A stretch of DNA of 51,372 bases from Planctomycetota bacterium (GTDB lineage: Bacteria > Planctomycetota > UBA1135), in contig RFGR01000022.1 of NCBI GenBank assembly GCA_003696625.1, forward strand, positions 1-51,372, read 5' to 3'. This document shows, in pieces, positions 1-51,372 of this stretch. The translations under genes and the position numbers were made by a program. How positions within the stretch are numbered: the stretch's first letter is position 1; the number at the start of each line of letters is the position of its first letter. The notes under the pieces were generated by a model. The model searched no databases. It saw only the letters and a program-made list of their open reading frames with translations, and was not told where the DNA came from.

Positions 1-41
1 CCCCGGACCGCCGCGGACGGACCGCGGGCGCCGCGGAGAAG

Positions 42-90
42 GGTGGAAAACCAGGGGCTGCTTCCCCGGTTTCTTTCCCGGTTTTCCACC
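42..90. promoter_or_regulatory. Inverted repeat GGTGGAAAACC...GGTTTTCCACC downstream of dnaA; candidate DnaA-box-like pair at the edge of an origin region
   Basis: Perfect 11-bp arms at 42-52 and 80-90; each arm contains TTTTCCAC, similar to the DnaA box TTATCCACA; adjacent to the dnaA 3' end. Confidence 0.4.
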
Positions 91-157
91 GGTTGTTCCG
101 GCCGCGGCCGGCCGCCGCCGAGGCCCGCGAGGGCGCTCGGCGGGGCCGCGGGAAAGC

Positions 158-1543
158 TCATTCCCCGTTCTGGGCGCGGCGGCGGATCTTCCGCTCGAGT
201 TCCGCCAGGACCAGGCCGAACTCGCCGTCCACGCGCCGGCGCTTCTGGAGCTTTTCGATCGCGTAGAGCACGGTGGAGTGGTCCCGACCGCCGAAGTGGC
301 CGCCGATCTCGCCGAGCGAGAGCGGAGTGAGCTGGCGGGTGAGAAGCATCGCCACCTGGCGCGGGAAGACGATCGACTGGGTGCGCCGGCGGGACTGGAG
401 ATCTCCGATCTTCACCGCGAAGTGGTCGCAGACCACTTCCAGGATGTCGTCCATCCGGATGCCCCGGCCGGGGTCGCCGCTGCTCGTCGCCAGCACCCGC
501 CGGGCCAGGCTCAGGTCGACCGGGTGGTTGAACAGGGCCGCCATCGCGGTGAGGCGGGTCAGCGAGCCCTCGAGTTCGCGGATGTTGTCCTCGACCTGCT
601 CGGCGATGTGGCGGGCGACCTCGTCCGGCAGCTCCAGGCCGATCCGGTCGGCCTTGGCGCGCAGGATCGCCATCCGCGTCTCGAAGCAGGGCTTCTCGAT
701 CTCGGCCACCAGCCCCCACTTGAAGCGGCTGACCAGGCGGGCCTGGAGCTGCGGGATCTCCTCCGGCGGCGAGTCGCTGGACAGGACGATCTGCTTGTGC
801 GCGTTGTGGAGGGTGTTGAAGGTGTGGAAGAACTCCTCCTGAGTCCGGGCCTTGTTGGCCAGCAGGTGGATGTCGTCCACGACCAGCACGTCGGCGTTCC
901 GATAGCGGTGGCGGAAGGCTTCGAGGTCGCCGCGCTGGAGGGCGCCGATGAAGTGGTTCACGAAATCCTCGCAGGACAGATAGACGATCCGGCAGTGGGG
1001 ATCGTTGCCCAGCAGGTCGTGGGCGATGCCCTGGAGGAGGTGGGTCTTCCCGAGGCCGACGGAGCCGTGCAGGAAGAGTGGGTTGAAGGCGGTTGCGGGG
1101 CGGTCGGCGACGCCGCGGGCGGCGGCGTGGGCGAAGCGGTTGCAGGGGCCGACGATGAAGCTCTCGAAGGTGTAGTCCGGATTCAGACGAAGGTCCGGAT
1201 CCGGAATGCGCTCGACCGGGGCCGCCGGGGCGGGCTCGGGAGCGACCGGGACCGGTTCCGCCTCCTCGGGCGAGGAGACCGCCGGATCGGGAAGGAACGG
1301 ATCGCGCGGCCGGACCTCGAAGCGGCATTCTTGGGAACCCAGGGCCTCGAGGAGCGGCGGCAGGAAGTTCTCGCGGATCCAGTCGCGGTGGAGCGCCGAG
1401 GGCACGATCAGGATCGAACACTCGGGGCTCCGGGAGAGCAGATCGACATCGCTCAGCCACCGGCCCACCTCGTCCCGGCCGATCCGATCCGCCAGCCGGT
1501 CGAGGACCAGCTGCCAGGAGTCGGGATCAGTCTTGACGGGCAT
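158..1543 (-). CDS. dnaA: Chromosomal replication initiator protein DnaA
   Basis: NPLFLHGSVGLGKTHLLQGIAH Walker A, VLVVDDIHLLANK Walker B, C-terminal GGRDHSTVLYAIEKL DnaA signature. Confidence 0.97.
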   Translation of the reverse strand: MPVKTDPDSWQLVLDRLADRIGRDEVGRWLSDVDLLSRSPECSILIVPSALHRDWIRENFLPPLLEALGSQECRFEVRPRDPFLPDPAVSSPEEAEPVPVAPEPAPAAPVERIPDPDLRLNPDYTFESFIVGPCNRFAHAAARGVADRPATAFNPLFLHGSVGLGKTHLLQGIAHDLLGNDPHCRIVYLSCEDFVNHFIGALQRGDLEAFRHRYRNADVLVVDDIHLLANKARTQEEFFHTFNTLHNAHKQIVLSSDSPPEEIPQLQARLVSRFKWGLVAEIEKPCFETRMAILRAKADRIGLELPDEVARHIAEQVEDNIRELEGSLTRLTAMAALFNHPVDLSLARRVLATSSGDPGRGIRMDDILEVVCDHFAVKIGDLQSRRRTQSIVFPRQVAMLLTRQLTPLSLGEIGGHFGGRDHSTVLYAIEKLQKRRRVDGEFGLVLAELERKIRRRAQNGE

Positions 1544-1581
1544 GAGGGAACCAGGGAAAGGAAGTCTCGGCTGGGGGCGTT

Positions 1582-1610
1582 CCTAAGTCTATTGCTCAAA
1601 GCAACTTAGG
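1582..1610. repeat. Imperfect hairpin upstream of dnaA: CCTAAG-TCTA-TTGCT-CAA-AGCAA-CTTAGG
   Basis: Two collinear stems (6 bp + 5 bp) with a 4-nt bulge, about 40 nt upstream of the dnaA start. Confidence 0.5.
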
Positions 1611-1703
1611 GATCGGCCCGGAAGGACTTCCAAGCTAGGCCCGCCGCCGGGCCGGCCGCCAAGAAAAAGATTTCGACCCGCTCAAGTCGTTGAAAACCTA
1701 GGG

Positions 1704-2873
1704 CTAGCGATTTGCAGATTTGTAGAGGCGGGCGAGCACCCGGACCAAGCGGCGGCCCGCCTCGGTCCCGACCGCCGCCCCGGCCGGGCGCCCGAAACTG
1801 ATCCTGAGGCTTGCGCGAGCGAGGTTTGCGTCCATCCCGGAGGCCAGGAGGACCGGGGAGGGCTGGGACGAGCCGCTGGAGCAGGCCGAGCCGGAGGCCA
1901 CCGCCAAGCCCTCGGCGTCGCAGGCCGGCAGCAGCGCCCGGCCGTCGATGCCGGGGAAGCTCAGGTTGAGCGTGTTCGGCAGCCCCTGGCCGAGCGGAGG
2001 TTGGTTCTCCTGGAATCCGGACGGGTCGGACCCGAAGAAACCGCGCAGTTCCTCGAGCAGGGCCCCAGCGGCGGCGGCGGTTTCCGCAGCGAAGGCCTCC
2101 TGCTCGGCCAGGGCCAGCCGGAGGGCGTGGGCGAAGGCGGCCGCCAGCGCCGGCGCCTCGGTGCCGGGGCGGACGCCCCGCTGGTGCCCGCCGCCGGCGA
2201 TGACCGGGTCGAAGGGCCGGTCCTCGGCCAGCCGCAGCACCGCGATCCCCTTCGGAGCGCCGATCTTGTGGCCGGACAGGACCAGGCCGGCGGCGGTCGC
2301 CAACCGCGGATCCCAGGGCAGCTTGCCGATGCCCTGGACCGCGTCGCAGTGGAAGTGGACCCGGCCCGGCACCCGCTCCGGCAGCGGCTGGATCGCCCCG
2401 GTCTCGTTGTTGGCCCATTGCAGGGCCAGCAGCACCGGATCCTCGTCCTCGGCCAGGGCCTCGGCCAGGGCCTCGGCTTCGATCCGGGCGTGGCGGTCGA
2501 GCGGCAGGGTGCGCAGCGGGAAACCCTCCTGCTGGAGGAGCCGCAGCGGCGACAGCACCGCCGGGTGCTCGGCCCGGGAGGAGATCAGGCGCGGCGGCCG
2601 CCCCTCCAGCCGAGCGATCGCCCGGGCGGCGCCGAGGACCCCCAGGTTGTTCGCCTCGGTGGCGCTGCCGCAGAACACCACCTCGCGCGAGTCGCAGTGG
2701 AGCAAGGAGGCGACCTCGTCCCGGGCCTGCTCGAGCAGGGCCTGGGCGTGGCGGCCGGGGCGGTGCAGCGCGGCCGGGTTGGCGCCGGCCTCGCGCTCCA
2801 CCCGAACGAAGGTCTCCAGCACCTCCGGCCGGACCGGCGCGCCGGCGTTCCAGTCCAGGTAGAGGCTAGCCAG
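1704..2873 (-). CDS. Cysteine desulfurase (NifS/IscS-like, class V aminotransferase); likely CTG start
   Basis: LYLDWNAGAPVRPEVL N-terminus, SGHKIGAPKGIAVL PLP lysine region, SGSACSSGSSQPSPVL active-site Cys loop; GGGAG 7 nt upstream of CTG at 2873. Confidence 0.88.
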   Translation of the reverse strand: MASLYLDWNAGAPVRPEVLETFVRVEREAGANPAALHRPGRHAQALLEQARDEVASLLHCDSREVVFCGSATEANNLGVLGAARAIARLEGRPPRLISSRAEHPAVLSPLRLLQQEGFPLRTLPLDRHARIEAEALAEALAEDEDPVLLALQWANNETGAIQPLPERVPGRVHFHCDAVQGIGKLPWDPRLATAAGLVLSGHKIGAPKGIAVLRLAEDRPFDPVIAGGGHQRGVRPGTEAPALAAAFAHALRLALAEQEAFAAETAAAAGALLEELRGFFGSDPSGFQENQPPLGQGLPNTLNLSFPGIDGRALLPACDAEGLAVASGSACSSGSSQPSPVLLASGMDANLARASLRISFGRPAGAAVGTEAGRRLVRVLARLYKSANR

Positions 2874-3771
2874 CTTCCAGCTCCCGCAGCGGCGCGGATT
2901 CGGGCGACGGCGTGGCTTCGGCGGCGGCGGTCGGCTCCGCCGCCGGCTCCTCGGCGGGCGGTTCGGGCGAGCGCTCGGGCTCGGCCTGCTCCGGCCGCAG
3001 GCCGAGCCGGCGGGCCATCTCCTCCGCCACCGCGGCGAAGTCGGCGGCGCCGCCCGATTCCGGCGCGTAGTCGAAGATGGTCAGGCCGTGGCTGGGCGCC
3101 TCGGCCAGGCGCACGTTCATCCGCACCAGCGTCGGGAAGAGCAGCGGACCGAAGTGCCGGTGCAGCTCCTGCAGCACCTCCCGCGACAGGTTGCGCTGCT
3201 TCTGAAACATCCCGACGACGATGCCGAGCAGGTCCAGGCCGGGGTTCAAGCGCCGCTTGACCCGCTCGATCACGTCCAGGAGCTGGGCCATCCCCTGCAG
3301 CGCGAAGAACTCGGCCTGAAGCGGGATGACGACGTGGCGGGAGGCCACGAGGGCGTTCAGCGACAACAAGCCGAGCGACGGCGGACAGTCGAAGAGGACC
3401 ACCTCCGGCGGCTCGGGAATCCGGCGGGCGTAGCCCTCGAGCGCGTCGCGAAGGAGGGTCTCGCGGCCGATCTCGGCGGCGAACTCGGTCTCGGCCCCGG
3501 TCAGGTCCAGGTTGGTCGGGGCGATCGTCAGGCCGGGCACACTGGTGGTCTGGACGACCTCCTCGAGCCGGTGGCCGGCGCCGAGCAGGGTGTAAACCGA
3601 AGGCTCGCCCGGTTCCGGCAGCCGGTCGAAGCTGATCGACAGGTGAGCCTGCGGATCGAGGTCGAAGAGCAGCACCCGGTGCCCGGACCGGGCGAGGGCG
3701 GCGCCGACGTTGGCGCAGGTGGTCGTTTTGCCGACCCCGCCCTTCTGGTTGATCACCGAGACGATCTGCAC
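2866..3771 (-). CDS. parA: Chromosome partitioning ATPase ParA/Soj
   Basis: MQIVSVINQKGGVGKTTTCANVGAALA deviant Walker A, VVLFDCPPSLGLLSLNAL, EAPSHGLTIFDYAP; Pro/Ala/Glu-rich C-terminal extension. Confidence 0.95.
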   Translation of the reverse strand: MQIVSVINQKGGVGKTTTCANVGAALARSGHRVLLFDLDPQAHLSISFDRLPEPGEPSVYTLLGAGHRLEEVVQTTSVPGLTIAPTNLDLTGAETEFAAEIGRETLLRDALEGYARRIPEPPEVVLFDCPPSLGLLSLNALVASRHVVIPLQAEFFALQGMAQLLDVIERVKRRLNPGLDLLGIVVGMFQKQRNLSREVLQELHRHFGPLLFPTLVRMNVRLAEAPSHGLTIFDYAPESGGAADFAAVAEEMARRLGLRPEQAEPERSPEPPAEEPAAEPTAAAEATPSPESAPLRELEAG

Positions 3772-3804
3772 GCCGCCGAGGATAGCGACGGGAGCGGCCG
3801 ATTC

Positions 3805-4764
3805 CTATGCCATGACCCGGAAAGCAGCCGCTTCTACAAGGATCCTGTCTTGATCCAAGGCCGCCTGCCAGGACGGGATCGCTTCCTCCAGGCGATCCAG
3901 GTCGAGGCCGAAGAGGGCGGCGGCGGCGACCAGGCCGAGGCCGTCCTGCTGCGGACCGTCGAGCGGCCGCAGGCCCTGAGCCAACGCCCGAAGGCGGGAG
4001 CCGCGGATCCCGTCGCGGTTGCGGAGGCTCCGGTCCACCCGGCGATGGAAGGCCTTGGTGCTGCGCCGGACCTCCCGGCGGAGCCGGCACCATGCCCCGA
4101 ACAGGGCCGGTTCCTCCTCCTGGACGGCCTGTTCCAGCTCGGCCAGGATCCGGTCGCTCGCGCGGTCCAGTTCGTCCAGGGCGGCGGCCAGGCGGACCGG
4201 CGGCGGCGGCGTCAAGGCGGCGCGGAGACTTTCCTCGCCGGCCAGGGCGGCCGCCGGCTCCACCCCGAAGCGGGCCAGCGCCTCGAGGTGGCGCGGTCCG
4301 AACCAGGTCGCCTCCGGCAGCGGCGGCGGTTCGCCGGCGGGCGGCGGGCCGGCGGCGCCGGCCGGGCGGGTCTCGACCCAGAGGCCGGCCGGCCCGAGCA
4401 GCTCGCGCCAGAGTTCGGCCTCGGCCGCGAGCGGCTCCGCGCCGGGCGCCGGCAGCAGGCGGTCCACCACCGCCGCCGCCTCGGCGGTCGGGGGCATCGC
4501 GTCCACCGCCGCCGCCGCCAGCGCGGCTCGACCGGCCGAATCGAAGCGGCCGTTCTCCGGACCGGGCAGGCGGACCGGATTGCCTTGGGCGTCGATCAGG
4601 AGCAGCTTGCGGTCGAGCGGCCGCAGCAGCTCCTCGTCCAGGAGCAGCACCGCCTCGGCGTCGCCGCCCCGCCGCCGGGCCTCGGCGAGCGCGGCCAGGC
4701 AGCCGTTGAGCAGCCGGAGCGGACCGCCCGCGAGCGACGGCGCGTGCCGGAAGAGGATCCTCAC
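3805..4764 (-). CDS. Uncharacterised protein resembling the C-terminal half of BshC (bacillithiol biosynthesis cysteine-adding enzyme)
   Basis: EATWFGPRHLEALARFGVEPAAALAGEE and a KAFHRRVDRSLRNRD...LRPLDGPQQD coiled-coil-like tail; GTG start overlapping the pyrF stop (GTGA). Confidence 0.45.
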   Translation of the reverse strand: MRILFRHAPSLAGGPLRLLNGCLAALAEARRRGGDAEAVLLLDEELLRPLDRKLLLIDAQGNPVRLPGPENGRFDSAGRAALAAAAVDAMPPTAEAAAVVDRLLPAPGAEPLAAEAELWRELLGPAGLWVETRPAGAAGPPPAGEPPPLPEATWFGPRHLEALARFGVEPAAALAGEESLRAALTPPPPVRLAAALDELDRASDRILAELEQAVQEEEPALFGAWCRLRREVRRSTKAFHRRVDRSLRNRDGIRGSRLRALAQGLRPLDGPQQDGLGLVAAAALFGLDLDRLEEAIPSWQAALDQDRILVEAAAFRVMA

Positions 4765-5660
4765 GCCCGGCGGCGGCCGCCGGCCAGCGGCGCCAGGGCG
4801 GCGATCATCTCGTCGAGCGCCGCCGCCACCCGGTCCTCCCAGCGCGGCAGATGGGCGAGATCCTCCCGCTCGTGGGCCCAGAGGATCGAGCGGCTGGCGT
4901 TCACGATCGCGCCCCGTCCCTGGGCGTCGAAAGCGGCCTCCAGCCCTTCGGCGGTGCCGCCCTGGAAGCCGAAACCGGGCAGGAGCAGCGGCGCCCGCGG
5001 CATCAGCCGTCGAAAGTGGGCGAGTTCGTCCGGGCGGGTGGCGCCGACCACCGCGCCGATCGGGGACCAACCGTCCGGGCCGACGGCCTCCTCGCCCCAT
5101 TCCCGCACCATCCCGGCGACCTGGTCGGCCAGCGGCGGTTCGCCGTGGTCCTGGAAACGACCGGCGCCCGGGTTGCTCGTCTTGACCAGCACGAACAGGC
5201 CGGCGTCGTGGCGGCGGGCGGCGGCGAGGAACGGCCGGCAGGCGTCCTCGCCCAGATACGGGTTGATCGTCAGCGCGTCCGCGGCCGGGAAGAAGCGGCC
5301 GGCGAGGAAGGTTTCGGCGTAGGCCTCGCTGGTCGAGCCGATGTCGCCGCGCTTGGCGTCCATCACCACCATCAGGCCGCGGGCTCGGGCCTGCTCGACC
5401 GCGTCGGCCAGGGCGCCGAAGCCGGCCGGGCCGAGGCGCTCGAAGAAGGCGGCCTGCGGTTTGACCACCGCCACCTTCGCCGCGACCACGTCGAGCAGGG
5501 CTCGGTGGTAGTCCACGGTGGCCGCGACCGCCGCCGGGCCGCCGCCCTCGGCCCGGCTCCGGAACGGCTCGGGGAAATGGTCCGGCCGCGGGTCCAGCCC
5601 GACCATCGCCGGGGTGCCGCGTTCGGCCGTGGCCCGCCAGAGGCGCTCCGGGAAGCTCAT
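4761..5660 (-). CDS. pyrF: Orotidine 5'-phosphate decarboxylase (long, type 2)
   Basis: MVGLDPRPDHFP, VVKPQAAFFE, VVMDAKRGDIGSTSEAYAE motifs. Confidence 0.93.
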   Translation of the reverse strand: MSFPERLWRATAERGTPAMVGLDPRPDHFPEPFRSRAEGGGPAAVAATVDYHRALLDVVAAKVAVVKPQAAFFERLGPAGFGALADAVEQARARGLMVVMDAKRGDIGSTSEAYAETFLAGRFFPAADALTINPYLGEDACRPFLAAARRHDAGLFVLVKTSNPGAGRFQDHGEPPLADQVAGMVREWGEEAVGPDGWSPIGAVVGATRPDELAHFRRLMPRAPLLLPGFGFQGGTAEGLEAAFDAQGRGAIVNASRSILWAHEREDLAHLPRWEDRVAAALDEMIAALAPLAGGRRRA

Positions 5661-6454
5661 TCCACTTCCTCCTTCTCTTGCGTCGGGCCGCGGCCGGCGA
5701 CCAGTTCGGCGATCCGCGGCTCGAGCCGGGCCGCCTGGGCCGGCGGCACCAACACGCCGCCGGAAACGACCATGCGCAGGGCCTCGTCCACGCTGAGGTC
5801 GAGCAGGACCAGGTCATCGACCGGGGCGAAGATGGTGTAGCCGGTCATCGGCATCGGCGAGGAGGGAATGAACACGGAGACGGTCTCGGTGCCGGTGGCG
5901 CGGTTCAGGCGGTCGATCGAGCCGCCGGTCAGGAAGCCGATCGACCACAGACCCCGGCGCGGGTAGGGCAGGGCGACGACCCGGTCGAAGGGCAGCTCCC
6001 GCTCGTCGGCGCCCAGGAAGAAGTCGACCACCTGTTTGATGTGCGGATAGATCGCTCCGACCAGCGGCAGCCGGTTCAGGCCGCGCTCGAGGAAGGCGAT
6101 CACCCGGCGGCCGAGGAAGCCGCTGAACCACCAGCCGACCAGCAGGACGAGCAGGGCGCTGACCGCCACCGAGATGCCGAGCCGGACCGGTTCCGGCACG
6201 GTCTCCTCGATCAGCCGGCTGATGTCGTCGCTCGGAACGCCGTTCGAGGTCCCGCGCACGATCAGCTCCACCACCCAGCGGACGAAGGCGTCGACGTGGG
6301 TGAAGACCGTCCCGGAGAGAAAACGCCAGACCCAGATCAGCGCCGCCAGGGTGAGCAACAGCGGCAGAACCAGCGCCAGCCCACGCAGGAACAGTCGGCC
6401 GGCGGTCGAGCGGGGTTTCACGGCGGCTGGGGGGCGGTCGCCCGGCCGAATCAT
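5657..6454 (-). CDS. DUF502 family membrane protein
   Basis: Two TM segments; GAIYPHIKQVVDFF and VSVFIPSSPMPMTGYTIFAP pattern typical of DUF502; ATGA overlap with the hemW stop. Confidence 0.85.
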   Translation of the reverse strand: MIRPGDRPPAAVKPRSTAGRLFLRGLALVLPLLLTLAALIWVWRFLSGTVFTHVDAFVRWVVELIVRGTSNGVPSDDISRLIEETVPEPVRLGISVAVSALLVLLVGWWFSGFLGRRVIAFLERGLNRLPLVGAIYPHIKQVVDFFLGADERELPFDRVVALPYPRRGLWSIGFLTGGSIDRLNRATGTETVSVFIPSSPMPMTGYTIFAPVDDLVLLDLSVDEALRMVVSGGVLVPPAQAARLEPRIAELVAGRGPTQEKEEVE

Positions 6455-7704
6455 ACCGGCGTTCCCGGAGCGAGCCGGGTGAGCACCGAGTCGAGCAGCA
6501 CGAAGCCGCGGGCGGTGGCGCGCAACCGCTCGCCGGCCAGCTCGACCAGGCCTTCCCGCTGGAGCCGCTCCAGTTCCTCCGGCCAGACCCGGCGCGGATC
6601 GACACCGGCGATCCGCTCCACCCGCGGCAGCCAGACGCCTTCTTCTTCCAGCCGCAGCCCCATCATCAGGCAGTCGAAGGCGATGGTGCGAGGGTCCGGG
6701 CGCTCCCGCTCGGCGGCCGGATCGCGGCCGGCGAAGACCGCGGCCTCGTACTCCTCCGGGCGCTCGAGGTTGCGGCGGCGCTCGCCGTCGCGCCAGCCGG
6801 CGGCGCCGGCGCCGAGGCCGACCCAGTCGAGGCTGCGCCAATAGGCGAGGTTGTGTCGGCACTCCGCCCCCGGCCGGGCGAAGTTCGAGACCTCGTAGCG
6901 GCGCAGTCCGGCCTCCGCGCAGAGGCGTCGGGTCTGCTCGAAGAGTTCCAGTCGTCGCTCCTCGGGGTCGGCCGGCGGGAAGCGGCCGGCGTCGCGGGCA
7001 CGGGTGAGCGGGGTGCCGGGCTCGAAGCTCAGCTCGTAGCAGGAGAGGTGCTCGGGAGCCAGCGCCACCGCTCGGCCCAGGTCGGCGGCCAGGTCGGCCG
7101 GGTCCTGGCCCGGGAAGGCGAAGATCAGGTCCAGGTTCAGGCGCCGGAAACCGGCGGCCCGGGCGGCGGCGACGGCGGCCACCACCTCTTCGGGACCGTG
7201 CGCCCGGTCGTAGGCGCGCAGCACTTCCGGTCGAAACGACTGCACCCCGAGCGAGAGCCGGTCGGCGCCGTGCTCCCGCGCCGCCTGGGCGGTGGCGGCG
7301 TCGAGCGACTCCGGATTGGCCTCGATCGTCGTCTCGATCGAACCGCCGCGGAAGCCGGTGATCTCCGCCAGTCCGTCCAGCAGTCGGGCGAGTTCCTCGG
7401 CCGGCAGCAGGGACGGGGTGCCGCCGCCGAGGAAGACGGTCTGCGGCGCCAGCTCGGCGGCGCGGAGCCGGGCCTCGGCCAGGATCGCATCGACGTGCCG
7501 GCCGAGATCCTGCCCGCGCCAGGCCCAGGCGTTGAAGTCGCAGTAGCGGCAACGCGAGACGCAGAACGGCAGGTGCACGTAGAGCGAGACCCCGTGCTCG
7601 TCCAGGGACGGGCACGGGGCGGCGGCCGCTTCGGGCTCAGGCCGGGCGTCGCTTTCGCCGACGGGCGCGGAGGGGCTCGAGGATCTGGTCGGGCGGGACA
7701 CCAT
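6451..7704 (-). CDS. hemW: Radical SAM coproporphyrinogen III oxidase-like protein HemW (start uncertain)
   Basis: VSLYVHLPFCVSRCRYCDFNAW radical SAM CxxxCxxC, TVFLGGGTPSLL, ETTIEANPES, DRLSLGVQSF. Confidence 0.92.
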   Translation of the reverse strand: MVSRPTRSSSPSAPVGESDARPEPEAAAAPCPSLDEHGVSLYVHLPFCVSRCRYCDFNAWAWRGQDLGRHVDAILAEARLRAAELAPQTVFLGGGTPSLLPAEELARLLDGLAEITGFRGGSIETTIEANPESLDAATAQAAREHGADRLSLGVQSFRPEVLRAYDRAHGPEEVVAAVAAARAAGFRRLNLDLIFAFPGQDPADLAADLGRAVALAPEHLSCYELSFEPGTPLTRARDAGRFPPADPEERRLELFEQTRRLCAEAGLRRYEVSNFARPGAECRHNLAYWRSLDWVGLGAGAAGWRDGERRRNLERPEEYEAAVFAGRDPAAERERPDPRTIAFDCLMMGLRLEEEGVWLPRVERIAGVDPRRVWPEELERLQREGLVELAGERLRATARGFVLLDSVLTRLAPGTPV

Positions 7705-8506
7705 CGACGACGTAGGCGTGCAACTTGCGCAGGGCCAGCCGTTCGATCTGCCGCACGCGCTCGCGGGAGATGCCGAGCGCCTTGGCGATCGCCTCGAGGG
7801 TAGCGGGCTTCTCGTCGTCGATGCCGTAGCGCATCCGCAACACCGCCGCCTCGCGCTGGTCGATCAGGTCCAGGATATCCCGCAGCGTTTCGAGCGCGTC
7901 CCGTTTCAGCGCGATCTCGTCCGGCGGCAGGCGCTCGGCGGCGACGCCGGGGTGGTCCTCGGCGATGTTGTTCAGGATCTCGTCGCCGGTGCCGGTGCTG
8001 GTGGCGGTGGTCAGGGCCTGCTTCACGACCTTGACGTTGGCGGGCGACAGGCCGAGCTGGTCGGCGATCTCCTGGGCGGTCGGCCGCCGGCCGAGGGAAT
8101 GCTCGAGGTCGGCGGCGACCCGGCGCCACTTGCTGAGGATCTCGACCATGTAGGACGGCACCCGAACCGTCTTGGCCTGGTTGATCAGCGCCCGTCGGAT
8201 CGTCTGCTGGATCCACCAGGTGGCGTAGGTCGAGAAGCGGAAGCCGGCCTCGGGGTCGAACTTCTCGATCGCCTTGAGCAGGCCGAGGTTGCCTTCGGCG
8301 ATCAGGTCCGGCAACGCCAGGCCGCGGCCGGTGAAGCGCTTGGCGACGCTGACCACGAGCCGAAGGTTGGCGCGGATCATGTGCTCCCGCGCCTTTTGGT
8401 CGCCCTGCTGGACGCGGCGCCCGAGCGCGACCTCCTCCTCGGCGGTGAGGAGGGGCACCTGGTCGATGTCGCGCAGGTAGGTTTCGAGGCAGCGGTCGGA
8501 AGCGAT
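7637..8506 (-). CDS. RNA polymerase sigma-70 family factor (RpoD/RpoS-like, regions 1.2-4); apparent ATC start
   Basis: YLRDIDQVPLLTAEEEVALGRRV region 1.2, EGNLGLLKAIEKFDPEAGFRFSTYATWWIQQTIRRAL region 2, GISRERVRQIERLALRKL region 4.2; GGAGG 8 nt before ATC at 8506; in-frame TGA at 8512-8510. Confidence 0.92.
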   Translation of the reverse strand: MASDRCLETYLRDIDQVPLLTAEEEVALGRRVQQGDQKAREHMIRANLRLVVSVAKRFTGRGLALPDLIAEGNLGLLKAIEKFDPEAGFRFSTYATWWIQQTIRRALINQAKTVRVPSYMVEILSKWRRVAADLEHSLGRRPTAQEIADQLGLSPANVKVVKQALTTATSTGTGDEILNNIAEDHPGVAAERLPPDEIALKRDALETLRDILDLIDQREAAVLRMRYGIDDEKPATLEAIAKALGISRERVRQIERLALRKLHAYVVDGVPPDQILEPLRARRRKRRPA

Positions 8507-8660
8507 GGTTCAATCCTCCGGACGAACGTGGGACGGGGGGAGACGGGGGTTCGTTCCCGGCTGTCTTTTGCGGGTCGATTGCGCACGACTTGATTCTTTT
8601 CTCAGGTTTTTTCGGTCCCCGTCGCAGGAGGTTCGGCCGACCCGTCCTCGGGAACTGCGG

Positions 8661-8666
8661 TAAAAT
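8661..8666 (+). promoter_or_regulatory. Possible -10 element TAAAAT for the HPr-fusion gene
   Basis: TAAAAT 20 nt upstream of ATG 8687 in a GC-rich divergent intergenic region; no convincing -35. Confidence 0.3.
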
Positions 8667-8686
8667 CCGGCCGTCACCTCTGCGCG

Positions 8687-10015
8687 ATGGATTCTTCGAC
8701 AACTGGGACCGACCGCCGCCGGCGCCGCCGCGTGATCTCGGTCGAGGAGTTCCGGCCGCTCCTGGCGGCCCGGGCCCAGGACTTCCTGAAGCTCGCCAAC
8801 GGGCTGTTCGAGGCCAGTCCGGAGCAGTGGAACCAGCGCCAGCTCTACCACCTCTACCAGTCCACCACCGACCTGGAGAGCTACCTCGACAACTACGGCG
8901 CGCGCGAGAACCGGACCTACTTGCCGATCCGGGAGCTGATCGCGATCGCCCGCTGGCTGTCGGTCGGGATGAGTTCCCTGGTCCACCTGGACTCCCGGCT
9001 GCCGAGCTACTCCTTCCCGGACCCGGCCTGGGTCGGAGAGCGCCTCGCCCCCACGGTGCGAACCAGCGCCCTGCGGCTCGGGGAGATGATCCTTCGTTCG
9101 CTCGAGGCTCTGCGGGAGACCTGGACCGAGACCGGCCTCTCTTGGCCGGACGGGGTGATGCGGGTGGATTCCCTGGCCGCCGCCGGGGAGACGGTCCGGC
9201 TGCCCCGGGATGCGGTCGATCAGGTCGGCAACGAGGAGAGCCGGGCCCTGGTCTCCCGGGCGGCCCTGGTCGCTTCCCGCTTCCTCCGCCTCCAGAAGCA
9301 CATGGCACGCTCCAACCCACGTCGGATCAATGGTTTGGAGCGATTGGAGGAGGTCGTCCAGGTGCACTGCTCGGAAGCCCAGAGCCGGCGCTTCGAGGCC
9401 CGGCTGCACAACCTCCAGAGCACCTATGACAGCCTGGTCGCCGGCAGTCCCGAGGAGGAGAAGCACCCTGTGCTTCCGCGGATCCGTTCGGCGGCCAGCA
9501 CCGCCTTCCACCTCTTCGAGGCCACCACGGCCCTGGTCCACCTCGACGAGCGCCACCGGCTGGACCGCTTCCGCGGCGCCGACGGGGAAGCTCTCCTGGA
9601 CCGGGAGGCCTTCCTTTCTATCGCCATAAATGACTGCTCAGTTATGGCTTATGAATGTATGACGAGCGTCGCCCCGGAGGCCGAGGCCTTCCTCGCCCAG
9701 GTCTCGGAGCGCTGCTCGCGGGTCTTCCGGGTGCCGGACGGGGTCTCCCTGCACGCCCGGCCGATCTCCCTGATCGTGTCGGTGGTGAACCACTACCGCT
9801 CGGCCGTCGAAGCCGAGATCGACGGCGACCGCTGCTCGGCCGCGAGCATCATGCAGCTTCTCGTCCTGGTCGGCGGCCACTCCTCGACCCGGGAGATCCG
9901 GTTCTACGGCGACCAGCGGGTCCTCGACGATCTCCAGGTCCTGTTCGAAGCTCGCCTGGGCGAGGACGGCCTCGACGGCCTGCCCGAATCGCTCTCCTAC
10001 CTGGTTCAGCGCTGA
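8687..10015 (+). CDS. HPr-domain phosphocarrier-like protein with large N-terminal predicted all-helical extension
   Basis: C-terminal VPDGVSLHARPISLIVSVVNHYRSAVEAEIDGDRCSAASIMQLLVLVGGHSSTREIRFYGDQ matches HPr; His356 and Ser387 are 31 residues apart, as are His15 and Ser46 of HPr. Confidence 0.85.
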   Translation: MDSSTTGTDRRRRRRVISVEEFRPLLAARAQDFLKLANGLFEASPEQWNQRQLYHLYQSTTDLESYLDNYGARENRTYLPIRELIAIARWLSVGMSSLVHLDSRLPSYSFPDPAWVGERLAPTVRTSALRLGEMILRSLEALRETWTETGLSWPDGVMRVDSLAAAGETVRLPRDAVDQVGNEESRALVSRAALVASRFLRLQKHMARSNPRRINGLERLEEVVQVHCSEAQSRRFEARLHNLQSTYDSLVAGSPEEEKHPVLPRIRSAASTAFHLFEATTALVHLDERHRLDRFRGADGEALLDREAFLSIAINDCSVMAYECMTSVAPEAEAFLAQVSERCSRVFRVPDGVSLHARPISLIVSVVNHYRSAVEAEIDGDRCSAASIMQLLVLVGGHSSTREIRFYGDQRVLDDLQVLFEARLGEDGLDGLPESLSYLVQR

Positions 10016-10046
10016 CCGGACCGGCCGAAAGGGCCCGCCGAGGCGC

Positions 10047-10790
10047 TCAGATCCCGTGGACCAGACGGTCACCCAGGATCTGGGGCAGGCCGGCCCGGCG
10101 GATCCTCTTCTGCTCCTCGGCGATGTTGTAGGGTGTGCGGAGCAGGCGGAAGCGGCGCGCCGGCAGCTCGTAGAGGCAGACCGGCGCCTGTGGGTTCTCG
10201 TCCCGGGGCTGCCCGACGCTGCCGACGTTCACCACCGCCCGATCCTGGTCCTCCAGGCACCAGTCGGTCTGGAAGTGCCACTCCAGCTCGGTCGCCCTCG
10301 GATGCTGGATGAAGTTCATCGGCACGTGGGTGTGACCACAGAAGCCGACCGGGGCGGCGAACTCGGCCAGCGAGGCCCGGGCCGCCGGGAAGCTCTGGAG
10401 GTAGTTGAACGCCTCCGGCTCCGGCAGGGAACCGTGGAAGACGCAGAACTCCGGGTCATCGATCCGAAGCGGCAGCTCGGCCAGGAAGTCGCGGTTCTCC
10501 GCCGTCAGCTCCTTGCCGGTCCACTCCAAGGCGGCCTGGGCATAGGGGTTGAAAGTCCGGGCGTCGATCCGGCCGAGCAGCGCCCAGTCGTGGTTCCCGG
10601 CCACGCAGCGGACCCCCGCCTCCCGGATGCGTTCCACGACTTCGTTGGGGCGCGGGCCATAGCCGACCACGTCCCCGACGCAGTACAACTCCGAAACCTG
10701 CTCCAGCTCCAGGACGGCCAGGACCGCCTGGAGCGCGGACAGGTTCGCGTGAAGGTCGCCCAAGACGGCGATCGTGCGGGTCGCGGGCAT
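10047..10790 (-). CDS. Calcineurin-like metallophosphoesterase (YfcE/MJ0936-like)
   Basis: VLGDLHANLSALQAVL, CVGDVVGYGPRPNEV, CVAGNHDWAL, GFCGHTHVPM, VVNVGSVGQPRD. Confidence 0.92.
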   Translation of the reverse strand: MPATRTIAVLGDLHANLSALQAVLAVLELEQVSELYCVGDVVGYGPRPNEVVERIREAGVRCVAGNHDWALLGRIDARTFNPYAQAALEWTGKELTAENRDFLAELPLRIDDPEFCVFHGSLPEPEAFNYLQSFPAARASLAEFAAPVGFCGHTHVPMNFIQHPRATELEWHFQTDWCLEDQDRAVVNVGSVGQPRDENPQAPVCLYELPARRFRLLRTPYNIAEEQKRIRRAGLPQILGDRLVHGI

Positions 10791-10856
10791 GTTTGGTCGT
10801 CGGCGGCCCCGGGAGTAGGCTGGAGCGGCCGGATCGGCAGAGACTACGCGCAACCC

Positions 10857-11750
10857 ATGGCAACCCGCAAGCTCGGCAAAGGACTCGACAGTCTTCTCTC
10901 CCATACGCACGCCCGGGACGAGGCATCCTCCGGCGGCCCGACCTGGGTTCCGGTCGAGAGGCTCAGCCCGAACCGGGTCCAGCCTCGGACCGACCTGGAA
11001 CGGGGCCTGGCTCGGCTGACCGAGTCCATCCGCCGGCACGGGATCATGCAGCCGATCCTGGTCACCGAACGGGAGACGGGCGGCTACGAGATCCTCGCCG
11101 GGGAGCGGCGCTGGCGGGCGGCGCAGGCCGCGGGCCTGAAGAGCGTGCCCGTCCTGGTACGGCCGCCGGTTCGGAACGACGCCGAGCGCCTCGAGCTGGC
11201 GTTGATCGAAAACGTCCAGCGCGAGGATCTGGATCCGATCGAGCGGGCCCGGGCCTGTCGAGCCCTGCTGGACGACTTCGGACTGACCCAGGAGGAGGTC
11301 GCCCAAGGCCTGGGCTACGATCGCTCGACGATCGCCAACCTGGTTCGGCTGCTGGACCTTCCCCCGGAACTCCAGGACGCTGTTTCACGTGAAACGATCA
11401 CCGCCGGGCATGCCCGCGCCCTCCTGCGGCTGAACGGAGCCCCGATCCAAGCCGAGGTCTTCCGCCGAATGGTGACCGAGGAGTGGTCGGTTCGCCGGGC
11501 CGAGGCCGAATGCCGTCGGGCGGCCGAGAAGGGGCTGGAGCCGGCCCACAAGCCGCGGCCCCGGCAGCCGGCCTGGGTCTCCGACCTCCAGGAGCGGATC
11601 ACCCGAGGCCTCGGCCTGCGGGCCGAGATCCGGCTGCGGCGGGGCGGGGGCGGCCGGATGATCCTCCACTTCCAAGACCTGGACGAACTCGACCGCTTCG
11701 CCCAGAGCCTCGACCTCGAGGACGAGGCCTCCGAACTGCTCGAATCCTGA
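10857..11750 (+). CDS. parB: Chromosome partitioning protein ParB
   Basis: KLGKGLDSLLSH, LSPNRVQPRTDLE, GERRWRAAQAAGLKSVPVLV, ALIENVQREDLDPIERA, HTH GYDRSTIANLVRLLDLP. Confidence 0.96.
   Translation: MATRKLGKGLDSLLSHTHARDEASSGGPTWVPVERLSPNRVQPRTDLERGLARLTESIRRHGIMQPILVTERETGGYEILAGERRWRAAQAAGLKSVPVLVRPPVRNDAERLELALIENVQREDLDPIERARACRALLDDFGLTQEEVAQGLGYDRSTIANLVRLLDLPPELQDAVSRETITAGHARALLRLNGAPIQAEVFRRMVTEEWSVRRAEAECRRAAEKGLEPAHKPRPRQPAWVSDLQERITRGLGLRAEIRLRRGGGGRMILHFQDLDELDRFAQSLDLEDEASELLES
11381..11396. promoter_or_regulatory. parS: parS centromere site within parB
   Basis: TGTTTCACGTGAAACG, 15/16 to consensus TGTTTCACGTGAAACA; encodes part of AVSRET in ParB. Confidence 0.92.
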
Positions 11751-11780
11751 GCCGGCGGCGAGCCGACCTCGGTCCGGCGA

Positions 11781-12773
11781 CTACTCGAGGACCTCGATCG
11801 AGGTCAGGATCATCGAGTCGATCGGGTCCGGCTGGTCCGGTCCCTGGTAGGCGAACCCGGCAAGCTGTTCGGCCCCGGAGGTCAGGTGGCCGAAGACCGT
11901 CGTCTGCCCGTCCAGGTGGGGCGCGTCCATGATCCCGAGTTCGAAAGCGCCGGCCTTCATTTCGGTGGGCTTGCCGCCGGTGTCCCGACTCAGCCAGAGA
12001 GCCCCCTGGAGGTGGAAGAAACCCCACTGGACCTCGAGCGGAAGGGACTTCGCTTCAGAGCCTTCCGGTTGCTCGGCGCTGAACTGGAAGCTGAACGAAC
12101 CCTGGCGGGTACCCGGGCGGCCGACCAGGTCGCCGTTCCGGGCCGCCTCGAGGAACCAGGCGCAGGCCTCGGGCGCCGCCTCGGGATAGAGGCCGGCCTC
12201 GAAGGTGTAGTCGTCTTGGCCGTTCACCTGTACCGTGAAGCGGACCTTAGGTCCTGTCGGAGCTGGATTTACAAACTCTCGGGTGGAGTTCGGGTCGAGC
12301 GCCTGGTCAACCCGGGCCAGGGTATGGGCGAAGAGCGGCTCCAGCCCGGCATCGCCCACGACCCGGAATCCTTCCAGGTCGGGATCCTGGGCCAGCTTCT
12401 CCAGCTCACCCCGAAGGATGCGGAGGGCGTCCAGATCCTCTTGCTGGATCGCGGCGCTGACGCCGGTCTGAACCAGCCAGGGGAAGATCCGCTCGTCGCC
12501 GCGGGCTCGGGAGAGGGTTTCTTCGATCTTGTCGGCGGTGAAGTTCGCCGGCTGGGCGAGTTCCTGGTAGAGCGACCAGGAAGCGCCGAGGTCCTGGCGC
12601 TTGTAGCGAGGCCAGAAGTAGTTCCAGGAGGCCGTCACCGTGATGACCAGGAGCAGGAAGGCCAGATAGCCCTTGTTCTCCTTGGCCCAGGTGACCGCCG
12701 GGTTCTCCGGGCTCAGATCCGGGATGTGAGCCCCGGCCTCGTGGCTGGGGAGGTTGGTCTTGGCGGCGCTCAT
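11781..12773 (-). CDS. Membrane-anchored cyclophilin-type peptidylprolyl isomerase-like protein
   Basis: N-terminal TM (GYLAFLLLVITVTASW), C-terminal EAAPEACAWFLEAARNGDL...DGQTTVFGHLTSG. Confidence 0.65.
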   Translation of the reverse strand: MSAAKTNLPSHEAGAHIPDLSPENPAVTWAKENKGYLAFLLLVITVTASWNYFWPRYKRQDLGASWSLYQELAQPANFTADKIEETLSRARGDERIFPWLVQTGVSAAIQQEDLDALRILRGELEKLAQDPDLEGFRVVGDAGLEPLFAHTLARVDQALDPNSTREFVNPAPTGPKVRFTVQVNGQDDYTFEAGLYPEAAPEACAWFLEAARNGDLVGRPGTRQGSFSFQFSAEQPEGSEAKSLPLEVQWGFFHLQGALWLSRDTGGKPTEMKAGAFELGIMDAPHLDGQTTVFGHLTSGAEQLAGFAYQGPDQPDPIDSMILTSIEVLE

Positions 12774-13186
12774 CGGGAGGTCAGGGGCGTGCGCTCGGAG
12801 CGCATCCGGAGGGTCACGACGACCTTGTTGAAACCTTCGTAAACTTCTTTGGGCGCGTTGGTTACGGTCACAGTCAGGCGCCAGGGGCCCTTCTTCCAGA
12901 CCCCGTCCGGAGCTTCCTGCCAGCCGTGCACCGGCAGCCGCCCGCGGTAGTACTCCTCGACCCCTTCGACGGTGCCGAGGCCGAGGTAGGACAGCTCGCC
13001 GTGCCGGAACTCCCCGATCTGGAAGGCGGCCTTGGCGGCGACGGTCTCGAGCGGTTCGAAGCCCTGCGGCACCGGCACGTCCGGCCAGGCCGTGAGCACC
13101 GGCGGCGGGGCCTGCCGGGGGGCGCTCTGGCAGGCCGCGGCCAGGAGCGGGGCCAGAAGAAGGATGGGGAAGGCATTCAGCGGCAT
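12770..13186 (-). CDS. Small predicted lipoprotein
   Basis: Signal with lipobox LLAAAC; 4-nt overlap with downstream gene. Confidence 0.65.
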   Translation of the reverse strand: MPLNAFPILLLAPLLAAACQSAPRQAPPPVLTAWPDVPVPQGFEPLETVAAKAAFQIGEFRHGELSYLGLGTVEGVEEYYRGRLPVHGWQEAPDGVWKKGPWRLTVTVTNAPKEVYEGFNKVVVTLRMRSERTPLTSR

Positions 13187-13238
13187 CGGACCTCCGTGGC
13201 TTGCGCCGGGCGGCCGGCACCCTCGGGCGCGGCAGAGT

Positions 13239-13247
13239 TTATCCACG
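13239..13247 (+). promoter_or_regulatory. DnaA-box-like sequence TTATCCACG
   Basis: 8/9 match to TTATCCACA in the 13187-13326 divergent intergenic region. Confidence 0.35.
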
Positions 13248-13326
13248 AAAAGCGGTCCCAACAATGGATTGCTCGAGCGTAGGATGCCGCCAACCTCCGC
13301 CCTGGGCGGAATGAAGTCGGAAAACC

Positions 13327-15531
13327 ATGAGTCGCATCGCACCCCTCCTCCTGGCCACGGCCGCCCTGGCCCCTGCGGCCCCTGCCCAACAGGGCCTGGC
13401 CGAGACCCTCCCGGACAGCACCCTCTTTTACCTCGAGATCCCGGACGTCCAGGCCTTCGCCGACGGCTTCGCCGGCTCCTCCCTCGGCCGGATCTGGGCC
13501 GACGACGCCCTCCAGGAGTTCCTCGCTCCGGTTCTCCCGATGATCGACGGCGCCTTGATGCAGGCCCGGTCGGGCCTCGAGGCCCAGGGAATCCCGGGCG
13601 CCCTGCTCGATCCAGCCACCTATGGTCGGGTCGAACTGGGACTGGCCATGTCCGGCTTCGATCCGGTCACCGGCCCGAACGCGAGCTTCGGCGCCCGGCT
13701 GACCTTCCACGATCCGGCCGTCGCGCAGTCCCTGTTCCAGCTCATCGGCGGCTACGGCGCCGCGATGGGGGCCGAGGTCTCCGACGATCTGGTCCGGATC
13801 CAGGACGAGGACTCGCTGATCGCCGTCCGCTTGACCGGCTCCACTCTGGCCGTCGACGGCGGCAAGGGCGAGGTCGCCGGCGGCCCACTGGCCGCGGCGC
13901 CGGGCTTCCAGGAGGCGCGCCAGGCCCTGCCGGACGGGCAGATGTTTCTGCACCTCGACCTCGGTCGGTTCGTCGATCTCGGCCTCGCGGCCCTGAACCA
14001 GTTCGCCCCCGAGGAGGCGCGGGCGATGGTGCCGATGGTCCTCGGCGGCATCGGTCTCGACTCCCTGGCCACCCTCAGCGTCACCACCGGCTGGCGCGGC
14101 GGCGACAGCTTCGGCGAAGGAGTGATGACCTTCCGCCAGGGCGGCCCGACCGGGCTGATCGGCGCCGGCCTCCACGGCGCCCACGCCGACAAGTCGCTGG
14201 CCGAATACATTCCGGCCGACGCCACCTCTTTCTCGATCGGCGCCGCCGACCTGAGTGCGGTCTGGAACTTCATCACCACCACCGCCGATCAGCTCATCGA
14301 CCTGGCCGAGAGCCAGGGCCAGGCCATCGACCGCGGCATGCCGGAACTCGCCTGGCTCTACGGGGAGGACCGGGCGATGTATGACCAGGCCTTCGCCGCC
14401 ATCGGCCCCGAGACTTTCAGCTGGCAGAAGGCCGAGTTCAGCATGATGGGCGGCGGGGGCAGCGGTGGTTCCTTCGTCCGCGTCCGCGACGTCGAGGCGG
14501 TCCGGAAGATGCTCGCCGGCGTCATGCCCCAGCTCGCCGCGATCCTGGCCGACGTCGATTTCCTCGACCTTCAGATCAAGGACGCCACCGATCGCAAGAA
14601 GAACGCCGACGGCGAATGGACCACCGTCAAGCTCGGCGAGTACTACCAGTTCCGCTTCAACCTGAACGCCCTGCCGATGCCCGACGAAGCCAAGATGCAG
14701 ATGGGCATGATGGCCAACATGTTGCCGAAGCCGGCCTTCGGCGTCACCGACGACGGCTGGCTGGTGTTCTCGCTGCAGGGTTCGCCCGCCGTCCGCAAGG
14801 CGATGAAGGCCGGGGTCCAGAAGCCGGCCGAGAACATTCTCGCCAACGAAGAGGCGGCCGACTTCCTCGGCCGGGTGCCCGACGACGCCTCCGGCATCCG
14901 CTGGAGCGACCCGCGGCCGGTGGTCGCCGGCGCCGTCACCATGATCCAGGGGATGCTGCCGATGGTCACCGCCCAGATGGGCGACCAGTTCCCCCTCGAC
15001 CTGGAGAAAATGCCGGGGCCGGATGTGTTCACCAGCCACCTGCGGACCTCCGAGGCGCTCTCCTGGTTCGACGGCGACAAGGCTCGAATGACCAGCGTCG
15101 GCAGCTTCAACGGCGGCGAGGCGATGGTTCTGGTCGGCCTGGGCTTGGCCACCTTCGCCGGTGTCACGGCTCTGGTCGAAGAGGAGCAGGCCACGGAACT
15201 GGAGATCGAGTCGGCGCCGACCGAACCGGAAGTGATCGCCGACGAAGGCGACCCGATGGAGGCGACCCGGATGGAGTTGCTGCGGCTGGACACCGGCCTG
15301 ATGCTCTACAACGCGGTCAACTCCGCCTACCCGGACAGTCTCGAGGTGCTGCTGCAGCCGCAGCCGGACTGGGACGAGGGCTTCCTTGCCGACCCGGAGG
15401 CCGGGATCCAGCCCGACGGCTGGGGCAACCCCTTCGTCTACAAACTGACCGCCGCCGGCTACCAGCTCTACTCCTGCGGCCCGAACGGGGTCGATGACGG
15501 CGGGAACGGCGACGACGTCAAGCTGCAGTAG
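13327..15531 (+). CDS. Exported DUF3352-like protein with C-terminal GspG/pseudopilin-like segment
   Basis: Signal peptide ...LAPAAPAQ; C-terminal LYNAVNSAYPDSLEVLL...DGWGNPFVYKLTAAGYQLYSCGPNGVDDGGNGDDV resembles the soluble GspG domain. Confidence 0.6.
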   Translation: MSRIAPLLLATAALAPAAPAQQGLAETLPDSTLFYLEIPDVQAFADGFAGSSLGRIWADDALQEFLAPVLPMIDGALMQARSGLEAQGIPGALLDPATYGRVELGLAMSGFDPVTGPNASFGARLTFHDPAVAQSLFQLIGGYGAAMGAEVSDDLVRIQDEDSLIAVRLTGSTLAVDGGKGEVAGGPLAAAPGFQEARQALPDGQMFLHLDLGRFVDLGLAALNQFAPEEARAMVPMVLGGIGLDSLATLSVTTGWRGGDSFGEGVMTFRQGGPTGLIGAGLHGAHADKSLAEYIPADATSFSIGAADLSAVWNFITTTADQLIDLAESQGQAIDRGMPELAWLYGEDRAMYDQAFAAIGPETFSWQKAEFSMMGGGGSGGSFVRVRDVEAVRKMLAGVMPQLAAILADVDFLDLQIKDATDRKKNADGEWTTVKLGEYYQFRFNLNALPMPDEAKMQMGMMANMLPKPAFGVTDDGWLVFSLQGSPAVRKAMKAGVQKPAENILANEEAADFLGRVPDDASGIRWSDPRPVVAGAVTMIQGMLPMVTAQMGDQFPLDLEKMPGPDVFTSHLRTSEALSWFDGDKARMTSVGSFNGGEAMVLVGLGLATFAGVTALVEEEQATELEIESAPTEPEVIADEGDPMEATRMELLRLDTGLMLYNAVNSAYPDSLEVLLQPQPDWDEGFLADPEAGIQPDGWGNPFVYKLTAAGYQLYSCGPNGVDDGGNGDDVKLQ

Positions 15532-16567
15532 GCCCCTGGCGGCCCTCGCCCTGTTCGCGGCGCTCCTGGTTCCGCCGGGGGCGCCGCCCGCTTCTGCGGG
15601 GGCGCCACCGGCTCAGGAGGCAGTCGGCGCCGGCGTCGGCTTCACCTGGCGGGCGCCGGCCGGCCTGGCCGATCTGGCCGAGCGCTACGCCGGCGAGATC
15701 GGACGCGGTCTGGCCGAGGCGCGGGAGTGGACCGGCCTGCCGCCGGACCCGCGGCCGTTCCAGGTCGAGTGGGTGGCCGACCGGCGCGGCCTCGCCCGCG
15801 CCCTCGGGGTCGGCCGGGTGCCGGAGTGGTACGCGGCGGTCGCGCTGCCCGACCAGCGACGGCTGGTGATCGCGACCGAAGTGGCCGGCTCCCGGGCACG
15901 GCTGCTGACTACTCTTCGCCACGAACTCATGCACCTGGCGATGGCCGACCTCGGGCCGCCGGCCTGGGACCGGCTGCCGGCCTGGTTCCACGAGGGCTGC
16001 GCCGAGGTTTTCTCGGGCGAGGTCTATCTGGGCGAGGTCAAGGTGTCGCTCTCCTGGCGGGCGGTGGTCGGCGACCTCGAACGCCTCGGCGAGTACCACG
16101 ACGGCTTCCCCGACGACACGGTCGGCGCCGCGATCGGCTACGCCCTGGGCGAGAAGTTCGTCTCCTCCTTCCTGCGCTGGTATGGGCTGCCCGCCCTGCA
16201 GGAGACGCTGGCCCGGGTCCGGGCCGGGGATTCGCTCGACCAGGCCCTGCTGGCGGTGACCGGCGCCGGTCTGATCGACCTCGAGGAGCGGATGCGGCGG
16301 GAGCTGGTCAACCCGTCCGGCCTGCTCGGCGACATCTACCCGCAGCTCTTCCTCGGCCTGGCCCTGTTCGCGGTCCTGGTGCTGCCGTTCGTGCGCGCCG
16401 CCCGCCGCCGCCGCCTGGCCGAGTTGGAAGAGCGGTGGGCGCGGGAGGAGCAGACCGCCGATCTCGATCCGGTGCTGGCGAGCGGGCAGTGGCGGCAGGT
16501 AGAACAGGAGGAGTCCCCGGGCGAGGAGGCCGAGCCCTGGGAGGACTGGGACGACGAGGAGTTTTGA
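15494..16567 (+). CDS. Peptidase MA-like zinc metalloprotease with C-terminal TM
   Basis: LRHELMHLAMADLG HExxH, WFHEGCAEVFSG, C-terminal hydrophobic helix. Confidence 0.75.
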   Translation: MTAGTATTSSCSRPLAALALFAALLVPPGAPPASAGAPPAQEAVGAGVGFTWRAPAGLADLAERYAGEIGRGLAEAREWTGLPPDPRPFQVEWVADRRGLARALGVGRVPEWYAAVALPDQRRLVIATEVAGSRARLLTTLRHELMHLAMADLGPPAWDRLPAWFHEGCAEVFSGEVYLGEVKVSLSWRAVVGDLERLGEYHDGFPDDTVGAAIGYALGEKFVSSFLRWYGLPALQETLARVRAGDSLDQALLAVTGAGLIDLEERMRRELVNPSGLLGDIYPQLFLGLALFAVLVLPFVRAARRRRLAELEERWAREEQTADLDPVLASGQWRQVEQEESPGEEAEPWEDWDDEEF

Positions 16568-17301
16568 GCAAGCGCCCGCAACCGCTGCGCAAGCGGATCC
16601 TGCGCCGGGTCAGCGCCGCCCTGGCCGGCGGCCTCGGGCCGTGGTTCCTGCGCGCCCTGTCCGCCACCTGGCGGGTGCGCCGGGTCGGCGCCGAGGAGAC
16701 GATCGAGTCCGGCCGGCCGCTCACCTACGGCCTCTGGCACGAGAGCATCCCGGCCGGGGTGGCGCTGCATCGTCGGTACGGGCTGACGGTGATGATCAGC
16801 AGCCATCACGACGGCGAGCTGATCACCCGGATCGTCGAGCGCCTCGGCTTCCGGACCGCCCGCGGCTCCTCGACCCGCGGCGGCAGTCGCGCCCTGCGCG
16901 AGATGCTGGCCGCGTCCCGGCACTCGAACGGGCTGGTGCTCACCCCGGACGGACCGCGCGGGCCGGCCCACTCGATCGCGCCGGGGGTCTTCTTCGTCGC
17001 CGGCGCCACCGGCCGGCCGCTCGTGGCCACCGGCTTCGCCGCCTCGCGCGCCTGGCGGGCCCGCTCCTGGGACCGGATGATGCTGCCCAAACCCTTCGCC
17101 CGGGTGGTCGTGGCCTACGCCGAGCCGATCCCGGTCTCCCGCGCCGCCGCCCGCGAAGAGGAACTGCTGGCTCCGCTCCGGGAACGGCTCGCCGCCGCCT
17201 TCGACTCGGCCCACGCGGCGGCGGCGGCGACGCTGCAGCGGTGGACCGGCCGACCGGGGGTGGTCGGCGGCCGGCCGCGGCCGACCGAGGGGGCGGCATG
17301 A
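16564..17301 (+). CDS. DUF374 / lysophospholipid acyltransferase-like protein (TTG start)
   Basis: LTYGLWHESIPAG, MISSHHDGELITRIVERLGF, RGSSTRGGSRALREM, LTPDGPRGP; TTGA overlap. Confidence 0.88.
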   Translation: MSKRPQPLRKRILRRVSAALAGGLGPWFLRALSATWRVRRVGAEETIESGRPLTYGLWHESIPAGVALHRRYGLTVMISSHHDGELITRIVERLGFRTARGSSTRGGSRALREMLAASRHSNGLVLTPDGPRGPAHSIAPGVFFVAGATGRPLVATGFAASRAWRARSWDRMMLPKPFARVVVAYAEPIPVSRAAAREEELLAPLRERLAAAFDSAHAAAAATLQRWTGRPGVVGGRPRPTEGAA

Positions 17302-18284
17302 GCCCGCACGGCACCCGCGTCCTGGTGCTCGATGAGGCGGCCGGCCAGCGCCTGGCCGACGACCTGAACCGGGCCGGCTACCGGTTCCGCCACGTCGCCA
17401 ACGCCCGCTACCAAGCCCGCGGCGAGGGAGTGGTCGCCACCCTCTACCGGAGCGGCAAGCTGGTCGTCCAGGGCGCCGGCCTCGACTCCTGGCTCGAGCG
17501 TCACCTCGGCCCGGTGCTGGCGGCGCGGGCCACCGGCCGCGACCGGCCGCCGCCGGGCAAGGCCGAGGTCGAGCCCCGCAACGGCAACGGACGCAACGGC
17601 GGCCTCGACCCGGAGGAGGAGCGGCGCCTGGCTTCCTTGCCGGCGGCGGCGATCGGCTCCGACGAGGCCGGCAAGGGCGACACCTTCGGCCCGCTGGTGG
17701 TCTGCGCGCTGGCCGCGCCGGAAGACGGCCTGGCCGCCCTGCGCGAGGCCGGCGTCTGGGACTCGAAGCGCCTGACCGATCAGCGCGTCCGGGTGCTCGC
17801 CGGCTGGCTGCGGCGCGAGTACGCTCACCTCGAGCGGGTGATCGGTCCCGATGAGTACAACCAGCTCCACCGTGAGCACGGCGGCAACCTGAACCACCTG
17901 CTGGCGGCGGTCCACGCCGAGCTGGTGGCCGAACTGCACCGGCGGACCGGCCTGAAGGCAGCGATCGTCGATCGCTTCAGCGCCACGGCGCCGGTCGGTC
18001 GGTTGTTGCGGCAGAGTCTGCCCGATCTGGTGGTGCACGAACTGCCCCGGGCCGAGGTCCATCCCGCCGTCGCCGGCGCTTCCGTCCTGGCCCGCGACCG
18101 CTTCCTCGAGAACCTGCAGCGCCTGAGCGAGGTCATGGCGGTCGATCTGCCCCGCGGCAGCGGCTCCCCGGTGCCGCCGGCCTTGCGCCGCTTCCTCGAG
18201 ATCCACGGGCCGGAGCAGATCGGCCGGGTGGCCAAGCTCCACTTCAAGAACGTCCAGGCAGCGCTCGAGCGCTGGTCCCCATGA
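17298..18284 (+). CDS. rnhC: Ribonuclease HIII
   Basis: AAIGSDEAGKGDTFGPLVVCA, VWDSKRLTDQRV, YNQLHREHGGNLNHLLAAVHAELV; N-terminal TBP-like domain. Confidence 0.9.
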   Translation: MSPHGTRVLVLDEAAGQRLADDLNRAGYRFRHVANARYQARGEGVVATLYRSGKLVVQGAGLDSWLERHLGPVLAARATGRDRPPPGKAEVEPRNGNGRNGGLDPEEERRLASLPAAAIGSDEAGKGDTFGPLVVCALAAPEDGLAALREAGVWDSKRLTDQRVRVLAGWLRREYAHLERVIGPDEYNQLHREHGGNLNHLLAAVHAELVAELHRRTGLKAAIVDRFSATAPVGRLLRQSLPDLVVHELPRAEVHPAVAGASVLARDRFLENLQRLSEVMAVDLPRGSGSPVPPALRRFLEIHGPEQIGRVAKLHFKNVQAALERWSP

Positions 18285-18820
18285 ACCCCACCTCCAGCCG
18301 AGCCCACGGCCACAGTGACCGACCCTTCCGTTCCCTTGGGGTCTGCGTGCTGGCCGTCTCCGACACCCGCGACCTGCAGAGCGACGAATCCGGCGCCTGG
18401 TTAGCCGACACCCTCGCCGGAGCCGGTCACCTCTTGATCGAACGCGACCTCGTCCGGGACGAGGTCGAGCAGATCCGCGAGCGGGTCGCGACCTGGGCCG
18501 AGGACGAACGGGTGCAGGCGATCGTGGTCACCGGCGGCACCGGCCCCTTCGCCCGCGACGTCACCCCGGAAGCCCTCGAGCCGCTGTTCGACAAGCACCT
18601 GCCCGGCTTCGGCGAGCTGTTCCGGATGTTGAGCTGGGAGGAGATCGGCACCGCCGCGATCGAGTCCCGGGCCGTCGCCGGCGTGATCCGAGGGACGCTG
18701 GTCTTCGCCATCCCCGGTTCCCGCGGCGCCTGCCGGACCGCGCTGGAGAAGCTGATCCTGCCCCAGCTCGACTCGCGCACCCGGCCCTGCTCGCTGGGCG
18801 GGATGATCGACCGGCTCTAG
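18281..18820 (+). CDS. Molybdenum cofactor biosynthesis protein MoaB/MogA family
   Basis: VLAVSDTRDLQSDESG, IVVTGGTGPFARDVTPEAL, FAIPGSRGACRTALEKLI. Confidence 0.92.
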   Translation: MNPTSSRAHGHSDRPFRSLGVCVLAVSDTRDLQSDESGAWLADTLAGAGHLLIERDLVRDEVEQIRERVATWAEDERVQAIVVTGGTGPFARDVTPEALEPLFDKHLPGFGELFRMLSWEEIGTAAIESRAVAGVIRGTLVFAIPGSRGACRTALEKLILPQLDSRTRPCSLGGMIDRL

Positions 18821-19167
18821 TCCTCGACGCCGCCCTGCTCCGGCAGCGAGCGGCGCTCGACCGGGCCGTCGTCCTCACCCGTCCCGCCCTCGTCGTCCGT
18901 CTCCTCGGCTTCCGGCGGCCACTTCTGGTAAGGGCGGGCGTTCAGATCGACCACCGGCCGGGCCTCCTCGATCTCGCGCTGGAGATCGCGGATCGTCTCG
19001 TCGATGCCGCTCTCGCGTCGCAGGTCGTTCATCGCCCGGCGCATCTTGAAGAAAGTGCGCCCGAGATCCTTGGCCACCTCGGGCAGCCGGCCGCCGAACA
19101 GCAGCAGGCCGATGATCAGGGCGACCAGGATTTCGCCTCCGGACGGGAGGATGGCGAACACGCTCAC
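18817..19167 (-). CDS. TatA/TatB family twin-arginine translocase subunit
   Basis: GGEILVALIIGLLLFGGRLPEVAKDLGRTFF; GTG start overlapping upstream stop. Confidence 0.9.
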   Translation of the reverse strand: MSVFAILPSGGEILVALIIGLLLFGGRLPEVAKDLGRTFFKMRRAMNDLRRESGIDETIRDLQREIEEARPVVDLNARPYQKWPPEAEETDDEGGTGEDDGPVERRSLPEQGGVED

Positions 19168-21596
19168 ATTCTAGCCCTGGTCGCGCCCGCCTTCGTCGCC
19201 GCCGGCCGATCGGCCAGGAAGCGCGGCATCAGGCGGAAGAAAACGCCCCGGCTGCCGCCGGCCTGGTCGTATTCGGCGCCGAACTCGAAGACGAAGTCGT
19301 GGCCGTAGCGGAGCAGCGCCGCCTCGCTGCGCTTCGTCGCGCCGGGCCGGAAGTTCCAGGGCTGGCGCAGCCGCAGGCCCCACTCGCTGCTCAACCGCCA
19401 GTCGATCGTGCCTTCGAGCTGGCTGACCAGCCCCTCGACCCGGCGGAAGGCGAGGCCGTACTCGACCCGCTCGTGCGGCCGGACGCTCAGCCGGGCGAAC
19501 TGCTCGACCCACTTCGCTCGGTGCAGGTCCTGGCGGATCCGGGTCTCCACCCGCACCCCGGCGAGCGCCTCGCCCTGAACCCCCGGCGTCCAGGTGGCGC
19601 GGAGTTCGGCCGGGCCCCAGGAGCGGGCCGGCTCGCCCGGCCGCCGGACCGGGAAGACCGGGTCGAGCAGGGGCTCCCGCGGGTCCGGGTAGTAGGGCAG
19701 CAGGAATTCGACGTCGGCCCAGAGCCCGCCGGAGGGGGCGATCCACTGCTGGCGGAGGCCGAGTTCCAGGGCCTCGCCGGCGCGGAGGCCGTCCCAAGTG
19801 TCGAAACCGGGCAACCGGCCGGCCGGGTCGCCGCCGGTGCTCAGCTTCCGCAGCCGCGCCTGCGGCAGCACTCGGTGCTGCCAGCCGTGTTCCCAGTCCC
19901 GCAGCAGGACGAGGCCGGCCTCGACGAAGCCCTCGGCCAGCGTCCGGTCGGCGGCGCCGCCGACGGCCGGGCCCTGGTCGTAAGCGAGGCCCTGGAAGCG
20001 GGCGCCGGGCCGCAGGAAGACCCCGCCGAGGTGGAGGGAGAGGCTGGTCTCCAGCCAGGCCCGCAGCCGGTCGCGTTCCAGCGCCGGCCGGCTGCGGAAA
20101 GCGGGCCGGCCCGCAGCCGCCAACAGGTCGCGGTCGCGGAGGCGGAAGCGGCCGACCTCGGCGCCCCAGGCCAGGTGGAGCGCCGCCCGGCCGTCGGCCC
20201 CGCCGAGCGGACCGGCCGGCAGAGTGGCGACCGTGCGCGGGAAGGCCTGCCAGCGGACCACCGGCAGCGACTCGAGGATCCGGGGCGGGTTGCCGCCGGG
20301 CGGACCGAAGCCTTGGAGCGGCGTGAACCCGACCCTGTCGAGCCGTCCTTCGGCCCGGGCCTCGAACAAGCTGCCGGCACCGGCGTGGTGGAGGTAGGCC
20401 TCGCTCAGGGCGTCGTCCTGCTCGCGCCAGCGCGCCTCGAAGAACTCGGGATCGACCAGCGGATCGCTGGTCAGGGCCAGGTCGAGGTCCAGCCGCCAGG
20501 AGTCCCCGAGCGGAAAGCGGTTCCAGAGGCGGGCGCGGTAGCGGGTGTCGTCCGGGCGGCGGACGGTCCGGGCCAGCCGGTGGCGGTCCTCACCCTGGTC
20601 GCGGAGGCCGAACAGCTCCCAGTCCGCGGTCCACTCCGGGGTCCGCAGGGCGAGTTCGGCCGCCAGCGGCAGGCCGCGGCGGGAACGCCAGCCGGGCAGG
20701 AGTCGCCAGTCGGCGCGGCCCTCCCCGCCGACCGGAGCGCCGCCCCGCAGGTCCAGCTCGACCGACTGGCCGTCGCGGCTGTTCGACCCCAGCCGCACGC
20801 CGTGCAGGCTGAGCAGGGAATCGCCAGCACCGCCGCCGAAGGCGGGGGTGGGCAGCGGCAGCAGCCGCCGCCCGCCCAGCGCCAGCCAGCCGCCCTCCGG
20901 ATCCCAGGCGTAGCTGCCGCCGGCCGGGCGGCCGCGCAGGACGGAGACCTGCAGGGCGTAGTGGGGAATCTGCTCGTCGCAGGTGGTCAGGGCCGCCTCG
21001 CGGGCCTCGAGGGAACCGTCTTCGGCTTCGGTGAGCGCGGCGGCGATCACCCGCAGCGGCCAGCCGTTCGGCCCCTGCCCGACGGGGAGGAAGAGGTCGG
21101 CGTCGGTCAGGGCGGTCGTGCCCCGCGGAGGCTCGTGGACCAGCTCCGCGCAGGCCAGCTCGAGGCCGCCGGCCTCGATCCGGACTGACCCGCTCAGGCG
21201 GGCCTCGAGCAGGGCGGACCGGACGCCGGCCGGCAGGCCGAGCCGGTCGAGCAGCCGGTCGGACCAGAGCCGGGCGAGCAGGCCGGAGACCGGCGGCGGT
21301 TCCGGGAGCGGATGGGCGGCGCGTTCGGCCGCGGCCTCCGGGTCGCCGAGCAGCGCCCGCCAGGAGAGGCGGTCGAAGGAGAGGTCGAGCCGGTCGGCCC
21401 GCAGCCGGAAGGGCTCCTGCTCGTCGGCGGAGGCGGCCGCGAGCCGGTGGAAGCGGTAGATCACCCGGTCGCCCTCCTCGGTCGATTCGAGCCGCTCCCA
21501 TTCCGCCCGCAGTTCGACCCGGACGGGTTCGGGAGCGGGTTCTTGGGGCTCCTGGGGCGGCCCGGCGCACCCGAGCAGGAGGGCGAGCAGGATCAA
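19164..21596 (-). CDS. LptD-like outer-membrane LPS assembly protein (start uncertain; TTG)
   Basis: Lipobox-like LLALLLGC, OstA-like N-terminal region, beta-barrel-type sequence ending YGHDFVFEFGAEYDQAGGSRGVFFRLMPRFL; in operon with kdsC/kdsD and LptC/A-like gene. Confidence 0.7.
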   Translation of the reverse strand: MILLALLLGCAGPPQEPQEPAPEPVRVELRAEWERLESTEEGDRVIYRFHRLAAASADEQEPFRLRADRLDLSFDRLSWRALLGDPEAAAERAAHPLPEPPPVSGLLARLWSDRLLDRLGLPAGVRSALLEARLSGSVRIEAGGLELACAELVHEPPRGTTALTDADLFLPVGQGPNGWPLRVIAAALTEAEDGSLEAREAALTTCDEQIPHYALQVSVLRGRPAGGSYAWDPEGGWLALGGRRLLPLPTPAFGGGAGDSLLSLHGVRLGSNSRDGQSVELDLRGGAPVGGEGRADWRLLPGWRSRRGLPLAAELALRTPEWTADWELFGLRDQGEDRHRLARTVRRPDDTRYRARLWNRFPLGDSWRLDLDLALTSDPLVDPEFFEARWREQDDALSEAYLHHAGAGSLFEARAEGRLDRVGFTPLQGFGPPGGNPPRILESLPVVRWQAFPRTVATLPAGPLGGADGRAALHLAWGAEVGRFRLRDRDLLAAAGRPAFRSRPALERDRLRAWLETSLSLHLGGVFLRPGARFQGLAYDQGPAVGGAADRTLAEGFVEAGLVLLRDWEHGWQHRVLPQARLRKLSTGGDPAGRLPGFDTWDGLRAGEALELGLRQQWIAPSGGLWADVEFLLPYYPDPREPLLDPVFPVRRPGEPARSWGPAELRATWTPGVQGEALAGVRVETRIRQDLHRAKWVEQFARLSVRPHERVEYGLAFRRVEGLVSQLEGTIDWRLSSEWGLRLRQPWNFRPGATKRSEAALLRYGHDFVFEFGAEYDQAGGSRGVFFRLMPRFLADRPAATKAGATRARM

Positions 21597-24088
21597 GAGG
21601 GGTTGTGGTCGTTGCCGGGGAGGAGGCGCACCGGCCCGGACTCGTGCAGCCGGGTGCGGAAGTTGTAGCGGAACCAAGCGCCTTCCAGGATCCGGCCGTC
21701 CGGCAGGCGCAAGCGGGCCGGGCGGCTCTCGCCCCCCTCCAGCTCGAGCCGAGCCGGTTCGAGAACGCCGTCGGCCGCCGGCCGGGCTTCGAGTCGGATC
21801 CGGTCGCCCTCTCCCCGAAGGCGGCCGGCCTCCAGCCAGGCCCCGCCGGCCGTCAGGTCGAGTTCCAGGCCGCCGTCCTCGGTGCGGCGCCAAGCCAGGC
21901 GTTCGGCACCGCCGCGCAACGTCTCGGCGGCGCCTTCGGGAGCGTCGGCGGCCACCTTCTCGAACGATGCCCCACGCTCGAACACGCCGGCGTCGGGGCC
22001 GACCTCCGCCCGCCGACCGGTGAGTCGAAGGAGCCGGCCGTCCCCGGCGTCCAGGTTCGTCTCGGCCCCCCGGTCCAGCCGGGCGGTCCGGGCCGTCGGG
22101 TCGATGACCATGCCGCCGGCGCGGAGATCGAATCGCAGCGGCCCGCCCTCCGGGCGGAGAAGGGCGCCGCGGAGCCGCACCTGCTCCTGCGGAAGCGGAA
22201 CGAGGTCGAGGAGACGACGGCCGTCCTCGTCGGTCCGCATCCGGACGGTGTCGGCGGTCAGCTCCAGGGCGCCGTCGGCCCGGACCTCGCCGCGCAGCAG
22301 GGCCGAACTCCCGTCGGCGGCGAACCGACCGTGGTCGGCGCGCAGCCGGATCGTTTCTCCGTCCAGACCGAATTCCTTGGCCGGCCACTCGATTTGCGGG
22401 GAACCACTCGGGATCACCTCGTTTTCGAACCAGATCAGACGGTCGGCCCGAACGGTCGCCCGGCCGAGCACGGAGCCGTCGGGCGCGAGCCGGGGCATCT
22501 CGGCGCCGGCGGGACGGCCGCGCAGCTCGAGGCCGGACTCGCCGTGGAAGGCGAAGTGGTCGCCGCGCATCCGGGCTCCGCCGCGGTCGATCACCACGTT
22601 CCGGCGGGCGTCCAGGCGCAGGCCGCGGTCGCCCTCGAGGAAACCCTGGGCCTCGAGGGCTTCGCTCCGCATCACCGCCGGGGCGCCGCGCAGGGTGGTT
22701 CGGGTGAGCACGCCGCCGCCGGCGCGGAAGTGGGCGTAGTCCGGCTTCAGGGGATCGGCGGCGGCCATCTCGAGCCAGGGGGCGCCGAGACCGACCCCGT
22801 CGGTCGGGCGGAACACCACCGCCCCGTCCAGGCGCCGCCGCCCGTCCGGGAAGGCCTCGAAGCGGTCGGCCTGGATGCGGCCGTCCTCCAGGGCGACCGC
22901 TCCTTCCGCCAGCAGGTGGCCGTCCTCCAGCCGGAAGCGGTCGGCCTCGAACCGGCGGCCGTCTTCCTGGCCGAGGACGCCGCCGCGCAGGGCCAGCACG
23001 GGGCCGGGGGGATCGGCGCCTTCCGGGGCCGGGCGGGTCTCGATCCAAGCCCCGCCCCGAGCGGCCAACCAGGAGGCGGAGTCGTCCTCGGTCCGGCGGA
23101 AGGCCTGGAGCGGACCGAGCAGGTCCAGGCCGAGCAAGCGGCCGTCGGCCCAGACTAGGGTGGCGTCGCGGCCGAAGACCGCGGCCGGCCGCCGGTCGGC
23201 TAGCAGTCCGCTCCAGGCCGCCGGACCGAGCCCGCGGGCGACCCGGGGGATCCAGCCGGCTCCGCCGCCGTCAGGGGCGAAGTCGGCAACCAGGCCCCGG
23301 CAGCGGAAGGTGCCGGCGAGACCGCTCCCCGGCGGCAGGACCAGTTCGCAGCGTTCCCGGGCAGGGAGTTCCAGCCGGCGGCCTCCGTCCTCCAGCCGGC
23401 GCAGGGCGCCGCCGCCGTCCGAGCCCCCCTCGGCCCGCTCCCCGCTCGCCAGCGGAAACGACCAGGTCAGGGCCCCCCCTTCTCCGAAGCGGGCCTCGCC
23501 CCGGGCGAGGTCGAAGGCAAGATCTTCTCCGCGGACGAGAAGTCCGCCGGTCTGGAGCGAGAACAAGCCGTGGCCCTGGATCCGGCGTTGATCCGGCCAG
23601 AGTTCGGCCGCGGCCACGCTCAGGACCTGTTCGCCCTGGGGGTCGGGCCGGGACAGACGCGGCGATTCGAGCGACCAAGGCCGGGCCGGGTCCGGGCGCG
23701 GAACCGACTCGCCCGCCGCCAGGGCGACTCTGGCGGAGGGCGCCTCGATCCGCCAGGCGGTGGTGGCGCCGTCCTCGGCGAAGGCGGTCAACACCACCGA
23801 ACGGAGCCGCATTCCTCCTTCCTCGGGGCGCGGGTCGCGGCCGGCGATCCGCAGCCGCGGCACCGACCGGCCGGCGCCGGCGGGTTCCTCGGCCGGGCGG
23901 GGGATCAGGATCTCCACCGGTCCCCGGATGCCGAGTTCGACCCGGCCGAGATCCTCCAGTTCGAGGACGAAGCCGGCCGGCGGCTCGTCCACGGTCGGCG
24001 GCGCCGGCCGGCGCACGAGGAGGCGGCCGCCGAAGACGAGCGCCCCGGCGGCGACCGCCCAACCGATGAGCCGGCCCCGCCCGCTCAC
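21593..24088 (-). CDS. Large LptC/LptA (OstA-like) protein
   Basis: Single N-terminal TM followed by repeated OstA-like segments (e.g. ALRGGVLGQEDGRRFEADRFRLEDGHLLAEGAVALEDGRIQADRFE). Confidence 0.65.
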   Translation of the reverse strand: MSGRGRLIGWAVAAGALVFGGRLLVRRPAPPTVDEPPAGFVLELEDLGRVELGIRGPVEILIPRPAEEPAGAGRSVPRLRIAGRDPRPEEGGMRLRSVVLTAFAEDGATTAWRIEAPSARVALAAGESVPRPDPARPWSLESPRLSRPDPQGEQVLSVAAAELWPDQRRIQGHGLFSLQTGGLLVRGEDLAFDLARGEARFGEGGALTWSFPLASGERAEGGSDGGGALRRLEDGGRRLELPARERCELVLPPGSGLAGTFRCRGLVADFAPDGGGAGWIPRVARGLGPAAWSGLLADRRPAAVFGRDATLVWADGRLLGLDLLGPLQAFRRTEDDSASWLAARGGAWIETRPAPEGADPPGPVLALRGGVLGQEDGRRFEADRFRLEDGHLLAEGAVALEDGRIQADRFEAFPDGRRRLDGAVVFRPTDGVGLGAPWLEMAAADPLKPDYAHFRAGGGVLTRTTLRGAPAVMRSEALEAQGFLEGDRGLRLDARRNVVIDRGGARMRGDHFAFHGESGLELRGRPAGAEMPRLAPDGSVLGRATVRADRLIWFENEVIPSGSPQIEWPAKEFGLDGETIRLRADHGRFAADGSSALLRGEVRADGALELTADTVRMRTDEDGRRLLDLVPLPQEQVRLRGALLRPEGGPLRFDLRAGGMVIDPTARTARLDRGAETNLDAGDGRLLRLTGRRAEVGPDAGVFERGASFEKVAADAPEGAAETLRGGAERLAWRRTEDGGLELDLTAGGAWLEAGRLRGEGDRIRLEARPAADGVLEPARLELEGGESRPARLRLPDGRILEGAWFRYNFRTRLHESGPVRLLPGNDHNPS

Positions 24089-24603
24089 GGGCCGGCCGGA
24101 TGCCCTTCGCGGGCCCGGAGCAGCAGGTCGGCGACCTCGCGCAGGGCGCCGCAGCCGGCGCCGGCGCGGGTCACCCAGTCGGCCGCCTCGCGAACCGCCG
24201 GGACCGCCTCGGGTGGAGCGAAACGGAGGCCGGCGCAGGCGAACATCTCCAGGTCGGGCAGATCGTCGCCGATCGCCGCGACCTCTTCGTGGATCAAGCC
24301 GCGCTCGCGCAGGATCTCCTCCGCCAGCGGGCCCTTGGCGAAGCTGCCCATGCGCAGGGTCTCGATGCCGAGGCGGCGGACCCGGGCCGCCACCGCCGGG
24401 TTCTCGCGGCCGGTGATCACCGCGATCTCGACGCCGGCGCGCTGGAGCAGGACGAGGCCGTAGCCGTCGTGGACGTGGAAGTCGGCGCTCTCCGAACCGT
24501 CGGCGTGAACGGTGATCCGGCCGTCGGTCCAGACTCCGTCCACGTCGGTCAGCAGGAGCCGGATCCGGGAAGCGCGGTCGAGCAGTTCCGGGGGAGGGTT
24601 CAG
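24085..24603 (-). CDS. kdsC: 3-deoxy-D-manno-octulosonate 8-phosphate phosphatase KdsC (HAD); apparent CTG start
   Basis: RLLLTDVDGVWTDGRI HAD motif, AVITGRENPAVAARVRRLGI, AAIGDDLPDLEMF; CTGA overlap with kdsD stop; GAGGTGA upstream. Confidence 0.88.
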   Translation of the reverse strand: MNPPPELLDRASRIRLLLTDVDGVWTDGRITVHADGSESADFHVHDGYGLVLLQRAGVEIAVITGRENPAVAARVRRLGIETLRMGSFAKGPLAEEILRERGLIHEEVAAIGDDLPDLEMFACAGLRFAPPEAVPAVREAADWVTRAGAGCGALREVADLLLRAREGHPAGP

Positions 24604-25583
24604 AGTCTCACCTCGAGCAGGTCCTGGATGTCGACGAGCCCGACCACGGTATCGCCTTCGTCGGCCAGCACCGGCACCTGATCGACGTGGGCCTCGTGGA
24701 TCAGGTGCAGCGCCTCGCCGACGAGCTGGCCGGCCCGGACGAAGCGCGGCGAGGCGGCCATGAAGGTCTCGATCGGCTGCTCCAGGTCGAGACCGCCGCC
24801 GGCCCGGGCCAGCCGGCGCAGGTCGCCGTCGGTGAAGATCCCGCGCAGCTCCCCGTTCGGGCCGACGACCACCGCGGCGCCGGGGCGGCCCGGGGTCTCG
24901 GTCATCACGACCAGGGCGTCGCGCAGACTGGCCCCGGCCGGTACCCGCGGCACTTGCTCGTCGCGGCGCATGATCTCGCCCACCTTCATCAGGCTCCGGC
25001 CGAGTTCGCCGGCCGGATGGAAGGCGGCGAACTCCTCGCGGGTGAAGTCGCGCCCTTCCAGCACCGCCATCGCCAGGGCGTCGCCGAGCGCCAGCATCGC
25101 CGTCGTGGTGACGGTCGGCGCCAGGCCGAGCGGACAGGCCTCGCCGAGGGGGCCCATCGCGATCACCAGGTCGGCGTGGCGGCCGAGCGGGGAGTCGGCG
25201 GACTCGGTCAGGGCCACGACTCGGGCGCCGATCGCCTTCAGCGAAGGCAAGAGCCGAACCACCTCCCGGGTCCTGCCGCTCTTGGAGAGGGCGAGGACCA
25301 GATCGTCGGGCCGCACCCGGCCGAGATCACCGTGCAGGGCTTCGGCCGGATGGAGGCAGAAGCTGGGGGTGCCGGTCGAGGCCAGGGTGGCCGAGATCTT
25401 CTGGCCGATCAGCCCGGCCTTGCCCATCCCGGTGACCACCACGCTGCCGCGGCAGTCCAGGACCCAGGCGACCGCCTGTTCGAAGTCGGCGCCCAGCCGG
25501 CGGCTCAGGGTGCGGATCGCCTCCGCCTCGAGCGCGAGCACCTCGAGACCGCGTTCCAGGGCGGGCTTGCCTTCGACGGGCAT
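24600..25583 (-). CDS. kdsD: Arabinose-5-phosphate isomerase KdsD/KpsF
   Basis: SIS domain VVTGMGKAGLIGQKISATLASTGTPSFCLHPAEALHGDLG plus two CBS domains. Confidence 0.95.
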   Translation of the reverse strand: MPVEGKPALERGLEVLALEAEAIRTLSRRLGADFEQAVAWVLDCRGSVVVTGMGKAGLIGQKISATLASTGTPSFCLHPAEALHGDLGRVRPDDLVLALSKSGRTREVVRLLPSLKAIGARVVALTESADSPLGRHADLVIAMGPLGEACPLGLAPTVTTTAMLALGDALAMAVLEGRDFTREEFAAFHPAGELGRSLMKVGEIMRRDEQVPRVPAGASLRDALVVMTETPGRPGAAVVVGPNGELRGIFTDGDLRRLARAGGGLDLEQPIETFMAASPRFVRAGQLVGEALHLIHEAHVDQVPVLADEGDTVVGLVDIQDLLEVRL

Positions 25584-25693
25584 GGCGGTCGGGGCGATTT
25601 CAGGCGGGAGACGCGCCCCGGGCGGGCTTATTGTAGGGAGCCGCGGCGGCCCGTCCCGGGTAGGGGCGCCGGCTGCGCGCCGCCCCTGCCCGA

Positions 25694-26356
25694 ATGGATT
25701 TCGTCACCGTCGGCACCATTCTCGCCCTGGTGATCTCGATCACCAGCCACGAGGCCGCCCACGCCTGGACCGCCGACCGGCTCGGCGACCCGACCGCCCG
25801 TCAGCTCGGCCGGGTGACCCTCAACCCGCTGCCGCACATCGACCTGTTCATGACGGTCCTGCTGCCGGCGATGCTCTATCTGAGCGGCGGCGTGCTCTTC
25901 GGCGGCGCCAAGCCGGTGCCGGTGGCGGTCCACCGCCTGCGCCGGCCGGCGCGGGACTGGGCCCTGGTCGCCCTGGCCGGCCCGGGCATGAACCTGCTGC
26001 TGGCCCTGGTCTTCGCCGCCCTGCTCTCCGCCCTGCTGCACGCCGGCGTTTTCGTCCCCCGCGACCAGGGGGTGGAGGTCCTGGTCAACGCGGTGATCTT
26101 CAACGTCCTGTTGGCAGTGTTCAACATGGTCCCGGTGCCGCCGCTCGACGGCTCGCGGGTGGTCATGTACGGCCTGCACAAGGCCGGTCTGCGCCAGGCG
26201 CTCGCCTCCTACGTCCAGCTCGAGCGCTTCGGCCTGATGATCCTGATCGCGCTCCTGTTCTTGGTGGACGGTTTCTGGGCCTTCCTCTCCTCGATCATCA
26301 GCCCGATCTACCATTTCCTGCTGACCGTGGTCGGCCTCGGTTCCTACCTCGGCTGA
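25694..26356 (+). CDS. Site-2 protease family (M50) membrane metalloprotease
   Basis: SITSHEAAHAWTADRLGD HExxH, NMVPVPPLDGSRV. Confidence 0.92.
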   Translation: MDFVTVGTILALVISITSHEAAHAWTADRLGDPTARQLGRVTLNPLPHIDLFMTVLLPAMLYLSGGVLFGGAKPVPVAVHRLRRPARDWALVALAGPGMNLLLALVFAALLSALLHAGVFVPRDQGVEVLVNAVIFNVLLAVFNMVPVPPLDGSRVVMYGLHKAGLRQALASYVQLERFGLMILIALLFLVDGFWAFLSSIISPIYHFLLTVVGLGSYLG

Positions 26357-26370
26357 CCCTTGGCGCCGCC

Positions 26371-27303
26371 GTGATCGAGCCCGTCGATCCCTCGCTCATC
26401 CCCGCCGCCCGGGTGCCGGCGCCCGAGCCGCCGCCGTCGGCATCGCCGGCCGACTTCACGGTCCGCCTCGAACGGGTCTTCCACGGCCCACTCGACCTGC
26501 TGCTTCAGCTCGTCCGCGACCGGGAACTCGAGATCCACGTCGTTTCCCTGGCCGAGGTCTGCGACGCCTATTGCCGCTACGTCCGGTCGCTGGAGGAGGT
26601 GGACGTGGACGAGGCGGCCGACTACCTGGTCGTCGCCGCCACCCTGCTGGCGATCAAGAGCCGCTCCCTGCTCCCGCAGGAGGAGCTGGACGAGGATGAG
26701 GACCCCTTCGATCCGGGCGAAGAGCTGGTCCAGCAGCTCCTGATCTACAAGGAGCTGCGCCAGGCCGCCGACCGCCTCGGCGCGGCCTGGCGCCGTCGCG
26801 CCCGCCTGCTTCCGGCCGGCGGCCGCTGGCTCGGCCGCTACCAACAGGAGGAGGACGAAGAGGAGCAGGAGTGGGACCTGGGCGAGGTGTCGGTCTGGGA
26901 TCTGCTCCAGGTCTTCCGCCGTCTCGAAGAGGAGACGGGTTTCCTGCGTCCGCACCGGGTGCGGGAGAGCGGTCGGCCGCTCTCCTGGTACGTCGAGGAG
27001 GTCTGGCGCCGGATCGAATCCGGCGGCCGGCTGAGCCTGCTGGAGGTGTTCGGCGAAGGCAAGATCGATCGCGCCGACGCGGCTTACTACTTGGTCGCCC
27101 TGCTCGAGTTGGCGCGCCAGCAGGCGATCGACCTGGAGCAGACCGAACCCTTCGGCGACGTCTTCGTCTCTCGGGCGGCCGAAGCCGGCGAGATCCGCCT
27201 GGACGAGCTGGACCAGTGCTTCGACCACCCGGCCGGAGAGGGCGAAGCCGAGGTCGAAGATTTGCTGGCCGAGGAGCCGGGTTCCGCGCCGGAGGAACCC
27301 TGA
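26371..27303 (+). CDS. scpA: Segregation and condensation protein A
   Basis: FHGPLDLLLQLVRDRELEIHVVSLAEV, DYLVVAATLLAIKSRSLLP, C-terminal LLEVFGEGKIDRADAAYYLVALLELARQQAIDLEQTEPFGDVFV. Confidence 0.92.
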   Translation: MIEPVDPSLIPAARVPAPEPPPSASPADFTVRLERVFHGPLDLLLQLVRDRELEIHVVSLAEVCDAYCRYVRSLEEVDVDEAADYLVVAATLLAIKSRSLLPQEELDEDEDPFDPGEELVQQLLIYKELRQAADRLGAAWRRRARLLPAGGRWLGRYQQEEDEEEQEWDLGEVSVWDLLQVFRRLEEETGFLRPHRVRESGRPLSWYVEEVWRRIESGGRLSLLEVFGEGKIDRADAAYYLVALLELARQQAIDLEQTEPFGDVFVSRAAEAGEIRLDELDQCFDHPAGEGEAEVEDLLAEEPGSAPEEP

Positions 27304-27364
27304 CTCCAGGTCTGGAAGCGGAGGCCGCCGTCGCCTACATTGAGCCCCCGCCCGCCTCCCACCG

Positions 27365-27688
<324 letters not shown>

Positions 27689-27697
27689 GTCCGCACC

Positions 27698-28633
27698 CTG
27701 CGCCTCGCCTTCCTCGGTTCGCCTCCGTTCGCGGCGCCGGCCTTCGCCGCCCTGTGCGCGCGGCCGGAGCCGCCGGTGGTCCTGGTCACGGCGCCCGCCC
27801 GCCGCGCCGGGCGCGGCCGCCGGGAGGCGCAGAACCCGCTCGTGGTGCGGGCGCAGGCCGCCGGGATCCCGATTCTGCGGCCGGAGCGGGCCTCCGATCC
27901 GGGTTTCCTGGTTGATTTGGCCCGTTTCCGGCCGGACCTAGGGGTGGTCGTCAGCTACGGCCAGCTCCTCCGCCGGGAGCTTCTCGACCTGCCGCGGTTC
28001 GGCTGCATCAACCTGCACGCCTCGCTGTTGCCCCGCTGGCGCGGCGCCAGCCCGATCCAGGCCGCGATCCTGGCCGGGGACGAGCGCACCGGGGTCTGCC
28101 TTCAGCGGGTGGTGCTGGAGCTGGACGCCGGGCCGGTCCTGGCCGCCCGCGAGACCGCGATCGGCCCGCGGGAGACCGCCGCGGAACTCGCCCCCCGCCT
28201 GGCCGAGCTGGGAGCCGAGCTGCTCCGCGACTTCCTCGACGGGATCGGGGCCGGCCCGCTTCCGCCCGGGCGGCCGCAGGACGAGGAGGCGGTCACCGTC
28301 TGTCGGCGGCTGAAGCGGTCGAGCGCCCGGATCGACTGGACCCGGTCGGCCACCGAGATCGACCGTCTGGTCCGGGCGATGGCCGGCTGGCCGGTCGCCT
28401 TCACCACCCTGCCGGACGGCGAGGAGCTGCGGATCCACGCCGGGGAGCCGGAGGCGCGGGGCTCCCGAGAGGCCGACCCGGGTACGATTCTGGGGGTCGA
28501 GGCCGGCATCACCGTCGCCTGCGGCGAGGGGGTGTTCCGAATCCAGCGCCTCCAGCGGCCGGGCCGGGCGGTGCTCGCCGCGGCCGAGTTCCTGCGCGGC
28601 CGGACGCTGCGGCCCGGGGAGATCTTGGGATGA
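27698..28633 (+). CDS. fmt: Methionyl-tRNA formyltransferase; apparent CTG start
   Basis: (CTG)RLAFLGSPPFAAPAF aligns with canonical MRIVFLGTPDFAVP; GCINLHASLLPRWRGASPIQAAILAGDERTGV. Confidence 0.92.
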   Translation: MRLAFLGSPPFAAPAFAALCARPEPPVVLVTAPARRAGRGRREAQNPLVVRAQAAGIPILRPERASDPGFLVDLARFRPDLGVVVSYGQLLRRELLDLPRFGCINLHASLLPRWRGASPIQAAILAGDERTGVCLQRVVLELDAGPVLAARETAIGPRETAAELAPRLAELGAELLRDFLDGIGAGPLPPGRPQDEEAVTVCRRLKRSSARIDWTRSATEIDRLVRAMAGWPVAFTTLPDGEELRIHAGEPEARGSREADPGTILGVEAGITVACGEGVFRIQRLQRPGRAVLAAAEFLRGRTLRPGEILG

Positions 28634-29991
28634 GGCGCCGCCCCGCTTCCGGCGGCCGCCCCGACCCGCGCCGGGCGGTGCTGGCGCTCCTGCTCGAACG
28701 CGGCGACTTCCCGACCCGCCGTTTCCCGGCCGCGGCCGACGCCGCCGGGCTGGAGGGGCGCGACCGGGCCTTCGCCCGCCAGCTCTTGGCCGGGGCGATC
28801 CGCCACCGCCGCACCCTGGATGCGGTCTTCCGGCCGTTCTGCGCCCGCCGACGGGTGGACGAAGCCGTGCTCTGGACCCTCCGGCTGGCGCTCTATCAGC
28901 GCTTCTGGCTGGCGCAGGTCCCGCCCTACGCGGCGATCGCCGGCACCCTCGACTCCGGGCGACCGTTCCTCAAGAAGGCGGTCGGATTCTGCAACGCGGT
29001 GCTGCGGGCGGTCGAGCGGGCGGTCGAGGAGGCTGCGGCCGACTCCCCGCCGGCGGCCGACCTGCTCGTCGCCGGCGGCCGCGCCTGGCGCTGCGATCGC
29101 CCCCTCTTTCCCGACCCGGCCCAGGATCCGGTCGGGTACGCCGCCGTCACTCTTTCCTATCCGGACGAGCTGGCTACACGCTGGGCCGAGGCCGCCGGGC
29201 TGGAGACGGCGCGGGCGCGGATGGCGTGCTTCGATCGCACGCCGCCGCTCGGCCTGCGGGTGAATCCGCTCCGGGCCCGGCCGGAGGAGGTCCTGGCCGA
29301 ACTTGCCGCGGCCGGCTTGGCCTGCCGCCCGGGCCCGGTCGAGGGAACCATCCTGCTCGAGCAGCCGGCCGGCGACCTTCGGCACCTGCCCGGTTTCGCG
29401 GCCGGCCTCTGGGCGGTGCAGGATCTGTCGGCGCTGGAGGCGGTCCGCCTGGCGGCGCCGCGGCCCGGCGAACGGGTGCTCGACTGGTGCGCCGCTCCCG
29501 GCGGCAAGGCCTTGGCCTGCGTCGAGCTGGCCGGCGGCGACCTCGAGCTGCACGCCTGCGACGTCGATCACGCCCGGCTGGCCCGGCTCGGTCCGGAGGC
29601 GGCCCGCCTCGGCCACTCCGGGCGGGTCCACGAGCACGTGATCGGTCCGGACGGCGCCGGCGCGCCGGAGGGGCCGTGGGATCTCATCCTCCTCGACGTG
29701 CCCTGCACGAACACCGGTGTGCTCGGCAAGCGGCCGGAGGCGCGCTGGCGCTTCAGCTCCGAGGCGCTGGAACGGACGGTGGCGCTGCAGCGGCGCATCG
29801 CCGCGGCGGCGGCGGCGCAGGTCGGCCCCGCCACCCGCCTGCTCTGGTCCACCTGTTCGCTCGAACCCGAGGAGAACCGCGCCGGGGCCGAACACCTGGC
29901 CGAACGGACCGGCCGGCGGATCGCCGCAGAGCGCCTGGTCGAGCCGGCCGCCGACCGCTCGGGCGGCTACGCGGCGCTGTTGGTACCCTGA
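28630..29991 (+). CDS. rsmB: 16S rRNA m5C methyltransferase RsmB-like
   Basis: NusB-like N-terminus, VLDWCAAPGGKALACVEL, LLDVPCTNTGVLGKRPEARW, LLWSTCSLEPEENR. Confidence 0.88.
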   Translation: MRRRPASGGRPDPRRAVLALLLERGDFPTRRFPAAADAAGLEGRDRAFARQLLAGAIRHRRTLDAVFRPFCARRRVDEAVLWTLRLALYQRFWLAQVPPYAAIAGTLDSGRPFLKKAVGFCNAVLRAVERAVEEAAADSPPAADLLVAGGRAWRCDRPLFPDPAQDPVGYAAVTLSYPDELATRWAEAAGLETARARMACFDRTPPLGLRVNPLRARPEEVLAELAAAGLACRPGPVEGTILLEQPAGDLRHLPGFAAGLWAVQDLSALEAVRLAAPRPGERVLDWCAAPGGKALACVELAGGDLELHACDVDHARLARLGPEAARLGHSGRVHEHVIGPDGAGAPEGPWDLILLDVPCTNTGVLGKRPEARWRFSSEALERTVALQRRIAAAAAAQVGPATRLLWSTCSLEPEENRAGAEHLAERTGRRIAAERLVEPAADRSGGYAALLVP

Positions 29992-29996
29992 GACCG

Positions 29997-30509
29997 ATGG
30001 CGGCCGCGAAGAAGAAGCGCAACCGGAAGGATCCGGGTTTTCTGCCGGGCACGGCGGCGGCGGTTTTCGTGCTCTGCATCTGGGGGGTGGTTTCTTTCCA
30101 GGCCGAGCGCGCCCGCGTCAATGCGCAGGAACCGCCGGCTCCGGCCGAGTCGGTCGGAGCGCCCGCCGAACCGGCCGCGGCTCCGCCGGCGACCACCCCG
30201 CCGCGCGTGCCGGAGGCCGCCCCGCCGCCGGCGGTGCCGGCCTGGAAGCAGGACGAACGCTGGCGACGGGCCGGCGAGCTGGGCGAGGACGCGCTCGACC
30301 GGATCGAGAAGGAATACGTCCGGCACGAGAAGGAGGGCGACCCCTTCCGCTTCCGGGCCGAGATGGACGCCTGCCGGCACCAGCTCGAGGAGGCGATCGA
30401 CCTGCTCGACGAGCTGGCCGCGGCCTACGCCGCCGACGAGGCCGCGACCCGCTCGATCGAGGTCCGTCGTCGTCGCTTCGAGCGCAGCCTGCGCAACACC
30501 CGCAAGTAA
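29997..30509 (+). CDS. Hypothetical single-pass membrane protein
   Basis: Lys/Arg-rich N-terminus, one TM, Pro/Ala-rich linker, C-terminal helical region. Confidence 0.6.
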   Translation: MAAAKKKRNRKDPGFLPGTAAAVFVLCIWGVVSFQAERARVNAQEPPAPAESVGAPAEPAAAPPATTPPRVPEAAPPPAVPAWKQDERWRRAGELGEDALDRIEKEYVRHEKEGDPFRFRAEMDACRHQLEEAIDLLDELAAAYAADEAATRSIEVRRRRFERSLRNTRK

Positions 30510-30517
30510 CACCGGCC

Positions 30518-31336
30518 ATGGTGCGGTTGGGCTACAACTCGAACGGCTTCCCGCACCACCGGCTCGAGGACGCGCTTCCCTGGCTGGCCGAGCTGGGCTA
30601 CCGGGCGGTGGCAATCACTCCGGACGTGCCGCACCTCGATCCGCGCTACGCCGCCGCCGCCGAGGTGCGCCGCATCGGTCGCCTGTGCGCCGAGCTGGAC
30701 CTGGCGGTGGTGCTCGAGAGCGGCGCCCGCTACCTGCTCGACCCGCGGCGCAAGCACCGGCCCAATCTGCTGGAGCCCGACGACGCCCGCGACCTCCGGC
30801 TGAAGTTCCTGCGCCACATGGTCGAGTGGTGCGACCTGCTCGGCGCCCGCGTCCTCTCCTTCTGGTCCGGGGTGGTGCCGGCGGGCCAGAGCGAGGCCGG
30901 CGCCCGCGCTCGTCTGGCCGATGGCTGCGCCAATCTGGCGGCGTTGGCCGAGCGCTACGGCGTCACCCTGGCGCTCGAGCCCGAGCCCGGCCATTTGATC
31001 TCCACGGTGGACGACTGGCTCGGCTTCCGCGCCGAGGCGCCGGCGGGGCTGCGGCTTTGCCTGGACCTCGGCCACCTGCTGGTCACCGGCGAGCGCGAGC
31101 CGGCGGCGGCGCTGCGCGAGCTGGCCGGCGAGATCGCCACAGTCCAGCTCGACGACATGCGCCGCGGCGACCACGTCCACCGCGCGCCCGGCGAGGGCGA
31201 GATCGACTTCCTATCCGTTGCCGCGGCGCTGAGGGATCTGCCGGAGGATCTCTGCGCCTGCTGGGAGCTGAGCCGGGACGGTCACCGTTTCCATGAACTG
31301 GCGCCACGGCTGGCGACGCTGCCGCCCGCGCCCTGA
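30518..31336 (+). CDS. Sugar phosphate isomerase/epimerase-like TIM barrel (AP endonuclease 2 family)
   Basis: LGYRAVAITPD, LALEPEPGHLI, LCLDLGHLLVT, VQLDDMRRGDHVHRAPGEGEIDF. Confidence 0.85.
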   Translation: MVRLGYNSNGFPHHRLEDALPWLAELGYRAVAITPDVPHLDPRYAAAAEVRRIGRLCAELDLAVVLESGARYLLDPRRKHRPNLLEPDDARDLRLKFLRHMVEWCDLLGARVLSFWSGVVPAGQSEAGARARLADGCANLAALAERYGVTLALEPEPGHLISTVDDWLGFRAEAPAGLRLCLDLGHLLVTGEREPAAALRELAGEIATVQLDDMRRGDHVHRAPGEGEIDFLSVAAALRDLPEDLCACWELSRDGHRFHELAPRLATLPPAP

Positions 31337-31385
31337 GCCCTTCAAGTGGTATCCTGGCGGGCGGTCAACCAGCCCGGAGGAGCCC

Positions 31386-31640
31386 ATGACCCATATCGAG
31401 ATCGCACACGGCCTGCGCCCGCCGGAAGCGCTCGCATTCGAGGCCCGGCTGCGCGAGGCGCGCATCCCCTTCCTGAAGGAAGCCGGCTCGCTCCGCCACC
31501 ACGACCCCTTCCCCGCCGCCGCGGGCATGGAACTCGAACCCGAGCCCTGCACCCGCTTCCGCGTGCGGGCCGAACACGCCGCCGCCGCCCGCGCCATCCT
31601 CGCCCGGATGATGGAGGAACGCGTGGCGGGGGCGCATTAG
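31386..31640 (+). CDS. Small protein, possibly DUF2007-like
   Basis: GGAGGAG Shine-Dalgarno before ATG 31386; 84 aa; ALAFEARLREARIPFLKEAGSL pattern. Confidence 0.5.
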   Translation: MTHIEIAHGLRPPEALAFEARLREARIPFLKEAGSLRHHDPFPAAAGMELEPEPCTRFRVRAEHAAAARAILARMMEERVAGAH

Positions 31641-31649
31641 ACCGGCCGG

Positions 31650-34388
31650 CTACCCACCCGCCGCCCAGTCCGCCGGCGGTGTCCAGCCCGGCGGCGGGGA
31701 CGGGCCGCGGTCGCCGGCGTCGGCTGAGCCACCGCCGGCCGGCGCCCGCCGGCGCCAGGCGTCCACTGCGGCCGAGAGCTCGGCCAGGATGTCCGGCTCG
31801 TCGGCGGCGCGGTCGTGCTGCTCGCCGGGGTCGGCGGCCAGGTCGAAGAGCAGGTGGCGCTCGACCGAGCCGTCCAGGGCCTGGCGGCGGACGTACTTCC
31901 ACGGCCAGCGCACGGCGGCGTAGTTGCGCCAGTCCTGGGTGTGGGCGGCGCTGAAGAGGATCCGCGGCGGCGGCAGGCCGGCGAGCAGGTCGTGGCCGGG
32001 AAGCGGCGGCGCGGGCGCCATCCCCGCCGCCGCCAGCAGGGTGGGGGCGACGTCCAGCACCGACCGCCGTTCCGCCGCCACCGCGCCGGCGACCGCATGG
32101 CCGGGCCAGCGCAGCGCCGCCGGCACCCGCAGGGCGCCCTCGAAGGGGCTGCCCTTGCCGCCGCGGAAGGGGCCGTTGACCCCCGGCTCGTCGCGGGCGT
32201 TGCCATTGTCGGAGAGGAACAGCACGAGGGCCTTCTCCAGCCGGCCGGTCTCCTCGAGCGCGGCCAGGACGCGGCCGACCGCGTCGTCCAGCTCGGCCAC
32301 CATCGCCAGATAGGCGCGGCGGTCCGGGTCCGCCTCGGCGGCGAAGCGCTCGAGGGTGGCGCCGGGGGCCTGCAGCGGCAGGTGCGGGGCGGTGAAGGGC
32401 AGGTAGAGGAAGAGCGGCTGCTCGGACGGGCGGTTGCGGATCCAGCGCTCGGCTTCGGCCGCCAGCAGGCGGGTGGCGTAGCCGCGCACGACCACCGGCT
32501 CGCCGTCGCGCTGCCAGTCGTGGGCGCCGTCGCGCGAGCGGTGGCTGCGGTAGTCGACGTAGCCGTTCAGGCAGCCGTAGAAGCGGTCAAAGCCGCGCGC
32601 GTTCGGGTGCTGCTCCGGCCGGGCGTGGCCGAGGTGCCACTTGCCGATGCAGGCGGTGGCGTAGCCGGCGGCGCGCAGCCGCTCGGCCAGGGTCGGCACC
32701 CCGGGCGGCAGGCCGTCCTCGTCCCAGGGGCGGAGCGGCGAGGAGGCCAAGCCCAGCTCCATCGGATCCACCCCGGTGAGCAGCGCCGCCCGGGTCGGCG
32801 TGCACAGCGCCATGGCCTGGAAGTTCTCGAAGCGGACGCCCTCGGCGGCGATGCGGTCGATCGCGGGCGTCGCCGGGCCGCCGTGGAAGCCGACGTCCCC
32901 CCAGCCGAGGTCGTCGGCGACGATCAGGACCAGGTCCGGCCGCGCCGCCGGCGGCCGCGAGGCGTCGCCCCAGTCGCGCGGCGGCTCCCAGCCCGGCGGC
33001 GGGGCCGAGCGGATCTCGGGCGGCGGGCCGACGTCGAGGGCGGCGAAGCGCTCCAATTCGGCCGCCAGGCGGTCGCGGACGGCGGCCAAGGCGGGATCCG
33101 CCGCCGCGGCCGGGGCCAGGTTGGTCCGCTCGTGCGGGTCGGCGGCCAGGTCGAGCAGCCACTCCTCGGCCGGGCCGCGCGGCCGGCCGACCCCCTCGGC
33201 GTCCACCGCCAGCGGCACCCGCCGGACCAGCTTGTGGTCGCCGAGGACGACCGCGGTGGAGAGGAAGCGCTCGTCCAGGGCGCCGAAGAAGAGCGGCCGC
33301 GGCGGCAGCGAGCCGGCCGCCGGCGGTTGCCGCCAGCGGGCCCGGAGGTCCACCCCATCGGACCAATCCGCGGGCAGCGCCGCGCCGGCCGCGGCGGCCA
33401 GGGTCGGCAGCAGGTCGATCACCGCCGCCGGCTCGGGATCGTGCCCGCCGGCCGGGGTCACGCCCGGCCAGCGGACGATCGCCGGCACCCGGATGCCGCC
33501 CTCGAAGCAGGTGCCCTTGCCGCCGCGCCGGCCGCCGTTGCGCGCGCCTTCGCGCCGGGCGCCGCCGTTGTCGTTCAGGAACAGGACCAGCGTGTGGTCG
33601 GCCGCGCCGGCTCGTTCGAGCGCCGCCAGTACCCGGCCGAGGGCGCGGTCCATCGCGTCGACCATCCCCAGGTAGGCACGCCGGGCCGGATCCTTCTCGT
33701 CGGCGTGCGCCGCCTCGTCCGCCGGCGGCGCCTGCAAGGGGGTGTGCGGGGCGTTGAAGGCCAGGAGCAGGAAGAAGGGCGGCCGCTCGCCGCCGTCGGG
33801 CGGCGGGGCGGTCGCCGCGGCGATCCAGCGCTCGGCCTCGGCGGCGAGCAGGTCGGTGGCGTAGCCCTCCTCCTGCACCGTCACGCCGTTGCGCTGCCAG
33901 TCCGGCGCGTCGCCGCGGCGGTGGCTCCAGTAGTCCACCGCGCCCGTCAGCAGTCCATAGAAGTGGTCCACCCCGCGGCGGTTCGGGTGCTGGCCCGGGT
34001 CGCCGTGGCCGAGGTGCCACTTGCCGATCACCGCGGTGCGGTAGCCGGCCGAGTGCAGCACCTCGGGCAGGATCGGCACCTCGGCCGGCAGACCGCGGGT
34101 GTCCCACGGGCGGAGCGGCCGGTATTGCAGCCCGAAGCGGATCGGCCACCGGCCGGTCATCAGCGCCGCCCGGGTCGGCGTGCAGAGGGGCTGGACGTAG
34201 AAGCGGTCGAGCTGCAGTCCCTCGGCCGCCAGCCGGTCCAGGTTCGGGGTGTGGGCCGGTCCGCCGCGGAAGCCGGGGTCGCCGGCGCCGAGGTCGTCGC
34301 TCAGGACGACCAGGATGTCGGGCCGGTGCGGCGGCTCCTGGGCGCCGACGCAGCCGGCCAGGATCAGCGCGGCGAGGACTGCCCACAT
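31650..34388 (-). CDS. Tandem double-sulfatase lipoprotein (two complete sulfatase domains in one ORF)
   Basis: Lipobox LILAGC; CTPTRAAL at about aa 69 and again at about aa 529; GKWHLGHGDPGQHPNRRG and GKWHLGHARPEQHPNARG; no stop between. Confidence 0.9.
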   Translation of the reverse strand: MWAVLAALILAGCVGAQEPPHRPDILVVLSDDLGAGDPGFRGGPAHTPNLDRLAAEGLQLDRFYVQPLCTPTRAALMTGRWPIRFGLQYRPLRPWDTRGLPAEVPILPEVLHSAGYRTAVIGKWHLGHGDPGQHPNRRGVDHFYGLLTGAVDYWSHRRGDAPDWQRNGVTVQEEGYATDLLAAEAERWIAAATAPPPDGGERPPFFLLLAFNAPHTPLQAPPADEAAHADEKDPARRAYLGMVDAMDRALGRVLAALERAGAADHTLVLFLNDNGGARREGARNGGRRGGKGTCFEGGIRVPAIVRWPGVTPAGGHDPEPAAVIDLLPTLAAAAGAALPADWSDGVDLRARWRQPPAAGSLPPRPLFFGALDERFLSTAVVLGDHKLVRRVPLAVDAEGVGRPRGPAEEWLLDLAADPHERTNLAPAAAADPALAAVRDRLAAELERFAALDVGPPPEIRSAPPPGWEPPRDWGDASRPPAARPDLVLIVADDLGWGDVGFHGGPATPAIDRIAAEGVRFENFQAMALCTPTRAALLTGVDPMELGLASSPLRPWDEDGLPPGVPTLAERLRAAGYATACIGKWHLGHARPEQHPNARGFDRFYGCLNGYVDYRSHRSRDGAHDWQRDGEPVVVRGYATRLLAAEAERWIRNRPSEQPLFLYLPFTAPHLPLQAPGATLERFAAEADPDRRAYLAMVAELDDAVGRVLAALEETGRLEKALVLFLSDNGNARDEPGVNGPFRGGKGSPFEGALRVPAALRWPGHAVAGAVAAERRSVLDVAPTLLAAAGMAPAPPLPGHDLLAGLPPPRILFSAAHTQDWRNYAAVRWPWKYVRRQALDGSVERHLLFDLAADPGEQHDRAADEPDILAELSAAVDAWRRRAPAGGGSADAGDRGPSPPPGWTPPADWAAGG

Positions 34389-34439
34389 GGCCGGGAAAGC
34401 GGGATGATAGGTTCCTCCGCCCGTCGCCGCCGGTCCGCC

Positions 34440-34994
34440 GTGCCCCGCCCCCGTCCGATTCGTCTTCTGTCTGTGTCGTTGCTCCTTGGCGCGGCTTGCT
34501 CGCCCACCGAGGAGCCGGCCGCGCCGACCAGTCCGCCGCCGCCGCTGCCCGAGCTGGGCGGCGAACAGGGGCTGCCGGCGGCGACCGTCGGCGGGCTGCG
34601 GCCGCCGCTGCCCGATGGAGTGCCGCGGATCGAGTACGAACTCCCGAGCGGCGCCAGGATCGTGCTGGCCGAGATCGCTGCGGCCCCGGCGCTGCCGGTC
34701 GACCGGCCCGGCTTCCACCTCCGTCTCGGAGCGGACGAGGAGCCCCGCCTGGCGGCGGTGGACTGGGGCGAGGGGCCGCCCCCGCCCGTCTTGGCGGCGC
34801 CCCCGGCCGCGGGCGAGGAGGACTTCCGCGCCGGCTGGCTGGCCCTCGGCCGGGTCGAGGCCGGCCGGGCGGCGGTCCTCTGGCTGGACGAGGGGATCAC
34901 CCTCGGCCAGGCCGAACCGGTGTTCGAGGTGCTCGTCCGGCGCGGCGTCCAAGTCCTTCTCTGGGGCTTCGCCGGGCCCGCCGACGGGAATTGA
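34440..34994 (+). CDS. Predicted lipoprotein of unknown function
   Basis: Signal with lipobox LLLGAAC; GTG start chosen (an ATG at 34404 is in frame but only 15 nt from the divergent sulfatase start). Confidence 0.55.
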   Translation: MPRPRPIRLLSVSLLLGAACSPTEEPAAPTSPPPPLPELGGEQGLPAATVGGLRPPLPDGVPRIEYELPSGARIVLAEIAAAPALPVDRPGFHLRLGADEEPRLAAVDWGEGPPPPVLAAPPAAGEEDFRAGWLALGRVEAGRAAVLWLDEGITLGQAEPVFEVLVRRGVQVLLWGFAGPADGN

Positions 34995-35107
34995 GCACCT
35001 CGGAAAAGCGATTTCCTGCCCCGGCAGCCACCCGTTGCGTCGGGCCGGATCCGGGTTTATTTCCTCTCCACAGGGGCCGGAGTGCGCCCCGGCGGAGCAG
35101 TCCATTC

Positions 35108-37321
35108 ATGGAGATTCGACTACACGGACGGGGCGGACAGGGCGGCGTCACCTGCGCGAAGATTCTTGCCGCGATCTATGCCCGCGAAGGCAAGAGCGTG
35201 CAGACCTTCGGCGACTACGCCGGTGAACGGTCCGGCGCCCCGGTGCGGGCCTACACCCGGGTCGAGGACGGCCGGATCACGAACCGCAACAAGGTCTATC
35301 GCCCCGACCACCTGCTCGTGCTCGACCCGACCCTGCTCGGGGATGAGGTGGTGACCGGTCTGAAACCCGGCGGCACGCTTCTGATCAACTCGCCCGAGCC
35401 GCTGGAGACCCACCGGGCCCGCTTCGGCGCCTTCCGGGTGGCGGTGGTCGATGCCACCTCGATCGCCCGCGCCCACGGCATCGGCACCCGCTCGGTGGTG
35501 ATCGTGAACACCACCATCGCCGGCGCCTGGGCGAAGGTGATGAACGTGCCTCTGGACCGGGTCGAGGAGGTGTACCGCGACCTCGGCCTGCTCAGCAACT
35601 TCCCGGCCGCCCGGGACGCCTACGAGTCGGTCCGCTTCGACGGCGCGCCGAGGGCGGCGGACGCCACCGCGGCGGACGCCGCCGCGCCGCCGGCCGAGCT
35701 GCCGAAGGTCGAGCCGTTGGTCGAGCACCGGTCCAGTCCGCCGACACCGCTCAAGACCGGCTCCTGGCGCACGCAGACCCCGGTCTACACCGAGCATCTC
35801 GCTCCGTGCAGCGCTTGGTGCCCGGCCGGGAACGACGCCATCGGCTTCGTTCAGGCCCTGGCCCGCGAGGGCGAGGAGCAGGCGGCCGCGGTCCTGGGCG
35901 GCACCACCCCGCTGGCCGCGGTCTGCGGCCGGGTCTGCCCGGCGCCGTGCATGGAGGGCTGCAACCGGGCCGAGCTGGACGGCGCGGTGAACATCCGCGG
36001 CATCGAGCGCTGGATCGCCGACCACGTCCCGGTCGCCCGCCGCCGGCCGGCCGCCTGCGCCGACTCGAAACGGATCGCGATCGTCGGCAGCGGCCCGGCC
36101 GGGCTGAGCGCCGCCTACCAGCTCGCCCTGCTCGGCCACGCGGTCACGATTTTCGAGGGCGAGGATCAACTCGGCGGCGTGCTGCGGACCGGCATCCCTA
36201 CCTACCGCCTGCCGCGCGAGGTGCTCGACCGCGAAATCGACGCGATCCTGGCGCTCGGCGTCGAGGCACGCTGCGGCGAGTTCCTCTCGCGCGAACGCCT
36301 GGCGGCGCTGGCCGAGGAGTACGACGGCCTGATCCTGGCCACCGGTCTGCAGAAACTGCGCACCCTGGCGGTGCCCGGCGCCGATCTCGTCGGCATCGAG
36401 CAGGGCATCCGCTACCTGCACCGGGTGAACCTGGAGGGCGGAGCGCCGCTGTCGGGCGAGGTCTTCGTGCTCGGCGGCGGCAACACGGCCATGGACTGCG
36501 CCCGCTCGGCGCTGCGCAGCGGCGCCGACCGGGTGGTGGTCGCCTACCGGCGGACGCGCAAGGAAATGCCGGCCATCCGCGAGGAGATCGAGGAGGCCGA
36601 ACTCGAGGGGATCGAAATCGAGGAGCTGGTCGCGCCGGTCGCCTTTCACGGCGACGGCCGGGTGGCGGAGATCGAGTTCGCCGAGGTCGACCTCGGCGAA
36701 CCCGACGAGAGCGGCCGGCGCCGGCCGTTGATCTCGGAGCGGACCTTCCGCGTGCCCTGCGACCACGTCCTCCTCGCCCTCGGTCAGAGCGGCGACCTGT
36801 CGCTGCTGCCGGAGGGCTGGGAGCTGGCCGAGGACGGCCGCCTCGTCGCGCCGGACCGGGCACCGGTCGCCTACGCCGCCGGCGATCTCGCCACCGGCGA
36901 CGGCACCGTCACCCACGCGATCGGCAGCGGCCGCCGCGCCGCCGGCCTGCTGTTGCGCGCACTCGGCTTCGAGGCGGAGGTCTTCGAACGGCCGGACCGG
37001 AGCAAGGCGGTCCCGGTGACCGACATCCGCCTCGACCACTTCGGCCGCGCCGCCGCCGCCGCCGATCGCCACCTGCCGGTGCCCGAGCGCCTGAACGGCT
37101 TCGCCGAGGTCAACCGCGGCCTGGCCGACGGCCTCGAGGCGCACCGCTGCTTCTCCTGCGGCCACTGCACCGAGTGCGATACCTGCCTGGTGTACTGCCC
37201 GGAGGGGATCATCCGCCGCCGGACCGAACGCGGCTACGAAGTCGACTACAGCTACTGCAAGGGCTGCGGGATCTGCGTGACCGAATGCCCGCGCAGCGCG
37301 ATGGAGATGCAATCCTCATGA
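35108..37321 (+). CDS. 2-oxoacid:acceptor oxidoreductase gamma subunit fused to GltD-like FAD/NAD(P)H oxidoreductase and 2x[4Fe-4S] ferredoxin domain
   Basis: MEIRLHGRGGQGGVTCAKILA (gamma); CSAWCPAGND...CGRVCPAPCMEGCNR and IAIVGSGPAGLSAAYQLA (GltD-like); CFSCGHCTECDTCLVYCPEGI...CKGCGICVTECP (ferredoxin). Confidence 0.9.
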   Translation: MEIRLHGRGGQGGVTCAKILAAIYAREGKSVQTFGDYAGERSGAPVRAYTRVEDGRITNRNKVYRPDHLLVLDPTLLGDEVVTGLKPGGTLLINSPEPLETHRARFGAFRVAVVDATSIARAHGIGTRSVVIVNTTIAGAWAKVMNVPLDRVEEVYRDLGLLSNFPAARDAYESVRFDGAPRAADATAADAAAPPAELPKVEPLVEHRSSPPTPLKTGSWRTQTPVYTEHLAPCSAWCPAGNDAIGFVQALAREGEEQAAAVLGGTTPLAAVCGRVCPAPCMEGCNRAELDGAVNIRGIERWIADHVPVARRRPAACADSKRIAIVGSGPAGLSAAYQLALLGHAVTIFEGEDQLGGVLRTGIPTYRLPREVLDREIDAILALGVEARCGEFLSRERLAALAEEYDGLILATGLQKLRTLAVPGADLVGIEQGIRYLHRVNLEGGAPLSGEVFVLGGGNTAMDCARSALRSGADRVVVAYRRTRKEMPAIREEIEEAELEGIEIEELVAPVAFHGDGRVAEIEFAEVDLGEPDESGRRRPLISERTFRVPCDHVLLALGQSGDLSLLPEGWELAEDGRLVAPDRAPVAYAAGDLATGDGTVTHAIGSGRRAAGLLLRALGFEAEVFERPDRSKAVPVTDIRLDHFGRAAAAADRHLPVPERLNGFAEVNRGLADGLEAHRCFSCGHCTECDTCLVYCPEGIIRRRTERGYEVDYSYCKGCGICVTECPRSAMEMQSS

Positions 37322-38475
37322 CCGTCGAACTCCTGAGCGCCAACCACGCCGCCGCCCGGGCCGCCGCTCTGGCCGGGCGCGCCAACCGCGCCGGCCGCGG
37401 TTTCGGCGGCGGCGTCTACCCGATCACCCCGCAGACCGAGTGCATCGAGCTGCTCTGCCGACAGGAGTTCGAGAAGGGCGAGATCGTCCGGGTCGAGTCC
37501 GAGCACTCGGCGATGGCGGTCTGCATGGGCGTGTCGCTCGGCGGCGCCCGCGCCTTTACCGCCTCGTCCTCGAACGGCCTGGCCTACATGGCCGAGAACG
37601 TGGTCTCGGCCGCGCTCTACCGGCTGCCGATCGTGATGATGGCGGTGAATCGCACCCTCGGGCCGCCGTGGAACATCTGGGTCGACCACGGCGACACCCT
37701 GATGCTGCGCGACGCCGGCTGGATCCAGTTCTACTGCGAGGACAACCAGGAGGTGGCCGACACCATCCTCCTCGCCTACCGCCTGGCCGAGGACGCACGT
37801 GTGTTGCTGCCGGTGATGGTCTGCCAGGACGCCTTCGTCCTCTCCCACACGATGATGCTGACCGACCTGCCGAGCCAGGAGGAGGTCGACGCCTTCCTGC
37901 CGCCGCTCGAACTGCCGCACGCGGTCGGCGGCAAGCCGGTGACGGTCGGCGGCCTCGACTTCCCGCACGAGACCGAGGTCCACCGGCGCGAGCACCACGA
38001 GGCGATGCTGCGGGTACCGGCGGTCTACGGCGAGATCCAGGACGAGTTCGAGCGGCGCTTCGGCCGCCGCCCGGCCGACCGGGTCGAGGCCTACCGGATG
38101 GACGACGCCGAGGCGGTGTTCGTCTCGATGGGCACCACCGCCAGCACCGCCAAGGCCGTGGTCGACGCCGCCCGCGAACGGGGCGTCAAGGCCGGCTCGC
38201 TGCGGGTGCGGATGTTCCGGCCCTTCCCGGAGGACCTCCTCGCCACCTGGCTGCGCGGGCGCGAGCGGGTCGCGGTGCTCGACCGCGACCTCTGCCCGGG
38301 CCTCGGCGGCGTCCTCTGGAGCGAGGTGCGCGGCGTCTGTCCCGGTTCCCTGGTCCAGAACTACATGCTCGGTCTCGGCGGCGGCGACATCCGCCCCGAG
38401 CACCTCGAGCAGGTGCTGGACGACCTGCTGGCGCGCGCCGCCGCCGGCGAACCCCGGATCGTGGAGGTGGGCTGA
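37318..38475 (+). CDS. 2-oxoacid:acceptor oxidoreductase alpha subunit (pyruvate:ferredoxin oxidoreductase-like)
   Basis: VYPITPQTECIELL, VESEHSAMAVCMGVSLGGARAFTASSSNGLAYMAE. Confidence 0.92.
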   Translation: MTVELLSANHAAARAAALAGRANRAGRGFGGGVYPITPQTECIELLCRQEFEKGEIVRVESEHSAMAVCMGVSLGGARAFTASSSNGLAYMAENVVSAALYRLPIVMMAVNRTLGPPWNIWVDHGDTLMLRDAGWIQFYCEDNQEVADTILLAYRLAEDARVLLPVMVCQDAFVLSHTMMLTDLPSQEEVDAFLPPLELPHAVGGKPVTVGGLDFPHETEVHRREHHEAMLRVPAVYGEIQDEFERRFGRRPADRVEAYRMDDAEAVFVSMGTTASTAKAVVDAARERGVKAGSLRVRMFRPFPEDLLATWLRGRERVAVLDRDLCPGLGGVLWSEVRGVCPGSLVQNYMLGLGGGDIRPEHLEQVLDDLLARAAAGEPRIVEVG

Positions 38476-39383
38476 TGCGCTCCGAACCCCTGCTCTGCGG
38501 TTTGGCCCAGTCCGAGGACGATCGGCCGGAGCCGGTGCTGCGGGCCGGCAACACGAACTGCGGCGGCTGCGGCATGTCGATCGCGCTGAACATGTTCAGC
38601 CGGGCGATCGGCCGCCGCCGGGTGCAGATGGTCATCCCCGCCTGCTGCGGCATCGTCACCGCCGGCGCCTACCCGTTCTCGGCTTACGGCGCCCCGGTCG
38701 TCGCCTCGACCTTCGCCTCGGCCGCGGCGGTGGCGAGCGGCCTGGCCCGAGTGGCGAGGATGAACGGCGAGCCGACCCGGGTCGTGGCCTGGGCCGGCGA
38801 CGGCGGCACCTACGACATCGGCATGGCCACCGTCTCGGCCGCCGCCGAACGCAACGAGGACGTGCTCTTCGTCTGCTACGACAACGAGATCTACGGCAAC
38901 ACCGGCGGCCAGCGCTCCTCGGCCACTCCGGCCGGGGCCACCACCACGACCACCCCGCGCGGCAAGGAACTGGAGAAGAAGGACATCGTCGGCATCCTGG
39001 CCGCCCATCGCGTGCCCTACTGCGCCACCGTCTCCCTGGCGCACCCGGAGGACGCACTGCGCAAGTTCCAGTACGCCCTGGACGCGCCCGGCTTCCGCTT
39101 CCTGCACGTGCTCTCGCCCTGCCCGACCGGCTGGAAGTCCGAACCGGCCGAGGGCATCGAACTGGTGCGGCTGGCGATCAGGGCCGGGCTGTTCCCGGTC
39201 TACGAGGTCTTCGACGGCTTCCGTACTGTCATCAACGTCGAACCCGAGCTTTCGCCCACCGCCCTGGAGCGCTACTTCGCCCTCCAGGGCCGCTTCCGCA
39301 AGAACGCCGTCGACCTGGGGCGGATCCAGGAGATGATCGAGCGCAACTGGAAGCACCTGCGCGCCCGCGCGCGCGACGCCTGA
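38475..39383 (+). CDS. 2-oxoacid:acceptor oxidoreductase beta subunit (TPP-binding)
   Basis: GNTNCGGCGMSIALN, AWAGDGGTYDIGMATVSAAAERNEDVLFVCYDNEIYGNTGGQRS TPP motif. Confidence 0.95.
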   Translation: MRSEPLLCGLAQSEDDRPEPVLRAGNTNCGGCGMSIALNMFSRAIGRRRVQMVIPACCGIVTAGAYPFSAYGAPVVASTFASAAAVASGLARVARMNGEPTRVVAWAGDGGTYDIGMATVSAAAERNEDVLFVCYDNEIYGNTGGQRSSATPAGATTTTTPRGKELEKKDIVGILAAHRVPYCATVSLAHPEDALRKFQYALDAPGFRFLHVLSPCPTGWKSEPAEGIELVRLAIRAGLFPVYEVFDGFRTVINVEPELSPTALERYFALQGRFRKNAVDLGRIQEMIERNWKHLRARARDA

Positions 39384-39616
39384 TGGACCAAGAACCCAGA
39401 CCGCCCGAGGAGCCGGCCGAGCCGCCCACGAGGGTCTTCTGCCGCCGTACCGAGCAGGAACTGCCGGTGGACGAACACCGCCGTTGCCCGTACTGCTTCG
39501 GCCAGGAGAGCGAGATCGTCTCCGGTGAGCACAAGGCCTTCTGCGACTTCCGGCCCGGGGTGGACCCGATCCACTTCGGCTTTCCCGAGGACGCCGGCCG
39601 CGACCTGAAGGCCTAA
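39383..39616 (+). CDS. Small Cys/His-containing protein linked to the oxidoreductase operon
   Basis: TGATG overlap with beta subunit; FCRRTEQELPVDEHRRCPYCFGQE...HKAFCDF. Confidence 0.6.
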   Translation: MDQEPRPPEEPAEPPTRVFCRRTEQELPVDEHRRCPYCFGQESEIVSGEHKAFCDFRPGVDPIHFGFPEDAGRDLKA

Positions 39617-39649
39617 GCGCCGGCGGCCGACGGCGCTAGAACGGGGGCC

Positions 39650-41269
39650 ATGGAACCCCTCCAGGCCCTCGCGCGGGTGGCGGACCGGGCGGAGGCATGG
39701 CGCCGCCTGGCCTGGCCCGAGCGGGCGGCGCTGCTGCGCGCTTGCAGCCGGTCCGCGGCGCGCCGGATCCGGGTCTGGGCGGAGGTCTCCTGCCGGCTCA
39801 AGGGCGCCGACCCGGCCTCGCGCTGGTTGGGCGAGGAAGCCCTGCTCGGTCCGGCCATTACCCTGCGCCACCTGCGGCTCTACGCCGCCACCTTGGCCGC
39901 GGGTCCGGGAACGCCGCGGGCGGCGGCGGCGCGCGAGGCGGCGCCCGGGCAACTGGCGCTGCCGGTCTTTCCCGGTGACCGCTGGGATGGCTGGTTGCAT
40001 CCCGGGGTGCGGGCCGAGGTCTGGCTCGCCCCGGCTGCCGCGCCGGCCCGACGGTCGGGCGGACCGGGCGGGGTGGCGGCGGTGCTCGGCGCCGGCAATG
40101 TCAGCTCGATTCCGCCGCTCGACGCGCTGCACCAACTCCTCTACGAAGACCGGGTCGCGGTGGTGAAGCTGAACCCATTGATGGCGCCGCTGGCGCCGGT
40201 CTTCGCCGCCGCGCTGGCGCCGCTGGTCGAGCGCGGTTTCCTCGCCTTCGTCGCCGGCGGGGCCGAGGAGGGGGCGGCGCTGCTCGGCGACGAGCGGGTG
40301 GACGCGGTCCACCTGACCGGCAGCCACCGCACCTTCGACGCAATCGTCTGGGGCGCGGGGGAGGAGGGCGAACGGCGCCGGGCCGCCGGCGAGCCGCTGC
40401 TGCGCAAACCGGTCACGGCCGAACTCGGCTGCGTCTCGCCGCTGCTGGTGGTGCCCGAACGCTGGGACCGCGCCGACCTGCGCCAGCAGGCCTTCGCCGT
40501 CGCCGGCATGGTCGTGAACAACGGCAGCTTCAACTGCAACGCGCCGAAGCTGATCCTGACTTCCCGCCACTGGCCCCAACGCCAGGCCTTCCTGCGCGAG
40601 CTGCGCGCGGCGCTGGCGGCGGCGCCGCCGCGGCCGGCCTGGTATCCCGGCGCCGCCGAGCGCTGGGCCCGCTTCGCCGAGCGCTACCCGCAGGCTGAGT
40701 CCTGGGGCGAGGCGGGGGCGGGCGAGCTGCCCTGGCTGCTGGTGCCGGAGGTGCCGGCCGAGCCGGGACAGCCGGCCCTCAGCGAGGAAGCCTTCTGCGG
40801 CGTCGTCGCCGAGTGCCCGCTCGACGCCGCCGGCAGCGAGGAGTTCCTCGACCAGGCAGTGCGCTTCGCCAACGACCACGTCTGGGGCTCGCTCTCCTGC
40901 ACGATCCTGGCCGCCCCGACCACCCCACGGCCGGCGCTCGAACGGGCGCTGGCCGGACTGCGCTACGGCGGCGTGGCGGTGAACGCCTGGGCGGCGCTCC
41001 TGTTCGCGCTCGGCCAGACCACCTGGGGCGCCTTCCCCGGCGAGCCGCCTGAGGACATCCGCTCCGGCCGCGGCCACGTCCACAACACCGGCCTGCTCGC
41101 GCAACCGCAGAAGTCGGTCCTGCGGGCGCCGTTCCGGCCGCCGCTGCGGCCGCTGTGGGACCCGCGCCACCGCTTCCTCCGCGCCGCCGGGTTGCGCTTG
41201 GCCCGCTTCGAGGCCCGACCCTCGCCGGCCCGGCTGCTGTCCTTGGCGGCGGCCGCGGTGCTGGGCTGA
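39650..41269 (+). CDS. Aldehyde dehydrogenase-like protein
   Basis: VDAVHLTGSHRTFDAIVWG, ELGCVSPLLVV, VVNNGSFNCNAPKLIL catalytic Cys context. Confidence 0.8.
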   Translation: MEPLQALARVADRAEAWRRLAWPERAALLRACSRSAARRIRVWAEVSCRLKGADPASRWLGEEALLGPAITLRHLRLYAATLAAGPGTPRAAAAREAAPGQLALPVFPGDRWDGWLHPGVRAEVWLAPAAAPARRSGGPGGVAAVLGAGNVSSIPPLDALHQLLYEDRVAVVKLNPLMAPLAPVFAAALAPLVERGFLAFVAGGAEEGAALLGDERVDAVHLTGSHRTFDAIVWGAGEEGERRRAAGEPLLRKPVTAELGCVSPLLVVPERWDRADLRQQAFAVAGMVVNNGSFNCNAPKLILTSRHWPQRQAFLRELRAALAAAPPRPAWYPGAAERWARFAERYPQAESWGEAGAGELPWLLVPEVPAEPGQPALSEEAFCGVVAECPLDAAGSEEFLDQAVRFANDHVWGSLSCTILAAPTTPRPALERALAGLRYGGVAVNAWAALLFALGQTTWGAFPGEPPEDIRSGRGHVHNTGLLAQPQKSVLRAPFRPPLRPLWDPRHRFLRAAGLRLARFEARPSPARLLSLAAAAVLG

Positions 41270-41315
41270 GCCGGGCTCGTTCCGCCTCGGGACACCGCGG
41301 CTATCCTGAGCCGCC

Positions 41316-42986
41316 GTGGGCACCTTCACCGCGCTCGATCTGGCGGTCTTCCTCGGCTTCATGGGCCTGGTCGTCGGCGTCTCGCTCTGGGCCGGGCGGC
41401 GCGAGCGCGACGCCGAGGACTACTTCCTGGCCGGCCGCCGGCTCACCTGGTGGCTGGTCGGTTTCTCGCTGATCGCCTCGAACATCTCGACCGAGCACTT
41501 CGTCGGCATGGCCGGCTCGGCTTTCGGCCGGGTCGGCCTGGCGATCGCCAGCTACGAGTGGATGGCGGCGGTGACCCTGGTGATCGTCGCCGTCTGGTTG
41601 CTGCCGAAGTTCCTGCGCGCCGGCATCTACACGATGCCGGAGTACCTCGAGCACCGCTACGACCACGGCACGCGGGCGATCATGGCCGTCTACCTGCTGG
41701 CGGCCTACGTGATCGTCTTCTTGGCCACGGTGGTCTACAGCGGCGCCATGGCCCTGAACGGTATCTTCGAGCTGCCGGCGCTGTTCGCCGACCGCTTCGG
41801 CCTGTCGCTGGCGGCCGACGCGCCCTGGCGGGAGAGCGCCGAGTTCTGGTCCACCGTCGCCGGCATCTGGCTGATCGGCCTGGTCGCCGGCGCCTACACC
41901 GTTTACGGCGGCCTGACGGCGGTGGTTTGGTCCGACCTCCTGCAGGGCGCGGCGCTGCTGCTCGGCGCCGCCCTGGTCACCGGCCTGGCCCTGGCCGAGC
42001 TGGGCGACGGCAGCGTCCTCGCCGGCTGGTCCAGCTTCACCGCCGCCAACGAGGGCAAGCTGCACACGGTGCTGCCGTGGAACGACCCGGACGTGCCCTG
42101 GCTGGCGGTCTTCGTCGGCGGCCTCTGGATCCCCAACCTGTTCTACTGGGGTCTGAACCAGTTCATCACCCAGCGCACGCTGGGAGCGAAGAGCGTCGCC
42201 GAGGGCCAGAAGGGGATCCTGTTCGCGGCCCTGATCAAGCTGGCGATCCCCTTCGTCATCGTCATGCCGGGGATCATGGCCTGGCAGCTCTACGGGCCGC
42301 AGATCGAGGCCCTGGGCGGCAACGCCGGCGACAAGGCCTACCCCTACATGATCGCCCACCTGCTGCCGCCGCAACTGCGCGGGGTGATGTTCGCGGCGCT
42401 GTGCGGGGCGGTGATGAGTTCCTTCAACTCGGGCATCAACTCGGCCTCGACCATCTTCACCATCGACCTCTACAAGCGCTACCTGCGGCCCGACAGCACG
42501 CCCGAGAACGACGTCCGGGTCGGCCGCTGGGCGACTGCGGCGATCGTCCTGGTGGCCTGCCTGTGGGCGCCGGTGATCTCGAGCTTCGAGGGGGTCTTCG
42601 CCTACATCCAGGAGATCTGGGGCTTCATCAGCCCGGGCATCCTGGCCGTGTTCGTGGTCGGCATCCTCAACCCGCGCACGCCGCCGGCCGCCGCCCGCGC
42701 CGCCCTGCTGCTCGGGGTGCCGCTCTACGCCGTGGCCCGCTTCGGCGCCGCGGTGGTGGACAGCGAGTGGATGCGGGCCTTCAACGGCATCGCCTTCCTC
42801 CACCACATGGCGATGATCTTCATCGTCCTGGTCGGGGTCATGCTGGCGATGACGGCGCGGGCGCCGCTGGCCGCGCCGCGGCAACTGCCGGTCGGCCGCA
42901 TCGACTGCACGCCGCACCCGCGGGTCAAGCTCTACGGCGGCGCCGTCGTCGCCCTGACCGCGGCGCTCTACGCCGTCTTCTGGTAG
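41316..42986 (+). CDS. Sodium:solute symporter (SSS family)
   Basis: Multiple TM helices; DYFLAGRRLTWWLVGFSLIASNISTEHFVGMAGSAF; AALCGAVMSSFNSGINSASTIFTIDLYKRY. Confidence 0.93.
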   Translation: MGTFTALDLAVFLGFMGLVVGVSLWAGRRERDAEDYFLAGRRLTWWLVGFSLIASNISTEHFVGMAGSAFGRVGLAIASYEWMAAVTLVIVAVWLLPKFLRAGIYTMPEYLEHRYDHGTRAIMAVYLLAAYVIVFLATVVYSGAMALNGIFELPALFADRFGLSLAADAPWRESAEFWSTVAGIWLIGLVAGAYTVYGGLTAVVWSDLLQGAALLLGAALVTGLALAELGDGSVLAGWSSFTAANEGKLHTVLPWNDPDVPWLAVFVGGLWIPNLFYWGLNQFITQRTLGAKSVAEGQKGILFAALIKLAIPFVIVMPGIMAWQLYGPQIEALGGNAGDKAYPYMIAHLLPPQLRGVMFAALCGAVMSSFNSGINSASTIFTIDLYKRYLRPDSTPENDVRVGRWATAAIVLVACLWAPVISSFEGVFAYIQEIWGFISPGILAVFVVGILNPRTPPAAARAALLLGVPLYAVARFGAAVVDSEWMRAFNGIAFLHHMAMIFIVLVGVMLAMTARAPLAAPRQLPVGRIDCTPHPRVKLYGGAVVALTAALYAVFW

Positions 42987-44215
42987 TCGCCGGCGACGCC
43001 GGCCGCGGCCAGGACCTCGTCCTCGCTCAGCAGCCGGTCGCTGTGCTTGGCCCGCTCGAGGACGGCGGCGATCCGCTCCTCGGTCGGTTCGATGCCGCGC
43101 TTCTCGAGGAACCAGATCACGTTCGACTTGCCGCTCATCGGCCCGACGCTGATCTTCTGCTCGAGGCCGAAGTCGTCGGCCGGGACGCCGGAGTAGACCC
43201 GGTTGGCCAGCCAGGCGTCGCCCTTGCGGAAGGCCTTGATCACCGCCGCGGCGTGGACGCCGGTGCCGGTCTCGAAGGCGTCGGCGCCGAAGACCGGGTA
43301 CTCGTTGCGGACCGGCCGGCCGACCGCCTCGCCGGCGGCGCGGACGTACTCGCCGAGCCGGGACAGGTCGCGCTCGATCCAGCCGAGCAGGTGCAGGTTG
43401 ACCAGCAGCAAGTCCATCTCGGCGTTGCCGGCCCGCTCGCCGACGCCGAGGGCGCAGCCGTGGGCGCGCTCGACTCCGGCCGCGAGGGCGGCGATGGTGT
43501 TGATCAGGCCGAGGCCGCGGTCGCGGTGGCCGTGCCAGTCGAGGCCGGCCTGGTAGCCGCGCTCGCTCAGGAAGCCGCGGATCCAGGTGACCAGGTTGCG
43601 CACCGAAGCGGGCGTGGCGCAGCCGACCGTATCGCACAGGCAGATGCGGTCGGCGCCCTCGTCCAGGGCGGCGCCGTAGAGGGCGCTCAGGATTTCCGGC
43701 GTCGAGCGGATCGTGTCCTCGGTCACGAACAACACCGGCAGCTCGTGGCGCTTGGCGAAGCGGACCGACTCCCGCACCTTGGCGACCATGCCGTCCAGGT
43801 CCCAGCCCTCGGCGTAGGCGCGGATCGGGCTCGAGCCGATGAAGGCGCAGACCTCGATCGGGGCGCCGACCTCCTGGACCATGTCCACCACCGGTTCGAT
43901 GTCGCCGACCACCGTCCGGCAGGCGACGTTCGGGGTGATGTGCAGCGGTTTCATCACCCGCGCCAGCTCGCGGATGTGCTCGCGCGCCACCGGGCCGGCG
44001 CCGGGCAGGCCGACGTCGGCGGTGTCGATGCCGAGAGCGTCCATCAGGTGCACCAGCTCGATCTTCTTGTCGAGCGGCGGATCGACCACCGACGGGCACT
44101 GGAGGCCGTCGCGCAGGGTCTCGTCGTCGAGCTGGACCGGCTTCTCGGGCGGCGCCAGCCGGTGCGGACCGTGGTCCTCCCAGTCGTAGATCAGTCGTTC
44201 GCGGTCGTCAGTCAT
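42968..44215 (-). CDS. DRE-TIM metallolyase (2-isopropylmalate/homocitrate synthase-like)
   Basis: QLDDETLRDGLQCPSV, ICLCDTVGCATPASVRNLV, LDWHGHRDRGLGLINTIAAL, GVGERAGNAEMDLLL, FETGTGVHAAAV. Confidence 0.85.
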   Translation of the reverse strand: MTDDRERLIYDWEDHGPHRLAPPEKPVQLDDETLRDGLQCPSVVDPPLDKKIELVHLMDALGIDTADVGLPGAGPVAREHIRELARVMKPLHITPNVACRTVVGDIEPVVDMVQEVGAPIEVCAFIGSSPIRAYAEGWDLDGMVAKVRESVRFAKRHELPVLFVTEDTIRSTPEILSALYGAALDEGADRICLCDTVGCATPASVRNLVTWIRGFLSERGYQAGLDWHGHRDRGLGLINTIAALAAGVERAHGCALGVGERAGNAEMDLLLVNLHLLGWIERDLSRLGEYVRAAGEAVGRPVRNEYPVFGADAFETGTGVHAAAVIKAFRKGDAWLANRVYSGVPADDFGLEQKISVGPMSGKSNVIWFLEKRGIEPTEERIAAVLERAKHSDRLLSEDEVLAAAGVAGDYQKTA

Positions 44216-45242
44216 CGCCGTTCAGGAATTCGTCGATCTCGCCGGCGTCGAAGCGCGGCGGCAGGCCGATGCCGGCCAGCATCTCCTCGGCGGCCCAGTC
44301 GGCCAGGCTCAGGTCGGTGGCCAGCGCCTTGGCCAGTTCGGGATGCTCGGCGGCGACGACGATGCCGGTGGCGCGGAGGCGGCCGTTCGGCCCGATCGTG
44401 CGCCGCTTGGCGAACAGGTCGGTTCGGTTCTCGGCGATCACCCGCAGGCACTCGAGGGCGGAGATGAATGGCTCGCCCTCGATCAGCTCGCTGAACAGGA
44501 GATGGACGGCGACCAGGAGCTGATCGGCCCCGAGCCGGTGGCCGCGGCGGAAGCGCTCGAGGCGGAACTCGCGCCCGCCGGGGGTGATCTGCAGGCGCCG
44601 GCGCAGCTCGACCAGGGCGGCGCGGGCGGACTCCCGTTGTTGGCGGAAGCGCGGGCCGGGGCCGCCGATCGAGCCGTCGGCCGGGAACAGCGACTCGGCC
44701 CGGGCGAGGCAGAGGTTGCGCCAGCGGAGCAGATCCCAGAGCAGCTCCTCCTCGTCGCGGTAGGGCCGAGGCGCGGGCGGCCGCTCGGCGTCGTCGGCCT
44801 CGCCCGGCGACCAGAACAGGGAGAGCGCCGCCGGCGTGGCGCTGAACCAGGTGTCGATCGGCTCGTGGCCGCGGGCCTGCCGGGTGGCGTGCAGCCAGCG
44901 TTCGCGGCGCAGGCGGCCGTCCGGTCCGAGCGCGGCCAGGGCGTGGGTCCGCGGGAAGCCCGCGTGGCGGAGCAGCGCGACCAAGCTGCCGCCGGTGACC
45001 GGGTCGGTGGCCCCGGCCAGGCGGCGGTGGAAGAGCAGCGCCAGAAGCAGCAGTTCGGCGTCGTCGAGGCTGCCGGCCGCCGGGTGGCGACGCAGGCTGG
45101 GCAGCTCGGCGAAGAAGCGGGAGCGGATCTCCCGCACCTCGGCCCGCGTGCTCGCGGCGGCCTCGGCGTCCGGCCCGGCGTTCCGAGCCTGGAGTTCGCC
45201 GATCCGGTCACAGAGCTGGAGGAGGCCTTCGAGCGCGGACAT
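44208..45242 (-). CDS. Hypothetical protein with apparent internal duplication
   Basis: Two similar segments: LLLLALLFHRRLAG...ALGPDGRLRRERW and LLVAVHLLFSELIEG...TIGPNGRLRATGI. Confidence 0.6.
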   Translation of the reverse strand: MSALEGLLQLCDRIGELQARNAGPDAEAAASTRAEVREIRSRFFAELPSLRRHPAAGSLDDAELLLLALLFHRRLAGATDPVTGGSLVALLRHAGFPRTHALAALGPDGRLRRERWLHATRQARGHEPIDTWFSATPAALSLFWSPGEADDAERPPAPRPYRDEEELLWDLLRWRNLCLARAESLFPADGSIGGPGPRFRQQRESARAALVELRRRLQITPGGREFRLERFRRGHRLGADQLLVAVHLLFSELIEGEPFISALECLRVIAENRTDLFAKRRTIGPNGRLRATGIVVAAEHPELAKALATDLSLADWAAEEMLAGIGLPPRFDAGEIDEFLNGDD

Positions 45243-45272
45243 GGAGGCGACATTGTAGGGCGGCGCGAAACC

Positions 45273-45278
45273 TATAAT
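45273..45278 (+). promoter_or_regulatory. -10 element TATAAT upstream of mgtE; likely leaderless start
   Basis: Perfect TATAAT 8 nt before ATG 45287; no Shine-Dalgarno. Confidence 0.5.
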
Positions 45279-45286
45279 CCCCGGCC

Positions 45287-46672
45287 ATGGCGCGGACCCG
45301 CAGGCGGGAGCGGCGGCACCGGGTTCTCCAGGCTCTCCGGGAGCACCTCGAGCGGCCGGAAGGCGAACGCTTCGTGCCGGACGAATCCGCCCACGTGGCC
45401 GACATCGCGGACGTCCTCTGGCTGGATTTCAGCCCCGAGGAGGCCCGCCGCCTGTTCCGCAGCTTCGACCAGGAACTGGCGGCCGAGGTCCTCGAGGAGG
45501 TCGAGCCTAAATTCGCCGCCAAGCTGCTGGAAGGGGTCGATCCGACCGAGCTGGGCGACCTGCTCGAGCGCCTGCCGGCCGACGACGGCGCCGACCTGCT
45601 CGAGGAGCTGCCCGACCGCCTCGGCGAGGAGGCCCTGGCCCACGTCGACGCCGAGGACGCCTCCGACCTGCGCCACCTCGGCGCCTACGACAGCGACAGC
45701 GCCGGCGGCCTGATGACCACCGAGTACCTCGAGGCCCGGCCCGAGGAGAAGGTGGGGGACGTGCTCAAGCGGATCAAGAGCGGCCAGGAGGGCGACGCCG
45801 AGACCATCGACACCCTCTATGTGGTCGACGCCCAGGGCGGGCTGGAGGGGGTGATCTCGGTCCGCGAACTGATCGAGGCCAACATCCACCAGGCGGTCGG
45901 CGAAATCGCCAATCCGGACGTGATCCACGCCCGGGTCGACGAGGACCGCGAGGAGGTCGCCCACCGGCTGCTCCACTACAACCTCTCGACCATCCCGGTG
46001 GTCGATCCCCGCGGCCAACTGGTCGGCATCGTCACCGCCGACGACGCCCTCGAGGTGCTGGAGGAGGAAGGCTCCGAGGACGCCCTGCTCCTGGCCGGCG
46101 CCAGTGGCGCCTCCGAAGCCTCGGAGACGCTCTGGGAGAAGGTCGTCCACCGGGCGCCGATGCTGCTGGTCACCGTCTTCGGCGGCCTGCTGATGTCACG
46201 GGTGATGGAGCTGTTCGTGCCCGGCAGCTCCGGCGGCGCCGGCGGCGGCGGATTCGCGACCATCCTGCCCTACGTGCCGATGGTCCTCGGCCTCTCCGGC
46301 AACGTCGGCTCGCAGACCTCGGCGGTCATGGTGCGCGGCTTCGCGGTCGGGGTCATCCGGCCGGGGCGGCGGCTGGCGATCCTCCTCGGCGAGATCCAGA
46401 TCGGCCTCACCCTCGGCTTCCTGAGCTGCTTGGTCGCGGTGCCGGCGATGGCCCTGTTCAACGGCGGCGACTGGCATCTGGGCCTTTCGGTCGGCATGGC
46501 CCTGCTGGTGGCCATGACCTGGTCCGCCACCGCCGCCAGCTCGATCGCCATGGGTTCGCACGGGCTCGGCCTCGACCCGGCGCTGGTCTCCGGCCCGGTC
46601 ATGATGGCCGTCAGCGACCTGTCGGCGCTGCTGCTGTTCTTCGGCGTCTCGGAGCTGCTCCTGGTCGCTTGA
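45287..46672 (+). CDS. mgtE: Magnesium transporter MgtE
   Basis: MgtE N domain (LLEGVDPTELGDLLERLPADDGADLLEEL), CBS pair, YDSDSAGGLMTTEYLEA, C-terminal TM domain with GNVGSQTSAVMVRGFAVG. Confidence 0.95.
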   Translation: MARTRRRERRHRVLQALREHLERPEGERFVPDESAHVADIADVLWLDFSPEEARRLFRSFDQELAAEVLEEVEPKFAAKLLEGVDPTELGDLLERLPADDGADLLEELPDRLGEEALAHVDAEDASDLRHLGAYDSDSAGGLMTTEYLEARPEEKVGDVLKRIKSGQEGDAETIDTLYVVDAQGGLEGVISVRELIEANIHQAVGEIANPDVIHARVDEDREEVAHRLLHYNLSTIPVVDPRGQLVGIVTADDALEVLEEEGSEDALLLAGASGASEASETLWEKVVHRAPMLLVTVFGGLLMSRVMELFVPGSSGGAGGGGFATILPYVPMVLGLSGNVGSQTSAVMVRGFAVGVIRPGRRLAILLGEIQIGLTLGFLSCLVAVPAMALFNGGDWHLGLSVGMALLVAMTWSATAASSIAMGSHGLGLDPALVSGPVMMAVSDLSALLLFFGVSELLLVA

Positions 46673-47718
46673 AGCGCCGCCCGCTCTTCCTCCTGGCCTT
46701 GCTGGCGCTGGCCGCCGTCGGCCTGCTGTTCCAGCCGGTCCGGGTCTCCGGCCCGTCGATGGCCCCGACCCTGCTCGACGGCGAAGTCCGCCTGACCCGG
46801 CCGCTCTGGCTCGGCGCTCCGGAGCGCGACGACCTGGTCGTCTTTCGGGAGCCCGATACCGAGCAGGTGGCGGTGAAGCGGGTCGCCGGCCTGCCCGGCG
46901 AACGGATCCGACTCGCCGGCGGCGACCTGTTCATCGACGGCCGCCGCCGCCGGCGCGAGGTCTCCGGGCTGGCCGACCTGGTGCCGCTGGTGGACGCGGC
47001 GCCGGCGGCGATCCCGGAGGAGTTCCACCTGCCGCCGGAGGACGAGGAGCCCGCCGCCCGGCCGCCCGCCGACGGCTTCCTGCACGCCGCCGGCCGGGCC
47101 TTCCTGCGGGCGGTGCCCCTCGACGGCTGGCTTGGTCCGGACGGCCTCGTGCTCGGCTCCCGCCCGGCCGCCGACCTCGGTGTCGCCGCCGACTTCGAGC
47201 TGCTCGCCCCGGACAGCCGCCTCGAGCTGTTGCTGGTCGAGGGCTCCTCGACCTTCGCGCTGGCGGCCGGCGGGGGAGCCTGCGTCCTGAGCCGGGACGG
47301 CGCCGAGCTGGCACGGGCGCCGCTGCCGCCCGGCTTCCGCCGCGGCCGCCTGTTCCTGGCCAAGGTGGACCGGCGGCTCACCGCCCGCCTCGACGGCCGG
47401 GAGCTGTTTCCGCCGGTCTCCTATACCCCGGCCACGGCGGTGCCGCTGGCCGACGGCTTGGAGGGTCCGCCCTTCGAGCAGGCCGGCTTCGGCGGCCGCC
47501 AGGTGCTCCTGCGCCGAATCGGGGTCGGGCGCGACATCTTCCGAGAAGCGACCGGAACCTGGGCCTGCAGCAGGGAGTTGCAACTGAAGGAGGACGAGTA
47601 CTTCCTGCTCGGCGACCACCCTGACGCAAGCCGAGACTCCCGCCACTACGGACCCGTGTCCCGCGAGCGCCTGCTCGGGGTGGTCGGGCCCCGGCTCTGG
47701 GGAGGGACCGGTGGCTGA
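46669..47718 (+). CDS. Signal peptidase I-like (S26) with large internal insertion (TTG start)
   Basis: VSGPSMAPTLLDGE, VAVKRVAGLPGERI, EYFLLGDHPDASRDSRHYGPV; about 200 aa between the Lys motif and the GDH box. Confidence 0.88.
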   Translation: MKRRPLFLLALLALAAVGLLFQPVRVSGPSMAPTLLDGEVRLTRPLWLGAPERDDLVVFREPDTEQVAVKRVAGLPGERIRLAGGDLFIDGRRRRREVSGLADLVPLVDAAPAAIPEEFHLPPEDEEPAARPPADGFLHAAGRAFLRAVPLDGWLGPDGLVLGSRPAADLGVAADFELLAPDSRLELLLVEGSSTFALAAGGGACVLSRDGAELARAPLPPGFRRGRLFLAKVDRRLTARLDGRELFPPVSYTPATAVPLADGLEGPPFEQAGFGGRQVLLRRIGVGRDIFREATGTWACSRELQLKEDEYFLLGDHPDASRDSRHYGPVSRERLLGVVGPRLWGGTGG

Positions 47719-48298
47719 AGCGGGGCGCGACCGCGGCGTCGAGCTGATGCTGGCCTTTCAGGCCGGCGACGAGGCCGCCTTCGACGAAATCGTCGCCCTC
47801 CTTTCCGGCCGGGTCTTCAGTCTGCTTCGCCGTTTGCTCGGGCCGGGGGAGCCGGTCGAGGACCTGGCCCAGGAGGCCTTCCTGCGCCTCTACCGGGCCC
47901 GGGCCAGCTATCAGCCGCGTGGCAAGCTGAGCACATTCCTTTACCGGATCACCTACAACCTCGCCCTGAACCGGATCCGGGATCGGAGCCGGCGCCCGGA
48001 GGTCGGGATGCCGACCGGAGCCGAGGGGGAGGCGATCGACCTGGCCGACCGGAGGGCGGAGGCGCCCTGGGCAGCCTCGGACCGGCGGAGCTGGGCCGAG
48101 CGGATCGAAGCCGCCCTGGCCCGGCTACCCGAGAACCAGCGCGCCGCGCTGGTGTTGCAACACTACGACGGCCTGGACCTCGAGCAGATCGGTGGCATCC
48201 TCGGGATCAGCGCCAAGGCCGTGAAATCCCTCCTCCATCGGGCCCGGACGCGGATGCGCGAGATCCTGGCCCCCTACCGGGAGGCGGAACATGACTGA
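47711..48298 (+). CDS. ECF-type RNA polymerase sigma factor
   Basis: EDLAQEAFLRLYRARASYQPRGKLSTFLYRITYNLALNRIRDRSRRP; RLPENQRAALVLQHYDGLDLEQIGGILGISAKAVKSLLHRARTRMRE. Confidence 0.95.
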   Translation: MAEAGRDRGVELMLAFQAGDEAAFDEIVALLSGRVFSLLRRLLGPGEPVEDLAQEAFLRLYRARASYQPRGKLSTFLYRITYNLALNRIRDRSRRPEVGMPTGAEGEAIDLADRRAEAPWAASDRRSWAERIEAALARLPENQRAALVLQHYDGLDLEQIGGILGISAKAVKSLLHRARTRMREILAPYREAEHD

Positions 48299-48746
48299 CG
48301 ACTGGATCGACGACCTGCTCGACCGGCATCCGGGCGAGCCCGTGCCGGACGGCTTCGCCGCCCGGCTCCGGCGGCGGATCGCCGCCGAGGCCGAGGGCCG
48401 GACCCGGGCCGGGGCCGAGACGGCGCCCGGCCGCCTGCTGCGGCCGCCGGCCTGGCGCTGGTCGGCGCGGTTGGCGGCGGCCGCCGCCCTGCTCGTGCTC
48501 GGCTTCTGGCTCGGCCGCGGCGCCCCGCCGGTCGAGGTCGGCCCGAGCGGCCCGGACGGCGAGGCCGTGACCGCCGCCGGCGGCCTGGTGGATTCCGAGC
48601 TTCTCGAGGAACTCTACGAGTACCAGGACTTGCTCGAGAGCTGGGACCTGGCCTCCGACGCCGAGGCCGAACTCGCGCTTCGCGACGCCACCACCGGCAC
48701 CTGGCTGCTCGAGGAGGAGGGCCGGGAGGAGGGCGAGGGCCGATGA
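48291..48746 (+). CDS. Putative anti-sigma factor / single-TM regulator
   Basis: Overlaps ECF sigma gene; short cytosolic N-terminus, TM, acidic C-terminus. Confidence 0.6.
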   Translation: MTDDWIDDLLDRHPGEPVPDGFAARLRRRIAAEAEGRTRAGAETAPGRLLRPPAWRWSARLAAAAALLVLGFWLGRGAPPVEVGPSGPDGEAVTAAGGLVDSELLEELYEYQDLLESWDLASDAEAELALRDATTGTWLLEEEGREEGEGR

Positions 48747-49639
48747 TCGCCGTGGTCTTGCTGGCCCTGGCGCCCCAGGCGTTGCCGCTCGACCGGGCTC
48801 CGGCCGGGAACGCGGCCCAGGAGCTGGAGACCTCTCGACCGGAGCAGGCCCGGGAGTGGTGGCGGTCCCTCAGCCCCGAGGAACGCGAACTCTACCGACG
48901 CCGGTTCGAGGAGCTGCGCCGGCTCGATCCCGAGGAACGAATCGAGATGCAGCGCCGGGCCGAGGCCATCCAACTCCACCGCCGGCGGGTCTGGGCCGAG
49001 CTGCCGGAGGAGGAGCGGAAGCGGCTCGCCGCCCTGCCGGAGTCGGAGCGCTTGGCCGAGCTGGACGGGATCGTCCGCGAACGGCTGCGCCGACGGCACG
49101 AGGAACTGCGCCGCCGCTTCGGCCCTGTCCCTCCCGGCGCCGGCCCCGGTCCCGAGGAGCTGCCGCGCCGGCCGCTGCCGGAGCGGCTCGACGCCTCCGG
49201 CCGGATCTTCGAGCGTCTCGCCGGCGAGGATCTCGACCAGGAACTCGCCCGCCTGCACGAGGAGGGCTGGATCGGCGACCGCGCCGCCGAGTGGCTGGCG
49301 CAGGCGCCGGTGGCCGAACGGGCGGCCGCCCTGCTCGACGCCCGCAAGTGGCGGCTGCTGGCCGAGGCGGCCCGCGACGGGCTCTTCGAACGCTGGGGCC
49401 TGGCCGAGGCCGACCGCCGCCGCTTGGCCGAGATGCCCTCGCGGGAGTGCCTGGTGGCGATGGGCGAACTCCGCCGCGGCCTGCCCAAGGAGCAGGTCTT
49501 CGCGCCGCGAGGGCCGCTTGGGCCGCCGCCCTTCCCCGGAGAGCGCTTCCCGCGCCGGGGCGCCGGCTGGCGGCCCGGTCAAGGACCGCCGCCGGATCGT
49601 GGGGCCACGCCGCCCCGGCGCCGGCGGCCGGGGCGGTAG
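48743..49639 (+). CDS. Exported DUF3106-like helical protein
   Basis: EWWRSLSPEERELYRRRFEELRRLDPEER repeats; ATGA overlap with upstream gene. Confidence 0.6.
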   Translation: MIAVVLLALAPQALPLDRAPAGNAAQELETSRPEQAREWWRSLSPEERELYRRRFEELRRLDPEERIEMQRRAEAIQLHRRRVWAELPEEERKRLAALPESERLAELDGIVRERLRRRHEELRRRFGPVPPGAGPGPEELPRRPLPERLDASGRIFERLAGEDLDQELARLHEEGWIGDRAAEWLAQAPVAERAAALLDARKWRLLAEAARDGLFERWGLAEADRRRLAEMPSRECLVAMGELRRGLPKEQVFAPRGPLGPPPFPGERFPRRGAGWRPGQGPPPDRGATPPRRRRPGR

Positions 49640-49651
49640 GACCGGAGCCGC

Positions 49652-51372
49652 TCAGGGCCGGATGATCAGCGTCTCCACGAGGGAGTGGAGGTAGAGGCCG
49701 GTCGCGCCGGCGGTGTCGTCGCAGACCGCCTGCAGGTGGAGCGGTTGGTCGTACAGCGCCGGGTTGTTCGGGATCGTGCCGGTGACCACGGCGGCGCCGC
49801 TCGGCCCGAGGTTGCCCACGGTGAGCAGCTTGGCGCCGGCGATCTCGAGGGTGCCGTAGACCCCGATCGAGGTGCTGCCGAGGGTCCAGCCGTAGAACAG
49901 GCCGAAGTCCTCGTCGGCCGGGCCGGTCACGGTCACGCTGGTCGTGCCGCCCGCCTGCGGCTCGAGGTCGCTGGCGGTGACCAGACAGATCACGCGCAGG
50001 CCGGCGTCATAGACCTTGGCGACGCCGCTGCCCCACTCGGTGTCCTTGCCGGCCGGGCCGCGGTCCTCGGCGTTCTCTTGCAGGGCCTGCGAGATCTGCC
50101 TGGGCAGGATGGCCGGGTTGGCCGAGATCAGCAGGGCGTTGGCGCCGCCGATGTGCGGGGTGGCGCAGGAGGTGCCGCTGAAGGTGGTGTAGCCGCCGCC
50201 GTCGGAGGTGGTGTAGCAGCCGTCGGTGTAGCCGGCGATGTCCGGCTTGAGCAGGCCGGGCAGGGGCAGGGACCAGCCGCCGGCCGGGTAGTCCCACATC
50301 GCCGGGTCGTTCACGTGCGGGTAGGCCGGGTCGTAGATCGTGATGTCCTCCCATGCCGAGGGCCCGCGCCCGCTCGGGCTGTAGTAGCCGTCGTTCTGGA
50401 TGCTGACGCCGGCGCAGCCGAGGACGGCGGCGACGCCGCCCTGGACCTGCTGCGGATGCACCCACGGCCCCGGCACGTTGCCCGGCGTCGAGATGTTGAA
50501 GGGAATCGGGTAGCCGGACAGGCCGCCCTGGTTGCCGATCGAGTTGGCGTGGATCTGGCCGGCGGCCAGGACCGCTTCGCTGACGGCGCGGTGGGTGAAG
50601 TAGTCCGGCCGCGGCGAGAAGGGCCACTTGTAGGAGTAGGACGAGGAGGAGCAGTCCACCCCGACCGAGATGCCCCACTGGAAGGAGGCCCAGTGGTCGG
50701 ATTCGTTGCCGAGCTGGCAGGCCGCCAGCGACACGCCCGGCGCCATGCCGGTGGCGCGGACGCCGGAGCTGCCGTCGCCGCACATGATGCCGGCGGTGTT
50801 CGTGCCGTGGCCGCCGCCGCTCGGGTTGTTGTTGTTGGCGGCGAAGTTCCAGCCCCAGTAGTCGTCGACGAAGCCGTTGCCGTCGTTGTCGATGCCGTCG
50901 ACCGGATCGAGCGGGTTGGTCCAGATCCGGTTGGCCAGGTCGGGGTGGCTGCGGTCGGTGCCGGAGTCGATGTTCAGCAGCAGCACGCCGCTGCCGTCGA
51001 TGCCGAGGTTCCACAGGTCGGGCGCCTGGTGCTTGATCAGGTTCGGTTCCGGGGTCGGCGGCGGCGGCGGCGGGAAGGAGTCGGCCAGCTCGACGACGTC
51101 GATCCCGAAGCCGTCGGTGTTGGCCGAGTAGTTGTCGTACCAGCGCCAGCGGAGCATGAAGTTGGAGACGTAGGACAGGCCGAGCGGGTCCAGGTCGTGG
51201 GTCATCAGCATGTAGGTCCCGTTCGTGCCCGTCAGGTCGGCGACCTTGGTCCAGGTCAGACCGCCGTCGTCGGAGGCCTCGAGGATGTCCGAGCCGACGT
51301 TGAACTCGTCGTTCATGTCGAGGAAGGCGTAGCGCAACTGGACCGTGGTCGCCGCGCTGAGATCCACCGTCA
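49652..51372 (-). CDS. Subtilisin-like (S8) serine protease, N-terminus truncated by window edge
   Basis: NIDSGTDRSHPDLA (Asp), GGGHGTNTAGIM (His), FSGTSCATPHIGGANALL (Ser); jelly-roll-like segment before the protease domain. Confidence 0.9.
   Translation of the reverse strand, partial: TVDLSAATTVQLRYAFLDMNDEFNVGSDILEASDDGGLTWTKVADLTGTNGTYMLMTHDLDPLGLSYVSNFMLRWRWYDNYSANTDGFGIDVVELADSFPPPPPPTPEPNLIKHQAPDLWNLGIDGSGVLLLNIDSGTDRSHPDLANRIWTNPLDPVDGIDNDGNGFVDDYWGWNFAANNNNPSGGGHGTNTAGIMCGDGSSGVRATGMAPGVSLAACQLGNESDHWASFQWGISVGVDCSSSSYSYKWPFSPRPDYFTHRAVSEAVLAAGQIHANSIGNQGGLSGYPIPFNISTPGNVPGPWVHPQQVQGGVAAVLGCAGVSIQNDGYYSPSGRGPSAWEDITIYDPAYPHVNDPAMWDYPAGGWSLPLPGLLKPDIAGYTDGCYTTSDGGGYTTFSGTSCATPHIGGANALLISANPAILPRQISQALQENAEDRGPAGKDTEWGSGVAKVYDAGLRVICLVTASDLEPQAGGTTSVTVTGPADEDFGLFYGWTLGSTSIGVYGTLEIAGAKLLTVGNLGPSGAAVVTGTIPNNPALYDQPLHLQAVCDDTAGATGLYLHSLVETLIIRP

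Follow-up and report, generated by a model that had tools for sequence, protein, structure and literature searches.

The protein encoded at positions 8687 to 10015 of the window, by which we mean the whole stretch of 51,372 nucleotides analysed here (contig C46 of a 3.04 Mb Planctomycetota MAG), raises the question of what an HPr domain does when attached to a long helical chain. The survey in PMC2405797 describes HPr as a small protein that acts on its own or as part of a fusion with other PTS enzymes, and the first-pass annotation of this gene proposed something different, namely a phosphorylation-controlled effector rather than a sugar carrier. The features of the gene and its product are as follows.

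8687..10015, forward strand: gene of the 442-aa fusion of a helical domain and HPr (single open frame with ATG start; full-length orthologues in relatives)
8741..9703, forward strand: N-terminal all-helical domain, aa ~19-339, a new family (AlphaFold2 pLDDT 91, pTM 0.88; no convincing Pfam, NCBIfam or PDB match)
9719..9946, forward strand: HPr domain, aa 345-420 (PF00381, 30.8 bits; Foldseek TM(target) 0.82-0.84 against solved HPr)
9752..9754, forward strand: codon of His356 in HARP, which corresponds to His15 (H, R and P invariant in 90/90)
9845..9847, forward strand: codon of Ser387, the Ser46 equivalent, in SIM (Ser in 79/90; otherwise T, A, Q, F, Y or a gap)

Domain architecture of the fusion protein

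PF00381 (PTS-HPr) was the single Pfam family above cut-off in the protein, scoring 30.8 bits over aa 345-420 against a gathering score of 23 bits, and it was matched in all 70 fusion homologues scanned. NCBIfam returned HPr-type models only, and its EIIA/HPr fusion models aligned over their HPr part alone; no EI or EIIA domain was detected by Pfam over the whole chain. An AlphaFold2 model of the full protein, built with 70 homologues, had a mean pLDDT of 90.7 and a pTM of 0.82, and the order of strands and helices from E344 to H410-421 was HPr-like. Compared by Foldseek to the best four solved HPr chains, the predicted domain showed the open-faced sandwich of HPr and gave TM(target) values of 0.82-0.84 with an rmsd of 1.9 Å over 88-89 columns. 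His356 and Ser387 lie 31 residues apart, the same distance as His15 and Ser46 in the HPr sequences of E. coli and B. subtilis. The HPr core, the HARP histidine and the SIM serine described in the first-pass annotation are thus all present, in a domain that shares 27% identity with the canonical HPr of the same genome and 18-27% with the three stand-alone HPrs compared.

The remainder of the protein, annotated earlier as about 330 aa of helical sequence with no known motif, was modelled as ~335 aa of confident helices, residues 19-339 being almost entirely helical in the full-length model. Modelled alone, this domain reached a pLDDT of 91.1 and a pTM of 0.88. Its sequence had no match in the PDB up to an E-value of 10, its fold had none better than E 0.25, and Pfam and NCBIfam gave no convincing family, with isolated weak matches in single members. 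CHAD (6qva, probability 0.63) and CheA-P1 were considered as fold relatives and not accepted, the TM-scores being at most 0.35. Several of the invariant Glu, Asp, His and Arg residues of the domain are spaced i/i+4 along helices. The halves comprising aa ~50-148 and ~191-339 share the same motif register, which is suggestive of a possible internal duplication that we do not claim, as hhalign of the halves gave a P of only 0.06-0.08.

Conservation of the fusion and the PTS of its host

Full-length orthologues were found in the family of the host and in much of its order. As a single query against the genome contigs the protein retrieved no relatives; an alignment-based search retrieved 187. A profile of the N-terminal domain identified orthologues of the fusion in 80 of 392 Planctomycetota genomes sampled across the phylum, and a plasmid search with the fusion gave no match. 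Strain Pla86, whose genome is complete (CP036296), also carries the protein. There was essentially one match per genome; where a genome had two rows, each aligned in part and to a different portion of the profile. Frames longer than 430 aa, with room for both domains, accounted for most of the matches. Shorter frames also occur (e.g. 331, 289, 271, 219 and 179 aa), and the short one in genome G282 is truncated because its contig, of 4288 bases, stops just after the match at 3360-4280.

In a phylum-wide alignment of 90 sequences, His356, Arg358 and Pro359 were invariant, and the position of Ser387 was occupied by another residue or a gap in 11 members. A distant class of ~525 aa reads FHVRP, carries an insertion of ~80 aa in its HPr domain and often lacks the serine, while HLRP, with Gln at the serine position, is seen in two proteins from another family. 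Ser has been lost in two lineages. Judged from this alignment, the histidine is under stronger selection than the serine.

The first-pass annotation had reported no EI, EII or HPr kinase (HprK) in the window, and the searches for EI, EIIA and HprK indeed matched other contigs or nothing. Elsewhere in the genome, contig C111 encodes an intact EI with the motifs GGRFSHG, GGDK, TNDL and CGEMAG, and three EIIA-2 domains are encoded on contigs C6, C169 and C11. The gene on C6 (ptsN-like) adjoins that of the canonical HPr, and the fusion is therefore not the general carrier. On C169 the EIIA-2 domain appears by eye to stand behind a helix-turn-helix in the same frame (LGVSPETLRRWARQG; L142 6357-7349, reverse strand). 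Neither the EIIC permease family PF02378 nor EIIA-Man (PF03610) was found in the genome. The PTS of the host looks like a regulatory, permease-less one as regards PF02378, similar to that described for Brucella (PMC2937029). The EI N-domain was detected in 60 of 62 fusion-carrying genomes, a co-occurrence that does not discriminate because it was equally present in the fusion-free ones (18/18). A second EI on contig C176 (L141 6689-8521, reverse strand) retains the phospho-His motif and has lost the GGDK, TNDL and CGE motifs of the PEP site and active Cys. A tie of the fusion to such degenerate paralogues by co-occurrence was rejected, since they occur in relatives both with and without it.

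Searches with the C-domain and the N-domain of HprK found nothing in the host MAG, which is 90.5% complete, and among 60 relatives gave weak and partial matches in only three. B. subtilis possesses an HPr kinase. Because the same searches were silent in the B. subtilis control, absence of the kinase from the host genome is likely but not certain. E. coli HPr carries the same serine, yet the HprK searches give no match in E. coli. Phosphorylation of Ser387 by HprK as the means of controlling an effector, the serine half of the earlier proposal, is thus unsupported, as the searches detected no such enzyme in this genome and next to none in the relatives. The serine is correctly placed and kept in 79 of 90 sequences, but with its loss in two lineages added to the missing kinase domains we regard this route as highly improbable.

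Genomic neighbourhood and the divergent sigma-70 gene

The fusion gene is flanked by two conserved neighbours.

7637..8506, reverse strand: divergent sigma-70 factor gene, regions 1.2-4 (Pfam; divergent in 83/87 loci)
10047..10790, reverse strand: convergent metallophosphoesterase gene (PF12850, 68.6 bits; synteny)

The sigma-70 neighbour was correctly annotated, and parB was not, insofar as it was placed directly beside the fusion: the metallophosphoesterase comes first downstream, followed by parB. Many families share one gene order, in which hemW is followed by sigma-70 on the reverse strand, the fusion on the forward strand, the phosphoesterase on the reverse strand and parB on the forward strand, and in 83 of the 87 loci holding both genes the sigma-70 gene is divergent and at most 1.5 kb from the fusion, with a median distance of 182 bp. 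The adjacency is thus real, and a functional link between sigma factor and fusion is a possibility, no stronger because hemW, the phosphoesterase and parB are conserved too. With all neighbours and not sigma-70 alone maintained, the region from hemW to parB may represent ancient chromosomal gene order and not genes that work together.

For most members of the ~525-aa class the search of the surroundings revealed no sigma gene, and the neighbours in this class form no shared operon; a consistent operon partner was not found for the fusion in general, nor was an EIIA gene linked to it in the loci examined. In one family (L216, L217) the phosphoesterase gene is co-directional and directly downstream of the fusion. 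In L217, from genome G242, the two genes are separate, adjacent and co-directional, whereas in one genome of the same genus the frame of the fusion continues into the metallophosphoesterase to give 718 aa (L175 5877-8030, forward strand), which is either a weak hint of a link between the two proteins or an assembly error. A few bases 3' of one ~525-aa homologue lies a gene (L156 7488-8054, forward strand) for a protein of 188 aa which, judged by eye, looks like a member of the CYTH/class IV cyclases.

The sigma-70 gene itself appears to start at a conserved non-canonical AUU/AUC codon. In the window the apparent start is ATC at 8504-8506, with GGAGG at 8515-8519 and, from there back to the preceding stop, no in-frame ATG, GTG or TTG. 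Among the orthologues (in L053-L132, L162, L174 and L175), the 79 scored by pattern had 45 ATT, 28 ATC, 4 ATG, 1 TTG and 1 GTG as starts, eight more, some reading ATG, being unscored; in most cases a GGAG-type ribosome site stands ahead of the ATT or ATC codon. This predicted start recalls the non-canonical GTC start of sigR, which is repressed by IF3 (PMC5472188).

Possible role of the fusion protein

Among the readings compared, an effector controlled by phosphorylation rather than a sugar carrier explains the data best, given the invariant H-x-R-P, the intact EI, the separate canonical HPr and the lack of PF02378. What was computed directly comprises the domain architecture, the HPr fold, the invariance of the phospho-site, the intact EI, the missing PF02378 EIIC and the lack of a detectable HprK. 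On balance it is probable that the fusion is a regulatory protein phosphorylated by EI, with the helical domain as a binding module. As a single-copy regulator of the permease-less PTS, it would receive phosphate from Enzyme I on His356 of its C-terminal HPr domain, the phosphorylation state of which would follow the supply of PEP. The N-terminal domain may bind a ligand or a partner, as sensor or effector, with E64, D68 and H100 and also H241, D248, R267, H285 and R289 as candidate residues of a ligand site, and its activity would change with HPr phosphorylation, both this coupling of the domains and the output being putative. Retained phosphoryl chemistry best explains why H356, R358 and P359 are invariant while the rest of HPr has diverged, even in the class with the ~80-aa insertion. 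Against the reading stand the presence of EI in fusion-free genomes too, an N-terminal domain lacking a homologue of known function, and the missing operon partner.

The intact histidine site and the three EIIA domains of the genome would also suit a specialised phosphocarrier, in which HPr passes phosphate to an EIIA-type protein, e.g. that on C169 with its apparent helix-turn-helix, and the helical domain selects the target or the timing. We consider this unlikely, however, as the canonical HPr already adjoins an EIIA-2 gene and the fusion is linked to none in the loci examined. Loss of phosphate carriage, which would leave HPr a purely docking or structural part, would fit the strong divergence of the domain from canonical HPr and the large insertion tolerated in one clade, but is very improbable in view of the active-centre His, Arg and Pro, unchanged in every aligned sequence.

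The close and divergent sigma gene instead brings to mind an anti-sigma-type protein, with the helical domain binding sigma-70 and HPr acting as the gate, much as though HPr and Rsd of E. coli were joined in one chain. In E. coli, HPr in its unphosphorylated form associates with Rsd, an anti-sigma70 factor (PMC4598750; PDB 4xwj), and both systems combine HPr with a helical protein, here encoded next to a sigma-70 gene. In E. coli, however, these are separate chains, whereas here there is one chain, with a helical domain of no detectable Rsd homology and a putative sigma-binding role. Homology to Rsd/AlgQ was rejected, as hhalign against one Rsd sequence gave a P of 0.14 over 8 columns and no Rsd chain was among the 50 fold matches listed. 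With hemW, the phosphoesterase and parB conserved alongside, and most loci of the ~525-aa class devoid of a nearby sigma gene, the anti-sigma role seems quite improbable. We give little credence to its fuller form, a one-piece switch in which an anti-sigma regulator under its own HPr domain would make the neighbouring sigma-70 factor respond directly to PTS phosphorylation.

The EI-phosphorylated regulator that we favour differs from the described HPr proteins in its architecture. It has in common with the HPr/NPr/Crh phosphocarriers (PF00381) the fold, the His-Ala-Arg-Pro active centre and the position of Ser46, but these stand alone, whereas the fusion HPr is one domain of a 442-aa protein in a genome that encodes a canonical HPr as well. 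Multiphosphoryl transfer proteins (FruB, DhaM, EI-HPr-EIIA fusions) likewise hold HPr within a longer chain; their partners are PTS domains, in contrast to the helical domain, which corresponds neither to EI or EIIA nor to another PTS domain that is recognised. Our literature searches found no paper on a fusion of HPr to a helical domain; HPr itself is known, and the helical domain is previously undescribed. A single-copy fusion spread through the phylum, with a strict phospho-histidine and in a genome where no PF02378 permease was found, suggests that the PTS serves regulation in a way absent from the papers found. The protein, concrete and testable, most likely works as a switch responding to the flow of energy phosphate in the cell and not as a carrier of sugar.
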